From positions 558,001 to 622,000 of the forward strand of contig NZ_RZHF01000004.1 in the NCBI RefSeq assembly GCF_003990185.1: a stretch of DNA of 64,000 bases. The letters run 5' to 3'. Below the pieces are notes generated by a model. The model was not told the origin of the DNA. It worked only from the letters and a program-made list of their open reading frames with translations, and made no database searches. Positions 1 through 64,000 of the stretch are shown here, one piece after another (within the stretch, counting starts at the first letter, position 1; each line of letters begins with the position of its first letter). A program made the position numbers and the translations under genes. The stretch is from Vreelandella nanhaiensis (GTDB lineage Bacteria > Pseudomonadota > Gammaproteobacteria > Pseudomonadales > Halomonadaceae).

Positions 1-114
1 TATATTGAACGCGCTCCTTGGGCGGTGCTGATTCCAGCGCTTGCGCTGGTGCTGCTTTCGGTACTGGCCGTGTCGCTTTCAAGCTTTGTAGGTTCAAACA
101 AGCCAACCCGTTAA
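1..114 (+). CDS. C-terminal fragment of a membrane protein, possibly an ABC-type permease
   Basis: The window opens inside an open reading frame that ends at a TAA after 37 visible codons. The visible part is one strongly hydrophobic helix (IPALALVLLSVLAVSL) followed by a short polar tail ending KPTR. A W-x-L-I-P-A-L-A-L start to a last membrane helix recalls the C terminus of oligopeptide-type ABC transporter permeases, but this is weak. A clear Rho-independent terminator follows, so it is the last gene of its transcript. The identity needs the upstream sequence. Confidence 0.5.
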   Translation, partial: YIERAPWAVLIPALALVLLSVLAVSLSSFVGSNKPTR

Positions 115-161
115 ATGGCCCATGCAGATGGTTAGGCAATAACTAGGCAAGAGCTAGGCAA

Positions 162-194
162 AAAAATGCCCCCGAAACATCGGGGGCATTTTTG
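162..194. terminator. Rho-independent terminator, bidirectional
   Basis: A perfect stem (ATGCCCCCGA / TCGGGGGCAT) with the 4-nt loop AACA is flanked by A-run and T-run. It can terminate the upstream permease-like gene on the plus strand and bfr on the minus strand, which converge here. Confidence 0.9.
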
Positions 195-246
195 TGTACG
201 CGGCGTTTAAGCGACGCGTTGGTAAGCCCTGCTCTCGATTTAGCGC

Positions 247-732
247 TTACTCGTGATCGCCTGCCAGCTGCATCTGACGCAGCATATAGTTCTGAATACC
301 TACCTGCTCAATCAACTTCAGCTCGGTTTCAATATGGTCGATATGTTCTTCTTCATCGGCGAGCAGATCGCGCAGCAGATCGCGGGTAACGTAGTCTTTC
401 ACGCTCTCGCAATAGGTAATCGCTACAATGTAATCGTTGCGGCCATCATGTTCGATACGTAGATCGCTTTCCAGCATCTCTTTAACGTTTTCGCCAATAT
501 GCAGCTTGCCAAGATCCTGCAGGTTGGGAATACCTTCAAGAAACAGGATGCGCTCGATCAGCTTGTCAGCGTGCTGCATCTCTTCAATGGACTCGTCGTA
601 TTCCCATTTGGCTAGCGCTTTCAGGCCCCAATCCTTGTACATTTTGGCGTGCAAAAAGTATTGGTTGATGGCAATAAGCTCGTTGCCTAATGCTTTGTTG
701 AGATGCTGGATTACCTGGGGATCACCTTTCAT
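247..732 (-). CDS. bfr: Bacterioferritin (haem-containing ferritin)
   Basis: Iron-storage protein that oxidises Fe(II) and stores the mineral inside a 24-subunit cytoplasmic shell. At 161 residues it has the usual family length. All dinuclear ferroxidase ligands are at the canonical positions: Glu18, Glu51, His54, Glu94, Glu127 and His130. The axial haem ligand Met52 is also present, so this is a haem-binding, catalytically complete Bfr rather than the degenerate subunit some pseudomonads carry. It begins MKGDPQVI, as the family does, and lies downstream of bfd on the same strand, separated by a 181-bp leader that contains alternating inverted motifs. Confidence 0.97.
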
Positions 733-797
733 GACGTCACCTTTTTCGCTGCAATACCGATAGTTAATCTAACCAATCAAGCAGTTACGTTAATGAA

Positions 798-843
798 GGA
801 GTATAGGCCATGCAAAGGCATACTCCCAGCTTTCTGAGAGTAT
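798..843 (-). repeat. Three alternating GAGTAT/ATACTC elements in the bfr leader
   Basis: GGAGTAT (798-804), ATACTCC (820-826) and GAGTAT (838-843) lie between bfd and bfr. The middle copy can pair with either neighbour, so two mutually exclusive hairpins are possible in the bfr 5' leader. Seen directly; any regulatory role is inference. Confidence 0.4.
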
Positions 844-913
844 AGAGAAGAGGAATAAAAATTCAAACAAATCAGTTATTTGCTAACGATAACCCTAACA
901 AGAGTGATTCGCG

Positions 914-1120
914 TCACACAGCGTAAGCGAGACCCATATCTGCGTCCATACGTGCTTCCTGTAGCGCTTCTTTGGTAAGCGATTTGGCATAACAGGCGCA
1001 CTTGCCGCACTGGGTTGCGCAGCCAGTTGCTTCACGCACTTCTCGCCAGCTGCGAGCTCCGTCGCTTACCTGCTGGCGTATCTGATGATCGGTTACTCCC
1101 TTGCACACACAAACGTACAT
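914..1120 (-). CDS. bfd: Bacterioferritin-associated ferredoxin
   Basis: Small [2Fe-2S] protein that docks on bacterioferritin and supplies electrons to reduce and release stored iron. The protein is 68 residues, starts MYVCVCKGVT, and carries the characteristic cluster ligands Cys4, Cys6, Cys38 and Cys41 (C-x-C ... C-x2-C of the BFD fold). Extra cysteines at 34 and 43 flank the second pair. It is upstream of bfr on the same strand, the usual functional pairing. A Fur-like site and a hairpin that covers its ribosome-binding site lie just upstream, so induction under iron starvation, possibly with translational control, is likely. Confidence 0.95.
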   Translation of the reverse strand: MYVCVCKGVTDHQIRQQVSDGARSWREVREATGCATQCGKCACYAKSLTKEALQEARMDADMGLAYAV

Positions 1121-1125
1121 GGCGA

Positions 1126-1148
1126 CACCTCATAAATCATATGAGGTG
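1126..1148 (-). promoter_or_regulatory. Hairpin sequestering the bfd Shine-Dalgarno
   Basis: In the bfd mRNA the sequence CACCTCAT - 7 nt - ATGAGGTG forms a perfect 8-bp hairpin. Its 3' arm contains the GAGGTG ribosome-binding site, which ends 5 nt before the bfd ATG. The structure is seen directly. That it lowers or regulates translation is inference. Confidence 0.5.
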
Positions 1149-1151
1149 AAT

Positions 1152-1172
1152 GTAAATGATTCGCATACATTT
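1152..1172. promoter_or_regulatory. Possible Fur box upstream of bfd
   Basis: The AT-rich partly palindromic stretch AAATGATTCGCATACATTT resembles the Fur consensus, with roughly half of its 19 positions matching by eye. It lies a few bases upstream of the bfd leader hairpin. bfd is Fur-repressed in other proteobacteria, which makes the assignment plausible but not certain. Confidence 0.35.
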
Positions 1173-1278
1173 TATCAAGTAAAAAAAGATGCCTAATAGT
1201 AGTGATTGCCTTTCATCTAATAATCACCCTACCAATACAATAACTTAGTCGTTACTTGCCTAAATACTGATATACAGA

Positions 1279-1728
1279 TTAACGCTTGGGCAGCAAAACG
1301 GTGCGGGTATTAGAGACCATATCCGGCCAGCTACGGCGCTGAGGATCAATAATCACCCACCAGTACCCAAGCCCCAGCGCCGCCAGCGAGAGCCAGCCAA
1401 TGGCGCAGCGTATCAGGCATTGTTTAAGAGAGGGAATTTGGCCATTAGAGGTTTGCACTTGAAGCCTCCAAGCCTGCATGCCCAGCGTCATCCCGGCGCG
1501 ATGCCAGAAAAAGCAGAAGAAAAATGTGGTAGCCGCCACCAGTACGCCGCGCAGGCTCCATATCGCCAGCGCAGAAGCGCCTACAGCTTGAGCAGGCTGA
1601 CCCAGTATCCATTGGAAAAATGCTAAATGCAGCGTGGTAATCACCAGCCAGAGCGCCAGAACCAGTACGCCATCGTAGATTAGGGCGCCCAGCCGGCGCC
1701 CCAAGCCGGCAGTAACGGGACTAGCCAT
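1279..1728 (-). CDS. RDD-family membrane protein
   Basis: A 149-residue polytopic membrane protein. The N terminus has the RDD-type signature (GRRLGALIYDGVLVLALW: Arg in the first turn and Asp in helix 1), followed by further hydrophobic helices around residues 45-65 and 100-120. The start chosen (MASPVTAG) lies inside the last codons of lptG, as AATGGCTAG, so translation is probably coupled to lptG. An upstream in-frame ATG would overlap lptG by about 85 bp and is less likely. RDD proteins have been linked to transport in some bacteria, but the function here is unknown. Confidence 0.85.
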   Translation of the reverse strand: MASPVTAGLGRRLGALIYDGVLVLALWLVITTLHLAFFQWILGQPAQAVGASALAIWSLRGVLVAATTFFFCFFWHRAGMTLGMQAWRLQVQTSNGQIPSLKQCLIRCAIGWLSLAALGLGYWWVIIDPQRRSWPDMVSNTRTVLLPKR

Positions 1729-2791
1729 TGCGACGCAGGAAGTACACTCCGACAAAGGCACACACAAGCGTGGGTACAAGTACCGCCCATACGGGAGAAA
1801 AGCCAAAAATGGTAGATGCCGGGGCCAGCAGATCCTGGATATATTTAAATGTAAGCCCCGTCACTACGCCGTAAAACACTCGGGTGCCCGCCGCCACGGT
1901 ACGCAGCGGGCCAAATACGAACGACGCCGCAATCAGTACCAACGAGCCCATGGTGAGCGGCATCAGCATTTTTTGCCAGAAGTACAGTAGAGGCTGATCC
2001 GCCTTTAACCCCTGGGCCTGCAGGTAGTTGGCATAGGCCCACAGCTCACTGGGCGCCTGACTTTCGATATCACGCAGCAGGCGCTCAAGCTGTGTAGGGG
2101 TAATATGCGTTTCCCAGAAGGCGCTTTCCTGAGTATCCGATTCGGTATAGTCCTCGTAAATACGCGTAGTGGTGATATTTTCAAGCCGCCAGGCGCCTTG
2201 CTCCCAATGCGCACGATCAGCATGCGTAGCCTCAATCAGGCGGCGGTCATCAAACCGATAGCGGGTTAAATCAAGCACCACATTGTCAGCTCTTATGGCA
2301 CCGAACCGGTAAACGCTATCGCCTTCGAACTGCCAGCCGCTGCGACTGGCGGGCTGGGCACTTTCGCCCTGGCGCTGTTCAAGACGCCACGCTTCGGCAA
2401 ATTGTTCGGTACGTGGGCTTACGAACTCGGCGACCAGCAGTACAACGACCACCACCACCAGTACCGGCTTCATTACGCCCCACACAATGCGCGCAAGCGA
2501 GCGCCCGGCGGCACGCATGACGGTAAGCTCGTTGCTGGAGGCCATGCTACCCAAGCCTATAAGTGCACCGATCAGCACCGCTACGGGGGCGTACTGATAA
2601 AACCGCCATGGCATGCGCATTAACAGATAGAACAGTACATCCAGCGCCGTGTAGTCCTGCTGCACTTTGCTTAACTCACCAATGTAGGCAATGGTGATAT
2701 CCAGGCCCAGCAACACAAACTGAACAATAACAATCGCACCCAGCACGTTGCGGGCAATATAGCGATCCAGGCGGTCGGCCAGTGTCAACAT
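1721..2791 (-). CDS. lptG: LPS export ABC transporter permease LptG
   Basis: Inner-membrane subunit of the LptB2FG complex, which extracts lipopolysaccharide from the inner membrane and passes it to LptC and LptA. The protein has 356 residues (family about 360), with three N-terminal helices, a central periplasmic beta-jellyroll region (about residues 130-265) and three C-terminal helices ending YFLRRNG. It starts in a TAATG overlap with the lptF stop codon, the usual lptF-lptG arrangement, so the two are co-translated. Confidence 0.96.
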   Translation of the reverse strand: MLTLADRLDRYIARNVLGAIVIVQFVLLGLDITIAYIGELSKVQQDYTALDVLFYLLMRMPWRFYQYAPVAVLIGALIGLGSMASSNELTVMRAAGRSLARIVWGVMKPVLVVVVVVLLVAEFVSPRTEQFAEAWRLEQRQGESAQPASRSGWQFEGDSVYRFGAIRADNVVLDLTRYRFDDRRLIEATHADRAHWEQGAWRLENITTTRIYEDYTESDTQESAFWETHITPTQLERLLRDIESQAPSELWAYANYLQAQGLKADQPLLYFWQKMLMPLTMGSLVLIAASFVFGPLRTVAAGTRVFYGVVTGLTFKYIQDLLAPASTIFGFSPVWAVLVPTLVCAFVGVYFLRRNG

Positions 2792-3864
2792 TAACGCATC
2801 CCCTTACGCTGTGAGCGCCATAAAAGCAGCAGCCCTAACCCCAAGAACAGGAGATGAACCGGCCAGACACCTATTACTGTTGGCAGGCTTCCACTACCAA
2901 TAGCGTCCACCGCCGCCAGCAGCAGACTCAAATAGGCAACGTATAGAAAGATCGCTGGCAGCAGCTTGCCAAACCGACCCTGACGCGGGTTCACCCGGGA
3001 AAGCGGCTGGGCGAGCAGCGCCAGGATGAAGACCATAAAAGGCAGCCCGGCTCGCCACTGAAATTGTGCCTGGGCGCGCGGGTTAGGATCGTGCCACAGC
3101 TCCTGCGTTGTGGCGTACTCGAGCGAATCAAGTTCCTGAAGACTACGGCTTAGGCCAAGCCGCATGGTATAGCGCTCAAAGGTCAACCGTTGGGCATCGT
3201 TTTGCCCCGGCATTACGCCGTAGCGCTCGCCGTTTTCCAGCACCAAAAAGCGGCTGCCCGTTTCGACCCGGGTTTCCTGATAGCCTGACCCTGCCCGTGT
3301 CACGAAGCTATGCGGGCTTTCAGGACCTGGTTGCTCATGAACCAGCACTTCCTGCATTTTGGTGCCATCGCTACTGAAATCACTGATATAGGCCGTTCGG
3401 CCACCACCGAAATCCTGAAACCGTCCTGGCGCCAGTACCGAGACATCCAGCCGGCTGCGCTGCTCCTCAAGGGTGGCAGCGGTTTGCAACGCCCCGGCCG
3501 GAGTTAGCCACAGGCTGCAAAGGGCGACCAATACCGCCACAATAGAGGCGGGCAGAAACGTTACCCGTAAAAGGCGCAGCGGGCTCATGCCGCAGGCGAC
3601 CATCACGGTGATTTCGCTGTTCATGTAAAGCTGGCCATAAGCCAGTAAAATCCCCAGGAAGAACGCCAGCGGCAGTACCAGTTCCATAAAGCCCGGTAGA
3701 TGAAACATCATCAGGCTGCCCAGGATGGTGACCGGAAAATCGCCCTCTGCCGCATCTGAAAAGTAGCGGATAAAACGACTGCCCATGATGACCAGCAGCA
3801 AAATGCCGGCGACCGCCGACATGGTGAGTAACACTTCGCGGGTTAAGTACCGAAATAAAATCAA
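2791..3864 (-). CDS. lptF: LPS export ABC transporter permease LptF
   Basis: Partner permease of LptG in the LptB2FG lipopolysaccharide extractor. At 357 residues it is close to the usual 366. It begins MILFRYLTREVL with membrane helices near residues 12-32 and 50-75, has a periplasmic jellyroll domain in the middle, and has three helices at the C terminus. A good ribosome-binding site (GGAGAGGG) precedes the ATG. It is transcribed divergently from pepA across a roughly 120-bp promoter region, the arrangement seen in Pseudomonas and relatives. Confidence 0.96.
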   Translation of the reverse strand: MILFRYLTREVLLTMSAVAGILLLVIMGSRFIRYFSDAAEGDFPVTILGSLMMFHLPGFMELVLPLAFFLGILLAYGQLYMNSEITVMVACGMSPLRLLRVTFLPASIVAVLVALCSLWLTPAGALQTAATLEEQRSRLDVSVLAPGRFQDFGGGRTAYISDFSSDGTKMQEVLVHEQPGPESPHSFVTRAGSGYQETRVETGSRFLVLENGERYGVMPGQNDAQRLTFERYTMRLGLSRSLQELDSLEYATTQELWHDPNPRAQAQFQWRAGLPFMVFILALLAQPLSRVNPRQGRFGKLLPAIFLYVAYLSLLLAAVDAIGSGSLPTVIGVWPVHLLFLGLGLLLLWRSQRKGMR

Positions 3865-3986
3865 CGCCCTCTCCGGCTAATCATGCAGGATGCCATGCAA
3901 TGCGCGCATGGCTTGGGTACACTAAACGAACACTCAGTACGGGGCATTATCCCGAATCCCTCGATGCTTGTCTTGTTGGAGACGTC

Positions 3987-5504
3987 ATGGAATTTTCCGT
4001 TCAGACCGCCAATCCGGCCAAAGCCGAAACGGCTTGTCTCGTCATCCCCCTGTTTAAAGGTAGCCACTTACTGCCCACTGCGGCCAGCCTGGACGACGCC
4101 AGCGAGCGTTTAATTAGTCAATTGCTTACGCGTGGCGATTTCGACGCCGCCCTTGGCAATGTTCAGATGATCCCCTTTGCGCCAGGCCTATGTGCCGAGC
4201 GGCTTTTACTAGTAGGCCTCGGTGAGCGCGAAAAGTGCCAGGAAGCCGCCTTTTTAAAAGCGCTGGATGCAGCCATGGCGGCGCTTGCCAAACTGCCTGT
4301 GGATGAAGCAAGCATCGCGTTTAATGATGTCCCCCTTGAAAGCCGCGAAAGTGACTGGAAAGCCCGCAAGGTATTGGAAGCTGCTGAGCGGGCGGTGTAC
4401 CGCTTCGACCAGTTTAAGTCTCAGCCCGCGCCTTTAGCGAGCCTTAAAGCGCTCACGCTGATCTGCGAGCCTGAAAATGCCACGCTTGCCAAGCAGGGTG
4501 CCCGCATTGGCGCCGCTATTGGCCAGGGCATTAACTACACCCGCACGCTGGGTAACCTGCCGGGCAATGTATGCACACCACGCTATCTTGCCGAACAGGC
4601 CGAGGAGTTGGGCCGAGCATCCAACGGCGCGCTAGAGGTTGATATTCTCGACGAAGAAGCGCTGGAAGCGCTGGGCGCGGGCTCCTTGCTGTCCGTAGGC
4701 CGGGGTAGCAACGAACCTAGCCGCTTGATTGTCATGAAGTACAACGGCGCAGCTGAGCGTGAAGAGGCACCCCACGTTCTGGTAGGTAAAGGGATCACCT
4801 TTGATACCGGCGGTATTTCGCTGAAACCCGGCGAAGGCATGGACGAAATGAAGTTCGACATGTGCGGTGCAGCCAGCGTGTTTGGCACCGTGAAGACGAT
4901 GTTGACCATCAAGCCCAAGCTTAACCTGGTCTTCATCGTCGCTGCGGCAGAAAACATGCCAGACGGCCTGGCCACCAAGCCCGGCGATATCATTAAAACG
5001 CTCAAGGGCTTGACGGTTGAAGTATTGAATACCGACGCCGAGGGTCGCTTGGTGCTGTGCGATGCGCTGACCTACGCCGAGCGCTTCAAGCCGGCAAGTG
5101 TTGTGGATATCGCAACCCTCACTGGCGCGGTGATTGTTGGCCTGGGTCACCACGCGACTGGCTTGCTCTCCAATGACGACGACTTGGCGCTCGATTTATT
5201 AGAAGCGGGCGAAGCGGCCTGGGACCGCGCCTGGCACCTGCCCCTTTGGGATGAGTACCAGGAGCAGCTGGAATCCAACTTTGCGGATCTGGCCAATATC
5301 GGCGGGCGCCCGGCGGGTACGATCACTGCGGCGTGCTTTTTGTCGCGCTTTGCCGACCACTTCCCCTGGGCGCATCTGGATATCGCCGGTACGGCCTGGC
5401 ATTCAGGTAAACAGAAAGGCGCTACCGGCCGCCCGGTTGGTCTGCTTTCGCAATACCTGCTGGACCGTGAAGCCGACGCCCAGGTAGAAAGTAGCGCCAA
5501 TTAA
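3987..5504 (+). CDS. pepA: Leucyl (cytosol) aminopeptidase A
   Basis: M17-family dinuclear metallo-aminopeptidase that removes N-terminal residues from peptides in the cytoplasm. It forms hexamers in characterised relatives. The 505-residue length matches the family. The family signature NTDAEGRLVL is present, and VGKGITFDTGGISLKP supplies the metal-binding Lys and Asp. The start was set at MEFSVQTAN because GGAG lies 6 nt upstream. The open frame extends 29 codons further but without a ribosome-binding site, and it would run into the divergent lptF promoter region. Confidence 0.97.
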   Translation: MEFSVQTANPAKAETACLVIPLFKGSHLLPTAASLDDASERLISQLLTRGDFDAALGNVQMIPFAPGLCAERLLLVGLGEREKCQEAAFLKALDAAMAALAKLPVDEASIAFNDVPLESRESDWKARKVLEAAERAVYRFDQFKSQPAPLASLKALTLICEPENATLAKQGARIGAAIGQGINYTRTLGNLPGNVCTPRYLAEQAEELGRASNGALEVDILDEEALEALGAGSLLSVGRGSNEPSRLIVMKYNGAAEREEAPHVLVGKGITFDTGGISLKPGEGMDEMKFDMCGAASVFGTVKTMLTIKPKLNLVFIVAAAENMPDGLATKPGDIIKTLKGLTVEVLNTDAEGRLVLCDALTYAERFKPASVVDIATLTGAVIVGLGHHATGLLSNDDDLALDLLEAGEAAWDRAWHLPLWDEYQEQLESNFADLANIGGRPAGTITAACFLSRFADHFPWAHLDIAGTAWHSGKQKGATGRPVGLLSQYLLDREADAQVESSAN

Positions 5505-5657
5505 TATCCTGATTGAGCGCTCGATGGTTGCCTTTCAGGGCGACAACCGTTAAATCTGAAAGTATTAGCGTGTGCCAGCCCTTTATGACGCACGCTACTC
5601 TTGATCATATGCTTACATTTGCCCTTCGGGGTCTGGCTCTAGCGGAGAAAACACGCC

Positions 5658-6764
5658 GTGCCCACTAGCTCTACATCATTTGAAGTTCTGCCGTCCAACC
5701 AGCCGACGGCTGGCAGTATCCGTGACAACATTCTGGCCAACCCTGGGTTTGGTAAATACTTCACCGACCATATGGTCAATGTCCGTTGGACGGTCGACGC
5801 TGGCTGGCACGGCCACCAGGTGCGTCCCTACGGCCCGTTAACCCTCGACCCGGCCGCCTCCGTACTGCATTACGGCCAGGAAATTTTTGAAGGCATCAAG
5901 GCCTATCGCCATGCTGATGGCTCGGTCTGGACCTTCCGCCCCGAGAAAAATGCCGAGCGTTTCCGCCGCAGCGCCCGCCGTTTGGCGCTGCCGGAGCTCA
6001 CTGACGAGGATTTCATCGGCTCCATCAAGGCACTGCTGGCCCAAGACCACACCTGGGTACCCACGCCGTCAAGCGATACCGATGAGTGCAGCCTGTATCT
6101 TCGCCCGTTCATGATCGCCTCCGAAGCCTTCTTGGGCGTACGCCCGGCCCACGAAGTGGATTACTACGTGATCGCCTCACCGGCGGCCTCCTACTTCAAA
6201 GGCGGCATCAGCCCGGTTTCCATTTGGCTCTCCTCCCACTATAAGCGTGCAGCCGCGGGCGGTACCGGCTTTGCCAAGTGCGGCGGCAACTATGCGGCGT
6301 CCTTGGCCGCGCAGAAAGAGGCCGAGTCTCACGGCTGTGGTCAGGTAGTATTCCTTGATGCCGCTGAAAGCAAGTGGATCGAAGAGCTGGGCGGCATGAA
6401 CCTGTTTTTTGTCTTCAAGGATGGCCGCCTGGTCACCCCGCGCCTCACCGATACCATTTTAGAAGGCGTTACCCGCAACTCGGTGCTCACCCTTGCCAAA
6501 GATGAGGGCCTAACGCCTGAAGAACGTCCGATCAGCATTGACGAGTGGCGCGAAGGTGCGGCTTCCGGCGAGATCACCGAAGTATTCGCCTGCGGCACTG
6601 CCGCGGTCATCACCCCGGTAGGCGAGCTGGTCACCGAAGACGAGCGCATTCGCCTGAACGGCGACGGCGGCAATGAAGTGGCCATGCGCATTCGTAAAAA
6701 ACTGCTCGACGTGCAGTACGGCCGCAGCGAAGACAAGCACGGTTGGCTCACTCAACTGGTGTAA
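5658..6764 (+). CDS. ilvE: Branched-chain amino-acid aminotransferase
   Basis: PLP-dependent fold-IV transaminase that performs the last step of valine, leucine and isoleucine synthesis, and the reverse reaction, with glutamate/2-oxoglutarate. The 368 residues are of the larger BCAT type, with YGQEIFEGIKAYR near residue 75 and GTGFAKCGGNYAASL, whose Lys is the PLP Schiff-base residue. It starts at a GTG with GGAG about 11 nt upstream. It sits between pepA and holC, which are adjacent in most gammaproteobacteria, and is therefore an insertion into a conserved cluster. Its product class (Val/Leu/Ile) is thematically close to valS downstream. Confidence 0.95.
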   Translation: MPTSSTSFEVLPSNQPTAGSIRDNILANPGFGKYFTDHMVNVRWTVDAGWHGHQVRPYGPLTLDPAASVLHYGQEIFEGIKAYRHADGSVWTFRPEKNAERFRRSARRLALPELTDEDFIGSIKALLAQDHTWVPTPSSDTDECSLYLRPFMIASEAFLGVRPAHEVDYYVIASPAASYFKGGISPVSIWLSSHYKRAAAGGTGFAKCGGNYAASLAAQKEAESHGCGQVVFLDAAESKWIEELGGMNLFFVFKDGRLVTPRLTDTILEGVTRNSVLTLAKDEGLTPEERPISIDEWREGAASGEITEVFACGTAAVITPVGELVTEDERIRLNGDGGNEVAMRIRKKLLDVQYGRSEDKHGWLTQLV

Positions 6765-6773
6765 TACCCTCCC

Positions 6774-6800
6774 GCCGCCGCCAACAATGGCGGCGGCTTT
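6774..6800 (+). terminator. GC-rich hairpin after ilvE, possible weak terminator
   Basis: A perfect 9-bp stem GCCGCCGCC / GGCGGCGGC with the loop AACAAT is followed by only three T residues. It probably attenuates rather than stops transcription into holC. Confidence 0.5.
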
Positions 6801-6826
6801 GGAACGTTGAAAGAGCGGGAGCCGCC

Positions 6827-7258
6827 ATGGCGCGCATCGACTTTTATATTCTCCCCGATACCACCCTGGAAGCGCGTTTGGCCTTCGCCTGCAAATTGGC
6901 CGAAACCATCTGGCGCAAGGGCTATCGTTTGCACCTCCACTGCGAAGACAAGGCCCTGGCCGAGCAAGCCGATAAGGCCCTGTGGAGTTTTCGCGAAGAC
7001 GCCTATCTCCCCCACGCCCTTGAAGACAGTGACATGGCAAGCAGCGTGCCGGTCACGCTGGGCTGGCAGAAGTTGCCAATACCTATCGAGGAGACCGCGC
7101 TTTTAAATCTGCACCCCGAAATTCCTGATGGCGTTGAGCGCTACGCGCGTATCGCCGAAATCATTAACCAGCACCAAGACGTGCTGGTCGCCAAGCGCGC
7201 CTGCTGGCAGCGCTACAAAGAGCTCGGCCATGAAGTGGTGCCGCATAAGCTTGGCTAG
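6827..7258 (+). CDS. holC: DNA polymerase III chi subunit
   Basis: Accessory subunit of the clamp loader that links it to single-stranded-DNA-binding protein. The 143-residue protein is about the size of E. coli HolC and starts MARIDFYILP, as the family does, with the conserved central core LAFACKLAETIWRKGYRLHL. The start has a GGGAG site 5-6 nt upstream; an open frame reaching back into ilvE is ignored. It is normally directly between pepA and valS. Here ilvE precedes it and an MFS gene follows. Confidence 0.93.
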   Translation: MARIDFYILPDTTLEARLAFACKLAETIWRKGYRLHLHCEDKALAEQADKALWSFREDAYLPHALEDSDMASSVPVTLGWQKLPIPIEETALLNLHPEIPDGVERYARIAEIINQHQDVLVAKRACWQRYKELGHEVVPHKLG

Positions 7259-7304
7259 GCCAGAGCGCTCTGTAAAACATCAATAATTACCAAAGAGCCT
7301 TTTC

Positions 7305-8507
7305 ATGTCTTCTCAACACGCCACTCGCACACGGTTTGCTCGTTACCCGCTGACCGTGATCGTTATCGCCCAGCTGTTTGGCACCTCACTGTGGTTCAGC
7401 GTCAACGGCATAGGCCCTGCGCTGCAGGCAGCGGTTGGGCTGAGCGAGGGCGACTTGGGGCTTTTAACTATCGCCGTTCAGGCCGGGTTTATTAGCGGTA
7501 CGCTGCTGATTGCTACTACCGGCCTTGCCGACCGCATGCGGGCAAGTCATCTGTTTGCGATTTCCGCCGTACTCGGTGCGTTCATCAACGCGGCATTTAT
7601 CGGTCTTGCAGAGAACATCACGCTGGCCGCGGCCGCCCGTTTTGCCACCGGGCTTTGCCTGGCGGGCATCTATCCTCTGGGCATGAAGCTTGTCGTCAGT
7701 TGGACACCCAGCCACGCAGGTGCCGCGCTGGGTTGGCTTGTCGGCATGTTGACCCTCGGCATTGCCTCGCCGCATCTGCTGCGCGGTTTAACGTTAACCC
7801 TGCCTTGGCAGTGGCCGCTATTGCTGGCCTCTCTTCTGGCGCTGATGGCCGCGGTGATGATTTACCGGTTAGGCGTGGGACCCCATTTGCCCACCAAAGC
7901 CGGAAGCGGCCGCCCTTGGGCAGGGCTTAGCGCTTTCAAGCAGCGCTCGTTTCGCAAAGCCGCTTTGGGCTACTTCGGCCACTGCTGGGAACTTTATGCC
8001 TTCTGGGCGCTGGTCCCCTTTTTGGTTATCCGCGAGCTTGAACGGTTAAACGCATCAGCGAGCCTTCAACCGTGGTTAACCTTTGTGGTCATTGCGCTGG
8101 GCCTGCCAGGCTGCGTGTGGGCGGGAAAGTGGAGCCGCAAAGTAGGCAGCGCCCATGTCGCTTTTGTGGCACTGTTTACCTCTGGTGCGCTTTGCCTGGC
8201 TTATCCATTGCTAGGCAGTCTTCCGCCCTGGCTATTACTGATGCTTTTGGGTCTTTGGGGTGTTAGCGTGATTGCTGACTCGGCGCAGTTTTCTGCCCTG
8301 GCGTCTGCTCATGCCCCGCCCGAACGGCTGGGCGCGGCGCTGGCCATGATGAACGCCATTGGTTTTGGGTTAACCATTCCCTCTATCGCGCTGGTAACCG
8401 CCTTGTGGTCAAGCCAGAGCCTGACTGTTATCTGGTGGCTGCTCCCAGGCCCGGTATTGGGTCTGATTGCCATGCACGGTCTTAACCATCACTCGCCAAG
8501 GGCCTGA
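7305..8507 (+). CDS. Major facilitator superfamily transporter
   Basis: A 400-residue polytopic protein with about twelve hydrophobic segments and the overall MFS layout. The first helix contains QLFGTSLWFSVNGIG, and the loop between helices 2 and 3 has the shortened motif GLADRMRASH (compare G-x3-D-R-x-G-R). A 46-bp gap separates it from holC. The substrate cannot be inferred from sequence. It interrupts the usual holC-valS adjacency, so it may be a lineage-specific insertion. Confidence 0.88.
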   Translation: MSSQHATRTRFARYPLTVIVIAQLFGTSLWFSVNGIGPALQAAVGLSEGDLGLLTIAVQAGFISGTLLIATTGLADRMRASHLFAISAVLGAFINAAFIGLAENITLAAAARFATGLCLAGIYPLGMKLVVSWTPSHAGAALGWLVGMLTLGIASPHLLRGLTLTLPWQWPLLLASLLALMAAVMIYRLGVGPHLPTKAGSGRPWAGLSAFKQRSFRKAALGYFGHCWELYAFWALVPFLVIRELERLNASASLQPWLTFVVIALGLPGCVWAGKWSRKVGSAHVAFVALFTSGALCLAYPLLGSLPPWLLLMLLGLWGVSVIADSAQFSALASAHAPPERLGAALAMMNAIGFGLTIPSIALVTALWSSQSLTVIWWLLPGPVLGLIAMHGLNHHSPRA

Positions 8508-8533
8508 CGCTTTAGCGCTTATCGCGCTATACT
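8504..8533 (+). promoter_or_regulatory. Candidate sigma70 promoter for valS
   Basis: CTGACG and TATACT with an 18-bp spacer lie 38 bp before the valS ATG, overlapping the end of the MFS gene. The match to consensus is good at -10 and moderate at -35. Confidence 0.45.
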
Positions 8534-8570
8534 TGTCGCCATTTTTTTGCACGTTGTGAGCCGACTCCCC

Positions 8571-11417
8571 ATGGAAAAGACCTACCAACCCGAACAGATC
8601 GAAACCCGCTGGTACCAGCGCTGGGAAGCTGATAACCGCTTTGCCCCTTCGGGTAAGGGCGCGCCTTTCTCCATCATGATTCCGCCGCCCAACGTGACAG
8701 GTAGCCTGCACATGGGCCACGCCTTCCAGGACACCATCATGGATACCCTGACGCGCTGGAAGCGCATGCAGGGTAATAACACGCTATGGCAGGTAGGCAC
8801 CGACCATGCGGGGATAGCGACCCAAATGCTGGTTGAGCGCAAGGTAGCCGCGGAAGAGGGTAAAACGCGCCACGATCTCGGCCGCGAAGCGTTCACCGAC
8901 AAGATATGGGAGTGGAAGGAGGAGTCTGGCGGCCATATTACCCGCCAGCTGCGCCGCATGGGCGCCAGCGTCGACTGGTCTCGTGAGCGCTTCACCATGG
9001 ACGACGGCTTCTACAAGGCAGTGCAGGAAGTCTTTGTACGTCTGCATGAAGAGAAGCTGATCTACCGTGGCAAACGCCTGGTTAACTGGGACCCCACCCT
9101 GCACACCGCGATTTCCGATCTGGAAGTGGAAAACAAGGAGCAGCAAGGCAGCTTCTGGCACTTCCGCTATCCGCTGGCCGACGGCGTTAAAACCACCGAT
9201 GGCAAGGATTATGTGGTCGTTGCCACTACTCGCCCCGAAACTCTGTTGGGTGATACCGGCGTTGCCGTTAATCCAGAAGATGCGCGTTACGCCTCACTGG
9301 TCGGCAAATTTATCGAGCTACCCCTGGTGGGTCGGCGTATCCCTGTGGTGGCGGACGAACACGCCGATATGGAGAAAGGCTCGGGCTGTGTGAAAATCAC
9401 CCCCGCTCACGACTTCAACGACTATGAAGTCGGCAAACGCCAGAACCACTTACTGATCAACGTCTTCTCCAAGGACGCCACGATTCTTGAACAGGCCGAG
9501 ATCTTCGATCTCAAAGGCCAGCCGCAGCCGGAAGAAGATGCCAGCCTGCCCGCCAAGTACGCGGGTCTGGACCGTTTTGAAGCGCGTAAGCAGATCGTTG
9601 CTGATATGGACGCGCTCGGCCTGCTGGAGCAGGTGGAAGCTGTTAACAACACCCTGCCTTATGGTGACCGCTCTGGCGATGTGATCGAGCCACTGCTCAC
9701 CGATCAGTGGTTCGTGGCCGTTGAGTCGCTGGCCAAACCGGCCATTAAAGCGGTTGAGGATTGCGAGATCCAGTTCGTACCTAAAAACTACGAGAACATG
9801 TATTTTGCCTGGATGCGCGACCTGCAGGACTGGTGTATCTCCCGCCAGCTGTGGTGGGGACATCGTATTCCCGCCTGGTACGACGCGGAAGGCAACGTTT
9901 ACGTTGCGCGCACAGAAGAAGAGGCACGCGAAAAGCACGGCCTGGGCGCGGATATCGTGCTTACCCAGGACGAAGACGTGCTGGATACCTGGTTCAGTTC
10001 AGGCTTGTGGACCTTTGGCACGCTTGGCTGGCCGGAGAAAACCCCGGAGCTTGAAACCTTCCACCCGACCAGCGTGCTGGTGACCGGTTTCGACATCATC
10101 TTCTTCTGGGTTGCCCGGATGATCATGCTGACACTGAAGTTCACTGGAGAGGTACCCTTCAAGACCGTGTATGTGCATGGGCTTGTGCGCGATGGCCAGG
10201 GCCAGAAGATGTCCAAATCCAAGGGCAACGTGCTGGACCCCATCGACTTGATTGACGGTATTACGCTGGATGCGCTACTTGAAAAGCGCACCGGCAACAT
10301 GATGCAGCCGCAAAAGGCCAAGGCAATTGCCAAGGCTACCCGCGATGAGTTCAAGGACGGTATTGAACCCCACGGCACCGACGCGCTACGCTTTACCTTC
10401 CTCTCCCAGGCCACCACTGGGCGCGATATCAAGTTTGATATGAACCGCCTGGAAGGCTACCGCAACTTCTGCAACAAGCTGTGGAACGCCTCACGCTACG
10501 TATTGATGAATGCCGAAGGTGAGGATTGCGGCACCGATGGCGGCGAAGTGGAGCTTTCACTAGCGGATCGCTGGATTATTTCCGAGCTGCAGAAGGTGGA
10601 GACTCAGGTCACCAGAGCGATGGACGAGTACCGCTTTGACCATGCCTCGCAAGCGCTGTATGAATTCGTGTGGAACGAGTACTGCGACTGGTACCTGGAG
10701 CTTTCCAAGCCGGTGCTGTGGGACGAAAATGCCTCCGCTGAAGCCAAGCGTGGTACCCGCCGCACGCTGGTGCGCGTACTCGAAACCATCCTGCGCCTTG
10801 CCCACCCGATGATGCCCTACATTACCGAGGAGATCTGGCAGCGCGTATCGCCTCTGGCAGGTACGTTTATGGGCGAAGGTGCTTCTCTGATGCTGCAGGC
10901 CTGGCCGGTAGCCGACGAGAGCAAGATCGACGAGCAGGCCACCCGGGATATCGAGTGGCTGAAAGGCGTCATTATCGCCGTGCGCAATATCCGCGCCGAG
11001 ATGAACATTGCCCCCGGCAAGCCGTTGGACGTGCTGCTGACCAAGGGCCAGCCTGAAGACGCCGAGCGTCTGGAGCAAAACCGCCGCTTCCTGGCCAAGC
11101 TTGCCAAGCTTGAAAGTGCCACTTGGCTTGAAAACCCCAAGGACGCGCCGCTTTCAGCTACTCAATTGGTGGGTGATATGGAAGTGATGGTGCCCATGGC
11201 CGACCTGATCAATAAAGATGCCGAGCTTGCCCGCTTAACCAAAGAGATTGAAAAACAGGACAAGCTGATTGGCGGCATCGAGAAAAAGCTGGGTAACGAT
11301 GGCTTCATCGCTAAAGCCCCGGTAGCCGTTGTCGAGAAAGAGCGCGGTAAACTTGCCGAGTTCCAGTCTGCCAAGAAACTGCTGGAAGAACAGCGGGCCA
11401 AGATCGAGGCGCTGTAA
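8571..11417 (+). CDS. valS: Valyl-tRNA synthetase
   Basis: Class I aminoacyl-tRNA synthetase that charges tRNA-Val, with an editing domain that clears mischarged threonine. The 948-residue length fits the family. The ATP-binding HIGH-type motif is in [14 protein letters not shown], the CP1 editing domain occupies about residues 190-400, and [12 protein letters not shown] is the KMSKS loop. The C-terminal 65 residues are the expected coiled-coil tRNA-binding arm. I start at [11 protein letters not shown]; a GTG/ATG a few codons upstream is possible. Confidence 0.98.
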
Positions 11418-11445
11418 AACTCGCCCTGGCTCATAGGCTCTAACG

Positions 11446-11476
11446 CGCCCGGCTCCTTGCGGAGCCGGGCGTTTTT
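11446..11476 (+). terminator. Rho-independent terminator of valS
   Basis: A perfect 11-bp stem CGCCCGGCTCC / GGAGCCGGGCG with the loop TTGC is followed directly by five T residues, 29 bp after the valS stop. Confidence 0.93.
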
Positions 11477-11558
11477 ATGACCACTACAACTGTTTTGGTT
11501 ACCTTACTAATGGCGGCAGCGAGTTAGGAAACATCGTCAGGTAGTGCTCCCCTGGATG

Positions 11559-11717
11559 CTATACAACGCGCACATTACCCGTTTGATCGAGCGTATGGCC
11601 GCCTTCTTCGACAGCGCCTTTCATAGATTGCAGAACCACCATTAAATATCGCTTATGAGTAGAGCATAAAAGCCCCACATGCCCGCTTATGCAGGCATGT
11701 AGGGCTTTGAGAGCCAT
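11559..11717 (-). pseudogene. Small ORF or C-terminal gene remnant after the HslJ-like gene
   Basis: An open frame of 52 codons begins 15 bp downstream of the HslJ-like stop and ends at TAG. Its C-terminal half (AVEEGGHTLDQTGNVRVV) reads like real protein with ordinary codon choice. Its N-terminal part overlaps the terminator hairpin of the preceding gene. I do not recognise the family. It may be the tail of a decayed gene, a genuine small protein, or chance. The remainder of the roughly 310 bp between the valS stop and the HslJ-like gene shows only the two terminators. Confidence 0.25.
11668..11707 (-). terminator. Rho-independent terminator of the HslJ-like gene
   Basis: A long stem pairs AAAGCCCTACATGCC with GGCATGTGGGGCTTT (one mismatch) around a short loop, followed on the minus strand by a T-run. 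It lies about 25 bp after the stop. Confidence 0.8.
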
Positions 11718-11731
11718 TAACCTGCCTAGCG

Positions 11732-12199
11732 TTAGTGCGCTTTGCGCCAGCCACCAAGGACGCGGCTATCCGGACCGAAGAACACCAGCCGGTCATGATC
11801 AATTAAATAGCGGTAAGCGGTATCCAGCATATCCGTTACTCGCTTGGCATCGGCCATTTGCGGACAGGCCATGCGCGTGGTGGCAAGTTCCTTAACGTCG
11901 ATGCGCTGGCTTTCCCCCAGGTTTACTTGGCCTGTAAAACGGTTACAGCCATCAGAGCCAGTCATTTTTCCATCCTTCGAGATCGTGAAAAATGGCGTTT
12001 CCGCAAACGATAGCCGCTCATCGGTACCTACCAGCAGCAAATTCCAGCGCTGACCCACCACCGGGCCTGATAAGCCTGTGCTCTGCGATGCATCGTTTAA
12101 CTGTGGCCCGGGCGCGCTGCTACACGCATTGAGCAACAGAGTGGCTAGTGCCAGTACAGGCAGCAGACCAGTGCGTGGACGTAGTCTCTTCATGAACAT
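11732..12199 (-). CDS. META-domain lipoprotein, HslJ-like
   Basis: A predicted outer-membrane or periplasmic lipoprotein of 155 residues. A lipoprotein signal peptide ends LLLNAC, making Cys26 the lipidated residue. The rest is one META domain with the hallmark GSDGCNRFTGQV and a second Cys-containing segment RMACPQM, as in E. coli HslJ. HslJ is heat-inducible and linked to novobiocin resistance; the role here is unknown. Start choice: three in-frame ATGs cluster together, and the one reading MFMKRLR has AGG in good spacing. It follows gloA on the same strand after 16 bp. Confidence 0.85.
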   Translation of the reverse strand: MFMKRLRPRTGLLPVLALATLLLNACSSAPGPQLNDASQSTGLSGPVVGQRWNLLLVGTDERLSFAETPFFTISKDGKMTGSDGCNRFTGQVNLGESQRIDVKELATTRMACPQMADAKRVTDMLDTAYRYLIDHDRLVFFGPDSRVLGGWRKAH

Positions 12200-12215
12200 A
12201 TCCATCACCTTTCGC

Positions 12216-12656
12216 TTACCAGCTGCCGCTGTTTTCCATGGAAGCCCATGGCTCCTGAGGAGGCAGCGCATCTCCTTTCTGCAAAAGCTCGATGGAAATA
12301 CCATCAGGCGATTTAACAAACGCCATATGACCATCGCGAGGCGGCCGATTGATGGTCACACCGTTGTCCTGAAACTTCTGGCATAGGGCGTAGATATCGT
12401 CAACACGGTAGGCCAGATGGCCGAAGTTGCGCCCGCCAGTGTACTCTTCAGGGTCCCAGTTGTAGGTCAGCTCAAGCTCAGGTGCGCTTAACTGGGCTGA
12501 ACGCTCTTCATCATTCGGTGCGGCGAGAAAGATCAGCGTAAACCGGCCCTTTTCGCTCTCCTTGCGACGTACCTCTTTAAGCCCCAACAAGTCGCAGTAA
12601 AAGTGTAATGAGGCATCTATATCCTTAACGCGCACCATCGTATGTAAATATTGCAT
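12216..12656 (-). CDS. gloA: Lactoylglutathione lyase (glyoxalase I)
   Basis: Converts the hemithioacetal of methylglyoxal and glutathione to S-lactoylglutathione, which detoxifies methylglyoxal in the cytoplasm. The 146-residue protein starts [14 protein letters not shown]. Candidate metal ligands are His5, Glu62 (LELTYNW), His80 (NFGHLAYRV) and Glu123 (GISIELLQ), matching the Ni-dependent proteobacterial class with a 6-residue insertion before the second ligand. AGGAG precedes the ATG. It is co-directional with the HslJ-like gene. Confidence 0.95.
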
Positions 12657-12826
12657 GCAGCTACTCCTTTAGTGATGATGGTTCTAGTGTACGCTTGCCT
12701 CATAATATCGCGCAGAATAGAAAATTGCCTAATGCTTGACGACTATGTGACATACAAGAATAAAGCCAGTAACTTTGTATAGTAAATACCAAGAGATTAT
12801 CTTAGCGCGCACCCGAGGAGGAACCA

Positions 12827-13897
12827 GTGGATTCGATCACACAGGCTGCATTAGGCGCCGCTGTGGGTGGAGCGGTATTAGGCCGCCGCCTGGGCCGCAA
12901 AGCTGTGCTGATTGGCGCACTGCTTGGCACCCTGCCCGATCTTGACGTAGTGCTTGATTATGGCGATGCAATTACCAATGTGACCGAACACCGAGGCTTT
13001 TCCCACTCCTTATTTGTCCTCACGGGCCTTGCGACGCTGTTAGCCTTATTGTGCAAGCGTTTTGCTCCCGCCAGGGATATTACCCTGCTCCGCTGGTGGT
13101 GCTTTTTTGCGCTATGTTTGGTGACTCACCCGCTGCTTGATGCGCTTACGACCTACGGCACTCAGCTTTTCTGGCCATTGAACACGCTGCCCGCTGCGTG
13201 GCCGATCATTTTTATCATCGACCCCGTTTATACCCTGGCGCTTTTGATTGGCCTGGGAGCGGGCCTGACCTCTCAGCGGGTGTACAAATACTGCGTATGG
13301 GGATTGACGGCTTCGAGCCTTTATCTGGCCCTGGCGGCAGGTGCCAAATGGAACGTGGAACAACGCCTGGCACCCGCGCTTGTAGAGCAGGGGCTTACAC
13401 AAATGCCGCTTCTCATTCAGCCAACACCCTTCAATATTTTGCTCTGGCGGGCCACGGTAGTGGGTGAAGACCGCTACTACGAGAGTTTGATCAGTGTTTT
13501 TGATTCACCCCGCCTGCCTCAGCTAGAAGCGCTGTGGCGTAATTCAGGTCTTGAACAGGACGCATTGTCAGGCCCCTTGGGCCAGCGCTTGACGTGGTTT
13601 ACCGGCCCCTTCCTGCGCTACGACATGCGCTTAATTAACGAAAGGCAAACGTTGGTAGCAACCGATATTCGCCTGGGTTTTCCAGGCTTTCATCCGTTCA
13701 GTTTTACGCTTGCCACGCGGGAAGATAACCGCTGGGTTCCAGTGGCCAGAAGCGAAGCGGTGGAAGCACCTCAGGAAATAAGCCTTGCCACCCTTTCAAG
13801 GCTTGCTGAGCGTGCGATGGGCGACGTAACGGCCTTATGTGCTAGTGATTTTGTAGCATCGCATTGGCGAGTCGAGCGGTTTGTATACCGCTGCTAG
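12827..13897 (+). CDS. YdjM-type inner-membrane protein (DUF457, predicted metal-dependent hydrolase)
   Basis: A 356-residue protein starting at GTG with a strong GAGGAGGA site. The N-terminal half carries the family pattern: MDSITQAALGAAVG, then TLPDLDV, then HRGFSHSLF, then THPLLDALTTYGT. The Asp and His residues lie at membrane helix ends and are thought to bind metal in the LexA-regulated YdjM family. At least four hydrophobic helices lie before residue 190. The C-terminal 160 residues are soluble and of unknown role. No LexA box was evident upstream. The substrate is unknown. Confidence 0.85.
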   Translation: MDSITQAALGAAVGGAVLGRRLGRKAVLIGALLGTLPDLDVVLDYGDAITNVTEHRGFSHSLFVLTGLATLLALLCKRFAPARDITLLRWWCFFALCLVTHPLLDALTTYGTQLFWPLNTLPAAWPIIFIIDPVYTLALLIGLGAGLTSQRVYKYCVWGLTASSLYLALAAGAKWNVEQRLAPALVEQGLTQMPLLIQPTPFNILLWRATVVGEDRYYESLISVFDSPRLPQLEALWRNSGLEQDALSGPLGQRLTWFTGPFLRYDMRLINERQTLVATDIRLGFPGFHPFSFTLATREDNRWVPVARSEAVEAPQEISLATLSRLAERAMGDVTALCASDFVASHWRVERFVYRC

Positions 13898-13905
13898 CCG
13901 CTGCA

Positions 13906-14634
13906 TCAGGGGGCGATCCCTTGTCCACAGCCGCTATACTGTTCGTCTTCGTAGGTGAGCGTTACCCGGGCAGGAAAAGGCTGACCGCTCATGTTGTCAA
14001 AACAGGCCGCCGCTTCAATGCGCAGGCGAAAGAAAGGTTCCACGCGAGCATTTTCAAGCACTACCCGGCCCGCTGCGTTGTCCATCACGCTGACCATATA
14101 GGGTAGCTCAATACGCTCTTCCCCATAGTTGAGCTGCAGGGTAAGCGTCGGTGCATCGTGAGCTAACGCCACGTTCCAGCCGGGTTCATTGCCCTGCGCC
14201 CAGAACATAACGCCTGACTTCTCTGCACGGGTAATAGCAGCTCGTTCTTCACTCAGCGTGCACTTCAACTGGCCGCGTGGCGTTTCTACGCGGGCCTCAT
14301 CGCCGCGGTTCCAGAAGCTGATGTCGCCGTCCTGATAGTGTGCGCCGCTGGCCACCACCGCTTGGGGCAGGCGCCAGGCGCCATGCAGTGACCACAGCCG
14401 CAAGTCTTGCACGTTGGTGGCACTTACTAAGTGTTGATTGGCCGGTGTGCAGTGCCAGCCCTGAAAACGCTCGGCCGTGCCCGCAAACAGCGCTGACGGC
14501 AACAGCGGCGCACTGCTGTTCACTGTGGTTTGGGTGGGTGCCGTCTCTGGCGTTTGCGTGGCGGCGCAGCCCGCCAGCGCCATTGCCAAAATACCTGCCC
14601 CGATCAAGGGGATGGGCTTTGTAAACCGTGTCAT
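13906..14634 (-). CDS. Lipoprotein with MliC-like and COG3650-like domains
   Basis: A 242-residue predicted lipoprotein with a signal peptide ending ALAGC (Cys23 lipidated), followed by a Thr/Pro-rich linker. Residues about 58-125 resemble the MliC lysozyme-inhibitor fold: WHCTPANQH near its start, ASGAHYQDGDISFW, then LKC closing a disulphide. Residues about 130-242 resemble COG3650 (WAQGNEPGWNV ... CFDNMSGQPFPARVTL). A role in resisting C-type lysozyme or in envelope integrity is inference. Start: AGGGAAG precedes MTRFTKP; an upstream ATG 8 codons earlier lacks a site. It is convergent with the YdjM-type gene, 8 bp apart. Confidence 0.8.
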   Translation of the reverse strand: MTRFTKPIPLIGAGILAMALAGCAATQTPETAPTQTTVNSSAPLLPSALFAGTAERFQGWHCTPANQHLVSATNVQDLRLWSLHGAWRLPQAVVASGAHYQDGDISFWNRGDEARVETPRGQLKCTLSEERAAITRAEKSGVMFWAQGNEPGWNVALAHDAPTLTLQLNYGEERIELPYMVSVMDNAAGRVVLENARVEPFFRLRIEAAACFDNMSGQPFPARVTLTYEDEQYSGCGQGIAP

Positions 14635-14691
14635 CAATTTCTTCCCTGCATTTCTCATTTGTTTTATAGCGACTGAACGGTGCTTAAAGCT

Positions 14692-15204
14692 TCAGCTTCG
14701 CTTGAAAGCGTGCAGATCCTGCGAATCGAAGGTATCGACCTGAGCCGGCAGCCCTAGCGCTTCGCGCTTCTCGGCAAGGTGCGTTGTCTCGGCAAGCCAA
14801 GCGGCATCGTTAGGCGGCGTGCGGCCATTAAGCTCGGCAAGCTGCGTCACCCCTGCATGGTAGAACGTGACGATATCAAGCGCGGCCCGGTTATTCTCCT
14901 CGACCGCTCGGCGTAGCGTGGGCAAAAAACCGCTGATCTGCGATAAGTACTGCCTTAGTTGCCATACGTAGCGCATTTCCGCCATCCACGGGCGCTCGCG
15001 TAGAACGGCAAACAGAGCACTGGTGGCCAGAAGCCCAAGAAATATTCCGAGTGCATATAGCCACGGGCTGCTGCCAAAGGTCGATGTCAGCAGCATGGAA
15101 AACAGCATACCGAAAATAATTAGCTGCCCCGTCATTGCAAAGCTGATCATGCGCGCCTTGCGGCGATAGCTATGTGAATCATGCTGCTCGAGGGTAAAAA
15201 CCAT
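14692..15204 (-). CDS. DUF3087-family membrane protein
   Basis: A 170-residue protein with two adjacent membrane helices (about residues 27-47 and 53-72) and a charged, mostly helical cytoplasmic C-terminal region ending DLHAFKRS. It resembles the gammaproteobacterial DUF3087 family, which has no assigned function. GAGG 7 nt before MVFTLEQHD sets the start; an ATG five codons upstream is less well placed. It stands alone between the lipoprotein gene and the DAHP synthase gene. Confidence 0.75.
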   Translation of the reverse strand: MVFTLEQHDSHSYRRKARMISFAMTGQLIIFGMLFSMLLTSTFGSSPWLYALGIFLGLLATSALFAVLRERPWMAEMRYVWQLRQYLSQISGFLPTLRRAVEENNRAALDIVTFYHAGVTQLAELNGRTPPNDAAWLAETTHLAEKREALGLPAQVDTFDSQDLHAFKRS

Positions 15205-15279
15205 GGCCAACCTCGTCATCTAATTGAACGCTCTATGATACGGGGCTGGCCAAAGCAAACAAGCCTGAGTCGCTAAACG

Positions 15280-16353
15280 TTAGCTTAACCGCTCTGCGGC
15301 TGTTTTTAGCAACCGCTCAGTTGCCTCCCAGCTAACACAGGCATCGGTCACCGAAACGCCATAACGCAGGGTGTTCGGCGTCAAGGGCTGCTTACCTTCA
15401 AATAAGTGGCTTTCCAGCATCAGGGCCACCAGGTTGGCATTTCCAGACTGGCGCTGGGCCACTACATCCAGCATTACTTCACTCTGTCGGCGATGGTCTT
15501 TACACGCATTAGCGTGGCTGCAATCAACCATCAGCCGAGGATTCTGGCCTGCCTGATCAAGCGCCTTAATGGTAGCCTGAACGTGGGATGCCTGATAGTT
15601 AGGCTCGCCATGCCCACCACGTAGCACCACGTGGGTATACGGGTTGCCGGCGGTTTGCTGCATGACCGGGCGCCCATTGCCATCCTGGGCAAAACGCTGA
15701 TGCCCGTGAGCAGCCGCCTGCATGGCATCAATGGCGATTCGTACATCCCCACTGGTAGCATTTTTAAACCCGACCGCCGCTGCCAAATCACTTGCCAGCT
15801 CGCGATGCAGTTGGGATTCCGTGGTGCGCGCACCAATCGCAACCCAGCTTAAAAGATCATCCAGGTAAGGGGCGAGCATGGGTTGAAGCAGCTCGGTGGC
15901 AACCGGCAGACCCCGGGCGGCAACGGCGTGCATCAATTCCCGCGAAAGCGTGATGCCTTTTGCCATATCGCCGCTGCCGTTTAAATCCGGGTCGTAGGCA
16001 AGGCCCTTCCAGCCGACCGTGGTACGAGGCTTTTCCACATAGACCCGCATGACCGGCAGTAACCGCTCGCTTACCTGCTCGCTAAGCACTGCCAGGCGGT
16101 CCGCGTATTCAAGCGCGGAATCTGGGTCATGTATGGAGCAAGGGCCAACCACGATCAGCATACGATCATCATGACCACTTAAAATATTGTGGACCGCTTG
16201 GCGCTGTTGGGTTATTTGCTGGTTTAATCGGGCATCTACCGCCACGCTGTGACGTAGCTGTGCCGGGGTGGGAAGCGGTGTGGTTACGCTGGCCGTGCTG
16301 GCAAGAGATATAGCGTTACGTGCTTGATTCAGGGCATTTGCAGGGGCATTCAT
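15280..16353 (-). CDS. aroF: 3-deoxy-7-phosphoheptulonate (DAHP) synthase
   Basis: Class I (AroF/G/H type) enzyme that condenses phosphoenolpyruvate and erythrose 4-phosphate, the first step of the shikimate pathway to Phe, Tyr and Trp. The 357-residue length fits. Family motifs include VVGPCSIHDP, RVYVEKPRTTVGWKG, GARTTESQLHR and VDCSHANACKDH. GGAG precedes the chosen ATG. The assignment to the tyrosine-sensitive isozyme is inferred from the Tyr-rich leader, so AroF rather than AroG/H is not certain. The start overlaps the stop of the upstream leader ORF as ATGA, and a terminator lies further upstream, so attenuation-type control is likely. Confidence 0.93.
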   Translation of the reverse strand: MNAPANALNQARNAISLASTASVTTPLPTPAQLRHSVAVDARLNQQITQQRQAVHNILSGHDDRMLIVVGPCSIHDPDSALEYADRLAVLSEQVSERLLPVMRVYVEKPRTTVGWKGLAYDPDLNGSGDMAKGITLSRELMHAVAARGLPVATELLQPMLAPYLDDLLSWVAIGARTTESQLHRELASDLAAAVGFKNATSGDVRIAIDAMQAAAHGHQRFAQDGNGRPVMQQTAGNPYTHVVLRGGHGEPNYQASHVQATIKALDQAGQNPRLMVDCSHANACKDHRRQSEVMLDVVAQRQSGNANLVALMLESHLFEGKQPLTPNTLRYGVSVTDACVSWEATERLLKTAAERLS

Positions 16354-16511
16354 AAATTTTTCTCCGGTCTCACATGACATCGTTGGCTGGCGTTGCCACC
16401 CAGGTTGGCGCGGTCGGAGGTGGCAGCTAGCACCGACCGCGCGCCGCTAAATCGCCAGCCATAGCCCACATAGCCGGTTGCAGTAGCGTATGCATAAGCG
16501 CGATAAGTCAT
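16350..16511 (-). CDS. Tyr-rich leader ORF overlapping the DAHP synthase start
   Basis: A 53-codon ORF with an excellent site (AAAGGAG, 8 nt spacing). Its first 19 codons encode five Tyr and one Trp within YRAYAYATATGYVGYGW. Its TGA overlaps the aroF ATG as ATGA, so aroF translation is probably coupled to it. The coding region contains a 10-bp GC-rich hairpin between the Tyr cluster and the stop. This looks like a tyrosine-sensing leader peptide: ribosome stalling at Tyr codons would change the downstream fold and access to the aroF start. The ORF is seen directly; its function is inference. I do not know a described homologue. Confidence 0.65.
   Translation of the reverse strand: MTYRAYAYATATGYVGYGWRFSGARSVLAATSDRANLGGNASQRCHVRPEKNL
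16408..16442 (-). promoter_or_regulatory. GC-rich hairpin inside the Tyr-rich leader ORF
   Basis: A perfect 10-bp stem GCGCGGTCGG / CCGACCGCGC with a 15-nt loop is located after the Tyr/Trp codons and about 55 nt before the aroF start. There is no T-run, so it is not a terminator. It could modulate ribosome passage or coupling. Confidence 0.5.
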
Positions 16512-16565
16512 GGTGTAGCTCCTTTTGATGACGTTTCCAGTACGTTGGTAAGAGACGCTAAACGC

Positions 16566-16598
16566 AAAAAGCCCCGGTTGGGTTACCAACCGGGGCTT
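16566..16598 (-). terminator. Rho-independent terminator (probable attenuator) in the aroF leader
   Basis: A perfect stem AAGCCCCGGTTG / CAACCGGGGCTT with a short loop is followed on the minus strand by TTTTT. It lies 45 nt after the stop of the first aromatic-rich leader ORF and upstream of the second ORF and aroF. No other gene on this strand needs terminating here, so it fits a transcription attenuator. Confidence 0.85.
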
Positions 16599-16622
16599 AG
16601 ATATTCGGCAGGCAACCCAGTA

Positions 16623-16667
16623 GGTGTGCCTGCTAGCGCGACGTTAGCCGTCGGCCATGGGCACACC
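16623..16667 (-). promoter_or_regulatory. Pairing arms overlapping the end of leader ORF 1
   Basis: GGTGTGCC (minus strand, in the Ser-Gly-Val-Pro codons just after the aromatic run) is exactly complementary to GGCACACC after the stop codon. Further downstream, TGGGTT can pair with AACCCA in the terminator loop and 3' arm. This is the layout expected of 1:2 and antiterminator pairings, though the second helix is short. Seen by eye only. Confidence 0.4.
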
Positions 16668-16769
16668 GCTGCTAAACCAATATCCAAAATAGGCCACTAC
16701 GCTCATGCACACGCCAGCCGCCGCGATGGGCAGGCTATTAGTAGTGTGCAAAAACGACGATGCGTGCAT
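16644..16769 (-). CDS. Aromatic-rich leader ORF 1 upstream of aroF
   Basis: A 41-codon ORF with a good AGGAAG site. It contains the run VVAYFGYWFSSG (Tyr-Phe-Gly-Tyr-Trp-Phe) nine codons before its stop, then a perfect terminator 45 nt later. That spacing is typical of amino-acid attenuators. The middle is hydrophobic enough to be a single membrane helix, so a small membrane protein is the alternative. Its Y-x-G-Y...W...F-S-x-G pattern closely resembles leader ORF 2, also at DNA level, suggesting duplication. Function is inference. Confidence 0.6.
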   Translation of the reverse strand: MHASSFLHTTNSLPIAAAGVCMSVVAYFGYWFSSGVPMADG

Positions 16770-16844
16770 ATTCTTCCTGATGATTGGCAAGCCAGGAGGC
16801 TTTGCGAAACGGATTTCATAAAAACGCTGATTTTTTAAATAGAT

Positions 16845-16865
16845 TGTCAAAAAGCCGCGTTTTGA
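16845..16865 (-). promoter_or_regulatory. Candidate -35 box and palindrome upstream of the aroF leader
   Basis: On the minus strand, TTGACA sits in AT-rich DNA and overlaps the inverted repeat TCAAAA - 7 nt - TTTTGA, a possible operator. No convincing -10 hexamer was found at ideal spacing, so the exact promoter is unresolved. Confidence 0.35.
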
Positions 16866-16965
16866 AAATTAATTGCTTTATCCTGCCCTTAAGTCTGGCA
16901 AATGGCAACCATTCATTATCAAGCAGCTGCGCGGCCAACAGGGGCAGGAGTGTGTCTTGCTCCGA

Positions 16966-17730
16966 TTATACACGCGGCGCGTAGGCAAATACGTCGGAGA
17001 AGACCCGCTCGCTAATTGCGCCCTTGGCTTCCAGTATGTCCATACAGGCGTACACCATGCCGGGCGAACCGGAGAGATAAACGTCGTAATCACTGAACGT
17101 TAGCGCGGCCTTTTCCAACACCATATCAATCCGGCCCTGGTGATGGTGAATGCGCTCACCGCTGGCCAAAGGCTCGGCGAGGGGAAACTCAGTAACGGCC
17201 TGAAAGCTTACCTGGGGGTAGCGCTGCGCCCACTCGCAGGCCAGATTCTCAGCGTACAGGTCGCGATGCTCACGCGTGGCCCACCAAAGTGAAATGGGAC
17301 GCGCCGGCTGGTCATGCAGCGTCGCTTCAACGATGGCCTTCATTTGTGCAAAGCCAGTGCCTGCGGCAATCAACAGCAGTGGGCGCTCACTTTGCGGGTC
17401 AACCACGCACTCGCCGCTGGGCAGGCGCAGGGTAAGCTGATTGGCCACCTGGAGCAGATTGCGAAGCCGCGCCGAGTTATCTCGCTCGGGCCAATGCTGA
17501 ATATGCAGTTCAATTACGCCATCGCCTTTCTCGGCACTGGCAATGGAAAACGGCACCCAGGTGCTTTCATCCAACTGAAGCTCCAGATACTGACCGGGCG
17601 CATGCTGCATGGCTTCGGCGCGGCCTTCCAGCGTCACACCAAATACGTCAGGACTCAAATCCTCAACGGCCGTTACCTGGCAGGTCAACGTTCTGCACGT
17701 CGCAGTCTCTCGTAACGTCCTTGCGCTCAT
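16966..17730 (-). CDS. fre: NAD(P)H-flavin reductase / FRE-type oxidoreductase
   Basis: Ferredoxin-reductase-fold enzyme that reduces free flavins with NAD(P)H in the cytoplasm. The 254-residue protein has an N-terminal flavin-binding barrel with VPFSIASAE (R-x-Y-S-type motif with Pro-Phe-Ser) and a C-terminal nucleotide domain with LLIAAGTGFAQMKAI and YLSGSPGMVYACMD. It is slightly longer than E. coli Fre (233). It lies 42 bp after ubiD, the neighbour it also has in E. coli, and probably forms the end of a rho-ubiD-fre unit. In this context it may reduce FMN for the UbiX/UbiD prenyl-FMN system, but that is inference. Confidence 0.85.
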   Translation of the reverse strand: MSARTLRETATCRTLTCQVTAVEDLSPDVFGVTLEGRAEAMQHAPGQYLELQLDESTWVPFSIASAEKGDGVIELHIQHWPERDNSARLRNLLQVANQLTLRLPSGECVVDPQSERPLLLIAAGTGFAQMKAIVEATLHDQPARPISLWWATREHRDLYAENLACEWAQRYPQVSFQAVTEFPLAEPLASGERIHHHQGRIDMVLEKAALTFSDYDVYLSGSPGMVYACMDILEAKGAISERVFSDVFAYAPRV

Positions 17731-17772
17731 GAAAGCCTCTTTATAGAAAATCGATCCGCGTGGGCGGCAGTA

Positions 17773-19269
17773 TCAGCCGCCATGGCGAGGGGCGGGTAGC
17801 GGAATATCGATCCCCAGTTCTTCCCAGCGCTCGTTCACACGGTTTTTTACCGCCTCGTCCATCACAATGGGAGTCCCCCACTCGCGATCGGTCTCTCCCG
17901 GCCACTTGTTGGTCGCATCCAGGCCCATCTTGGAACCCAGCCCCGATACGGGGGAGGCGAAATCCAGATAGTCGATAGGTGTATTCTCAACCATGACCGT
18001 ATCCCGAGCCGGGTCCATACGTGTAGTGATGGCCCAGATCACGTCTTCCCAGTTGCGTGCGTCTACATCGTCGTCCAGCACAATCACGAACTTGGTGTAC
18101 ATGAACTGACGCAAGAAGCTCCATACGCCCATCATCACGCGCTTGGCATGGCCGGGATACTGTTTCTTCATGGACACGACCGCCATGCGGTACGAGCACC
18201 CTTCCGGTGGCAGGTAGAAGTCGACGATCTCGGGGAACTGCTTGCAGAGGATCGGCACGAACACTTCGTTTAATGCCAGCCCCAGAACGGCCGGCTCATC
18301 CGGTGGCCGCCCGGTATAAGTGGAGTGATATATCGCATCCCGGCGCATGGTCATGCGCGTCACCGTAAAGACAGGGAAGTGATCCACCTCGTTGTAATAA
18401 CCGGTGTGGTCGCCATAGGGGCCTTCAGGTGCCATATCATCAGGATAGATATAACCTTCCAAAATGATCTCACTGGAAGCAGGCACATCAAGGTCTGAAT
18501 GGCCGCACTTGACGAGTTCGGTGCGCGAGCCGCGCAATAGCCCGGCAAATGCATACTCGGAAAGGGAGTCAGGAACCGGTGTGACAGCGGCCAGAATAGT
18601 CGCCGGGTCAGCGCCCAACGCCACAGCCACCGGGAAAGGCTCGCCGGGGTGAGCTTTCTGGAATTCCAGGAAATCCAGCGCACCGCCGCGATGCGAGAGC
18701 CAGCGCATGATTAGCCGGTTCTTGCCGATCTTTTGCTGACGATAAATACCCAAGTTCTGACGCTTTTTGTGCGGCCCCCGGGTGATCACAAGCGGCCAAG
18801 TCACCAGGGGAGCAGCATCACCCGGCCAGCAGTGTTGAATGGGCAGCCGACCAAGGTCAACCTCGTCGTCTTCAAAAACGACTTCCTGCACGGGGGCGCG
18901 TTTGACGCTTTTGGGCCCCATGCTGAGCACCTGTTTGAAAATAGGCAGCTTATCCCAAGCGTCTTTCAGGCCCTTGGGCGGGTCCGGTTCTTTTAGAAAG
19001 GCCAGCAGCTTACCCACTTCACGCAGCGCTTCAACCGATTCCTGCCCCATTCCCAACGCCACACGTTTCGGCGTGCCGAAAAGATTGCCCAACAGCGGCA
19101 TGTCATGGCCCTTCACATTTTCAAACAAGAGTGCCGGGCCACCGGCACGCAGCGTGCGGTCGCAAATTTCGGTAATTTCCAGGTAAGGATCGACTTCGGC
19201 TTGGATACGTTTGAGTTCACCGCGCGCCTCCAGCGCCGCTATAAACTCGCGCAAGTCGTTATACTTCAA
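17773..19269 (-). CDS. ubiD: 4-hydroxy-3-polyprenylbenzoate decarboxylase
   Basis: Prenylated-FMN-dependent decarboxylase of ubiquinone synthesis that removes the carboxyl group of 4-hydroxy-3-polyprenylbenzoate. The 498-residue length matches E. coli UbiD (497). It begins [10 protein letters not shown] and has the typical core [21 protein letters not shown]-like [18 protein letters not shown], and [14 protein letters not shown]. The last third contains [13 protein letters not shown], leading to the Lys/Asp region of the active site. It starts 42 bp after rho, with a small hairpin between them. Confidence 0.97.
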
Positions 19270-19291
19270 GACATACTCCCCGGTGGGCCTG

Positions 19292-19320
19292 CGCCGCCAC
19301 GCCGATTGGCGTTAGCGGCG
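19292..19320 (-). other. Hairpin at the rho-ubiD junction
   Basis: CGCCGC and ACGCC pair with GGCGT and GCGGCG around GATT, covering the rho stop codon. There is no T-run. It may stabilise the mRNA or dampen read-through into ubiD. Confidence 0.35.
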
Positions 19321-20571
19321 CTTCATCGCATCAAAGAACTCAAGGTTCGTCTTGGTATCCTTCAGACGATCAATCAGGAATTCCGTCGCTGCTGTATCTT
19401 CCATGGGGTTGAGCAGCTTGCGCAGAATCCACATGCGCTGCATCTCGTCCTCGGACGCCAGCAGGTCTTCACGGCGTGTACCGCTGCGTCGAATATTGAT
19501 CGCCGGGAACACACGCTTTTCGGCCAGCTTACGGTCAAGGTGCGCTTCCATGTTGCCGGTACCCTTGAATTCCTCGAAGATGACTTCGTCCATCTTGGAG
19601 CCGGTATCCACCAGAGCCGTGGCGATAATGGTCAAACTGCCACCCTCTTCGATATTACGCGCCGCGCCAAAGAAGCGTTTGGGCTTCTCAAGGGCATGGG
19701 CGTCAACACCACCGGTGAGCACCTTGCCAGAGCTAGGTACTACAGTGTTGTAGGCACGCGCCAAACGGGTAATCGAATCCAGCAGGATGACCACGTCTTT
19801 CTTGTGCTCAACCAGACGCTTGGCTTTCTCAATAACCATTTCGGCGACCTGAACGTGACGCGCCGGGGGCTCATCAAAGGTAGAAGCCACGACTTCACCG
19901 CGCACGGTGCGCGACATTTCGGTGACTTCCTCAGGGCGCTCATCAATCAACAGCACGATCAGATGACACTCAGGGTTGTTGCGTGTGATCGATGTCGCAA
20001 TGTTCTGCAGCATCAGGGTCTTACCCGCTTTCGGCGGAGACACCAGCAGACCACGCTGACCTTTACCGATGGGCGCGGTCAGGTCGATGATACGGGCCGT
20101 CAGATCTTCGGTGGAGCCGTTACCGATCTCCATGCGCAGACGCTCATCCGGGAAAAGCGGCGTCAGGTTCTCAAAAAGAATCTTGTGCTTGGCGTTTTCC
20201 GGGCGATCAAAGTTGATCTGGCTAACCTTGAGCAGAGCAAAGTAGCGCTCGCCTTCTTTGGGCGGGCGAATCTTGCCGGAAATGGAGTCGCCTTTGCGCA
20301 AATTGAAACGACGGATCTGCGAGGGCGACACATAGATATCGTCCGGGCCGGCGAGATAGGAGCTGTCGGCGCTACGCAGAAAGCCAAAGCCATCCTGAAG
20401 AATTTCCAGCACACCATCACCATAGATATCCTCACCGCTTTTGGCGTGTTTCTTGAGGATGGCGAAAATGATGTCCTGCTTGCGCGAACGGGCGAGGTTG
20501 TCGATACCCATTTCGCGGGCGATATCGAGCAGCTCGGGAACGGATTTTTGCTTGAGTTCAGTGAGATTCAT
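19312..20571 (-). CDS. rho: Transcription termination factor Rho
   Basis: Hexameric RNA-dependent ATPase/helicase that ends transcription at Rho-dependent sites. The 419 residues equal E. coli Rho. The N-terminal domain ([15 protein letters not shown]) is followed by the RNA-binding cold-shock-like fold with GFLRS at about residue 60. Then come the Walker A motif [17 protein letters not shown], Walker [17 protein letters not shown], and the Q- and R-loops. It is first of rho-ubiD-fre. The ATG lacks an obvious strong ribosome-binding site. The long leader may serve autoregulation, as known for E. coli rho. Confidence 0.99.
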
Positions 20572-21042
20572 CGGTGTGTTAGAAAATTGCTCATGGAAGC
20601 TAGGCGCAAGCGCCGAAATAAGACAGGAGGCGTAGCGTTAATGATAGGGCTAAGCACCGTGTGATGCGTTCAGACCCCGATAAGCACATACTCGAATGAA
20701 TCGCTAAGCAAATGCTAACTCATGGCGGAAATACAGTGAGGCGATGAGTTTTTGCTCGGTTCGAGGGTGCTAGCAGCTGTGTGCTCTGACCAGTATAAGA
20801 AAAGAACCAGTCAGTAGGTAATCTGACGACTTGGAATTCTGGCTGACACTATCTGGATAAGTACTTTAGTCAGCATCCGTACTATTCTGGACAAGTACCA
20901 TTTAGTCAATACGAATAAACTAATCAACGCAAGTTATAAAAAGCATTCTAGCAATGCGCTGGAGAAGCATAGTATTAAGTAAAAAGAACTTTCAAGAACC
21001 GGGATACGTCTGAGGCAACAGCGCCTGGACCCTTACAATGAT
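20572..21042. other. Long intergenic region between rho and the ppx unit
   Basis: About 470 bp divergent between rho (minus) and the small ORF-ppx pair (plus). It is AT-richer than its surroundings and holds no ORF with a credible site. Visible elements are a GGCGC-AA-GCGCC hairpin near 20602-20613 in the rho leader and a pair of imperfect 21-23 bp direct repeats at 20852-20908. trxA, which commonly precedes rho, is absent. Confidence 0.6.
20852..20908. repeat. Imperfect direct repeat pair, period 34-36 bp
   Basis: TCTGGATAAGTAC-TTTAGTCA (20852-20872) recurs as TCTGGACAAGTACCATTTAGTCA broken by small differences (20886-20908). Two co-oriented copies roughly three helical turns apart could be paired protein-binding sites. 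No known operator matched. Confidence 0.45.
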
Positions 21043-21073
21043 GCCATTTTAAAAGAGGTGATCGTAAAATGGC
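21043..21073 (+). promoter_or_regulatory. Start-codon hairpin of the ppx-upstream small ORF
   Basis: GCCATTTTA pairs perfectly with TAAAATGGC (9 bp). The 13-nt loop carries the Shine-Dalgarno sequence AGAGGTGAT, and the 3' arm contains the ATG of the small ORF. The sequence is direct; a role as a translational switch (temperature, ligand or protein) is inference. Confidence 0.5.
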
Positions 21074-21206
21074 AATATGGCTACACGCCATGTTGGATCA
21101 AGCCAGTAGTCCGATGGTAGTCAAGCTCCGCCATAAACGCAAGCGTTTGCCAATTGACAATAACTACCCTGCACCGCAACCTTGGCACAGCCAATACGAA
21201 GGATAG
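21069..21206 (+). CDS. Small 45-residue protein upstream of ppx
   Basis: A short ORF begins at ATG with a strong AGAGGTGAT site and ends at TAG 3 bases before the ppx ATG. The ppx ribosome-binding site (GAAGGA) is inside its last codons, so the two are probably co-translated. The peptide has a short hydrophobic start (MAIWLHAML), a very basic centre (KLRHKRKRLP) and a Pro/Trp/Tyr-rich tail. I recognise no family. The basic patch could contact an anionic partner such as polyphosphate or RNA, which is speculation. It could also be a non-conserved leader ORF. Confidence 0.5.
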   Translation: MAIWLHAMLDQASSPMVVKLRHKRKRLPIDNNYPAPQPWHSQYEG

Positions 21207-21209
21207 CTT

Positions 21210-22751
21210 ATGCCCAAGGACATTTCGCCCCCCCTTATCGCCCCTGCCAGCGAGCTGGAAAGCGCGGCACCCCAGCGTTTAGCCGCCATAGATCTCGGCT
21301 CCAACAGCTTTCACCTGCTAGTTGCCAACTATCAGAATGAGCGCCTGCAGGTCGTCGCACGCCTAGGCGAAAAAGTCCAGCTGGCGGCCGGCCTGGAGGA
21401 AGACGGCAAGCTTAACGAAGCTGCCATGCAGCGTGCTCTGGACTGCCTGAGCCGGTTTGCCCCGTTTTTAAGCGATATCGAGAGCACCAATCTACGTGTC
21501 GTGGGCACCAATGCACTACGTGACGCCCAAAATAGTCAGGCATTTATTGAGCGTGCTGAAACCCAGCTAGGCCATGCCATCGAGATCATTGCTGGCCGCG
21601 AAGAAGCCCGGCTTATCTATTTGGGCGCGGCACATGCCCTGGCCGAGAAAGGCCGTCGGTTGATTGTCGATATTGGCGGTGGCTCCACAGAGTTTATCAT
21701 TGGCGAAGAGTTCGAACCCAAGGCGCTTGAAAGTCTGCGTATGGGCTGTGTCACCTTTACCAGCCGCTTTTTCCCCGATGGCGAGTTAAGCGAAAAACGC
21801 ATGCGCCGCGCTGAACTGGCTGCGTTATCAGAGCTTGCCCATATCCAGCGTCCTTACCAGCGCCTTGGCTGGGAGGACCCGGTTGGCTCCAGCGGCACGA
21901 TCAAGGCGGCTGCCAGCGTTCTGTTGGCCTACGGTGACACGCCGAATGAAGGCGTGATTACCCGTATCGGCTTGAGAAAACTGCGTGAGCGGCTACTCAA
22001 GTGCAAACATCTGGACAAAGTGGAACTGGAAGGATTGAAGCCGGATCGCGCCCGGGTATTCCCGGCAGGCATCGCCATTCTAGGTGCCGTTTTCGAAGCA
22101 TTCGAGCTTGAGCAGATGCGTTTTGCCGATGGTGCCCTGCGCGAAGGTGTGCTTTACGACATGGCCGGACGCAACAGCGCCGAGGATACCCGTTCCAAAA
22201 GCCTGGAGGTTCTCAAGCGAACCTACGATGTGGATACCCGCCAGGCGGATAACGTAGCCGATACCGCCCTGCGCCTGTTTCAGCAGGTCAAGCGCCCTTG
22301 GTCGTTAACCCAGGAGCATGGCCACTACCTGCAGTGGGCCAGCCACATGCATGAAATTGGCCTGGCTATTTCCCATAGCCAGTTCCACCGTCACGGCGCG
22401 TATCTGTTGGAACACTCCGATCTGGCAGGTTTTTCACGTCCAGAGCAGTACCAGCTAGCCTTTCTGGTGCGCGCTCACCGGCGCAAATTTCCGCTGAAAG
22501 AGTGGCAGGCGCTGCCCAAGGCGCAGCAGCCTCATAGTGCCAAGCTTGCGCAGCTTCTGCGCCTGGCGGTGCTGCTCAACCATTCGCGCCCGGAAATCGC
22601 GCCACCACTACCCGAAATCAGCGCTAATGCAACGAGCCTGACGCTGACGCTGCCAGCAGGCGAAGAGCCTACCCTGTTCAGCACCGACATCGAGCAGGAA
22701 CAAGCCTATATGGCGGCAGCCGGGTTTACCCTGAACGTGATACAGGCGTAA
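21210..22751 (+). CDS. ppx: Exopolyphosphatase (Ppx/GppA family)
   Basis: Removes terminal phosphate from inorganic polyphosphate, and in some relatives converts pppGpp to ppGpp. The 513 residues match E. coli Ppx. The ASKHA-fold N-terminal half has AAIDLGSNSFHLLV and VDIGGGSTEFIIG (phosphate-binding loops). The C-terminal half is an HD-like helical domain containing HMHEIGLAISHS. Ppx and GppA cannot be separated fully by eye, but the length favours Ppx. ppk is not adjacent in this window. Confidence 0.93.
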   Translation: MPKDISPPLIAPASELESAAPQRLAAIDLGSNSFHLLVANYQNERLQVVARLGEKVQLAAGLEEDGKLNEAAMQRALDCLSRFAPFLSDIESTNLRVVGTNALRDAQNSQAFIERAETQLGHAIEIIAGREEARLIYLGAAHALAEKGRRLIVDIGGGSTEFIIGEEFEPKALESLRMGCVTFTSRFFPDGELSEKRMRRAELAALSELAHIQRPYQRLGWEDPVGSSGTIKAAASVLLAYGDTPNEGVITRIGLRKLRERLLKCKHLDKVELEGLKPDRARVFPAGIAILGAVFEAFELEQMRFADGALREGVLYDMAGRNSAEDTRSKSLEVLKRTYDVDTRQADNVADTALRLFQQVKRPWSLTQEHGHYLQWASHMHEIGLAISHSQFHRHGAYLLEHSDLAGFSRPEQYQLAFLVRAHRRKFPLKEWQALPKAQQPHSAKLAQLLRLAVLLNHSRPEIAPPLPEISANATSLTLTLPAGEEPTLFSTDIEQEQAYMAAAGFTLNVIQA

Positions 22752-22780
22752 TTCAGGAAAGCGACATGGTTACTGCATGG

Positions 22781-24061
22781 CTACGTCGTCGCCCGCGTAA
22801 TACTGATGTCGGCCGCCTGCCAGAGCACCCTGTCAGGTGGCCTGATCACGCCCAGGCAAGTGTTAGCGCGCATGACCATGATGAGCCGCTCGCGCTCCCA
22901 CGGCGGTATATCTGCCTCCTGGAGAAGGCGTTTGACATCACGGCGCCCTCGCCCAGCCAACGCAATCACCTCCCCCCCCTGACGCCAGCGTAGCATCAGG
23001 GGCGTTTGCGTCGACACGGCAAGTTCAAGGGCACCTAACGGCGTCTCCAGGCCCGGCTGGCCGCCCCAAGTATGCTGCCACTGAGGTAAGGGGTGCAGCG
23101 GCGCCATAATATAAAGTCGCTTGCGCCATACACGAGCCTCAGCACCCGGCCAGCTAACCTGCACACTGGCATCAACAGACGCCGCCAACTGCTCCAGCAG
23201 AGCCTCCAGGCGCCGTTTTGGCGGTGTTGGCAAATGCTGCTGCTGACACAGGGTACGCACCAATAATCGCTGGCGCGACCGCGAGCGCGTGGCGAGCGCA
23301 GCGGCGTCGATACACTCGGCACTTAACCGCAGCGTATCAAGCTCCGCCTGCGCATACTCCCCGAGCAGCGCGTCCGCCTCACCGGCGTGGGCAGCACTTT
23401 GGGCAAGCGCCTCGCTCGCATGTGGCCAGCGGTTTTCAAGGCTTGGGATTACCGCATGGCGTAATCGGTTACGATCAATCGCCAGATCACGGTTGGTAGG
23501 GTCTTCACACCACCTAAGGGCCAACGCATGGGCGCAGGCTTCAATGTGCTTACGGCTAACCGATAGCCACGGACGAATAAAGTAAAGTCCTTGCGCTTCA
23601 CGGCGGTAGGGCATGCCCGCCAACCCCCGAATACCGCTGCCACGCAGCGCGGCCAGCAGCAGCGTTTCCGCCTGATCATCCTGATGCTGTGCCAGCCAGA
23701 CACAATCACCTGCCGGGATATGTTCATAAAACGCTGCGTAGCGCGCCTGACGGGCCGCCGCTTCAATACCGCCATCAGACGAGCCAACCGATACGCGCAC
23801 CACCGTCAGAGGTACATCAAGGCTCTTACACAGCGCCTGGCAATGCTGTTCAAAACCATCTGCTGCGGTTTGTAATCCGTGATGGATATGGATGGCCCGA
23901 AGGGAGCGCCCTACACGACGGCATACATGGCTTGCCAGATGAACCAGCAGCGATGAATCAAGCCCGCCCGAAAGCGCCACCCAAATAGAGCGCCCCGGCG
24001 GGGTTTCCGCCAGGGCGTCGGTCAGCAAGCGTTCAAGCGGCTCAGGCCGCTGGGGCGCCAT
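22781..24061 (-). CDS. tilS: tRNA(Ile)-lysidine synthetase
   Basis: N-type ATP pyrophosphatase that attaches lysine to C34 of the CAU anticodon of tRNA-Ile2, changing both its charging and decoding to AUA. The 426-residue protein has the PP-loop [16 protein letters not shown] near residue 27 and a downstream helical and C-terminal domain typical of the E. coli-type enzyme (432). It overlaps the 3' end of accA by 20 bp and is the last gene of the rpsB-to-tilS cluster. It is convergent with ppx. Confidence 0.95.
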
Positions 24062-24995
24062 AGCTCATCAGGCGCTTGTAGCGACGCTCTAAAAGCGCAT
24101 CCGTATCCATTGCTTGCAGACGTTCCAGGCCTGCCGTGAGGGCCTCCTGGACCCGCTCGGCGGTATTCAGCGGATGGCGATGTGCCCCCCCCAGCGGCTC
24201 CTTGATCAGCGTATCCACAAAGCCCAGCTCTTTCAGGCGCTCGGCGGTGATACCCATGGCCTGCGCCGCATCGGAGGCTTTCTCAGCGCTTTTCCACAAG
24301 ATGGAGGCGCAGCCTTCCGGCGAAATAACCGAGTAGGTGGAGTACTGCAGCATATTCAGCTCATCGCACACGCCAATTGCCAGTGCGCCGCCCGAACCGC
24401 CCTCGCCCACTACCGTGGAGATAATCGGCGTTTTCAGACGCGACATGACCGCGAGGTTATAAGCGATAGCCTCACTTTGCCCACGCTCTTCTGCATCAAT
24501 ACCCGGGTAAGCACCGGGGGTATCGATAAAGGTCAGAATCGGCATCTTGAAGCGCTCTGCCATTTCCATCAGGCGGCACGCCTTGCGGTAGCCTTCTGGG
24601 CGCGGCATGCCAAAATTGCGGCGCACCTTCTCTTTGACATCACGTCCTTTCTGATGGCCAATCACCATAACTGGCTTATCATTTAAGCGCGCCACACCGC
24701 CTACCAGGGCGGCATCATCGGCGAAATTACGATCGCCGTGCAGTTCGTCAAAATCGCTGAATATGTACTCAAGGTAATCCAGCGTATAGGGGCGCTGAGG
24801 ATGGCGCGACAGCTGAGAGACCTGCCAGGGAGTCAAATCCTTGAAGATCGATTCTGTCTGCTTGCGGCTTTTCTCCTCCAGCCGGGATATCTCATCGGAG
24901 AGATTAACGCTGTCGGAGCTGACCAAACGCAGCTCCTCAATTTTTGCCTGAAGTTCGGCAATGGGCTGTTCAAAATCGAGATAATTAGGATTCAT
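24042..24995 (-). CDS. accA: Acetyl-CoA carboxylase carboxyltransferase subunit alpha
   Basis: With AccD it forms the carboxyltransferase that moves CO2 from carboxybiotin to acetyl-CoA, giving malonyl-CoA for fatty-acid synthesis. The 317 residues match the family (319 in E. coli). It begins [15 protein letters not shown] and has the crotonase-type core with [18 protein letters not shown] and [15 protein letters not shown], which supply the oxyanion-hole glycines. It follows dnaE in the conserved order dnaE-accA-tilS. Confidence 0.98.
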
Positions 24996-25134
24996 CGGCT
25001 TTGCCTATAAGCTGCCTATTAAAAAAAAGCCTTGTCGAAACGAGCATCTGATGGGGCTATTATCGCACCCTGACCCTGCCACGCAAGGTAATGCCCGCTC
25101 AATTAGATTGTCCCATCATTATTCACAAACAGGC

Positions 25135-28100
25135 TTAGCGATAGCGAAGCTGAACGCCCGCCTGCCCTTCCACGTCGCGCAGCGCGAGCAGCAGGTCGTC
25201 GCTGGGCGCGACTTTCCACTCATCAGAAAGCTCCAGCCAGCCAACCGCTTCAACATGGCGATACTGTACCCGCACCGGCAGGCCTTCGCTGCTCCGGTAG
25301 GGCGTCAGGCTATCGCGCAGGCTTTCCACCAGACGCCCGTTGATATGCTCGGCGTTTAGCGCAAGCTCCACCGCCTGGCCGTAGCGGATACGTGCAGTGA
25401 CCATGGGCGTGACATCCTTACCCCGCAGCCGGAGGCCACCAGAGAAGTCGTCACTGGAGACTTCGCCTTCAACGATCAGTACCTGATCAGACTCAATCTG
25501 GCCGCGAAGCTGGTCATACAGTTCACCAAAAAGCGATGCCTCGATACGCCCGGTGCGGTCATCCAGGGTGATAAATGCCATGGTATCACCACGCTTGGAT
25601 TTCATGGTGCGCATCGCCACCACCAGCCCCGCCACCCGTTGAGGCTCACGGGAGGGCTTTAAATCACTGATCCGAGTCGATACGAAGCGTTTCAACTCCC
25701 GCTCGTACTCGTCAATGGGATGTCCGGTCAGATAAAGCCCGAGGGTGTCTTTTTCACCGGAAAGACGTTCCCGATCAGTCCATTCGCGCGCCCCCAGGTA
25801 GTCTGCGTAGACATTGGCCTGTTCATCCTCGGGGTCGGCAAACGCCTCGCCGAACATATCCAGCATGCCAAGGCTCTGGTTGGCGTGGTTCTGAGCGGCG
25901 GCCTTTAGCGCGTCCTCCATGGAGGCTGCCAGCACCGCTCGGTTAGGGCCGAGATTATCCAGCGCACCTGAGCGAATCAGCGCCTCAAGTGTACGCTTGT
26001 TCATCCGTTTGGGATCGAGCCTGCGGCAGAAATCGAACAGATCGGTAAACGGTCCGCTGGTTTCCCGCGCTTCAACAATCGCACCAATGGGGCCTTCGCC
26101 CACGCCACGAATCGCCCCCAGGCCGTAAACCACGCGGCCTTCGGCATCCACGGTAAACTTGTAGCCGCCCACGTTGACGTCCGGCGGAGTGACAGTCAGC
26201 TTAAGATTGCGACACTCTTCGATTAACGGCACTACCTTATCCAGGTTGTCCATCTCAGTGGACATCACCGCAGCCATAAACGGCCCCGGGTAGTGAGCCT
26301 TTAACCAGGCGGTCTGGTAGGAGACCAGGGCGTAGGCGGCCGAGTGCGACTTGTTAAAGCCGTAGCCGGCAAACTTTTCCACCAGGTCGAAGATGTTACC
26401 GGCAAGGTCTTTATCAATGCCGTTGGCCGCACACCCCTCCATAAAGCCAGAACGCTGCTTGGCCATCTCTTCGGGTTTTTTCTTACCCATTGCCCGGCGC
26501 AGCATATCGGCCTGACCCAGGGTATAGCCTGCCATTACCTGAGCGATCTGCATGACTTGCTCTTGGTACAGGATAATCCCGTAGGTCGGCGCAAGCACCG
26601 GTTTCAACAGCTCGTGCTGGTAATCCGGATGTGGATAAGAGACTTCAGCACGACCGTGCTTCCGGTTGATAAAGTCATCCACCATGCCTGACTGCAGTGG
26701 GCCTGGGCGGAACAGGGCTACCAGGGCGATCATGTCATCCAGTGAATCAGGCAGCAGGCGCTTGATCAGCTCCTTCATGCCCCGGGATTCAAGCTGGAAC
26801 ACGGCGGTGGTTTCAGCCCGCTTGAGCATCTCAAAGGTTTTGCCATCATCCAGCGGAATGGCATCGATATTCAGCGGCTCCTGACCGTGCACTGCGCGCA
26901 CCTTATCGACCATTTCCAGCGCCCAGTCGATAATGGTCAAGGTACGCAGGCCCAGAAAGTCGAACTTGACCAGCCCCGCGTCTTCGATATCGTTTTTATC
27001 AAACTGAACGACCAGCCCGTTGCCGTTTTCATCGCACAAAAGTGGCGAGAAATCAGTCAGCTTGGTGGGCGCGATGACCACGCCCCCCGCATGCTTGCCG
27101 GTACCCCGGGTGGTGCCCTCAAGCTTGAGCGCCATCTCCCAGATCTCTTCGGCCTCATCGTCATTCTCGATGAACTCCTTGAGCGCAGGCTCCTGCTCGA
27201 TCGCCTTGCCAAGGGTCATGCCCACTTCAAACGGAATCAACTTGGAGAGCTTGTCGCCCAATGAATAGGGCCGCCCCTGGGCACGCGCCACGTCACGCAC
27301 GACCGCTTTTGCCGCCATGGTGCCGAAGGTAACAATCTGGGATACCGCATCGCGCCCATAGCGCTCGGCCACGTATTCGATTACGCGGTCGCGTTTTTCC
27401 ATGCAGAAATCGACGTCAAAGTCGGGCATGGAAACACGCTCGGGGTTAAGAAAGCGCTCGAACAGCAAGTCGTAACCAATCGGGTCAAGGTCGGTAATCT
27501 TTTGCGCGTAGGCAACCAAGGAGCCTGCACCAGAGCCACGCCCTGGTCCCACAGGTACGTTGTTATCCTTGGCCCATTGGATAAAGTCCATCACGATCAG
27601 GAAGTAGCCGGGAAAGCCCATCTGGATGATAACGTTGAGCTCAAACTCCAGTCGCTCGCGGTAGCGCTGATCAATGGCTTTATACTCGTCGCTATCGCGA
27701 GGGTAGCGCTCTGCCGGGAACAGGAAGTCGAGACGATCCGTCAGACCATCGTGAGAGACCTTGCGAAAGAACTCATCCTGGGTCATGCCCTCGGGGATTT
27801 CGAACTCGGGCAGAAAGATTTCGCCCAGACGCACATCCACGCTGCAGCGCTCGGCAATCATCACGCTGTTTTCAAGGGCCTCGGGGATATCCGAGAACAG
27901 AGCGGCCATTTCCTCAGGGCTTTTCAGGTACTGCTCTTCGGTATAACGCCGTTCGCGACGGGGATCATCCAGCGCCTTACCTTCGCCAATCGCGACGCGC
28001 GTTTCATGGGCCCAGAAGTCGTCGCGCTCAAGAAAACGTACATCGTTGGTGGCCACTACCGGGGTGCCGGTTTCGATGGCAAGTTTGACGCTGGCATGAA

Positions 28101-28641
28101 CGCACACTTCTTCCAACGGCCGGCCTGTACGGATCAACTCCAGATAGAAGCGTTCCGGGAACGCGGCCTGCCACTCCTCAAGGAGCAGGCGCGCTTCGCG
28201 CTCGTGATCCGAGAGCAGATGACGGCCTATATCTCCCTCCCGCCCGCCGGACAGCGCAATCAGGCCGTCACTTTGTTCAAGCACCCAGCGCTTGTCTAAA
28301 ATGGCCCGCCCCTGGCGCTGACCATGGGTCCAGCCCTTGGAGATCAACTCGGTCAGGTTGCGATAGCCGTCGGCATTCATCGCAAGTAACGTGATGCGAT
28401 AAGGGTGAGCGTCGTCGTGGGGATTGGTGAGCCATAGGTCGCTGCCTATAATCGGCTTTAGCCCGGCCCCCTGTGCAGCTTTATAAAACTTTACCAGGCC
28501 AAACAGATTTGTTTCGTCAGTTAGCGCCAACGCTGGCATGCCGCGCTCAGCGGTGGTGCTGACCAGGGACTTAAGTTTTACCAAGCCGTCGACCAGGGAA
28601 TATTCACTGTGCAAACGTAGATGAACAAACGGTACCGTCAT
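25135..28641 (-). CDS. dnaE: DNA polymerase III alpha subunit
   Basis: Catalytic replicative DNA polymerase. The 1168-residue length is close to E. coli DnaE (1160). The N-terminal PHP domain starts [15 protein letters not shown]. The C-family polymerase palm carries the catalytic aspartates in [13 protein letters not shown], with [15 protein letters not shown] just before. Then come the helix-hairpin-helix and the OB-fold region (about residues 980-1070), and a C-terminal tau-binding tail. It follows rnhB by 44 bp. Confidence 0.99.
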
Positions 28642-28685
28642 GACACTCTCGGTAAAATCTCGGTAAAAAGAAACGGGCTTACGGC

Positions 28686-29303
28686 TTACAACAGAGCTAG
28701 CTGACGCTGTACAGGTGCAAAGCTGCGGCGGTGTTCTGCTAGCGGCCCATGGGCCGCTAGCGCCTCAAGGTGTTGTTTGGTTGGGTAACCCTTGTGGCGC
28801 GCAAAACCATACTCAGGATAGCGCATATCCAGCGCCATCATCTGGGCATCGCGGGCCACCTTGGCAATGATTGACGCAGCGGCAATAGCCGGGTGGCGGG
28901 CATCGCCCTTGACCACGGCCTGTCCTGGAAGCGGGTGCCGGGGCAGCCGGTTACCATCGACCAGCAGATACTCGGCGGCAGGTGCCAGACCATCAATGGC
29001 GCGGCGCATGGCCAGATGAGTAGCGTGGTAGATATTCAACTGATCGACTTCGGCGGCACTTGCTTCAGCCACCACAAAGGCCAGAGCCTGCTCACGGATA
29101 AGCCCATCCAGCGCCTCACGCTTGCGGGCGGTCAGCTTTTTGGAATCGGTCAGCCCTTCAATGGGACGCGCGGGATCCAGAATCACCGCTGCCGCCACTA
29201 CGCTACCAATCAGCGGTCCTCGCCCCACCTCATCTACGCCTGCCAGACGTTCACCGGTATAGGTGATTTCAAGTGGCGGAAAATCGCTCAGGTTAACGGG
29301 CAT
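28686..29303 (-). CDS. rnhB: Ribonuclease HII
   Basis: Cleaves RNA in RNA-DNA hybrids and at single ribonucleotides embedded in DNA. From [10 protein letters not shown] the protein has 205 residues. The active-site block [14 protein letters not shown] supplies Asp and Glu, and VDGNRLP and [19 protein letters not shown] supply the further acidic residues. This start overlaps the lpxB stop by 11 bp. A longer frame reaching 126 bp further into lpxB is rejected. Confidence 0.95.
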
Positions 29304-30465
29304 CCTGAATCTCCAGCGGCTGACCTGCAGCGATGGCGGTAATTGCTTCAGTAGCACGTCGGCTGGCATCCCGTTGAAGGGTTTTATGCAATGCGGCAAA
29401 GCGCGCCTCCAGCTCGCTGCGTGCATCATGATCAGTCAACAGTTCATCCAGCTGATTTGCAATGGCATTCGGCGTGGCTGCCTCCTGAATAAGCTCAGGC
29501 ACCATGCTCTGCTGCGCAATCAGGTTGGGCAGCGACACCCATTGGGTCTTGACCATTCGTTTGGCAATCCAATGAGTGGCGGGCGCCATCTTGTAAGCCA
29601 CCAGCATGGCCCGATGACACAGCATGGCTTCGAGCGCGGCAGTACCTGAGGCCAGCAGCACCGCATCGCTTGCCACCATGGCCTCACGCGCTTGCCCATC
29701 CAGCAGGTGAACCCGCGAGGCCAGCGCCGGGTAGTCGTCCAGTAGCGTCTGTATTTCCGCATGGCGCTGCGCCGTAGCGGCAGGAATCAATACTCTCAAC
29801 ATGGCGTGACGCTGGCACAGCTGCTCGGCAGCGGATAAAAAGGTACGGCCCAGAAAACGTATTTCATTGCTGCGCGAGCCCGGCAGTATGGCAAGCACCG
29901 GGGCGTCCGGCTCAAGCCCTAATACCTGACGCGTTGCCAAGCGGTCGTTCTCAAGCGGCAGCTCATCGGCAAGCGGGTGGCCCACAAAGGCGACGGGCAC
30001 CTGATGCTCGCGATAGAAGTCGGCCTCAAAGGGTAAAAGTGTGAGCATGCCGTCTACCGATTGGGCAATCCCCTTCACCCGGCCTTGTCGCCATGCCCAT
30101 ACGGAAGGGCTGACATAATGCGCCGTTTTGATACCCGCGCGGCGCAACTGCCTTTCAAGGCCGAGCGTAAAGTCCGGCGCATCAATACCCACCATGATAT
30201 CCGGCTGCCAGGCAAGCGCTTCGCGACGCAGTGTGCGGCGCACGCTTACCAGTTCGGGTAGGTGCTTGATCACCTCGACAAGCCCCATCACAGAAAGCGT
30301 TTCAAGCGGAAAGCGGCTCTGCATGCCTTCAGCGATCATGCGTGGGCCGCCGATGCCCCGAAACTCAACGTGTGGATGGCGCACCTTTAGCGCACGCATC
30401 AGGCCAGCCCCGAGAATATCTCCCGAAAGCTCGCCTGCGACGAGATAAACGCGCTGCAACGTCAT
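29293..30465 (-). CDS. lpxB: Lipid-A-disaccharide synthase
   Basis: GT-B glycosyltransferase that joins UDP-2,3-diacylglucosamine with lipid X to make the lipid A disaccharide at the inner membrane. It is 390 residues from [16 protein letters not shown], the family's N-terminal signature. [14 protein letters not shown] holds the conserved nucleotide-binding region. It begins 13 bp after lpxA without a strong Shine-Dalgarno sequence, so coupling is likely. Confidence 0.96.
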
Positions 30466-30478
30466 AAGAGAAACATGC

Positions 30479-31246
30479 TTAGCGGATAATACCGCGGGTT
30501 GAACGCTCAATGGAGGCGGCAAAATGGGCCACTTCGTCTAGATCAAAGCGTGTGCGCATCTCTTCAAGCGCCTGCTCTACCGTTAACCCCTGGCGATAGA
30601 CCATCTTGTAGGAGGCACTAAGCGCATTGATGGCTTCACGGCTAAAACCACGCCGCTTCAAGCCTACCAGATTAAGCCCACGCGCTTCGGCAGGGTTGCC
30701 GTTGATCATGATATAGGCGGGCGTATCCTTGGTAATGATCGAGCCGCCGCCTGCCATGGCATGCTCGCCAAAATGGCAAAACTGATGCACGGCAGACAAT
30801 CCACCTAAAATGGCGTGATCGCCTAGCGTCACGTGGCCCGCAAGCGTTACCTGGTTGGCGAGAATGCAGTCGTTGCCTATCACACAGTCATGGCCGACAT
30901 GCACATAAGCCATAAACAGGTTACGCGAGCCAATGGTCGTTTCACTGCGGTCTTGCACGGTGCCGCGGTGAAGCGTAACGCCTTCGCGCACCACGTTATC
31001 GTCACCCATTACCAAACGGGTAGGCTCGCCCGCATACTTTTTGTCCTGGCAGTCCTCACCCACGGAGGCAAACTGGAAAATACGCGTGCGCTTGCCCAGC
31101 ACCGTGGGGCCTTTAACCACCACATGCGGGCCAATAATAGAGCCTTCGCCGATCGTGACGTCAGGCCCAATGACGCTAAAGGGGCCAACCTCAACGTCGT
31201 CGGCAAGCTGGGCTGCCGGGTCGATCAGTGCAGTAGGGTGTATCAA
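30479..31246 (-). CDS. lpxA: UDP-N-acetylglucosamine acyltransferase
   Basis: First enzyme of lipid A synthesis: transfers a 3-hydroxyacyl chain from ACP to O3 of UDP-GlcNAc. It is a trimeric left-handed parallel beta-helix protein of 255 residues with hexapeptide repeats through residue 190 ([19 protein letters not shown]). The catalytic His lies in the [10 protein letters not shown] region. The helical C-terminal domain carries RRGFSREAI. The ATG overlaps the fabZ stop as ATGA. Confidence 0.97.
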
Positions 31247-31686
31247 GCAACCTTCCTCTCAGCGCAGATAATTTCCGCTTCACAGGCAAGTTCACCATCT
31301 ACCGTCGCACGGCAGGCAAACTTCCAGATGCCGCGTTTGCCACGAATCACGTTGGCTTCAAGCGTAAGCTTATCGCCTGGCATCACGGGACGCTTGAAGC
31401 GTACATTGTCGCTACCTACCAGATAGTAAACATAGCCATCGGCCGGCAGTTTGTTAACTGTTTTAAAGCCCAGAATACCGCAAACCTGCGCTAGCGCTTC
31501 AACAACCAGTACGCCCGGCATAATGGGATGATGGGGAAAGTGTCCGTTAAAAAAAGGCTCGTTGATGCTAACGTTTTTAAACGCAACGATGGATTCACCT
31601 ACGGTTAATTCCGTTACTCGATCCACCAGCAGAAAAGGGTAGCGGTGGGGCAAGTATTCGCGAATTTCGTTAATATCCATAACCAT
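31243..31686 (-). CDS. fabZ: 3-hydroxyacyl-ACP dehydratase FabZ
   Basis: Hot-dog-fold dehydratase that converts 3-hydroxyacyl-ACP to trans-2-enoyl-ACP. Its substrate is shared with LpxA and LpxD, which makes the neighbourhood a control point between phospholipid and lipid A. It is 147 residues with [13 protein letters not shown] and [19 protein letters not shown], the latter giving the catalytic His and Glu. GAGG 8 nt upstream selects MVMDINEI as the start. Confidence 0.97.
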
Positions 31687-31820
31687 CGTAACGACCTCAA
31701 AAATGAAAAACGCCTGATAATCATCAGGCAAATACCAGCGCCCCGGCTGGTCAAAGGGCAGGGGATTATACCCCGCAGTGATTAAGCCTCAAGCCACTTT
31801 CCCGTCAAATAATGTGACCT

Positions 31821-32858
31821 TTATGTATCACGTGTGTTTTTTTCAAGCCGCGACAAGCGCTTGGCAATATCGTCCAGCTGCTTAAAACGCACCGCATTTT
31901 TCCGCCACTGGGCATTGCCCATCGCCCCGGTGCCTGACGAGTACACGCCAGGCTTGTGAATCGAGTTGGTCACAAGACTCATGCCCGTCACCTGAACCCC
32001 ATCACAAATCGTCAGATGGCCAGATAAGCCGACGCCGCCGCCCAGCATGCAGTGCTTGCCCACCTTGGTGGATCCGGCAATCCCTACACAGCCAGCCAGT
32101 GCACTATGGGCGCCGATCGTCACGTTATGCGCGATTTGCACTTGGCTGTCGATCTTGACGTCATCGCCAATTACCGTATCGCCAAGAGCGCCACGGTCAA
32201 TACTCGAACAACTGCCCACTTCAACATCATCGCCCAGCACAACACCGCCCAGCTGGGCAATCTTGTGCCAGCCCTCACCATCGTGGGCAAATCCAAAACC
32301 ATCACCACCAATCACACAGCCGCTTTGCAGGATTACCCGCTTACCAATCACAACACCATGGCATACGGTCACATTGGCGTGCAGCCGGGTGCGCTCACTG
32401 ATGACGCTATCAGCACCAACCACGCTTCCTGCACCAACCACTACGTAATCACCCAGCGTTACCCCTTCTTCCACCACGGCGTGAGCCTGGATGGAAACGC
32501 CCTTGCCAAGCTTTACATTGTCGGCAACAACAGCGGTTGAATGGATACCGGGCTTATCGCGAGCAGGAAGCGGATCAAATAGCTGGGAGAGTTTCGCGTA
32601 GCCCAGGTAAGGATTATCCGTCTCCAGGCGGGGTACCGGACAGTGTTTTCCGTGCTCAGGATGCAGCAAAACGGCAGCTGCCTGGGTCGTGGCCAAATCT
32701 TTCAGATAGGCTCGGTTCGCCAAAAAAGCCACTTGATCAGGCTTGGCCTCCTTGAGAGTTGCCAGGCCACGAATGGGTTGTTCGGCATTACCTTCAAAGG
32801 TAACGCCTAAATGGCGAGCGATGTCCGCAAGGGTGAGATGGTTAAAAGCGTGCGTCAT
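31821..32858 (-). CDS. lpxD: UDP-3-O-(3-hydroxyacyl)glucosamine N-acyltransferase
   Basis: Third step of lipid A synthesis: adds the N-linked 3-hydroxyacyl chain. It is a 345-residue trimeric hexapeptide-repeat enzyme. The N-terminal uridine-binding domain (MTHAFNHLTLADIARHLG) precedes a long beta-helix with GDGFGFAHDGEGWHKI, the family landmark containing the catalytic His region. The C-terminal helix ends LSRLEKNT. The in-frame upstream ATG lacks homology and was not used. A 134-bp gap separates it from fabZ. Confidence 0.96.
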   Translation of the reverse strand: MTHAFNHLTLADIARHLGVTFEGNAEQPIRGLATLKEAKPDQVAFLANRAYLKDLATTQAAAVLLHPEHGKHCPVPRLETDNPYLGYAKLSQLFDPLPARDKPGIHSTAVVADNVKLGKGVSIQAHAVVEEGVTLGDYVVVGAGSVVGADSVISERTRLHANVTVCHGVVIGKRVILQSGCVIGGDGFGFAHDGEGWHKIAQLGGVVLGDDVEVGSCSSIDRGALGDTVIGDDVKIDSQVQIAHNVTIGAHSALAGCVGIAGSTKVGKHCMLGGGVGLSGHLTICDGVQVTGMSLVTNSIHKPGVYSSGTGAMGNAQWRKNAVRFKQLDDIAKRLSRLEKNTRDT

Positions 32859-32914
32859 GGGAGCCCAGGAAACAGAGGTGCAGCAAGGCTGCACCGGCAA
32901 TCATTAAAGATGAA

Positions 32915-33421
32915 TTACATGGAATTAAAGATCTGCGTAACCTCTTCGGTTACGTTTGGCAAATCAACTGACGAATGCAGCACCCCTTGAGGCTCAACCA
33001 GCACGTCAATATTATGGCGTTCCAGCACCTGCTCAACCGCCTGTTCAAGCTTGGCTTCAGCACTTTCCAGGAACTGCTGTTCGGAGCGCTGCTGCGCCTG
33101 GATCACTTCACGACGCAGCTGTTCAAAACGGCTGCCTTTTTGCTGAAGCTCGGCGATCAGTGAGTCGCGCTCGGACTGGGCCATGGTTTCACCATCACGC
33201 TGCAGGCGCTCCTGCAACTGCTGTAGCTCGTTACCCAAGCTCTGGGCTTCACGCTGCTGGCCGCCAATCTGGCCCTCCAACTGGCTCAGCGAGGTTTGAG
33301 CTGATTGGGTATTCATCAAAGCTGCCCGCCAATCCAACACGGCCACTTCTGCGGCTTGTGCTGCATGAACCGGCAAAACCATTGCACCAAACAGGCACGC
33401 CGCCGCTGTCAGTTTACGCAT
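32915..33421 (-). CDS. skp: Periplasmic chaperone Skp/OmpH
   Basis: Trimeric periplasmic holdase that escorts unfolded outer-membrane proteins to the BAM complex. The 168-residue precursor has a signal peptide (MRKLTAAACLFGAMVLP, cleavage after VHAAQA), a short beta core (VAVLDWRAALMNT) and long Gln/Glu-rich alpha-helical tentacles (about residues 45-130). It lies between bamA and lpxD, as in most Gram-negatives. Confidence 0.94.
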   Translation of the reverse strand: MRKLTAAACLFGAMVLPVHAAQAAEVAVLDWRAALMNTQSAQTSLSQLEGQIGGQQREAQSLGNELQQLQERLQRDGETMAQSERDSLIAELQQKGSRFEQLRREVIQAQQRSEQQFLESAEAKLEQAVEQVLERHNIDVLVEPQGVLHSSVDLPNVTEEVTQIFNSM

Positions 33422-33481
33422 CGAGTCAACTCCTTGTCATTCAGGCTGGCACGCACTTCTTAAGTGCGCTCCGTCGCAATA

Positions 33482-35833
33482 TTAGAACGTTTGTCCCAGA
33501 GAGAACTGGAAGAACTGCGTATCGTCACCGCTTTCATCATTAAGCGGCTCGGCGATGCTGAAAGTCAGTGGCCCGACAGGCGTTAGCCAGGAGAGGCCTA
33601 TACCCACACTATACCGCAAGTCACCCAGATCCACGCCAGAGCTACACTGCTGACGCGCCTGATCCGCTTCTAGCACATCATAGCAGGAGCTCAGGAAGGT
33701 GTTACCCGCATCCAAGAACAACGACGGCTGAACGGAGCGCTGGTTTTCCACAAACGGCATAGGAAAGATAATTTCAGCACTACCTTCTACCTGTACGTTC
33801 CCCCCCAGGGTACGGTCGCGACCACCTTCAACCGACGGTGTTGTCCGCTGCCCCAGCGTGTTGGAGGTAAAACCACGTACCGAGCCCAAGCCGCCTGAGT
33901 AGAAGTTCTCATAGAAGGGGTAAGGGTCGTTAGAACCTAGCGTATCGGCGTAGCCCAGGTTACCACTGAACTTGAGTGCCCAAGTCTCATCATCATTGAT
34001 CGGGAATAGCTGCTGGGCCCGGGCACGCAACTTGTAGTACTCGGCATCGCTGCCCGGCACGCCCGTTTCAATTGATAAGCGCTGGTAGTTACCAGCCGTG
34101 GGCATAACGCCACGGTTAAGGTTGTTACGCGTCCAGCTTGCAGTGAGCTTCAAGCTTTGCGCATCTTCACCTTGGTCATCGACATAACGGCGGATTTCTG
34201 ACGCCGTGTCGTTATAAGTTTTCACCGAGATATCTTCGATACTCGCCCCGAAATTCAGTCGTGAGAGCTCGCTGATTGGGTAACCAAAGTTAATGCCCGC
34301 GCCGTAAGCATCGGTTGAATAGGTAGAGATGTCGGAGTCGGCGTAATCGGTTTCACGATAAAACACGTTATAACCGCGGGAAATACCGTCAAGGGTCCAA
34401 TAAGGATCGGTGAAGGCGAAGTTGACGCTGGTAAAGGTATCACTGCGCTGGGCGCCAATATTGACCCGGTTACCGGTTCCCAGGAAATTGTTCTGGGCAA
34501 GCCCGACGCCATAAATAACCCCGGCGCTTTGCGAAAAACCGACACTTGCCGATACCGAGCCAGAGGGCTGCTCTTCAACGTTATAGGTAACGTCCAGCTG
34601 GTCGGGCTCGCCAGGAACAGGCTGAGTATTCACTTCTACCTGACTAAAGAAGCCAAGACGCTCCAGGCGCTGTCGCGACTGGGTAATCGATTCAGTCGAT
34701 GCCGGGGCACCTTCCATCTGGATCATTTCACGGCGCAGCACTTCATCCTGGGTCGTGGTATTGCCGTAGAACTCGATACGACGAACATAGGTGCGCTGAC
34801 CAGGGTCAACCGCAATGACCAGATCAACGGTTTCGCCGTCATTCGCCATTTCAGGAATACCCTGAATATCGGCGAACGCGAATCCTTCAGCGCCTAGGCG
34901 CTGCCGCAGCGCTTCGGTCGAGGCGTTAACCTGCCCGCGTGAGAAGATATCGCCACTTTTAATCTCAAGTAGCTGACGCGCTTCACTTTCACTGATTTGA
35001 AGATCGCCTGCAAAGCGAACATTACCGACACGGTATTGGTTGCCTTCATCAATATTGAGCGTCACGAAGATCTCGGACTTCTCAGGCCCAATGGATACTT
35101 GAGTGGAAGTAACGTCGAAATTGACATAGCCACGGTCAAGGTAGAAAGAACGTAAACGCTCGATATCGCCCGACAATGCCTCGCGAGAATACTCATCGCT
35201 TGAAAACCAGCCAAAGAAACGTCCTGGGCGGTCATTTAGCTCAAATACTTCACGTAATGTTTCATCGTCAAAATCTTCATTGCCGACGATATTGATTTGC
35301 CGGATTTTGGCAACTTCGCCTTCATTGATATTGATATTGACCTGTACGCGGCCTTCATCGATCTGCTCAACGTCAGTGGTAATCCGAGCGCTGTAACGTC
35401 CCTGAGACTGATAAACGCCTTCAAGCTCACGTTGGATCTCTTCAAGCGTTGAGAGTTGCAGCACTTGGCCTTCGGAAAGACCGGACTCACGCAACCCGTT
35501 GCGCAGGTCCTCTTCTTTCAGCTGCTTGTTGCCGGTGAGGTTAAGGCGAGCAATCGTCGGCCGTTCGACCACCTGGATAACCAGGACGTCCCCTTCACGG
35601 GCAAGCGATACATCTTCAAAAAGGCCAGTGGCAAACAGATCGCGGGCGGCTGACGCTAGCTGCTGTTCGCTAACCCTGTCATTAGCACTGACAGGAAACG
35701 CATTAAAGACCGAGGCGGCGGATACCCGCTGTAGTCCTTCCACACGAATGTCCGAAACATCAAAGGATTGTGCCTGGGCGCTGCTGGCGCCTGCCAGCAA
35801 GAGTGCCGCCATTCCAAGGGTCTTGATTTTCAT
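33482..35833 (-). CDS. bamA: Outer-membrane protein assembly factor BamA
   Basis: Omp85-family core of the BAM complex, which inserts beta-barrel proteins into the outer membrane. The 783-residue precursor has a signal peptide ending SAQAQS, five POTRA domains (about residues 22-420) and a 16-strand barrel. The lid-loop motif VRGF is present in GLGSVRGFTS, and the protein ends with a C-terminal Phe (FSLGQTF), the usual barrel-recognition signal. It is between rseP and skp. Confidence 0.98.
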   Translation of the reverse strand: MKIKTLGMAALLLAGASSAQAQSFDVSDIRVEGLQRVSAASVFNAFPVSANDRVSEQQLASAARDLFATGLFEDVSLAREGDVLVIQVVERPTIARLNLTGNKQLKEEDLRNGLRESGLSEGQVLQLSTLEEIQRELEGVYQSQGRYSARITTDVEQIDEGRVQVNININEGEVAKIRQINIVGNEDFDDETLREVFELNDRPGRFFGWFSSDEYSREALSGDIERLRSFYLDRGYVNFDVTSTQVSIGPEKSEIFVTLNIDEGNQYRVGNVRFAGDLQISESEARQLLEIKSGDIFSRGQVNASTEALRQRLGAEGFAFADIQGIPEMANDGETVDLVIAVDPGQRTYVRRIEFYGNTTTQDEVLRREMIQMEGAPASTESITQSRQRLERLGFFSQVEVNTQPVPGEPDQLDVTYNVEEQPSGSVSASVGFSQSAGVIYGVGLAQNNFLGTGNRVNIGAQRSDTFTSVNFAFTDPYWTLDGISRGYNVFYRETDYADSDISTYSTDAYGAGINFGYPISELSRLNFGASIEDISVKTYNDTASEIRRYVDDQGEDAQSLKLTASWTRNNLNRGVMPTAGNYQRLSIETGVPGSDAEYYKLRARAQQLFPINDDETWALKFSGNLGYADTLGSNDPYPFYENFYSGGLGSVRGFTSNTLGQRTTPSVEGGRDRTLGGNVQVEGSAEIIFPMPFVENQRSVQPSLFLDAGNTFLSSCYDVLEADQARQQCSSGVDLGDLRYSVGIGLSWLTPVGPLTFSIAEPLNDESGDDTQFFQFSLGQTF

Positions 35834-35933
35834 GCAGTCAGTTCGCTCGCGTTGGTCTGCCTATCGTTCCAGATAAGCACCATATACATTTGTGCAGGCA
35901 GATGACAAGACATCCTGCGCGCTACACGCGTCA

Positions 35934-37292
35934 TTACCAAAGGCGCATCAGATCAAAATACAGAGCCATCGCCATCAGGCCGCCCACCATGGCAAGCCCA
36001 ATACGTAGCCCGATTGCCTGGGTTTGTTCAGAGACCGGCCGCCCACGCACGATTTCGACAAAATAGTAAAGTAAGTGTCCTCCATCGAGCACCGGAATAG
36101 GCAGTAAATTAAGCACGCCGAGGCTGATAGAGAGATAGGCAAGAAAGCCGACAAAGGCTTCAATGCCTGCCCGAGCTGAATCACCTGAAATCTGCGCAAT
36201 TGTAATCGGGCCTGACAGGTTGGAAGGCGAAATAAGCCCGACCAGCATCTTGCGGATAGCATCTACCGTGAGCAGCACCATGTCGCCCGTCCGTGCTAGC
36301 GCCTGCCCTACTGCTTCAATCGGCCCGTAGCGAATTTCACGCTGGAGCGACTCAGGCCACGACACAGGCTCGACGCCTGCACCAATGTACCCAACCTCGC
36401 CGCCACTCTCCAGCTGATTGCTACCCGGCGTCAGCGAAAGCTCGCCCTGCTCGCCACCGCGCTGGTAGGTGATGCTCAGCGTTTCACCAGCACTGCGGCG
36501 GATAATGGTGACAAACTGCATCCAGTCTTCCACCGGCATTTCATCAATGGCAACAATGCGATCACCCGCCTGCAGTCCTGCATTCGCCGCCGCCTCGCCC
36601 TCTAACACCTGTCCCAGCACGGCCGGAAATTCCGGTTGCCAGGGCGTCATGCCCAACGATTGCAGCGGCTGCGGAGGGTCCTGGCGAGTCAGGTAATTAT
36701 TGACTTCAAGTGCGTAGGCGCGTTCATTGCGACTACCCTCGGGTAGGGCATTGATGGTCAGCGTGCCGCTAAAACCAATCATGGAGATAAGCTTTAGGTT
36801 AACCTCTTCCCAGGAGCGCACGGGGTCATTCTGGATGGCGATAATTTCATCACCATGGGCAAGGCCTGCTTCTGCCGCCGGGGAATTGGGCAGAACATCG
36901 CCGACCATTGGGGCGACCGTTGTTGTTCCGTATACGAACAGTGCCCAGTAGGCAACGATGGCCAGCAGGAAGTTTGCCAACGGACCGGCAGCGACAATGG
37001 CGATGCGCTGCCAAACGTTTTTGCGGTTAAAGGCTTGGTCAAGCTGATCTTCGGATACGGGCGCTTCACGCTCATCCAGCATTTTGACGTAGCCGCCCAG
37101 CGGAATGGCCGCTAAGGCGTACTCTGTACCCTGACGATCGACGGTAGACCACAGCGGCTTGCCAAAGCCAACTGAAAAACGCAATACCTTGACGCCACAG
37201 CGGCGTGCCACCCAGAAGTGACCAAACTCGTGAAAGGTGATCAACAACCCCAGCACGACGATTATCGCTAAAACGTTTTGTAACAGGCCCAC
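35934..37292 (-). CDS. rseP: Site-2 intramembrane protease RseP
   Basis: Inner-membrane zinc protease that cleaves the anti-sigma factor RseA after DegS, releasing sigma-E in the envelope-stress response. 452 residues. The zinc motif HEFGH is in the first helix, two PDZ domains lie at about residues 115-300, and the second active-site motif NLLPIPVLDGG is near residue 395. The start is placed at GTG (reading MGLLQNVLAI) because AAGGAG lies 6 nt upstream; an ATG 8 codons earlier has no site. Confidence 0.96.
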   Translation of the reverse strand: MGLLQNVLAIIVVLGLLITFHEFGHFWVARRCGVKVLRFSVGFGKPLWSTVDRQGTEYALAAIPLGGYVKMLDEREAPVSEDQLDQAFNRKNVWQRIAIVAAGPLANFLLAIVAYWALFVYGTTTVAPMVGDVLPNSPAAEAGLAHGDEIIAIQNDPVRSWEEVNLKLISMIGFSGTLTINALPEGSRNERAYALEVNNYLTRQDPPQPLQSLGMTPWQPEFPAVLGQVLEGEAAANAGLQAGDRIVAIDEMPVEDWMQFVTIIRRSAGETLSITYQRGGEQGELSLTPGSNQLESGGEVGYIGAGVEPVSWPESLQREIRYGPIEAVGQALARTGDMVLLTVDAIRKMLVGLISPSNLSGPITIAQISGDSARAGIEAFVGFLAYLSISLGVLNLLPIPVLDGGHLLYYFVEIVRGRPVSEQTQAIGLRIGLAMVGGLMAMALYFDLMRLW

Positions 37293-37373
37293 AATGAACT
37301 CCTTAGCACCATGCACAACAGCCGCTGATGCTTAAGCGACCTACTTGCCTTCCATTATCCGGTGCGGTACTGC

Positions 37374-38570
37374 CTAACCCGCTAGTTGCATAACCTTTTG
37401 TACTGCCTGCTGACGCGCCCACTGGTCTGCTGCCAATACGTTATCAATAGTATCGGCATTGCCTGCATAGGGCTGCGACACGACATTTTCTACCACTTCG
37501 GCTATTTCTCCAAAGCTGAGCTTTTCAGCCAGAAACGCCTCGACAGCGACCTCGTTGGCTGCATTGAGAATGGCTGGGGCTGCGCCGCCCTTCTGCATGG
37601 CTTCACGCGCCAGACGCAGGCAGGGAAAACGCGCTTCATCGGGTGCTTCAAAATCCAGCTGCGCGATTTGAAACAGGTCCAGAGTTTCCACGCCAGCCTC
37701 AATGCGTTCAGGCCAGGCCAGTCCATAGGCAATCGGGATACGCATATCCGGGTTACCCAACTGGGCAATGACCGAGCCATCAATGTACGCCGCCATTGAG
37801 TGAATCACACTCTGCGGATGAACTACCACCTGAATTTGCTCGGGCGCTGCGTCAAACAGCCAGCACGCTTCAATCAGCTCAAGGCCCTTGTTCATCATAG
37901 TGGCACTATCAACCGAAATCTTGCGCCCCATCGACCAGTTAGGGTGAGCACAGGCCTGATCAGGCGTGGCATTGGCAACCTCGGCCGCGCTCCAGGTACG
38001 AAAAGGGCCGCCCGATGCCGTTAGCAGCAACTGGCGGACACCGTAACGCTCAAGCCCCCCGCGATGCGCCGCCGGCAGGCACTGGTAAATAGCGTTATGC
38101 TCGGAATCGATGGGCAAAAGCGTGGCGCCGGAGCGTTCAACAGCCTGCATGAACAGCGCCCCGCTCATCACCAACGCCTCTTTATTGGCCAGCAGTACGC
38201 GCTTGCCCGCTTCTGCGGCTGCTAGTGAGGGCAACAACCCGGCTGCTCCAACAATCGCAGCCATGACGGCATCCACGCAGGCTTCACGGGCAACCTGGCA
38301 AAGCGCTTCGCGGCCCGTCAGTACTTCTGTCGGCTGGCCAGCATCATCAAGGGCCCGGCGCAGCCAATCGGCATCGTCTGCATGATTGAGTACCGCCACG
38401 CGGGGATGATGCGCCAAGCACTGATCCAGAAGCGCTTCTTTGGAGGTATGCGCGGTCAGCGCATACACCCGGTAACGATCTGGGTGACGGGCAATCACAT
38501 CCAGCGTACTGATCCCGATAGAGCCGGTTGAGCCAAGCACGGTAATCCACTGGCAAGACGGTTGACTCAT
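37374..38570 (-). CDS. dxr: 1-deoxy-D-xylulose 5-phosphate reductoisomerase
   Basis: Second enzyme of the MEP isoprenoid pathway: converts DXP to 2-C-methyl-D-erythritol 4-phosphate with NADPH. The 398 residues equal E. coli IspC. It has the nucleotide-binding [15 protein letters not shown], the metal and substrate site [15 protein letters not shown], and [15 protein letters not shown]. Its start overlaps the cdsA stop by 4 bp. Product flow leads to the undecaprenyl carrier made by uppS in the same cluster. Confidence 0.97.
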
Positions 38571-39388
38571 AGGGGCGGCACCTGTCCTTGAAGAACCGGT
38601 AAATAGAGCAGCGTAAAGATAGGAATTGTCGCCGTCAGGCTATCAATGCGATCCAGAACGCCGCCGTGACCTGGCAATAGCTGGCTCGAATCCTTGATAT
38701 TGCGATAGCGCTTGAGCATGCTTTCCAGTAAATCGCCCAACACTGAAACGAGCGTTACAGCAACAGTTACAACCACCAGACCAATGCCCACACCGACTGT
38801 TAGCGACTGCCAAAGTGCAAACATAACCGCCAGCATCGTGGTGGCGGCAAGCCCACCGATGACGCCTTCCCACGACTTGCCAGGGCTGACCCGCGGCGCC
38901 AGCTTACGCTTGCCAAAACGGCGTCCGGCAAAATAGGCGCCAATATCGGCCGACCACACCAGCAGCAGCACAAACAAGAGCCATACTGCGCCGCTGTCGC
39001 GCAGGATATTAAAGCCGACCCAACATGGCACAAGCACCCACAGCCCCATTGCCAGACGCCGTGGCGTTGCCTGCCATTGTTGCCCCTTATCCGGGTAGTG
39101 AATAACCCAGTAAAGATTTAGCAGCCAGCCAAGGGCAGCGCACCATAACGGCCATACCGCAAACGCAGCGCCGGTTAGCCACATCAGCAGCATTACAACG
39201 GCAAGCCCGGCGACCAGCACAATACGCCGGCTTTGCCGACTAACACCTGCCAGGTTCGTCCACTCCCAGGCACCAAGCAGCACCATCAAAGCGGTGAAGA
39301 GCGCAAATGCCTTCCCCTGCAATCCAAACAGGCCAACCAGCACCAGGGGTGCCAGCCAGGCTGCGGTGATAATCCGCTGTCTAAGCAC
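38567..39388 (-). CDS. cdsA: Phosphatidate cytidylyltransferase
   Basis: Makes CDP-diacylglycerol from phosphatidate and CTP, the precursor of all major phospholipids. It is a 273-residue polytopic inner-membrane protein with about seven to eight helices. The C-terminal CDS signature is present ([18 protein letters not shown] then VLDRIDSL), including the metal-binding Asp. It overlaps uppS by 8 bp and dxr by 4 bp. Confidence 0.97.
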
Positions 39389-40172
39389 CTTGCGCCTCTA
39401 TTTGTTGGTCGGTCATGCCAAAGCGTCGGCGCCGCTTGCAGAAATCGTTTAACGCAACGTCCAGCGCTTCGGCACCGAAATCGGGCCAGAGCAAGGGCGA
39501 AAAGTGCAATTCAGCGTATGCCAGCTGCCATAGCATGAAATTAGACAGCCGCTGCTCACCGCTTGTTCGAATACACAGGTCAACGGGCGGCACCTCGGTA
39601 CTTTCCATTGCTTTATCAAAACAGGCTTCGTCGATATCGTCGGGGTCCAGTTCGCCCCCCGCCACCTGCTCGGCCAGCTGCCGTGCAGCACGCACGATAT
39701 CCCACTGCCCGCCGTAGTTGGCAGCGATCACTAAATGCATGCCGGTGTTATTGGCAGTCAGCGCCTCTGCGCGATGGATATATTTTTGAATAGCATGGGA
39801 AAAACCGCGCTGCTCGCCAATAATTGTCAGCCGAATATTACGCTCGTTGAGCTTTTTGACTTCGCGCTTGAGCGCCATCAAGAAAAGCTCCATTAGCGCA
39901 TTAACTTCAGCGGCGGGCCGCTTCCAGTTTTCGCTTGAAAAGGCGAACAGGCTTAGTGTCTGTACCTGACGCTCTGCCGCGCGCTGGATCACCGCTCTGA
40001 CGGCTTCTACGCCTGCACGATGGCCGCGTATACCGGATAGCCCGCGGGCCCGTGCCCAACGGTTATTGCCGTCCATAATAATAGCAACATGCGACGGCAT
40101 TACTTCACCCGGAATGAAAGGTGACGTGCTGGCGTCGCTCGGCTGTTCTTCGGGAAGCTGCGGTGACGTCAT
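39381..40172 (-). CDS. uppS: Undecaprenyl diphosphate synthase (cis-prenyltransferase)
   Basis: Adds eight isopentenyl units to farnesyl diphosphate, giving the C55 lipid carrier for peptidoglycan and O-antigen. 263 residues with HVAIIMDGNNRWARARG (catalytic Asp and diphosphate-binding Arg/Asn) and the C-terminal DLCIRTSGEQRLSNFMLWQ. A 28-residue Pro/Ser-rich N-terminal extension precedes the core. The ATG at MTSPQLPEE is used; a GTG four codons upstream is possible. Confidence 0.97.
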   Translation of the reverse strand: MTSPQLPEEQPSDASTSPFIPGEVMPSHVAIIMDGNNRWARARGLSGIRGHRAGVEAVRAVIQRAAERQVQTLSLFAFSSENWKRPAAEVNALMELFLMALKREVKKLNERNIRLTIIGEQRGFSHAIQKYIHRAEALTANNTGMHLVIAANYGGQWDIVRAARQLAEQVAGGELDPDDIDEACFDKAMESTEVPPVDLCIRTSGEQRLSNFMLWQLAYAELHFSPLLWPDFGAEALDVALNDFCKRRRRFGMTDQQIEAQGA

Positions 40173-40258
40173 GGGGTCTCGCACAAAAGCTCAGTCATAG
40201 TAAAGCCATAGGCCTAGCGGGCAGCCAAGCTACCCGCGGCTAAATAAAAGGCAGAGAT

Positions 40259-40816
40259 TTATACCTGCATCAGGTCTTGTTCTTTTGCAGCGAGCAACTT
40301 GTCGATCTCGGCGATATATTTGTCGGTCAGCTTCTGGATCTCATCCTCGCCCTGACGCTGATCGTCTTCAGTAATCTCTTTATCCTTGAGCAGGGACTTG
40401 AAATCACCGTTGGCGTCGCGGCGCACGTTACGCACAGCCACGCGAGCGTTTTCGGCTTCGCTACGTGCCTGCTTGATGTAACCCTTGCGGGTTTCTTCTG
40501 TCAGCATCGGCATGGGAACACGAATGACGTTACCCGCGCTTGATGGATTCAGCCCCAGATCAGACGTCATGATGGCCTTTTCGATTTTCGGCACCATGCT
40601 CTGCTCCCAAGGGGACACAGTGAGCGTACGCGCATCTTCAACGTTGACCGATGCCACCTGACTAAGCGGCACCTGGCCACCATAATACTCAACGGTCACT
40701 GCATCCAGAATGCTTGGGTGTGCACGCCCGGTGCGAATCTTGTTGAAGTTGCCATGCAGCGCTTCAACGCTTTTCTTCATCCGAGATTCAGCATCTTTCT
40801 TGATATCGTTGATCAC
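40259..40816 (-). CDS. frr: Ribosome recycling factor
   Basis: With EF-G, splits post-termination ribosomes. The 185-residue length is exactly the family norm. It begins [20 protein letters not shown] and contains [12 protein letters not shown] and the [11 protein letters not shown] hinge region of the three-helix bundle. It is one base from pyrH and 86 bp from uppS. Confidence 0.98.
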
Positions 40817-40817
40817 G

Positions 40818-41594
40818 TTATTCCCCTTTGTCTATCAGCGTGCCTTCCTTGCCCCCTACTACCAGGTTCAGCAGGGCGCCAGGCTTGTTCATATCAAATA
40901 CCCGCACCGGCATATCATGGTCACGCACCAGGCAGATAGCGGTCAAATCCATTATGCCCAGCTTTTGGTCCAGGGCATCATCGTAGGTGAGCTGGTCGTA
41001 TTTTACAGCGTCTGAGTGCTTCACCGGGTCCTTGTCATAAACACCGTCCACCTTGGTCGCTTTGATGACCACGTCAACGTCGACTTCAATGCCGCGTAAA
41101 CAGGCAGCGGAGTCGGTCGTGAAGAAAGGATTGCCCGTACCTGCTGAAAACAGTACCACGTCGCCCGACGTTAAATAGCGGATCGCCGTGCGGCGATCGT
41201 AATGCTCTACCACACCGCTCATGGGAATCGCTGACATGACCCGCGAGCGTATATTGGAACGCTCCAGCGCATCACGCATGGCAAGTGCATTCATCACGGT
41301 TGCCAGCATTCCCATATGGTCGCCTGTGACCCGATCCATTCCAGCCTCACTTAAGGCCGCTCCCCGGAACAGGTTTCCGCCACCAATCACGATGCCAACC
41401 TGCACGCCGATACCCACCAGCTGGCCAATTTCCAGCGCCATGCGGTCCAGCACTTTAGGGTCGATACCAAATTCGTGCTCGCCCATCAGCGCTTCCCCGG
41501 AAAGCTTCAGCAAAATACGCTTGTATTTCGACTTGGACTTTCCAATCGTGCTGGGGGTTGCAAGGGGGGTAGACTCTTGAATATCACGTGACAT
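40818..41594 (-). CDS. pyrH: UMP kinase
   Basis: Hexameric bacterial-type kinase of the amino-acid-kinase fold that phosphorylates UMP to UDP. It is GTP-activated and UTP-inhibited in relatives. 258 residues from MSRDIQEST, set by AGGAG at good spacing. It carries [24 protein letters not shown] and [17 protein letters not shown] core [17 protein letters not shown] roughly 20-residue Ser/Lys-rich N-terminal extension precedes the kinase core. Confidence 0.97.
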
Positions 41595-41669
41595 GGCATT
41601 TCTCCTGAGGCAGACATGGGCACAGGTGGGCGAAGCAACCCCCCGTTTAGCAGGGGCCGGATACACGAA

Positions 41670-41691
41670 GGCGTGCGCTTACGCGCACGCC
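41670..41691 (-). other. Perfect hairpin between tsf and pyrH
   Basis: GGCGTGCGC / GCGCACGCC (9 bp, 4-nt loop) is followed by TTCGTG rather than a T-run on the minus strand. It is probably a read-through attenuator or RNA-processing and stability element. Confidence 0.45.
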
Positions 41692-41715
41692 ATCTTCTGA
41701 CTGAAACGTCTGACC

Positions 41716-42585
41716 TTAACGACGGCCAGCCTGTTCCATAACTTCTTTAGCGAAGTCGACTTCTTCTTTCTCGATACCTTCACCCACTTCAAAACGCGTG
41801 AAGCTAACCACTTCGCCACCAGCTGCTTTAACGAATTCAGCAACGGTCTGGTTCGGGTCTTTAACGAACGCCTGCTCGGTCAGGCTGTTCTCGGCCAGAT
41901 ACTTCTTCAGGCGACCTTGAACCATTTTCTCAGCAATCTGCTCGGGCTTGCCTGCCATGTCTGGCTGACCCAGGATGATGGCTTTCTCTTGGTCCAACTG
42001 CTCTTGCGGCATATCGGCCGGGTGAGCAACCGCTGGGTTAATGGCCGCTACGTGCATAGCAACGTCTTTCGCCGCTTCTGCAGTTCCGCCATTAAGCACG
42101 GTCAGAACACCAATGCGGCCACCGTGAACGTATTCGCCAACCAGGCCACCGTCAACTGCGTTGATAACAACAGCACGACGTACGCCGATGTTCTCACCGA
42201 TTTTTTGAACCAGCTGCTCGCGGGCTGCTTCCAGATCGCCCGCCATAACGGCGGCAACATCTTCGCTTTTCGCGGCAAAGAAAGCTCCGGCGACTTTGTC
42301 AGCGAATGCGATGAAGTTGTCATCGCGCGCAACAAAATCGGTCTCGGAGTTGATTTCAACCATTATGCCGTAGCTACCGTCTTCTGCTACACGGGTAACA
42401 ACAACACCCTCTGCAGCGATACGATCGGCTTTCTTCGCGGCTTTTAATCCTGAATTTTTACGCAGGTTCTCGATCGCGACTTCAATATCACCGTCGGTTT
42501 CGGTGAGTGCTTTTTTACACTCCATCATGCCGAGACCAGTACGTTCGCGCAGTTCCTTGACCTGAGAGGCGCTGATAGCTGCCAT
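41716..42585 (-). CDS. tsf: Elongation factor Ts
   Basis: Nucleotide-exchange factor for EF-Tu. The 289-residue protein has the N-terminal UBA-like signature [16 protein letters not shown] and the exchange motif [14 protein letters not shown] (the conserved TDFV). The core and subdomain structure matches the E. coli-type factor (283). It is second in the cluster after rpsB, separated by a 218-bp spacer with a terminator-like hairpin. Confidence 0.99.
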
Positions 42586-42737
42586 GAGAATTCACCTCGG
42601 AAATGGTTCTAGCTGAGAGTTAAACGCCCTACAGAGTATAAACACGATAGATGACCATCATGTATCACTTTGAAGGTCGCTTGCCGGCAACTGGTGCCCG
42701 GCATAATCGGCCCACCCGGATGTTCATCCAAGGCGGG

Positions 42738-42760
42738 AAAAAGGGGGCACAGGCCCCCTC
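42738..42760 (-). terminator. Intrinsic terminator/attenuator between rpsB and tsf
   Basis: On the minus strand the stem AGGGGGC / GCCCCCT with loop CTGT runs into a T-run. A partial terminator here would make rpsB transcripts exceed tsf, as known for the E. coli rpsB-tsf operon. Confidence 0.75.
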
Positions 42761-42803
42761 TTGTCACGATGCGGCCCAACTGCCCGCCGCACCCACTGCA
42801 GCC

Positions 42804-43553
42804 TTACTCGGCGGCAGCGTCAGTCTCGGCGGAAGCAGCCTCGTCGGTCACTTCAACAAACTCGTCCGGACGACCTTCTTTAGCGCGACCACACGCGTCA
42901 GCAATTGCCTTCACGTAAATCTGGATAGCACGAATGGAGTCATCGTTACCCGGGATAACGTAATCAACGCCATCGGGGTTGGAGTTGGTATCAACCACGC
43001 CAATAACCGGGATACCCAGCTTGTTGGCTTCGTTGATCGCGATGCGCTCGTGGTCAACGTCGATAACGAACAGTGCGTCCGGCAGGCCGCCCATGTTCTT
43101 GATACCACCGATAGAACGCTCAAGCTTCTCTTGCTCGCGAGTTGCCATCAAGACTTCTTTCTTGGTCAGCTTCTCGAACGTGCCGTCTTCGCGCATGGTT
43201 TCAAGATCACGCAGACGTTTGATGGACTGACGGATGGTCTTGAAGTTAGTCAGCATACCGCCCAACCAGCGATGGTTGACGAACGGCTGATTAACGCGAT
43301 TCGCTTCTTCTTTGATGATCTTGCTAGCGCTGCGCTTGGTGCCAACAAACAGAATCTTGTTGTTGGATGCCGACATCTTCTCGACCACATCGATCGCTTC
43401 GTTCAGCGCCGGTAAGGTGTGCTCAAGATTGATGATATGAATCTTGTTGCGCGCGCCGAAGATGAATTTGCTCATCTTCGGGTTCCAGTATTTGGTCTGG
43501 TGACCGAAGTGAGCGCCTGCTTTGAGCAGGTCACGCATATTGACGTGAGACAT
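42804..43553 (-). CDS. rpsB: 30S ribosomal protein S2
   Basis: Small-subunit protein. 249 residues beginning [20 protein letters not shown] with the S2 signature [13 protein letters not shown], and a C-terminal acidic Ala/Glu-rich tail. It heads the rpsB-to-tilS cluster. A long leader upstream is consistent with autogenous control of rpsB by S2, as characterised in gammaproteobacteria. Confidence 0.99.
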
Positions 43554-43632
43554 GGTAAAACTCCTGAAACTCGGGTTAGGCCTCCACGCACCCCATGGAT
43601 CCGACCGGTGACTGCGTCAGACGCGGCCAGCG

Positions 43633-43656
43633 GCACCCGGGACCATGTGCCGGTGC
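43633..43656 (-). promoter_or_regulatory. Hairpin in the rpsB leader, candidate S2 autoregulatory element
   Basis: GCACC-C-GG pairs with CC-GGTGC across a 9-nt loop, in the 230-nt leader between a likely promoter and rpsB. Gammaproteobacterial rpsB leaders carry conserved S2-responsive hairpins. I have not checked that this one matches that motif. The rest of the 358-bp region between rpsB and map has no gene. Confidence 0.3.
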
Positions 43657-43784
43657 ATGTGTGTTTTCAAGGCTTGCTATTAAGCAGCACATCCAAATAG
43701 GGACGCGCTGCGGGTTGTTCGCCTCTCCATGATCGCCTACTCGGGTTAAAGAAGCGAGCGAGCGATTGCAGGAAAGCGCGCGGC

Positions 43785-43793
43785 TTTATACCA
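43785..43793 (-). promoter_or_regulatory. Extended -10 promoter candidate for rpsB
   Basis: On the minus strand, TGG-TATAAA forms an extended -10 element about 230 nt before rpsB, followed by a GC-rich discriminator (GCCGCGCG) of the kind seen at stringently controlled ribosomal promoters. The -35 is weak. Confidence 0.4.
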
Positions 43794-43911
43794 TAGATCA
43801 TTGCCAAGATGAAGTCGCAGCTCGTGTTACGATCGTTATTTGCTGCTCAATACGGCTATTTACTGTTACACGTTTATTTACTATTACAGCCTGAACCCAT
43901 ATCGAGAATTC

Positions 43912-44703
43912 ATGAACGTTCCTATCAAGACACCTTCAGAAATCGAGAAAATGCGCGAAGCCGGGCGCCAAGCCGTCAGCGTGTTTGAAATGATCACGCC
44001 TCATATACAAGCGGGCGTCAGCACCGGCGAGATCGACCGACTGTGTCATGAATATATTGTCAATGAACTGGGTTCCACGCCTGCTCCACTCAACTACCAC
44101 GGCTATACCCACGCCACCTGTATTTCCCTGAATCACGTGGTCTGCCACGGCTTTCCAGATTTCAATAAAAAGCTCAAGAACGGCGATATCATGAACCTGG
44201 ATGTCACGGTCAAGACGCCGGATGGCTACCACGGCGACTCCAGCATGATGTTTATCATCGGCGAAAACATTCAGGGTGAACGCCTGTGTCGTATTACCCA
44301 GGAGTGCCTATATAAAAGCATTGCTCTGGTAAAACCCGGCGTGCGCCTTTCAGAACTTGCCCGCGCCATTCAAAAACACGCCGAAGGGCACGGTTACTCG
44401 GTAGTCCGCGACTTTTGTGGTCACGGCATTGGCGCGGGCTTCCATGAAGAGCCCCAGATTCTGCACTACGATGGCTACGCACCGGAGGCTGACATCACTC
44501 TGGAAGCGGGCATGTGTTTCACCATCGAGCCGATGATTAATGTGGGCGGCTATAAAACCAAGGTGCTGCGCGATGGCTGGACGGCCGTCACCAAGGATAA
44601 GAGCCTGTCGGCACAGTGGGAACACACCTTACTGGTTACCGATACCGGCGTTGAAGTGCTGACCGCGCGTAGCGATGAAGACTTCAGCTTTTTAACTAAC
44701 TGA
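43912..44703 (+). CDS. map: Methionine aminopeptidase, type I
   Basis: Removes the initiator methionine from nascent proteins. 263 residues from MNVPIKTPSEI. The metal-site residues are in LDVTVKTPDGYHGDSS (two Asp), CGHGIGAGFHEEP (His), TIEPM (Glu) and QWEHTLLVT (Glu). Divergent from rpsB, as in E. coli. Its TGA overlaps the glnD ATG as TGATG. An open frame 24 codons longer at the 5' end is not used. Confidence 0.98.
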   Translation: MNVPIKTPSEIEKMREAGRQAVSVFEMITPHIQAGVSTGEIDRLCHEYIVNELGSTPAPLNYHGYTHATCISLNHVVCHGFPDFNKKLKNGDIMNLDVTVKTPDGYHGDSSMMFIIGENIQGERLCRITQECLYKSIALVKPGVRLSELARAIQKHAEGHGYSVVRDFCGHGIGAGFHEEPQILHYDGYAPEADITLEAGMCFTIEPMINVGGYKTKVLRDGWTAVTKDKSLSAQWEHTLLVTDTGVEVLTARSDEDFSFLTN

Positions 44704-47378
44704 TGCTCCTCCACCACTACCGGTTCGAGCCGGACACGTCGCTTTATGACCTAGAAGCATTTCGCACCGAGCTTGCCGGTTCACGCTCCCCCATTGCGCC
44801 TTTTAAAACGGCGCTGCGTGAGCTTCAGGCACGCCTGGATGACCGGTTTCGGGCAGGCGCGGATATACGCGACCTGGTGCGCGGGCGGGCCTGGTACCTG
44901 GATCAACTGCTGGCGATCGCTTGGGCACGACACGCCTGGCCGGATGACGGCATTGCCTTGGTTGCCGTGGGTGGCTATGGCCGGGGTGAGCTGCATCCTC
45001 ACTCGGACGTCGACCTTTTACTACTGCTTGAAGATGACGACGACACCGCTTACCGCGAGCCGCTCACCGCCTTTATCACCTTTTTATGGGATATTGGCCT
45101 TGAGATCGGTCACAGTGTGCGTTCGCTGAATGACTGTGAGCGGGAAGCGCTTGCGGATGTGACGGTGATTACCAACCTGCTTGAGTCACGCCTGATTGCA
45201 GGCCCAGAGGTGCTGCGGGAAAAAATGCGTGAGCGCTTGAGCGCCGAGCATATCTGGCCCGCCGATCGTTTCTTTGAAGCCAAGTGGCAAGAGCAGATTA
45301 CCCGCCACTACCGCTACAACAACTCTGAATACCATCTTGAACCCAACCTCAAGAGCTCGCCCGGCGGGCTACGCGATATTCAGATGATTGGCTGGGTGGC
45401 CAAGCGCCACTTCGGTACCGAACAGTATGTCGATATCGTGGCCAACGGCTTTATGAATGACGCCGAACTACGCATTCTAAGCCAGGGCCAGGCCTTTTTA
45501 TGGCAGGTGCGCTACGCCCTGCACATGCTGACGGACCGCGCCGAAGACCGCCTGCTATTTGACCATCAGCGCACGATTGCCGAGCTGTTCGGTTTCAAGG
45601 ACACGCCCGAGCGCCTGGCCGTCGAACAGTTCATGAAGCGCTACTACCGCCATGTCACAGCGCTTGCCGGGCTTAACGACATGCTGCTTCAGCACTTTGA
45701 TGAAGTCATTCTACGCGGCAGGCAAACGCTGAAAACCGTTCAGCTCAACGAGCGCTTTGAAACCATGGGCGGCTATATTCAGGTCCGCTCGCGCAAGCTC
45801 TTCCGCGAGCAGCCTGCTGCCATGCTGGAGCTGTTTTTGCTGATGGCCAGGCATCCGGAAATTGAAGGCGTACGCGCTGATACCATTCGCCTGATCCGTG
45901 ATCATCGCCATCAAATTGACGATCACTACCGTGATGATCCTCACCACCAGCGACTTTTCATGGAAATCCTGCGCGCCCCCGGCAACGTGCCGCGCCAACT
46001 GCGACGCATGAACCGCTATGGCATTCTCGGCAAGTACCTGCCGGAGTTTGGCCGTGCCGTGGGGCTGATGCAACACGACCTGTTTCATATCTATACCGTA
46101 GATGCTCACACCTTGCGCCTGTTGAAGTTTCTGCACGGCTTTCGCAAACCCGATGCCAAGGATGAATTTCCGGTGGCAGCCGCACTGATTCACCAGCTAC
46201 CCAAGCTGGACCTTTTATGGATAGCGGGCCTGTTTCACGATATTGGCAAAGGCCGAGGTGGCGATCACTCTGAAATTGGCGCCAGGGACGTAGAGCAGTT
46301 TTGTAAGCGTCACCATATCTCCACTCACGATACAAAGCTTGCCAGCTGGCTGGTGGAACATCACTTGCTGATGTCAATGACTGCCCAAAAGCGCGATATC
46401 AGTGACCCGGATGTCATCCGTGATTTCGCACTGGTGGTACGTAACGAAGCCCGCCTTGACTACCTGTACGTGCTCACCGTCGCCGATATCAACGCCACCA
46501 ACCCCACGCTATGGAACGGCTGGCGGGCATCGCTGTTGCGCCAGTTGTATGCCGAGACCAAGCGCGCCCTGCGCCGCGGACTTAAAAACCCGCCAGACCG
46601 TGATGACTGGGTGCGGGAAACGCGCAGTGAGGCGCGTTCGCTACTGCAAACCATCGGCGTGGGCCGCGCCCAGATCGACACGCTATGGGAATCATTAGGG
46701 GAAGACTACTTCCTGCAGTACGCGCCCAGTGAAATCGTCTGGCAGACCCAGGGTATTCTGGCACACAATGCGTCGCCACTACCGCTGGTGCTGATCAGTG
46801 CTCCTACGCTGGATATGGCCGAAGGCGGCACGAAAGTATTTATTCACACCCGCTCGGTGGATGATCTGTTTGCTGCCACCGCGGCCGCCATGGAGCAGTT
46901 GGGACTCTCGATTCACGATGCGCGTATCGTGACCTCGCACAACAACTGGACGCTGAATACGTTTATCGTGTTGGACAACAATGGCCAACCCATCCGTGAT
47001 CCGGATCGCATCGAAGAGATGCGCCAGCATCTTGTTGAAGAGCTGGATGATCCTGACGACTATCCGGAAATCGTTACCCGGCACACGCCGCGCCAGTTAA
47101 AGCACTTCAAGGTGCCCACCGAAGTACTGATCGAGCAGGACCCGGCCAACGAGCGCACGCTGCTGGAACTTACCGCCCCTGACAGGCCGGGGCTACTGGC
47201 CCGGGTCGGGCGTATTTTCATGGAGCAGAATATTGCCCTCTCGACCGCCAAGATTGCCACCTTGGGAGAGCGCGTGGAAGACGTATTTTTTATCACCACC
47301 AAAGCGGGCGAGCCGGTAACCGATCCCCTGCACCAACAGCAGCTGCGCGAGCGGTTGATTGAGGTGTTAGGCGTGTAA
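44703..47378 (+). CDS. glnD: Bifunctional uridylyltransferase/uridylyl-removing enzyme GlnD
   Basis: Nitrogen sensor that uridylylates PII proteins when glutamine is low and deuridylylates them when it is high. 891 residues, matching E. coli (890). The nucleotidyltransferase domain has VGGYGRGELHPHSDVDLLLL at about residue 85. The HD hydrolase domain has GLFHDIGKGRGGDHS at about residue 510. Two glutamine-sensing ACT domains occupy the last 200 residues (DRPGLLARVGRIF in the second). Neither catalytic motif is damaged. Coupled to map. Confidence 0.98.
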   Translation: MLLHHYRFEPDTSLYDLEAFRTELAGSRSPIAPFKTALRELQARLDDRFRAGADIRDLVRGRAWYLDQLLAIAWARHAWPDDGIALVAVGGYGRGELHPHSDVDLLLLLEDDDDTAYREPLTAFITFLWDIGLEIGHSVRSLNDCEREALADVTVITNLLESRLIAGPEVLREKMRERLSAEHIWPADRFFEAKWQEQITRHYRYNNSEYHLEPNLKSSPGGLRDIQMIGWVAKRHFGTEQYVDIVANGFMNDAELRILSQGQAFLWQVRYALHMLTDRAEDRLLFDHQRTIAELFGFKDTPERLAVEQFMKRYYRHVTALAGLNDMLLQHFDEVILRGRQTLKTVQLNERFETMGGYIQVRSRKLFREQPAAMLELFLLMARHPEIEGVRADTIRLIRDHRHQIDDHYRDDPHHQRLFMEILRAPGNVPRQLRRMNRYGILGKYLPEFGRAVGLMQHDLFHIYTVDAHTLRLLKFLHGFRKPDAKDEFPVAAALIHQLPKLDLLWIAGLFHDIGKGRGGDHSEIGARDVEQFCKRHHISTHDTKLASWLVEHHLLMSMTAQKRDISDPDVIRDFALVVRNEARLDYLYVLTVADINATNPTLWNGWRASLLRQLYAETKRALRRGLKNPPDRDDWVRETRSEARSLLQTIGVGRAQIDTLWESLGEDYFLQYAPSEIVWQTQGILAHNASPLPLVLISAPTLDMAEGGTKVFIHTRSVDDLFAATAAAMEQLGLSIHDARIVTSHNNWTLNTFIVLDNNGQPIRDPDRIEEMRQHLVEELDDPDDYPEIVTRHTPRQLKHFKVPTEVLIEQDPANERTLLELTAPDRPGLLARVGRIFMEQNIALSTAKIATLGERVEDVFFITTKAGEPVTDPLHQQQLRERLIEVLGV

Positions 47379-47410
47379 ACGCTTAAATACGGTATGCATA
47401 GCGCTTAAGT

Positions 47411-47438
47411 TTGAGCCCACACCGGGGCTTGCTATAAT
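47411..47438 (+). promoter_or_regulatory. Sigma70 promoter for dapC
   Basis: TTGAGC and a perfect TATAAT separated by 16 bp lie 72 bp before the dapC ATG and 32 bp after the glnD stop. Confidence 0.65.
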
Positions 47439-47509
47439 CGGCGTCTTACACCTGCCGTTTTATTACGCCAGCAGGGCACGCTCAACAAAACGCTCTCAAC
47501 GGATACGCC

Positions 47510-48706
47510 ATGAATTCTGATCTTTCCGCCTTACATCCCTATCCGTTTGAGAAGCTGGCTGCACTTAAAGCCGAACTAACACCCCGGGCTGATTTGGCGC
47601 ATATTCCGTTGACGATCGGCGAGCCTCAGCATGCGCCCTACCCAGCGGCACTCGAGGCACTGGTTAAGCACCAGTTGGAAATGGCCCGCTATCCGGCCAC
47701 CAACGGCTTGCCAGCATTTCGTGAAACCCTGGCTCAGTGGGCTACCGGGCGCTTTAAACTTCCAGGGCTTGATACCGAGCGGCAGGTACTGCCGGTTAAC
47801 GGCACGCGTGAAGCTATTTTCGCGTTTGTGCAGGCAGCGCTTGATCGCACCCGCTCCGCCAAGGTGGTCGTCCCCAATCCGTTCTATCAGATTTATGAAG
47901 GCGCGACCCTCCTGGCCGGTGGCGAACCGGTTTATTTGAACTGTACCGCTGAAACCGGCTTTCAGCCGAATTTTGCGGCCATCAGCCCGGATACCTGGCG
48001 TGATGTGCAAATCGTGTTTATCTGCTCGCCCGGCAATCCCACCGGCGCTGTGACTCCGCTAAGCGCGTTCAAACAGCTGATTGCGCTGGCTGACGAGCAT
48101 GACTTCATCATTGCCTCTGATGAGTGCTACTCCGAGCTCTATCTGGATGAATGCGCGCCTCCACCTGGGCTGTTACAGGCTTGCGCTGAGCTTGGTCGCG
48201 ATGATTACCGCCGCTGCGTAGTGTTTCACTCGCTCTCCAAACGCTCCAACCTGCCCGGCCTGCGCTCGGGCTTTGTCGCGGGCGATGCGGATATTCTGAC
48301 TCCCTTCAAACGCTACCGCACCTATCACGGCTGTGCCATGTCGCTGCCGGTACAGCACGCTTCCATTGTTGCCTGGCAGGATGAAATCCATGTGCGTGCC
48401 AACCGTGATGCGTACCGCGAAAAGTTCAGCGCGGTGACCGATGTGCTTGCGCCCGTCATGGACTTTCCCACGCCTGAAGCAAGCTTCTATTTATGGCCAG
48501 CCGTGCCGGATGGCGATGATATTGCGTTTACCCAGCGGCTATATACCGAGCAGAACGTAAGCGTGTTACCCGGTAGCTTGATGGGCCGCCCTGACGCGCA
48601 GGGCATTAATCCTGGCGCGGGCCGACTGCGCCTTGCCCTGGTGGCCGAACTTGCCCCAACGCTTGAGGCAGCCCAACGTATCCGCCAGTTGATCGAATGT
48701 GGTTAA
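47510..48706 (+). CDS. dapC: Succinyldiaminopimelate transaminase
   Basis: PLP enzyme (class I/II aminotransferase) that converts N-succinyl-2-amino-6-ketopimelate to N-succinyl-LL-diaminopimelate, with glutamate as donor, on the way to lysine and meso-DAP. 398 residues with CSPGNPTGAVTPL, the Asp in IIASDECYSELY and the Schiff-base Lys in HSLSKRSNLPGLRSGF. The dapC-arsC-like-dapD-dapE order assigns it to this pathway rather than to generic aspartate transamination. Confidence 0.95.
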   Translation: MNSDLSALHPYPFEKLAALKAELTPRADLAHIPLTIGEPQHAPYPAALEALVKHQLEMARYPATNGLPAFRETLAQWATGRFKLPGLDTERQVLPVNGTREAIFAFVQAALDRTRSAKVVVPNPFYQIYEGATLLAGGEPVYLNCTAETGFQPNFAAISPDTWRDVQIVFICSPGNPTGAVTPLSAFKQLIALADEHDFIIASDECYSELYLDECAPPPGLLQACAELGRDDYRRCVVFHSLSKRSNLPGLRSGFVAGDADILTPFKRYRTYHGCAMSLPVQHASIVAWQDEIHVRANRDAYREKFSAVTDVLAPVMDFPTPEASFYLWPAVPDGDDIAFTQRLYTEQNVSVLPGSLMGRPDAQGINPGAGRLRLALVAELAPTLEAAQRIRQLIECG

Positions 48707-48747
48707 CGCCTACCGTTTACGGCACGCACAGCTCGAATGGAGATTAC

Positions 48748-49095
48748 ATGCTTACACTCTATGTCATTGATACCTGCGATACGTGTCGTAAGGCGCGCAA
48801 AGCACTGGAAGACAACGGCGTGCCTTTCAAAACCCACGATCTGCGCAAAGATGGTTTATCCGCGGAGCTGCTTGAACATATTCTGGAGCGGGTACCGCTT
48901 CAGGACGCCGTCAACAAGCGCAGCACGACATGGCGCAACCTTCCTCAGGAAGATAAAGACAGCCTGGATGCCACCTCTGCCCGCCAGCTACTGCTGGAAC
49001 ACCCTACGCTGCTTAAACGCCCGTTGCTGGATACTGGCGGTGACGCCTTGAAAGTGGGCTACCGCGCCGGCGATTACGATAAGCTAAGCAGCTGA
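48748..49095 (+). CDS. ArsC/YffB-family thioredoxin-fold protein
   Basis: A 115-residue protein of the arsenate-reductase-like (Spx/YffB) family. The N-terminal C-x2-C motif is in IDTCDTCRKARKAL, followed by FKTHDLRKDGL. It lies between dapC and dapD, a placement also seen in Pseudomonas. YffB-type proteins bind glutathione but have no settled cellular role. The family name does not show arsenate reduction. Start: GGAG 5-6 nt before MLTLYVID. A frame opening 17 codons earlier overlaps dapC and is rejected. Confidence 0.9.
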   Translation: MLTLYVIDTCDTCRKARKALEDNGVPFKTHDLRKDGLSAELLEHILERVPLQDAVNKRSTTWRNLPQEDKDSLDATSARQLLLEHPTLLKRPLLDTGGDALKVGYRAGDYDKLSS

Positions 49096-49140
49096 CCCGA
49101 CGCCCGTTTTGTTTACTTCAGTACCGACACTTTGACTTCC

Positions 49141-49157
49141 GTTAACCCCAGGTTAAC
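49141..49157. repeat. Palindrome upstream of dapD
   Basis: GTTAACC - CCA - GGTTAAC is a perfect 7-bp inverted repeat 28 bp before the dapD ATG. It could be a small operator or mRNA hairpin. No known regulator was matched. Confidence 0.4.
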
Positions 49158-49185
49158 GATGCTATTAACGATAGGATGATATTTT

Positions 49186-50211
49186 ATGCTGAGCTTTGCG
49201 CTTGGAATTGGCACGCAGAACACTCAAGGCGACTGGCTGGAAGTTTACTACCCGGCACCGCTCTACAGTCCGCAGGAAAGCCTGATTAACGCTGCCAGAG
49301 AAGCACTTGATGCGCCCCAGGGCAATGCAGCCGTCAGTTTTTTGCCGGAAGACTGCACCCGCCTTGCCAAGGCGCTTGAAGCCGCGGGCTATCCTGAACA
49401 GGCCGAGCTTGCTGAGTCACTCACCGCCAGCCAGCGCCCGCTGGTGGCCATGTTTCTGGAAACCGATCAGGCGCCGCAAACCGCCCCTGAGGTATACCTT
49501 AAGCTGCATCTGCTCTCGCACCGTCTGGTCAAGCCGCACGGCCTTGATCTAACAGGCATGTTTGGCCTGCTGCGCAATATTGCCTGGACCAACGAAGGCG
49601 CCATCGATATCGAAGAGCTGCCTTCGCGTCGCCTCAAAGCTCGCTTGGCCGGTCGCGCGCTGTCTGTCGACTGCGTGGATAAATTCCCCAAAATGACCGA
49701 CTACGTGGTGCCGACTGGCGTTCGTATTGCCGATACCGCACGAGTTCGCTTGGGAGCGCACCTAGGCGAAGGCACCACGGTGATGCATGAAGGTTTTGTG
49801 AACTTCAACGCAGGCACCGAAGGCCCCGGCATGATTGAAGGCCGCATTTCAGCGGGTGTCATGGTTGGCAAAGGATCTGACCTGGGGGGCGGTTGCTCCA
49901 CCATGGGTACGCTTTCAGGCGGTGGCAATATCGTTATCAAGGTTGGCGAAGGCTGCTTGATCGGCGCCAATGCGGGTATCGGCATTCCGCTGGGCGATCG
50001 CTGCACGGTAGAGTCCGGCCTGTATGTCACAGCAGGCACCAAAGTGGCCCTGCTGGACGACCAAGGTAACGAGGTTAAAACATTGGCGGCGCGTGAACTG
50101 GCAGGCCAAAACGATCTGCTGCTACGCCGCAACTCTAAAAATGGCCGTGTTGAGTGCCTGACCAATAAAAGCGCCATTGCGCTGAACGAGGCACTGCATG
50201 CCCATAACTGA
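49186..50211 (+). CDS. dapD: Tetrahydrodipicolinate N-succinyltransferase, long type
   Basis: Succinylates tetrahydrodipicolinate, opening the succinylase branch of lysine/DAP synthesis. The 341 residues are longer than the E. coli enzyme (274) and match the Pseudomonas-type DapD (about 344), with an N-terminal domain (about 160 residues) before the left-handed beta-helix. Landmarks are [33 protein letters not shown] and [14 protein letters not shown]. It overlaps dapE by 14 bp. Confidence 0.96.
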
Positions 50212-51370
50212 GCCTGACACACTGTCGCCAACGCTACAGCTTGCCTTCGAGCTGCTCAGCCGCCCGTCAGTGACGCCAGATGATGAAGGCTGCCAGGACA
50301 TCATGATCGAGCGCTTGACCGCGCTCGGTTTTCATATCGAGCCCATGCCGTTTGGCGATGTGCAGAACTTCTGGGCCGTACGCGGCCACCACGGCCCGGT
50401 CATTGCATTTGCCGGCCATACCGATGTGGTGCCTAGCGGGCCGCCCACCGGTTGGGAATTTCCGCCATTTTCACCCTGTATTGATGAACACGGCATGCTC
50501 TGCGGGCGTGGCGCTGCGGATATGAAGGGCAGCTTGGCCGCCATGCTGACCGCCGTTGAGCGCTTTGTAGCCCGTTACCCGGATCACGACGGCCGTATCG
50601 CCTTTTTAATTACGTCTGATGAGGAAGGCCCGGCGGTAGACGGCACTCGCGCCGTGGTCGAGCTGCTTCGCGAACGCAACGAGCGGCTTGATTACTGTAT
50701 TGTGGGCGAGCCCTCCTCTACTGAACGTCTTGGCGATGTGATCAAGAATGGCCGGCGTGGTTCTCTGGGCGGCGTATTGCACATCCATGGAATTCAGGGC
50801 CATGTGGCCTATCCCCACCTGGCGCGTAACCCGATCCACCAGGCTATGCCTGCGCTGGATGCGCTCGTCAATGAGCACTGGGATGCGGGCAATGATTTCT
50901 TTCCGGCTACCAGTTTCCAGATTTCCAATCTGCGGGCGGGCACCGGGGCCACCAACGTGATTCCCGGGGAGGTCGAGGTGGTATTCAACTTCCGCTTCTC
51001 GACAGAAGTGACCCATGAACAGCTTAAAGCCCGTACGGAAGCCCTTCTGACCCAGCACGGCCTGGAGTATCAGTTGGACTGGACGCTGAACGGCGAGCCA
51101 TTTTTAACCGCAGAAGGCGAGCTGGTAGATGCGGCCATTCGAGGCGTAGAAGCGGTTACTGGTGAACGCCCCGCGCTATCTACCAGCGGCGGCACCTCCG
51201 ACGGGCGCTTTATTGCCACACTGGGCGCTCAGGTGGTCGAGCTAGGCCCTCGTAACGACACCATTCACAAGGTAAACGAGCGCGTACGCGCCAGTGATCT
51301 GGATGATTTAAGCCGGATCTACGAGGCAACGCTTCAGGCGCTGCTGACAGATGATGAGGTAAGCGTATGA
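50198..51370 (+). CDS. dapE: Succinyl-diaminopimelate desuccinylase
   Basis: Di-zinc M20-family hydrolase that releases LL-diaminopimelate and succinate. 390 residues with the metal-binding [12 protein letters not shown] (His, Asp), [14 protein letters not shown] (Asp), the catalytic [12 protein letters not shown] (Glu-Glu) and [11 protein letters not shown] (His). Compared with E. coli DapE (375), a short N-terminal extension is present. It overlaps dapD upstream and the next gene downstream (ATGA), so the last three genes are translationally coupled. Confidence 0.96.
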
Positions 51371-51756
51371 TGGAGCGCTATCCGGATATCGAGGTGTATA
51401 TCGCGAGCGTTTCCCACGATACGCTGAACGCCTGGCTTGCTGAGACGCTCCTGGCGGCGCCACTTAGCCCGGCAGGCAAGGGCAAATGGAAAACGCGCGG
51501 CATCTACCAGGGCGGAGACGTACCCGTACTGCTGGTGGAAAATGTGGCCGACGGCTTTGCCAGCCTATGGTTTGATAGCGCTAATACGCCGTGGATGACT
51601 GATCAGGAGTGCGCACAGCATGCTGCTGAAGCGCTCCAAACGGAAATTCGCTGCTCGCTTGGCGGTTGGCACCCGGGCGCTGATCCTGATCGTTTCTGGC
51701 AAGTACTACCGGGTGGCAAGGAAGGCGCTATTGAATGGCCGGATTCAGGACGTTAA
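51367..51756 (+). CDS. Uncharacterised protein coupled to dapE
   Basis: A 129-residue soluble acidic protein whose ATG overlaps the dapE stop as ATGA. It has no signal peptide or membrane helix. Visible features are a central [20 protein letters not shown] and a Trp-rich C-terminal part ([14 protein letters not shown] ... [16 protein letters not shown]). I do not recognise a named family. Strict coupling to dapE suggests a role alongside DAP/lysine synthesis, but this is context only. A strong terminator follows, making it the last gene of the dap unit. Confidence 0.8.
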
Positions 51757-51785
51757 CCCAATTGCGCTTCGTGCAGTGCTAAAAC

Positions 51786-51813
51786 AATCGACCCCGCCTG
51801 GGCGGGGTCGATT
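51786..51813. terminator. Terminator hairpin shared by the dap unit and the cold-shock gene
   Basis: A perfect 12-bp stem AATCGACCCCGC / GCGGGGTCGATT with loop CTGG lies between convergent genes. The minus-strand side is followed by GTTTT; the plus side has only a short T content. Confidence 0.75.
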
Positions 51814-51862
51814 GTGGTTACGCTAGAAAAGCACTTGTGAATGTACTATTCGCTACTACTTT

Positions 51863-52417
51863 CTACTCAATAATACTCACATCATCGGCTTGCAAACCAC
51901 GGTCGTTCTTGATGACGTGGTAACGCACAATTTGGCCTTCTGCCAACATACGCGGGCCGCGGCCACGGATAGCGCGAAAGTGAACGAACACATCTTCACC
52001 GTTATCACGGGTAATAAAGCCATAGCCCTTGTTAGTATTAAACCACTTCACTTCACCCTCTTCCCGGCCATCGTTGGGGTCGATGACATCTTCTTCGTCA
52101 TCGTCCATTTCGTCGACAGGCTGAGACTGGCGAGGTGCAGCTTTAACACGTGCAGCATCTGAACGCTCTACACCCGGCGTTACCACCACTGGCGTAGCCA
52201 GCGCAGCAGAGGCCAGCGTACCAATACACAAAACGATAAAACTACCCAAGGCAACGGCGATATAGATACCGCTTACACCGCTAATGGCTATTTCAGCCTG
52301 CCATAATTCAGCCAGGGGCGTGTTGGTTAAATGAACAATCCCCGCCAGCAAGAGCGGCGTGGGGGCGGCTAGTAATACACTGATCAATAAACAGCGAAAC
52401 ACAACTTTTTGATTCAT
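51863..52417 (-). CDS. Membrane-anchored cold-shock-domain protein
   Basis: A 184-residue protein with an unusual layout. Two hydrophobic helices (about residues 8-28 and 48-75) are followed by an acidic linker ([16 protein letters not shown]) and a full C-terminal cold-shock domain (residues about 117-184). That domain has the RNA-binding motifs KGYGFI and VFVHF and the KWFN start. The topology would place the nucleic-acid-binding domain at the cytoplasmic face of the inner membrane. CSD proteins bind single-stranded RNA or DNA. A membrane-proximal RNA chaperone is inference. It is convergent with the dap unit and divergent from slyX. Confidence 0.88.
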
Positions 52418-52527
52418 AGATAATAAAAGCTCTCTTGTTGTATGGGTAACAGACGAAGGACAATACCCGAACTATCAGGCCCATTCCTAACAGTACCGGA
52501 CATACTACACAAGGTTGCCATGTTACC

Positions 52528-52776
52528 ATGACACAAGACTTTTCTCCTGCTGAGCTAGCCCAACATCTTGAAACGCTGGAAAGCCGCCTTGCCTACCAGG
52601 AACACTGGCTGGACACCCTTGATCAGGCGGTCGCGCAACAAGAACGCCGACTCGAAAAGCTCGAGCAGATCAGCACTTTGATGCGCGAACGCCTGCGCGA
52701 ACAGCATCAGGCCCTGCACAGCGGTGACAGCCAAGGAGCGGGCCGCCCGGAAGACGAGGTGCCCCCTCACTATTAG
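52528..52776 (+). CDS. slyX: SlyX family protein
   Basis: An 82-residue, largely coiled-coil protein (residues about 8-62, LETLESRLAYQEHWLDTLDQ and onwards) with the family's terminal PPHY. E. coli SlyX is small and of unknown function, near slyD. No slyD is in this window. It is divergent from the cold-shock gene across 110 bp. A 128-bp gap to ald contains no further gene. Confidence 0.9.
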   Translation: MTQDFSPAELAQHLETLESRLAYQEHWLDTLDQAVAQQERRLEKLEQISTLMRERLREQHQALHSGDSQGAGRPEDEVPPHY

Positions 52777-52904
52777 ATGGCACCCGTACACGCTCTTACG
52801 CACCCCATCTTTTCCACCATCAAGCAGCATATCCGACTTATTGAGCAGCATTGCTCTGTGGTGAATGGCTCTGGGGTGAAATACTGCTAGTGACGACTAA
52901 TTAA

Positions 52905-54023
52905 CTAGCCGCCTACTATGCCCGCCGGATCAACGCGCTCAAGCCCAAAGGCATCCGCTACGGCAGGATAGATTATTTTTCCTGCATGTACATTAAGCCC
53001 GGGCAAAAAGTGGCGATCATCGCTTAACGCCTCACGCCAGCCTTTGTCGGCAAGCGCGAGTACAAATGGCAGCGTGGCGTTAGTTAGCCCCAGCGTCGAG
53101 GTGCGTGCCACGCCTCCCGGCATGTTGGCCACACAGTAGTGCACAATGCCATCCACCAGGTAGGTGGGCGCTGCATGGGTGGTAGGCTTGCTGGTTTCAA
53201 AGCAGCCGCCCTGATCAATTGCCACATCCACCAGCACGCTGCCAGGCTTCATATCAGCAAGCATAGCGCGGGTGATAAGCTTGGGCGCTGCAGCTCCAGG
53301 AATCAGCACAGCGCCTACAATCATGTCGGACTCGCGCACGGCGTGATCCAACGCATCTGCCGTAGAGTAAACCGTTTTGATGCGCCCCTGATACCGTTCA
53401 TCCAGCATATCCAGGCGCGCCAGCGACTTATCCAGAACCGTGACATCCGCACCCAGCCCCAAGGCCATGCGGGCAGCGTTTTCACCCACCACGCCACCGC
53501 CAATCACGGTTACCTTGCCTGGCGCTACACCGGGCACGCCCGGCAGAAGCACGCCCGAGCCGCCTTGGGCTTTTTCCAGACTATGGGCGCCTGCTTGAAT
53601 GGCCATACGCCCGGCTACGGTACTCATGGGAGCAAGCAGCGGTAGCTTGCCCTGAGCATCGGTAATCGTTTCATAGGCAATGCAGGTAGCCCCGCTTTGC
53701 ATAAGCCCGCGCGTCAGCGTTTCCTCAGCGGCCAGGTGCAGGTAGGTAAACAGCACATGCCGAGATGTAAGCCGCGCCACTTCCTCCGCCTGAGGCTCCT
53801 TGACTTTCAACACCAGCTCGGCATATTGCCACAGTGCCTCGACATCACCCTCAATTCGCGCCCCGGCAGCTTCATAGTCGCTATCGTTAAAACCGGCGCC
53901 TTCACCCGCACCTGCCTGCATGCTCACCGCATGGCCACGGCCAGTAAGCTCACGCGCTCCGGCAGGCGTCAATGCCACGCGGTACTCGTGATTCTTGATT
54001 TCCTTGGGAACGGCAATATGCAT
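52905..54023 (-). CDS. ald: Alanine dehydrogenase
   Basis: NAD-dependent oxidative deamination of L-alanine to pyruvate and ammonia, or the reverse amination. The 372 residues match the family. It begins [20 protein letters not shown] with the substrate-binding Arg. KVKEPQ contains the conserved Lys, [14 protein letters not shown] is the Rossmann loop, and [20 protein letters not shown] holds the catalytic Asp. It has no same-strand partner and is convergent with slyX. Confidence 0.97.
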
Positions 54024-54112
54024 AGCGACATCTCCTGTTGTGGTAAATTAATCAATACGCTTCTTGCATTACAGCACAGCGAGAGACTGCCGCTACCACC
54101 CTGAGCTAAAAC

Positions 54113-54138
54113 AAAAAAAGCGCCCATCACGGCGCTTT
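54113..54138 (-). terminator. Rho-independent terminator of the thioesterase gene
   Basis: AAAGCGCC / GGCGCTTT with a 6-nt loop is followed on the minus strand by an eight-base T-run. Confidence 0.88.
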
Positions 54139-54186
54139 ATGAGAGCTATATTTACTGTTTTACTGCACTTTAGTTAATATTTCCCG

Positions 54187-54621
54187 TTACTCTGCGACTT
54201 GGGCTGCACCATAAATGGCCTGATATTCCCCAGGTAAGCGTTTAGGCCGCCCGCTGGAAAGGGCGATACACGCAAACCGGGTACGTGCATTCAGCAGAGT
54301 CTTGCCATCTTCAAGGCGCTTTAGCTGAAAGCGCCTTGTCAGAGTAAAGCGGCCATCACACTCGACAATCCAGGTAGCAAGCGCAAGCGCGTCGCCTGCA
54401 AACGCTGGAGCCAAGTAGTCGAGCTCGTGGCGATGAATCGCCATAGCGCGGTCCAGTTCGCGATAGCGCTCGATAGATAGTCCCAAGGCTTCGGAGTGGG
54501 CCCAGCTGATCTGCTCGACCCAGCGCAGATACTCGCTGTTATTCACGTGCAGGTAAGCATCAATAGATGCTTCGTTAACGTGAATATTGATCACGAAGGG
54601 ATCAGGTAGCGCCCATTCCAT
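54187..54621 (-). CDS. Acyl-CoA thioesterase, 4HBT/YbgC type
   Basis: A 144-residue hot-dog-fold protein. NEASIDAYLHVNNSEYLRWVE carries the family D-x-Y-x-H-x-N-N motif, with the catalytic Asp and Tyr before HVNN. It probably hydrolyses acyl-CoA or acyl-ACP thioesters; the chain-length preference cannot be read from the sequence. It follows rlmI on the same strand after 75 bp and ends in a terminator. Confidence 0.88.
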   Translation of the reverse strand: MEWALPDPFVINIHVNEASIDAYLHVNNSEYLRWVEQISWAHSEALGLSIERYRELDRAMAIHRHELDYLAPAFAGDALALATWIVECDGRFTLTRRFQLKRLEDGKTLLNARTRFACIALSSGRPKRLPGEYQAIYGAAQVAE

Positions 54622-54696
54622 GATTCCTCTCCTTCACCGTGTCTCTTGCTTACCAACCGCTATCGCGTCCTGATGATGCCTGGCTATCCCAGCGGG

Positions 54697-55887
54697 TTAA
54701 TCGCGAAATACCCGAACGCCTAGCGCTTTCAGATAGGCCGTTTCCGGAATTGCTGGGTGCACCGGATGATCGGGGCCCTGATGGCCTTGGAAAATCACCT
54801 GGCCATGGCGGTCCTGATGGCGTACTGACCCGCGTACCACGTCAACCAGGCGATCTGTTGCCAGGTGCATGGAGCACGATGCGGACAGCAGCAGGCCGTC
54901 GCGGCCCAGCAGACGCATGGCTTCACGGTTCAGGCGTGCATAGGCCCGTTCGCCGTTGGGAATGTCTTTACGCTTCTTGATGAACGCAGGTGGATCAAGG
55001 ATTACCACATCAAACTGTTCGCCGTCGGCTTTCAGCGCCGCCAGCGCTTCAAAGGCATCGCCTTCACCAATCGCTACCTGCTCCTGAACACCATTAAGCT
55101 CGGCATTACGCGCCACTTGTTCAAGCGCCGGGCCAGAAGCATCGATACACAACACTTCAGAGGCGCCACTTGCTGCCGCCTGAACGCCCCAGCCGCCTAT
55201 ATAGCTGAACACGTCGAGTACGCGCTTGCCAGCCACATGGTTATTAAGCCATGCGCGGTTTTCACGGTGATCGAAGAACCAGCCGGTCTTCTGGCCGTTA
55301 AGTACCGGTACAACAAACTGCGTACCGTTCTCTTCAATGACAACTTCATCAGGCAACGTGCCTTTTACTACCTCTACATGCGCTTCCAAGCCTTCCTGAC
55401 GACGCCCACCGGTGTCGTTACGGAAGACAATTACTTCAGGCTTGATCACTTTCTCAAGCGCGTCTACGATTTCATCGGCCAAGGCCTGCATACCTGCCGT
55501 GTTCAGCTGTACCACTAGTACGTCGCCAAACCGGTCAATCACCAGCCCGGGAAGTAGATCGCCCTCGCCATGAATCAAGCGATAAAACGGTTTGGCATAA
55601 AGGCGTTGGCGCAGAGCCAATGCCTGATTGAAGCGGTGTACGAACAGTGACCGGTCCAGACGCATTTCCGGGTCGCGGGACATCACGCGGCCAGCAATCA
55701 GCGAATGCGGGTTGATATACGCCACACCCAGGGTTTTACCATTGGAGGCTTCAACCAGCGCGGCCTCGCCTGCGGTAAAGTTTTTCAGAGGCGTTTCTTT
55801 AATATCCACTTCGTTGGAGTAGATCCACAGATGGCCGGCTTTCAAGCGGCGATCGGCGTTTTTATTCAAGCGCAGGCGTTGGGTCAC
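54697..55887 (-). CDS. rlmI: 23S rRNA (cytosine-1962-C5)-methyltransferase
   Basis: SAM-dependent m5C methyltransferase for C1962 of 23S rRNA. 396 residues from a GTG start (GGAG 6 nt upstream), the same length as E. coli RlmI. An N-terminal PUA domain (RLKAGHLWIYSNEVD) is followed by the methyltransferase with VLDVFSYIGGWGVQAAASGA (SAM loop), VILDPPAFIKKRKD and the catalytic Cys in SASCSMHL. It overlaps no neighbour; mutM is 47 bp upstream. Confidence 0.94.
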   Translation of the reverse strand: MTQRLRLNKNADRRLKAGHLWIYSNEVDIKETPLKNFTAGEAALVEASNGKTLGVAYINPHSLIAGRVMSRDPEMRLDRSLFVHRFNQALALRQRLYAKPFYRLIHGEGDLLPGLVIDRFGDVLVVQLNTAGMQALADEIVDALEKVIKPEVIVFRNDTGGRRQEGLEAHVEVVKGTLPDEVVIEENGTQFVVPVLNGQKTGWFFDHRENRAWLNNHVAGKRVLDVFSYIGGWGVQAAASGASEVLCIDASGPALEQVARNAELNGVQEQVAIGEGDAFEALAALKADGEQFDVVILDPPAFIKKRKDIPNGERAYARLNREAMRLLGRDGLLLSASCSMHLATDRLVDVVRGSVRHQDRHGQVIFQGHQGPDHPVHPAIPETAYLKALGVRVFRD

Positions 55888-55934
55888 AACAGTCTCCAAA
55901 AGCGTAGACAACAAAAAAGTGGGTGCGGGCAGCA

Positions 55935-56762
55935 TCAACGCTGACAGCCAGGGCAATAGACACTGGAACGTTGGCCCAGTGTAATACGCCGAAGCTCAAC
56001 ACCACAGTGCAGGCAGGGCTGGCCCTGACGCCCATATACATTTAGCCGCTGGGCAAAGTAGCCGGGCTCGCCCTGGCCACTGACAAAATCGCGCAGCGTA
56101 GTGCCCCCTTGGGTAATGGCAGCGGCCAGCACCTCTTTGACAGCGGCGGCAAGCATCTCATAGCGTGCCAGGGAAATACGCCCAGCAGCACGCCGTGGGT
56201 CAATACCCGCCATGAACAACGCCTCGGTCGCGTAAATATTCCCTGCCCCGACGACCACTCGGTTATCCATCAGAAAGGGCTTCACCGCAACACGCTTACC
56301 GCGCGACAGCTGGTAGAGCCACTGGCCGTTGAAGGCTTCATCAAACGGCTCCGGCCCTAGGTGAACCAGGCGCCTATCCGCTGTTCCATCACCCAGCTGC
56401 CAATCCACAAAGCCAAAGCGCCTGGGGTCATGGTAGCGCAGTATGTGGCCGCTGGCCGTTACGACATCAATATGGTCGTGCTTTTTGGGAATATCTCCCA
56501 CCTGCGCAATACGCAAACTGCCCGACATGCCCAGGTGCCACAGCAGCGTTGCCTCGTTATCTGCCTGCTGCACGGGAATTTGCAGGTACTTAGCGCGTCG
56601 GGTCAGGGTGCCAATACGCGCGCCGATCAGGCGCTCAGCCAAGTCGTCAGGCACAGGGATACGCAGCCGAGGCTGGCGGACACGTACCTCGGTAATTTCC
56701 TGACCTTCAAGATAGGGAGCAACACCACGCTTGGTGGTTTCAACTTCGGGCAGTTCAGGCAT
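55935..56762 (-). CDS. mutM: Formamidopyrimidine-DNA glycosylase
   Basis: Base-excision repair enzyme that removes 8-oxoguanine and Fapy lesions and nicks the strand. 275 residues. The catalytic N-terminal Pro follows Met in [13 protein letters not shown], with Glu next. A helix-two-turn-helix is followed by the C-terminal zinc finger CLHCG ... YCPGCQ with four cysteines intact. This separates it from zincless relatives. Confidence 0.98.
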
Positions 56763-56846
56763 GAAGAGGACCTAGTAACGATATCGGTACATACAAGGTA
56801 GGTAATGCCGCCAGCAACAACGTACGCATACAAACCCCATGTATGC

Positions 56847-56872
56847 AAAAACCCGGCATGGGCCGGGTTTTT
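56847..56872. terminator. Rho-independent terminator after rpmG
   Basis: AAAACCCGGC / GCCGGGTTTT with loop ATGG has A- and T-runs on both sides. It terminates rpmB-rpmG on the minus strand, 49 bp after the rpmG stop. Confidence 0.9.
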
Positions 56873-56920
56873 CAACAGGCACTCGCCTGCAGTGGAAGCC
56901 GATCGTCATCGCTTACGCGA

Positions 56921-57076
56921 TTACTTGATCTTGGCTTCCTTGTAGATAACGTGCTTACGGACTACCGGGTCGTATTTCTTGAATTCGAACTTGTCCGGCG
57001 TGTTCCGCTTGTTTTTATCAGTGGTGTAGAAGTGGCCTGTACCGGCACTGGACACCAGCTTGATCTTATCGCGCAT
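56921..57076 (-). CDS. rpmG: 50S ribosomal protein L33
   Basis: A 51-residue ribosomal protein, beginning [19 protein letters not shown] and ending [11 protein letters not shown], both characteristic of L33. The zinc-ribbon cysteines are absent, so this is the zinc-free (C-minus) form usual in gammaproteobacteria. GGGAGAG precedes the ATG. It lies 26 bp after rpmB in the universal rpmB-rpmG pair. Confidence 0.97.
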
Positions 57077-57102
57077 GGTTTAACTCTCCCAAAAATGCTT
57101 TC

Positions 57103-57339
57103 TTAGATGGCGTCGCCGCGCTTACGGATTTCAGCCAGAACCGTGTCAATACCTTTCTTGTCAATGATACGCATACCTTTAGAGGAAACGCGCAGCTTGA
57201 CGAAGCGGTTTTCAGACTCAACCCAGAAACGGTGAGTGTGCAGGTTCGGCAAGAAACGACGACGTGTCTTACGCTGGGAGTGTGAAACGTTATTACCAGT
57301 TACCGGACGCTTGCCGGTAACCTGACATACTTTGGACAT
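57103..57339 (-). CDS. rpmB: 50S ribosomal protein L28
   Basis: A 78-residue ribosomal protein, beginning [20 protein letters not shown], exactly the E. coli length. It contains the typical [17 protein letters not shown]. The ATG has GGAGG-like spacing. An in-frame upstream ATG is not used because the family starts at MSKVCQ. First gene of rpmB-rpmG. Confidence 0.98.
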
Positions 57340-57584
57340 GAGAGCCTCCAACCGCTTGGCGAGTTGTTCAAAACTGTCGGGCAAACCGGAGCAGGGAGGG
57401 AGTCGACGCAGTTAACCGCCTAGCTGTACCCAAATCCGTTATTCAACCCAAGTTTAAAGGTGGCACTTTATACCAGAGCACCCGACTACCGGCAAGCAAA
57501 ACCGCCCAAAGAGGCTAAAAAAAGCCGTTTTTGAGTAATTTCCGCTGAATAGCCAGCGCTACACGCGTGCTTTTCATTTGCTGC

Positions 57585-58259
57585 CTATAGCCAGCCGCGC
57601 TCGGCAAACGAGACCACGTCTCCATCCCCCACCACAAAATGATCCAGTACGCGCACGTCAAAGAGACCAAGGGCCTCTTTCAAGCGGTCGGTAATACGAC
57701 GATCAGCATCGCTTGGCTCAGCCACACCGGAGGGGTGATTATGGGCCAGGATTACGGCGCCAGCGCTAAGTTCTAATGCGCGCTTGGCAACTTCGCGGGG
57801 GTAAACGGATGCGCTGTCTAGGGTACCGCGAAATAGGGATTCATAGCGAATAATTCGATGCTGCGTATCCAAAAAAATTACCGCGAACTCTTCATGCCCC
57901 AAGTGGCGCAACTGTGAACTCAGGTAATGGCGTACCAATTCCGGCGAGGTCAGCGCGTTGCCCCGGGCCAGTTGGCTTGCCAGATGGCGTTTGGAAATTT
58001 CAAGCGTGGCCTGAAGTTGCGCGAATTTGGCACTGCCTAACCCATGGGCGGCGCAGAAGCTGGCTTGATCCGCTTCCAGGAGTGGGCGCAGGCCACCAAA
58101 CGTTGTCAGCAAATCGCGGGCCAAGTCGACCGCTGAGCGCCCCTGGACACCCACACGTAAGAAAATCGCCAAGAGTTCCGCATCTGAAAGCGTCTGTGCG
58201 CCCATGGTTAAAAGCTTTTCCCGTGGCCGCTCACCCTCTGGCCAGTGATTGATTCCCAT
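57585..58259 (-). CDS. radC: RadC family JAB-domain protein
   Basis: A 224-residue protein with an N-terminal helix-hairpin-helix region ([16 protein letters not shown]) and a C-terminal JAB/MPN domain. The metal motif [15 protein letters not shown] (H-x-H...D) is intact. Once linked to recombination repair, its biochemical function remains unsettled. It is adjacent and divergent to coaBC, as in E. coli. The 245 bp between rpmB and radC show no gene. Confidence 0.94.
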
Positions 58260-58444
58260 CTATTCTCCTTGCTTTGTCTGCGCTCATCAAAAGCTCAGTA
58301 AACCTAGCTTACTTGTTGTCTGCCACAATTTACCAAACTAAAATTTGCACCAAACGCGCAAGGCAACGACAGTTTTCATACAAAAATAGACAGTCTGAAT
58401 GGTATGGTAAGCCTCCCAAAGAATACTCATGTGGATCTCCTGCC

Positions 58445-59695
58445 ATGGTTTCTGACACTCCATCAACGCTATCGATGCTTGCCGGCAAACGTATTTTACT
58501 GGGTGTAAGCGCGGGCATTGCAGCGTATAAAAGCGCGCTGATCGTGCGCCTGTTCAAGCAAGCGGGCTGCGAGGTACGTGTGGTTATGACCGATGGTGCT
58601 CAGGCATTTATCACCCCGCTGACACTGCAGGCGCTCTCTGGCGAGCCGGTGCGCACTTCGCTCCTTGACCCGGAAGCCGAGGCTGGGATGGGACATATCG
58701 AACTCGCCCGCTGGGCAGATCTTGTCCTGATCGCCCCTGCGACGGCTGATTTGATCGCTAGGCTGGTTCACGGCATGGCCGATGACCTGCTCACCACACT
58801 GTGCTTGGCCAGCGAAGCTCCCAAACTGATTGCACCGGCGATGAATCAGGCCATGTGGCACCAGCCGGCGACCCAGCGTAACGTAGCGCAGCTAGCGCAG
58901 GATGGTTGGCAACTGATTGGCCCTGCCGCAGGCGACCAGGCGTGTGGCGATGTAGGCCCAGGGCGCATGAGCGAGCCTGACACCATATTCGAAGCGGTGG
59001 CGAACCACTTTACCACTGCCTTTGCGCCCGGCCGCGGTCCCCACGTGGTGATTACTGCAGGCCCGACCCGCGAAGCGCTGGACCCGGTACGCTATCTCTC
59101 CAATCACAGCTCGGGAAAGATGGGCTATGCTCTGGCCGCCGCCGCCGTGGCTCAAGGCGCCCGAGTCACGCTTATCAGCGGACCGGTGAGCCTACCCACT
59201 CCTCATGGCGTAACGCGCATCGATGTTGAGTCTGCCCAGCAAATGCACACAGAAGCTCTGCGCCTGGCGCCGGAGGCGGCGCTGTTTATCGGCTGCGCGG
59301 CAGTAGCCGACTATCGCTCGGCATCACCTGCCGAGCACAAGCTTAAAAAGCAGGAAGATAGCGACACGCTTACCCTCACACTGATAAAGAACCCGGATAT
59401 TATTGCAGAAGTAGCCGCCCTGACGGCTGAAAAGCGCCCTCTGGTGGTCGGGTTTGCCGCAGAAACCCAGCAGATCGAGCGCTACGCGCACGACAAGCTC
59501 CGCCGTAAGAGGCTTGATATGATTGTTGCCAATGATGTCTCTCAAGCGGGCCTGGGCTTTGGCAGCAATGACAACGCGGCACTGCTGCTTTGGCGCACTG
59601 CCGAAGGCATCCAACAGCGTACCGAACCCGCTCAACCCAAAAACCAGTTGGCGCAGGGCATTATTCGCCAGGCGCTGGCGTTACTATCTGTTTAA
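58445..59695 (+). CDS. coaBC: Phosphopantothenoylcysteine synthetase/decarboxylase
   Basis: Bifunctional CoA-synthesis enzyme. The C-terminal CoaB ligates cysteine to 4'-phosphopantothenate with CTP, and the N-terminal CoaC (FMN) decarboxylates the product. 416 residues. [13 protein letters not shown] begins CoaC and PAMNQAMW is its active-site Asn motif. The CoaB half starts [20 protein letters not shown]. The ATG at MVSDTPST is chosen by family length. Its ribosome-binding site is poor, and a later ATG ten codons on is possible. Confidence 0.97.
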
Positions 59696-59722
59696 TGTTG
59701 GAACTACCTGTTTAATGTTGGA
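59688..59722. repeat. 20-bp tandem duplication at the coaBC-dut junction
   Basis: CTGTTTAATGTTGGA occurs twice with a 20-bp period. The first copy contains the coaBC stop codon, and the second supplies GTTGGAG, the dut ribosome-binding site. It looks like a recent slippage or duplication. Confidence 0.7.
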
Positions 59723-59729
59723 GCCATTC

Positions 59730-60188
59730 ATGACGACCCGCCCCCGCCTGCAGTGCAAAGTGCTTGATGAGCGCCTGCATGACTATATGCCGCACTACGC
59801 CACCGAAGGCTCGGCCGGTATGGACCTGCGCGCGCTGCTCGACGAGCCGCTGACGCTCACGCCCGGCGAATGCCAGCTCGTGAGGACAGGGCTTGCCATC
59901 TATATTGAAGACCCGAGCCTTGCGGGCATGATTCTGCCGCGCTCAGGACTAGGTCACAAGCACGGCATCGTATTGGGCAACCTGGTAGGCCTGATCGATT
60001 CCGACTACCAGGGCGAGCTGATGATATCGGTCTGGAACCGCGGGCAAAGTGCCTTCACGCTATCGCCCTTCGAGCGGCTGGCACAGTATGTACTCGTACC
60101 CGTGGTACAGGCTGAGCTTTCCATCGTTGACGCGTTTACTGACTCTACCCGGGGTAGCGGCGGCTTTGGTAGCACCGGCCGCCAGTAG
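59730..60188 (+). CDS. dut: Deoxyuridine triphosphatase (dUTPase)
   Basis: Homotrimeric enzyme that hydrolyses dUTP to dUMP and PPi, limiting uracil in DNA and feeding dTMP synthesis. 152 residues (E. coli 151) with all five motifs: [40 protein letters not shown] and the flexible C-terminal [15 protein letters not shown] precedes MTTRPRLQ. Confidence 0.97.
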
Positions 60189-60224
60189 TCTCGCCGTAAC
60201 GCTACGTATTGACAGGAAATAGCC

Positions 60225-61610
60225 ATGAACGTACCTGCTTCGATTTTTCGCGCCTACGATATTCGCGGTATTGTGGATAAAACGCTGAGTGAATCCACCG
60301 CCGAGTGGATAGGCCGCGCCATCGGTACTGAGGCAGCTGCTCGCGGCGAGCAAAGCGTGATTGTCGCTCGTGATGGGCGCCTGTCCGGTCCGCCCCTTCA
60401 GGCGGCACTGATCCGCGGCTTAATGGCCGCAGGGTGCGATGTTATCGACATAGGCATGGTACCTACCCCGGTTCTGTACTTCGCCACCCACACCCTGCCC
60501 GGCAGCCGCTCGGGCGTAATGGTCACCGGCAGCCATAACCCACCGGACTACAATGGCTTCAAGATCGTACTGGCCGGTGAGACGCTTTCTGGCGACGCGA
60601 TCACAGCGCTTTTTAAGCGCATTGAGTCAAATGACTTAGCCAGCGGCCAGGGCAGCGTTCGCTCGTTGGATATACGCGCCGCGTACCTTGCCCGTATCCT
60701 TGACGATGTCCACGTCAAGCGGCCTCTAAAAGCCGTGGTGGATTGCGGCAACGGCGTGGCGGGCGAACTTGGCCCGCAATTGATTGAGCAGCTGGGCGTC
60801 ACAACCACCGCCCTGTTTGCCGAGATCGACGGCCATTTCCCCAACCATCATCCCGACCCCGGCAAACCTGAAAATCTTCAGGACCTGATCAATAAGGTTC
60901 GAGAAACAGGCGCTGATATTGGGCTTGCCTTTGACGGCGACGGCGACCGAGTGGGTGTGGTGACCCCGCGCGGCAGAATGATCTACCCCGACCATCTGCT
61001 GATGGTATTTGCGACCGACATGCTTACCCGTCATCCCGGCGCCCGCGTGATCTTTGATATCAAGTGTACCGGCAATCTTGCCCGGGTGATCAGCGAGGCC
61101 GGCGGCGAACCTGAAATGTGGCGCACCGGCCATTCGCTGATCAAGGCGCGCATGCAGGCCACCAATGCGCAGCTGGGGGGCGAGATGAGCGGGCATATTT
61201 TCTTCAAGGAGCGCTGGTATGGTTTTGACGATGGTCTTTATGCCGCCGCACGTCTGTTAGAAATATTGGCACTTCATAATGAAGATGCAGACGCCTTTTT
61301 TAACCGCTTTCCTCAGGATCCAAGTACACCGGAAATCAATATAATCGTAAGCGACGAAGAGAAATTTAGCCTGATAGAAGCGCTTGCCCGTGAGGGCGAC
61401 TTCGGCGAAGGTATCAAAACCACGCTGGATGGTATCCGCGTTGACTACCCCGACGGTTGGGGCCTATGCCGCGCCTCCAATACCACGCCTGCCCTGGTGC
61501 TGCGTTTTGAAGGGAAGGACAGGGAAGCTTTGGCGCGTATAAGGGAACGCTTTGCCAATGCACTCGCACGCGTTGCGCCATCACTTGAGATTCCTGTAAC
61601 GCCGGTTTAA
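60225..61610 (+). CDS. algC: Phosphomannomutase/phosphoglucomutase
   Basis: Interconverts hexose 1- and 6-phosphates (mannose and glucose), supplying sugar nucleotides for LPS and exopolysaccharide. 461 residues, matching Pseudomonas AlgC (463). FRAYDIRG starts the fold, the phosphoserine loop is MVTGSHNPPDYNGFK, the Mg site is FDGDGDRVG, and GEMSGHIFFKERWYG is the sugar-binding loop. The order coaBC-dut-algC-argB parallels Pseudomonas. Confidence 0.94.
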   Translation: MNVPASIFRAYDIRGIVDKTLSESTAEWIGRAIGTEAAARGEQSVIVARDGRLSGPPLQAALIRGLMAAGCDVIDIGMVPTPVLYFATHTLPGSRSGVMVTGSHNPPDYNGFKIVLAGETLSGDAITALFKRIESNDLASGQGSVRSLDIRAAYLARILDDVHVKRPLKAVVDCGNGVAGELGPQLIEQLGVTTTALFAEIDGHFPNHHPDPGKPENLQDLINKVRETGADIGLAFDGDGDRVGVVTPRGRMIYPDHLLMVFATDMLTRHPGARVIFDIKCTGNLARVISEAGGEPEMWRTGHSLIKARMQATNAQLGGEMSGHIFFKERWYGFDDGLYAAARLLEILALHNEDADAFFNRFPQDPSTPEINIIVSDEEKFSLIEALAREGDFGEGIKTTLDGIRVDYPDGWGLCRASNTTPALVLRFEGKDREALARIRERFANALARVAPSLEIPVTPV

Positions 61611-61673
61611 ACACTCGGCAGATACGATAACAATGCCGTTAGCTACTACTATCCGAGTAAAAGAAAACAGTAA

Positions 61674-62588
<915 letters not shown>

Positions 62589-62609
62589 CCGCGACGGAGG
62601 GCTAACGTC

Positions 62610-63218
62610 ATGAGTGACGACCGTAAACCTCGCCGCCGCGAGCAGATTCTTCAGGCGCTTGCCTTAATGCTTGAAGAGGACAGCGGAAAACGCATCACCA
62701 CAGCGGCACTGGCGCGCCAAGTAGGCGTTTCAGAGGCGGCGCTTTACCGCCACTTTCCAAGTAAGGCGCGGATGTTCGAGGGCTTAATCGATTTTATCGA
62801 AGAGAGCATCTTTGCGCGTATTAGGCGGATTTTAGAAGAAGTCCCCGACGCCACCGCGCGCTGCGGCAATATTCTGGCGCTACTGCTGGGCTTTGCCGAA
62901 AAAAACCCCGGGCTCGCCCGTGTAATGGGGGGTGATGTCCTGACCGGTGAAACCGCCCGCCTGCGCCTGCGGGTTCATCAGCTGTTCGAACGCATGGAAA
63001 CACAGCTCAAGCAGGTTATTCGCGAAGCCGAACTTCGCGAAGGGCGCCGCCCACGCATCCCCGCGTCAGCGGCCGCCAATCTATTGATTGCCCAAGCCGA
63101 GGGGCGTATTGCGCAATATGTACGCAGCGATTTCAAACGCCTGCCTACCGAATACTGGGAAGATCAGTGGCCGCTGCTTGCCGGGCAACTGCTGCGCGAA
63201 GCACCGCAGGCGGCCTAA
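62610..63218 (+). CDS. slmA: Nucleoid occlusion factor SlmA
   Basis: TetR-fold DNA-binding protein that antagonises FtsZ polymerisation over the nucleoid. 202 residues (E. coli 198) with an N-terminal helix-turn-helix (ITTAALARQVGVSEAALYRHFPSK begins around residue 26) and a ligand-free TetR-like C-terminal domain. GGAGGG precedes the ATG. It lies near dut, as in E. coli, which supports SlmA over a generic TetR regulator. Confidence 0.93.
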   Translation: MSDDRKPRRREQILQALALMLEEDSGKRITTAALARQVGVSEAALYRHFPSKARMFEGLIDFIEESIFARIRRILEEVPDATARCGNILALLLGFAEKNPGLARVMGGDVLTGETARLRLRVHQLFERMETQLKQVIREAELREGRRPRIPASAAANLLIAQAEGRIAQYVRSDFKRLPTEYWEDQWPLLAGQLLREAPQAA

Positions 63219-63296
63219 AACATAACGGTAAGATGGCCGACAAGGTAGTTGGCCGCTTAAATGTTTAAGGGCTATCTCTGCCAAAGGAAGGCTCTT

Positions 63297-63596
63297 TTGA
63301 ATATTACCCACCTTGAACACACCTTTATCGCCCTACTCTTTCAAGCCCTGCTTTGGCCGTTTGTGGGTCGCTGGGTGGCGGGGTCGTTAATTGTCGCGGT
63401 CTTTTTAGGACGAGAGATTGCCCAGCACGAATATGCCGGTGGAGGCGCTAACGAGGTGTGGTATCTCTATGGGTTGTTCAACCACTGGTCGTTGGATTCT
63501 TTTCTAGATTTCGCAGCTCCGGCCTTGGCGTGTGCCTTTATAGCATTAGCCATGCCTGGTGGCTGGCTCTGGAAACAGTTTGCCAAGAGCATATAG
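63297..63596 (+). CDS. Small membrane protein of unknown function, TTG start
   Basis: From a TTG codon with AAGGAAGG at good spacing, this encodes 99 residues. A hydrophobic segment (FIALLFQALLWPFVG and VAGSLIVAVFLG) is followed by an EIAQHEYAGGG stretch, then a second helix near the C terminus (AAPALACAFIALAM). An ATG 12 codons upstream is in frame but has no ribosome-binding site. No family recognised. The gene ends at a strong bidirectional terminator shared with rpoH. Confidence 0.7.
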   Translation: MNITHLEHTFIALLFQALLWPFVGRWVAGSLIVAVFLGREIAQHEYAGGGANEVWYLYGLFNHWSLDSFLDFAAPALACAFIALAMPGGWLWKQFAKSI

Positions 63597-63627
63597 ATCA
63601 GCACTGAACGCCTTGCCTGGCAGGTAT

Positions 63628-63665
63628 AAAAAACCGGCACTGCCAAGGCAGCGCCGGTCTTTTTG
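63628..63665. terminator. Bidirectional terminator between the small membrane gene and rpoH
   Basis: ACCGGC-A-CTGCC pairs with GGCAG-C-GCCGGT (one mismatch) around a two-base loop, with A-run on the left and T-run on the right, between convergent genes. Confidence 0.9.
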
Positions 63666-63680
63666 TACGCTAATAGCGTT

Positions 63681-64000
63681 TTAAGCCGCCACGGCGTCGC
63701 CCATTTTCTGGCGCAGTTTTTTCATCGCGTTCTTTTCCAGCTGCCGAATTCGCTCGGCGCTGACACCGTAAACATCGGCCAGATCATGCAGCGTAGCCTT
63801 GTTATCGGTCAGCCAGCGGCGCTGTAAAATATCCCGCGAACGCTCATCCAGCCCTTTCAACGCCAGCTGCAAACGACGCGTTGAGTCTTCCTCAAAATCG
63901 CTGTCTTCAAGCTGCATGGCCGGGTCTGCCGAAGCGTCGTCCAGAAAGTAAGCCGGTGCCTGATAAGTGCTCTCTTCATCATCACTTGGCGAGGCGTCAT
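63681..64000 (-). CDS. rpoH: RNA polymerase sigma-32 (heat-shock) factor, C-terminal part
   Basis: The visible 105 codons are the 3' end of a sigma70-family factor and remain open to the window edge. Region 4 is complete: [17 protein letters not shown] (4.1), then the helix-turn-helix [21 protein letters not shown] (4.2) and a [11 protein letters not shown] tail. An acidic stretch (SPSDDEE) before region 4 and the exact region-4 wording match RpoH rather than RpoD or RpoS. Its 5' end lies outside the window. Confidence 0.93.

Follow-up and report, generated by a model that had tools for sequence, protein, structure and literature searches.

What would a gene for DAHP synthase, which catalyses the first step of aromatic amino-acid synthesis and sets flow into the shikimate pathway, do with two short, aromatic-rich reading frames in its leader, and could each of them be part of a sensor? 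The locus lies on the minus strand of the window (the whole 64,000-nucleotide stretch of Vreelandella nanhaiensis DNA that was analysed), where ORF1, an intrinsic terminator, ORF2 and aroF follow one another in that order. A first-pass annotation of the same DNA had described this arrangement and proposed tandem control; the observation was found as it had been described, and it is conserved in relatives. The gene is:

15280..16353, minus strand: aroF, 3-deoxy-7-phosphoheptulonate synthase class I (TIGR00034, 432.9 bits against a cut-off of 173.2)

A second in-frame ATG is present in the aroF frame at 16380, and relatives favour the start at 16353. Folding of the 471-nt leader region beats 100 of 100 dinucleotide shuffles (z -3.95). 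The layout is more than chance, since most of 234 aroF upstream regions (several of them from the same species) contain both ORFs with the same motifs: the ORF1 motif is found in 225, the strict ORF2 motif in 175, a count that includes one probable stray match (L166), and both in 172. The aromatic-codon motifs on which the earlier proposal was built are kept among relatives, and so is their tandem arrangement. ORF1 also occurs without ORF2 in several lineages (e.g., L045, L047, L078), and by eye the genome's other DAHP synthase gene (L002) lacks a leader of this kind. Halomonas and Pseudomonas relatives keep two successive short genes, putative sensors both, before aroF. We consider it probable, and the best overall explanation of the data, that the aroF mRNA would carry two ribosome-read sensors in series; like every function proposed here, these are read from the sequence.

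The first leader is made up of the following parts.

16644..16769, minus strand: ORF1 with its translation (leader peptide 1, 41 codons, MHASSFLHTTNSLPIAAAGVCMSVVAYFGYWFSSGVPMADG, then stop)
16773-16778, minus strand: Shine-Dalgarno (SD)-like AGGAAG before ORF1
16674..16691, minus strand: control codons TAT TTT GGA TAT TGG TTT (YFGYWF)
16679-16673, minus strand: TGGTTTA in ORF1
16660..16667, minus strand: segment 1, GGTGTGCC, exact reverse complement of GGCACACC (16630-16623)
16611..16630, minus strand: segment 2, made of GGCACACC and GGGTTGCC
16630-16623, minus strand: GGCACACC, the part of segment 2 that pairs with segment 1
16618-16611, minus strand: GGGTTGCC, the part of segment 2 that is the anti-terminator strand
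16569..16598, minus strand: intrinsic terminator, 13 bp, segments 3:4
16587-16580, minus strand: GGTAACCC within the terminator, able to pair with segment 2

The 41-codon frame with its YFGYWF run, the 45 nt from its stop to the terminator and the terminator itself are all where the annotation had placed them, and the pairing that it had drawn just after the aromatic run is the exact complementarity of segments 1 and 2. Because the same terminator scan returns 1.4 such sites (sd 1.1) from a shuffled 900-base region, the terminator by itself carries no significance. A strict scan places it in 136 of 185 unique regions and misses it in the other 49, and further leader-1 terminators are visible by eye. 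The ...YWFSxGVPxAD motif of ORF1 is found in relatives, with an aromatic fraction of 0.36 over the 16 residues that end with the motif; the last W-F is written TGGTTT in 141 of 142 unique cases having W-F by scan (none was detected in 19 of 234 regions), and UUUA directly follows the last Trp in 136 of 142 ORF1s. The competing anti-terminator covaries at one of the two positions tested: among the 117 regions that parsed (79 of 196 did not), N1:M1 is Watson-Crick in 101 (T:A 62, A:T 21, C:G 18), and N2:M2 is mostly mismatched (T:A 42 and C:G 2 versus C:A 41, C:T 17, C:C 13 and T:C 2). A crude duplex scan scored better than 10 shuffles for the 2:3 pairing in 43 of 136 regions and for the 1:2 pairing in 30 of 136. 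A short translatable ORF with a cluster of control codons, an intrinsic terminator before the gene and a competing anti-terminator are all present, and leader 1 looks like a ribosome-mediated transcription attenuator by layout, in line with the role earlier proposed for ORF1.

Transcription attenuation by ORF1 and the terminator, stage 1 of our proposal, is very probably how this leader works. ORF1 would be translated while RNA polymerase makes the leader; when Tyr-, Trp- or Phe-tRNA is short, the ribosome would stall in YFGYWF and cover the foot of the 1:2 hairpin, leaving GGGTTGCC free for GGTAACCC of the terminator 5' arm, and transcription would continue. With ample aminoacyl-tRNA, the terminator would form and a short P15-type RNA would be released. 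That name comes from a catalogued RNA which overlaps the same leader:

16571..16698, minus strand: similarity to Rfam RF00627 (P15), scoring 37.2 bits where the gathering score is 70

The window copy (E 2.2e-6 over the whole model) does not reach the 70-bit gathering score, which 8 of the 19 relatives given pass, and we take leader 1 of the window to be homologous to P15, though not a member by score. In the Pseudomonas-like family, seven loci reach 96-126 bits. In a sister family that has P15, 40 of the 40 genomes with this aroF carry it on the same strand, 147-311 nt ahead of the gene, and 37 of these exceed the P15 cut-off. Rfam files RF00627 as a gene, 'Pseudomonas sRNA P15', whereas we interpret it as the attenuated aroF leader; P15 would hence gain a possible function, as the attenuated leader of DAHP synthase. 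The P15 match, like the pseudoknot and the fixed CGA-TTT codons described below, is absent from the first-pass annotation.

The P15 model does not extend over ORF2, which begins a second leader.

16350..16511, minus strand: ORF2 (leader peptide 2, 53 codons)
16519-16524, minus strand: SD-like AAGGAG before ORF2
16448..16457, minus strand: conserved block TGGCGATTTA (ORF2 codons W R F plus the next base)
16377..16382, minus strand: in-frame CGA TGT (R-C) of ORF2, counterpart of CGA-ACA / CGA-AGT in other genera

The annotated 53-codon frame with five Tyr and one Trp in its first 19 codons is indeed there, with Tyr at codons 3, 6, 8, 14 and 17 and Trp at 19. Of 149 unique loci, 144 have an ORF2 start with at least four of six SD bases ahead of it, and the aromatic fraction over the 16 residues that end with the motif is 0.35. 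Codon choice within WRF is fixed, Arg being CGA in 128 of 128 unique strict ORF2s and Phe TTT in 128 of 128; for comparison, in the aroF stretch of 77 loci CGA accounts for 86 of 2091 Arg codons and TTT for 52 of 196 Phe codons. The block varies to TGGCGATATA in L124 and to TGGCGATTTT in L179 and L201. Farther downstream, the motif CGA[AT][GC][ACT]C falls 97 times in the ORF2 frame and 9 and 2 times in the other frames, and CGA is used for 134 of 200 Arg codons preceding Cys, Thr or Ser in the ORF2 tail, a count that takes in Arg codons at other places too. Rfam scans matched leader 2 to no family and returned no T-box, and a plasmid search with the leader gave no match. That a second, ORF2-based element exists before aroF is well supported.

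Between the two CGA sites, within the ORF2 coding sequence and 5-9 nt past TGG-CGA-TTT, lies a predicted H-type pseudoknot.

16433..16442, minus strand: pseudoknot stem a, 5' strand (GCGCGGTCGG)
16419..16424, minus strand: pseudoknot stem b, 5' strand (GCCACC)
16408..16417, minus strand: pseudoknot stem a, 3' strand (CCGACCGCGC)
16395..16400, minus strand: pseudoknot stem b, 3' strand (GGTGGC)

Stem a begins at +14 to +18 from the T of TGG. The full series a-b-a'-b', unbroken and with a score of at least 35, is found in 35 of 44 cluster representatives, a test made without preselection on pairs; synonymous-codon shuffles show it in 4 of 176 cases and base shuffles in 3 of 176. L010, L042 and L157, misses in this test, each have one stem-a mismatch by eye. 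In alignment A1 (95 sequences), 96.2% of cells pair and 68 change on both sides, against 16.8 (sd 3.3) in shuffles, none of 500 as high, and at most 26 in slid controls, figures biased towards the structure, since the 98 candidates behind A1 had been preselected for at least 5/7 and at least 4/6 pairs. The three candidates left out of A1 (L139, L141, L151) have their stems in another register, but are counted in the 44-representative test. The pseudoknot is recreated from unrelated sequence in several genera, and covariation supports it as a real structural feature. A model of the pseudoknot module (R1) matches 56 of the 101 family genomes, once in each, at 36-192 nt ahead of aroF and at no other site in those 56; in an order sample, where its filters are strict, it matches 5 of 194.

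Most Pseudomonas-like ORF2s are missing the pseudoknot, yet they retain TGGCGATTTA, so the pseudoknot cannot account for the block. This persistence, together with synonymous sites fixed across families and the UUUA that also follows the last Trp of ORF1, would suit a site for a trans-acting factor, formed by TGGCGATTTA and the downstream CGA motif and masked by ORF2 translation or stalling. Such a factor could be an RNA-binding protein, an sRNA or a nuclease, for instance RNase E, which acts at AU-rich single-stranded sites ahead of a stem. It would also agree with the want of a cis partner that explains the block: no partner at the aroF SD recurs among the matches listed, and the complement that recurs most often, leader-1 segment 2, relies on G-T pairs. 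Pairing with that segment was rejected (mean best score over 145 unique loci 16.9, against 15.3 from shuffled queries), being rich in G-T pairs where TTC would do better. However, the downstream CGA motif keeps to the ORF2 frame and the TTT to TAT change in L124 retains an aromatic codon, both of which favour reading of the block by the ribosome, and we identified no factor; we regard a trans-acting site as unlikely. In its own genome, TGGCGATTTANC has three matches including that at aroF, the same number as the reversed control, and the two others fall within long open frames that are not WRF leaders. An RNA polymerase pause consensus fitted many but not all sequences by eye and was dropped.

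Known frameshift stimulators include pseudoknots at a spacing like the 5-9 nt seen here, as at a -1 frameshift site, and the presence of CGA on both sides of the structure could point to a hop from the first CGA to a later in-frame one. Recoding of either kind, a pseudoknot-stimulated frameshift after CGA-TTT or a hop, is nonetheless very improbable in our judgement: TGG CGA TTT A offers no in-frame slippery heptamer in strict ORF2s, the pseudoknot is missing from most Pseudomonas-like ORF2s, and the ORF2 stop-to-aroF start distances take many residues mod 3. With the frames in no fixed relation, there is no conserved ORF2-aroF fusion, and a frameshift fusion of the two was rejected.

The junction of ORF2 with aroF raises a simpler possibility.

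16362..16366, minus strand: Shine-Dalgarno site of aroF (CGGAG), within the last ORF2 codons

The ATGA overlap that had been annotated is present at 16353-16350, where it joins the aroF start to the ORF2 stop, and the aroF SD lies within the last ORF2 codons in most Halomonadaceae. ORF2 might be a mere translational-coupling leader, from which finishing ribosomes reinitiate on aroF while its codons and pseudoknot set a rate and sense nothing specific. In 120 of 144 loci the distance from the ORF2 stop to the aroF start is between -17 and +7 nt, and a boost to downstream translation through reinitiation after a leader ORF has been proposed elsewhere, in the accessible part of PMC4833913. In the other 24 loci, however, the distance is 14-93 nt; for L152, L153 and L157-L159, the Pseudomonas-like representatives, it is 44-48 nt, which sets coupling outside the conserved core. 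The coupling envisaged by the first-pass annotation stands for the window and is common in Halomonadaceae, but does not extend to the Pseudomonas-like representatives. Moreover, aromatic enrichment, the fixed CGA-TTT block and the pseudoknot would all be needless for coupling, and under Tyr shortage, coupling through Tyr-rich codons would be expected to cut aroF, the opposite of what a biosynthetic gene calls for. We give coupling alone a low probability.

Nor does the junction show a general masking of the aroF start. Over 43 representatives (L166 excluded), the mean energy for opening the start was 6.5 kcal/mol free, 6.1 with a stalled ribosome, 6.4 with stem a masked and 5.2 with the pseudoknot closed; relative to masking stem a, closing the pseudoknot made opening 1.1 kcal/mol easier on average and 3-7 kcal/mol easier in six of the 43. 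The aromatic frame of ORF2 is conserved, but a mean effect of just 1.1 kcal/mol at the start does not show the translational attenuation earlier assigned to it. SD masking by the pseudoknot sequence CCTCCG, which can pair with CGGAG in Halomonas, was rejected, as it fails with GCCCGG clades and other genera and the energy test gave a small mean effect.

A further possibility is that leader 2 acts on Rho-dependent termination, ribosomes exposing or covering a C-rich stretch between WRF and aroF. From +10 to +60, the loci L152-L204 (30 unique) are indeed C-rich (0.41 C against 0.23 G), and an intrinsic terminator was found after WRF in 0 of 140 loci by the strict scan that missed leader-1 terminators in 49 of 185 regions. 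Yet C and G are equal (0.36, 0.35) over the same interval in the other group of 117 loci, mostly with the pseudoknot, and exposure of a C-rich stretch on starvation would presumably lower aroF; we think a role for Rho quite improbable. In the Pseudomonas-like ORF2-aroF stretch, RNAalifold gave a 3-bp consensus stem only.

We return to two sensors in series, where for the mechanism of the second stage we see the chances as evenly balanced. ORF2 would be translated on transcripts that pass the terminator, its control codons being mainly Tyr, then Trp, Arg (CGA) and Phe. Given the usual ribosome footprint, a ribosome stalled at the ORF2 Tyr/Trp codons ends a few nt before the pseudoknot. Such a ribosome would leave the pseudoknot folded, whereas an advancing one would have to unfold it and, in most Halomonadaceae, would terminate on the aroF ribosome-binding site. 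From pathway logic, we guess that aroF expression is most likely favoured when a ribosome is stalled and the pseudoknot folded and, with the same reserve, that ribosomes running on to the end of ORF2 hamper independent aroF initiation. More tentatively, and with some doubt, we suggest that ORF2 could be a ribosome-read RNA switch of a new type, one that shares its leader with a normal attenuator and works in series with it. Control codons, a fixed and probably slow codon pair (CGA then UUU/UAU) and an in-ORF pseudoknot at a narrow distance would together let the position of the stalled ribosome decide pseudoknot folding, and thereby translation or decay of the aroF mRNA. The pseudoknot-bearing second leader suggests a second layer of control on the aromatic pathway, in which a DAHP synthase gene would have a second conserved ribosome-read element, with pseudoknot and fixed codons, outside Rfam families.

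Our search of the open-licence literature found no description of this leader or its peptides; older comparative work on gamma-proteobacterial attenuators reportedly exists, and leader 1 is therefore not claimed as unpublished. In a Pseudomonas aeruginosa 3'-end map (PMC8297930), the accessible main text makes no mention of the gene by name. Leader 1 shares with the trp, pheA and his attenuators (trpL, pheL) a control-codon ORF, competing 2:3 and 3:4 pairings, with a putative 1:2 pairing, and an intrinsic terminator; it differs from them in preceding a DAHP synthase gene, in its mixed Tyr/Phe/Trp codons and in being followed by a second leader ORF. Enteric DAHP synthases rely on TyrR/TrpR, as the annotation had remarked and as the accessible part of a review agrees (PMC11802643).

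Aromatic leaders before aroF are known outside this phylum. The aroR-aroF attenuator of Corynebacterium glutamicum likewise places an aromatic-codon leader ORF before a DAHP synthase gene (PMC4046766, PMC11802643), and in Acholeplasma the leader ORF uORFC-13-1 of aroF adjoins a terminator stem (PMC8632094); the accessible portions of these papers mention no second, pseudoknot-bearing leader ORF. The LEU element of actinobacterial leuA (PMC1262725) also combines, in the text available, a leader ORF of regulating codons with a pseudoknot before a biosynthetic gene, but of another gene and phylum, and its Leu codons close it by pairing with the leuA SD; no LEU-like base stem was found in leader 2, where masking the control codons moved the opening energy from 6.5 to 6.1 kcal/mol. 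The tandem attenuators of Salmonella mgtCBR likewise combine, within a single leader, two short ORFs that each respond to a signal, but both act on transcription, gene and signals are different, and the accessible text names no pseudoknot (PMC3641672). Set beside these systems, leader 1 looks like the classic attenuator type, and leader 2 is the unexpected part of the locus.

We note that aroF in the window is preceded by two successive leader elements, arranged with their neighbours as follows:

16769-16644, minus strand, ORF1 (41 codons, with a YFGYWF run), upstream of aroF
16598-16569, minus strand, terminator between ORF1 and ORF2
16511-16350, minus strand, ORF2 (53 codons, Tyr-rich), upstream of aroF
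Starting at 16353, minus strand, aroF, class I DAHP synthase
19312-20571, minus strand, rho, upstream of aroF
Minus strand, ubiD and a flavin-reductase-like gene, upstream of aroF, same strand as rho

The order of ORF1, terminator, ORF2 and aroF start proposed in the first-pass annotation matches the sequence exactly. No link to the aroF leader was found for rho, ubiD or the flavin-reductase-like gene (top model PRK08051, 155.8 bits, below the cut-off of 230). By eye, no aromatic leader ORF is seen upstream of the genome's second DAHP synthase (locus L002, G000:C6:20147-21121, minus strand, 47% identical). The window also holds a t44 RNA (Rfam), an ordinary RNA family, at 43575-43681 (minus strand; 70.6 bits, over gathering score).

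Relatives comprised 80 named loci (Halomonas, Vreelandella, Billgrantia and one Halovibrio), the best 80 of 247 in one scan, and upstream regions from genomes of the same family, order, two sister families (the best 30 of 40 and best 30 of 37 matches) and class; family f1 is labelled Halomonadaceae after its named loci, and f21 Pseudomonas-like for holding the RNA P15. In a pattern scan of 234 upstream regions, with a loose ORF1 pattern and some species present twice, the ORF1 motif was found in 225, the strict ORF2 pattern TGGCGATTTA in 175 and both in 172. In f21, strict ORF2 occurs in 27 loci (best 30 of 40), with TGGCGATTTT in two of the remaining three. By these patterns ORF1 is the wider module, because it outnumbers ORF2 in sister family f43 (29/30 against 4/30 loci, best 30 of 37) and in four loci elsewhere in the class (1/4 against 0/4). 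ORF1 also stands without ORF2 within Halomonadaceae, in Vreelandella zhuhanensis (L045), V. rituensis (L047) and Halomonas urumqiensis (L078). Upstream of an aroF-like gene in family f20 (L164-L170), ORF2 was not found, the TGGCGATTTA of L166 being a stray match; terminator-like hairpins precede L164 and L170.

The layout of leader 1 is that of a putative trp-type attenuator. Its last W-F is written TGG-TTT in 141 of 142 unique ORF1s with W-F by scan, and the window's segment 2, GGGTTGCC, the candidate anti-terminator strand, can pair with the terminator 5' arm and loop, GGTAACCC. Among the 117 regions parsed of 196, anti-terminator position N1:M1 covaries (T:A 62, A:T 21, C:G 18) and N2:M2 is mismatched in most; generic duplex scans for these pairings gave a weak signal. 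In a permissive Rfam scan, leader 1 of the window matches the full model of RF00627, P15 (37.2 bits, E 2.2e-6, below the gathering score of 70, which 8 of 19 relatives scanned passed), and this comparison shows leader 1 to be a homologue of P15, described in Rfam solely as a Pseudomonas sRNA. P15 is matched in 41 of 59 f21 genomes, 38 over cut-off. In all 40 f21 genomes with this aroF it is present (37 over cut-off), on the contig and strand of aroF and 147-311 nt upstream of the point where the aroF alignment begins. The best reading of P15 is therefore that of an attenuated aroF leader RNA. The one further genome with a P15 match, G646, lacks an aroF match at the E-value used.

In ORF2, a Tyr-rich stretch is followed by the block TGG-CGA-TTT-A, whose CGA and TTT show zero synonymous changes among 128 unique strict ORF2s; in aroF itself (77 loci), CGA makes up 86 of 2091 Arg codons and TTT 52 of 196 Phe codons. 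One genus (L124) has TGG-CGA-TAT, the third codon still aromatic. Farther downstream, a CGA with TGT, ACA or AGT directly after it falls mostly in the ORF2 frame (97 in frame vs 9 and 2 in the other frames; 144 loci).

Within the coding sequence between the block and the later CGA, an H-type pseudoknot is possible in Halomonadaceae and two f21 genomes (G293, L157/L190, one mismatch; G655, L180). Counting from the T of TGG, stem a starts 14-18 nt downstream, its 3' strand adjoining stem b. Of 44 cluster representatives, 35 carry the pseudoknot without a break, vs 4/176 synonymous-codon and 3/176 base shuffles; L117, L126, L133, L139 and L151 retain it in unrelated sequence. In an alignment of 95 sequences, 96.2% of stem cells are paired. 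Changes on both sides affect 68 cells; shuffles average 16.8 (sd 3.3), and no slid control exceeds 26. RNAalifold, a program unable to represent pseudoknots, recovered stem a together with a weak alternative in which the fixed block pairs with the stem b 3' strand; by eye, this alternative is lost wherever b differs. With a covariance model of the element limited to stem a, 56 of 101 family genomes (14/24 genera) have one site each, located 36-192 nt upstream of the point where the aroF alignment begins; in the wider order, under stricter filters, 5 of 194 genomes are hit.

A stalled ribosome extends about 11-12 nt past the first base of its A-site codon. A ribosome waiting at an ORF2 Tyr or Trp would thus stop short of stem a, whereas segment 1 of ORF1, starting at +12 of TGG, would fall just under the ribosome. 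This difference would come from the additional CGA codon of ORF2, and the same stall would therefore open the ORF1 hairpin yet spare the ORF2 pseudoknot. We rank first a putative ribosome-position switch on aroF translation or decay, because a scan found a terminator downstream of the pseudoknot in 0/140, the gain in start opening is mostly small and the ORF2 stop is distant in f21 representatives. Plain ORF2-aroF coupling, a trans-acting factor, action through Rho and recoding would be rivals. The mean aroF-start opening cost (43 representatives) is 6.5 kcal/mol free, 6.1 stalled, 6.4 with stem a masked and 5.2 with the pseudoknot closed; the gain on closing reaches 3-7 kcal/mol in L023, L038, L073, L122, L132 and L134 and is small in most. 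Relative to the aroF start, the ORF2 stop sits at -17 to +7 nt in 120 of 144 loci, and 44-48 nt away in f21 representatives. In the Pseudomonas-like L152-L204 a GC-rich hairpin directly follows the ORF2 stop and abuts the aroF SD (by eye; consensus fold weak); a terminating ORF2 ribosome could open it.

Leaders before DAHP synthase genes have been reported from Corynebacterium glutamicum (PMC4046766, PMC11802643) and Acholeplasma (PMC8632094), and attenuation before E. coli aroF appears as an old suggestion (cited in PMC8632094, PMC2659441). Leader 2 most closely resembles the LEU element before leuA in Actinobacteria, likewise a leader ORF with a pseudoknot (PMC1262725) but closed by a codon-SD stem of a kind not found in leader 2, and tandem attenuators are known from Salmonella mgtCBR (PMC3641672).
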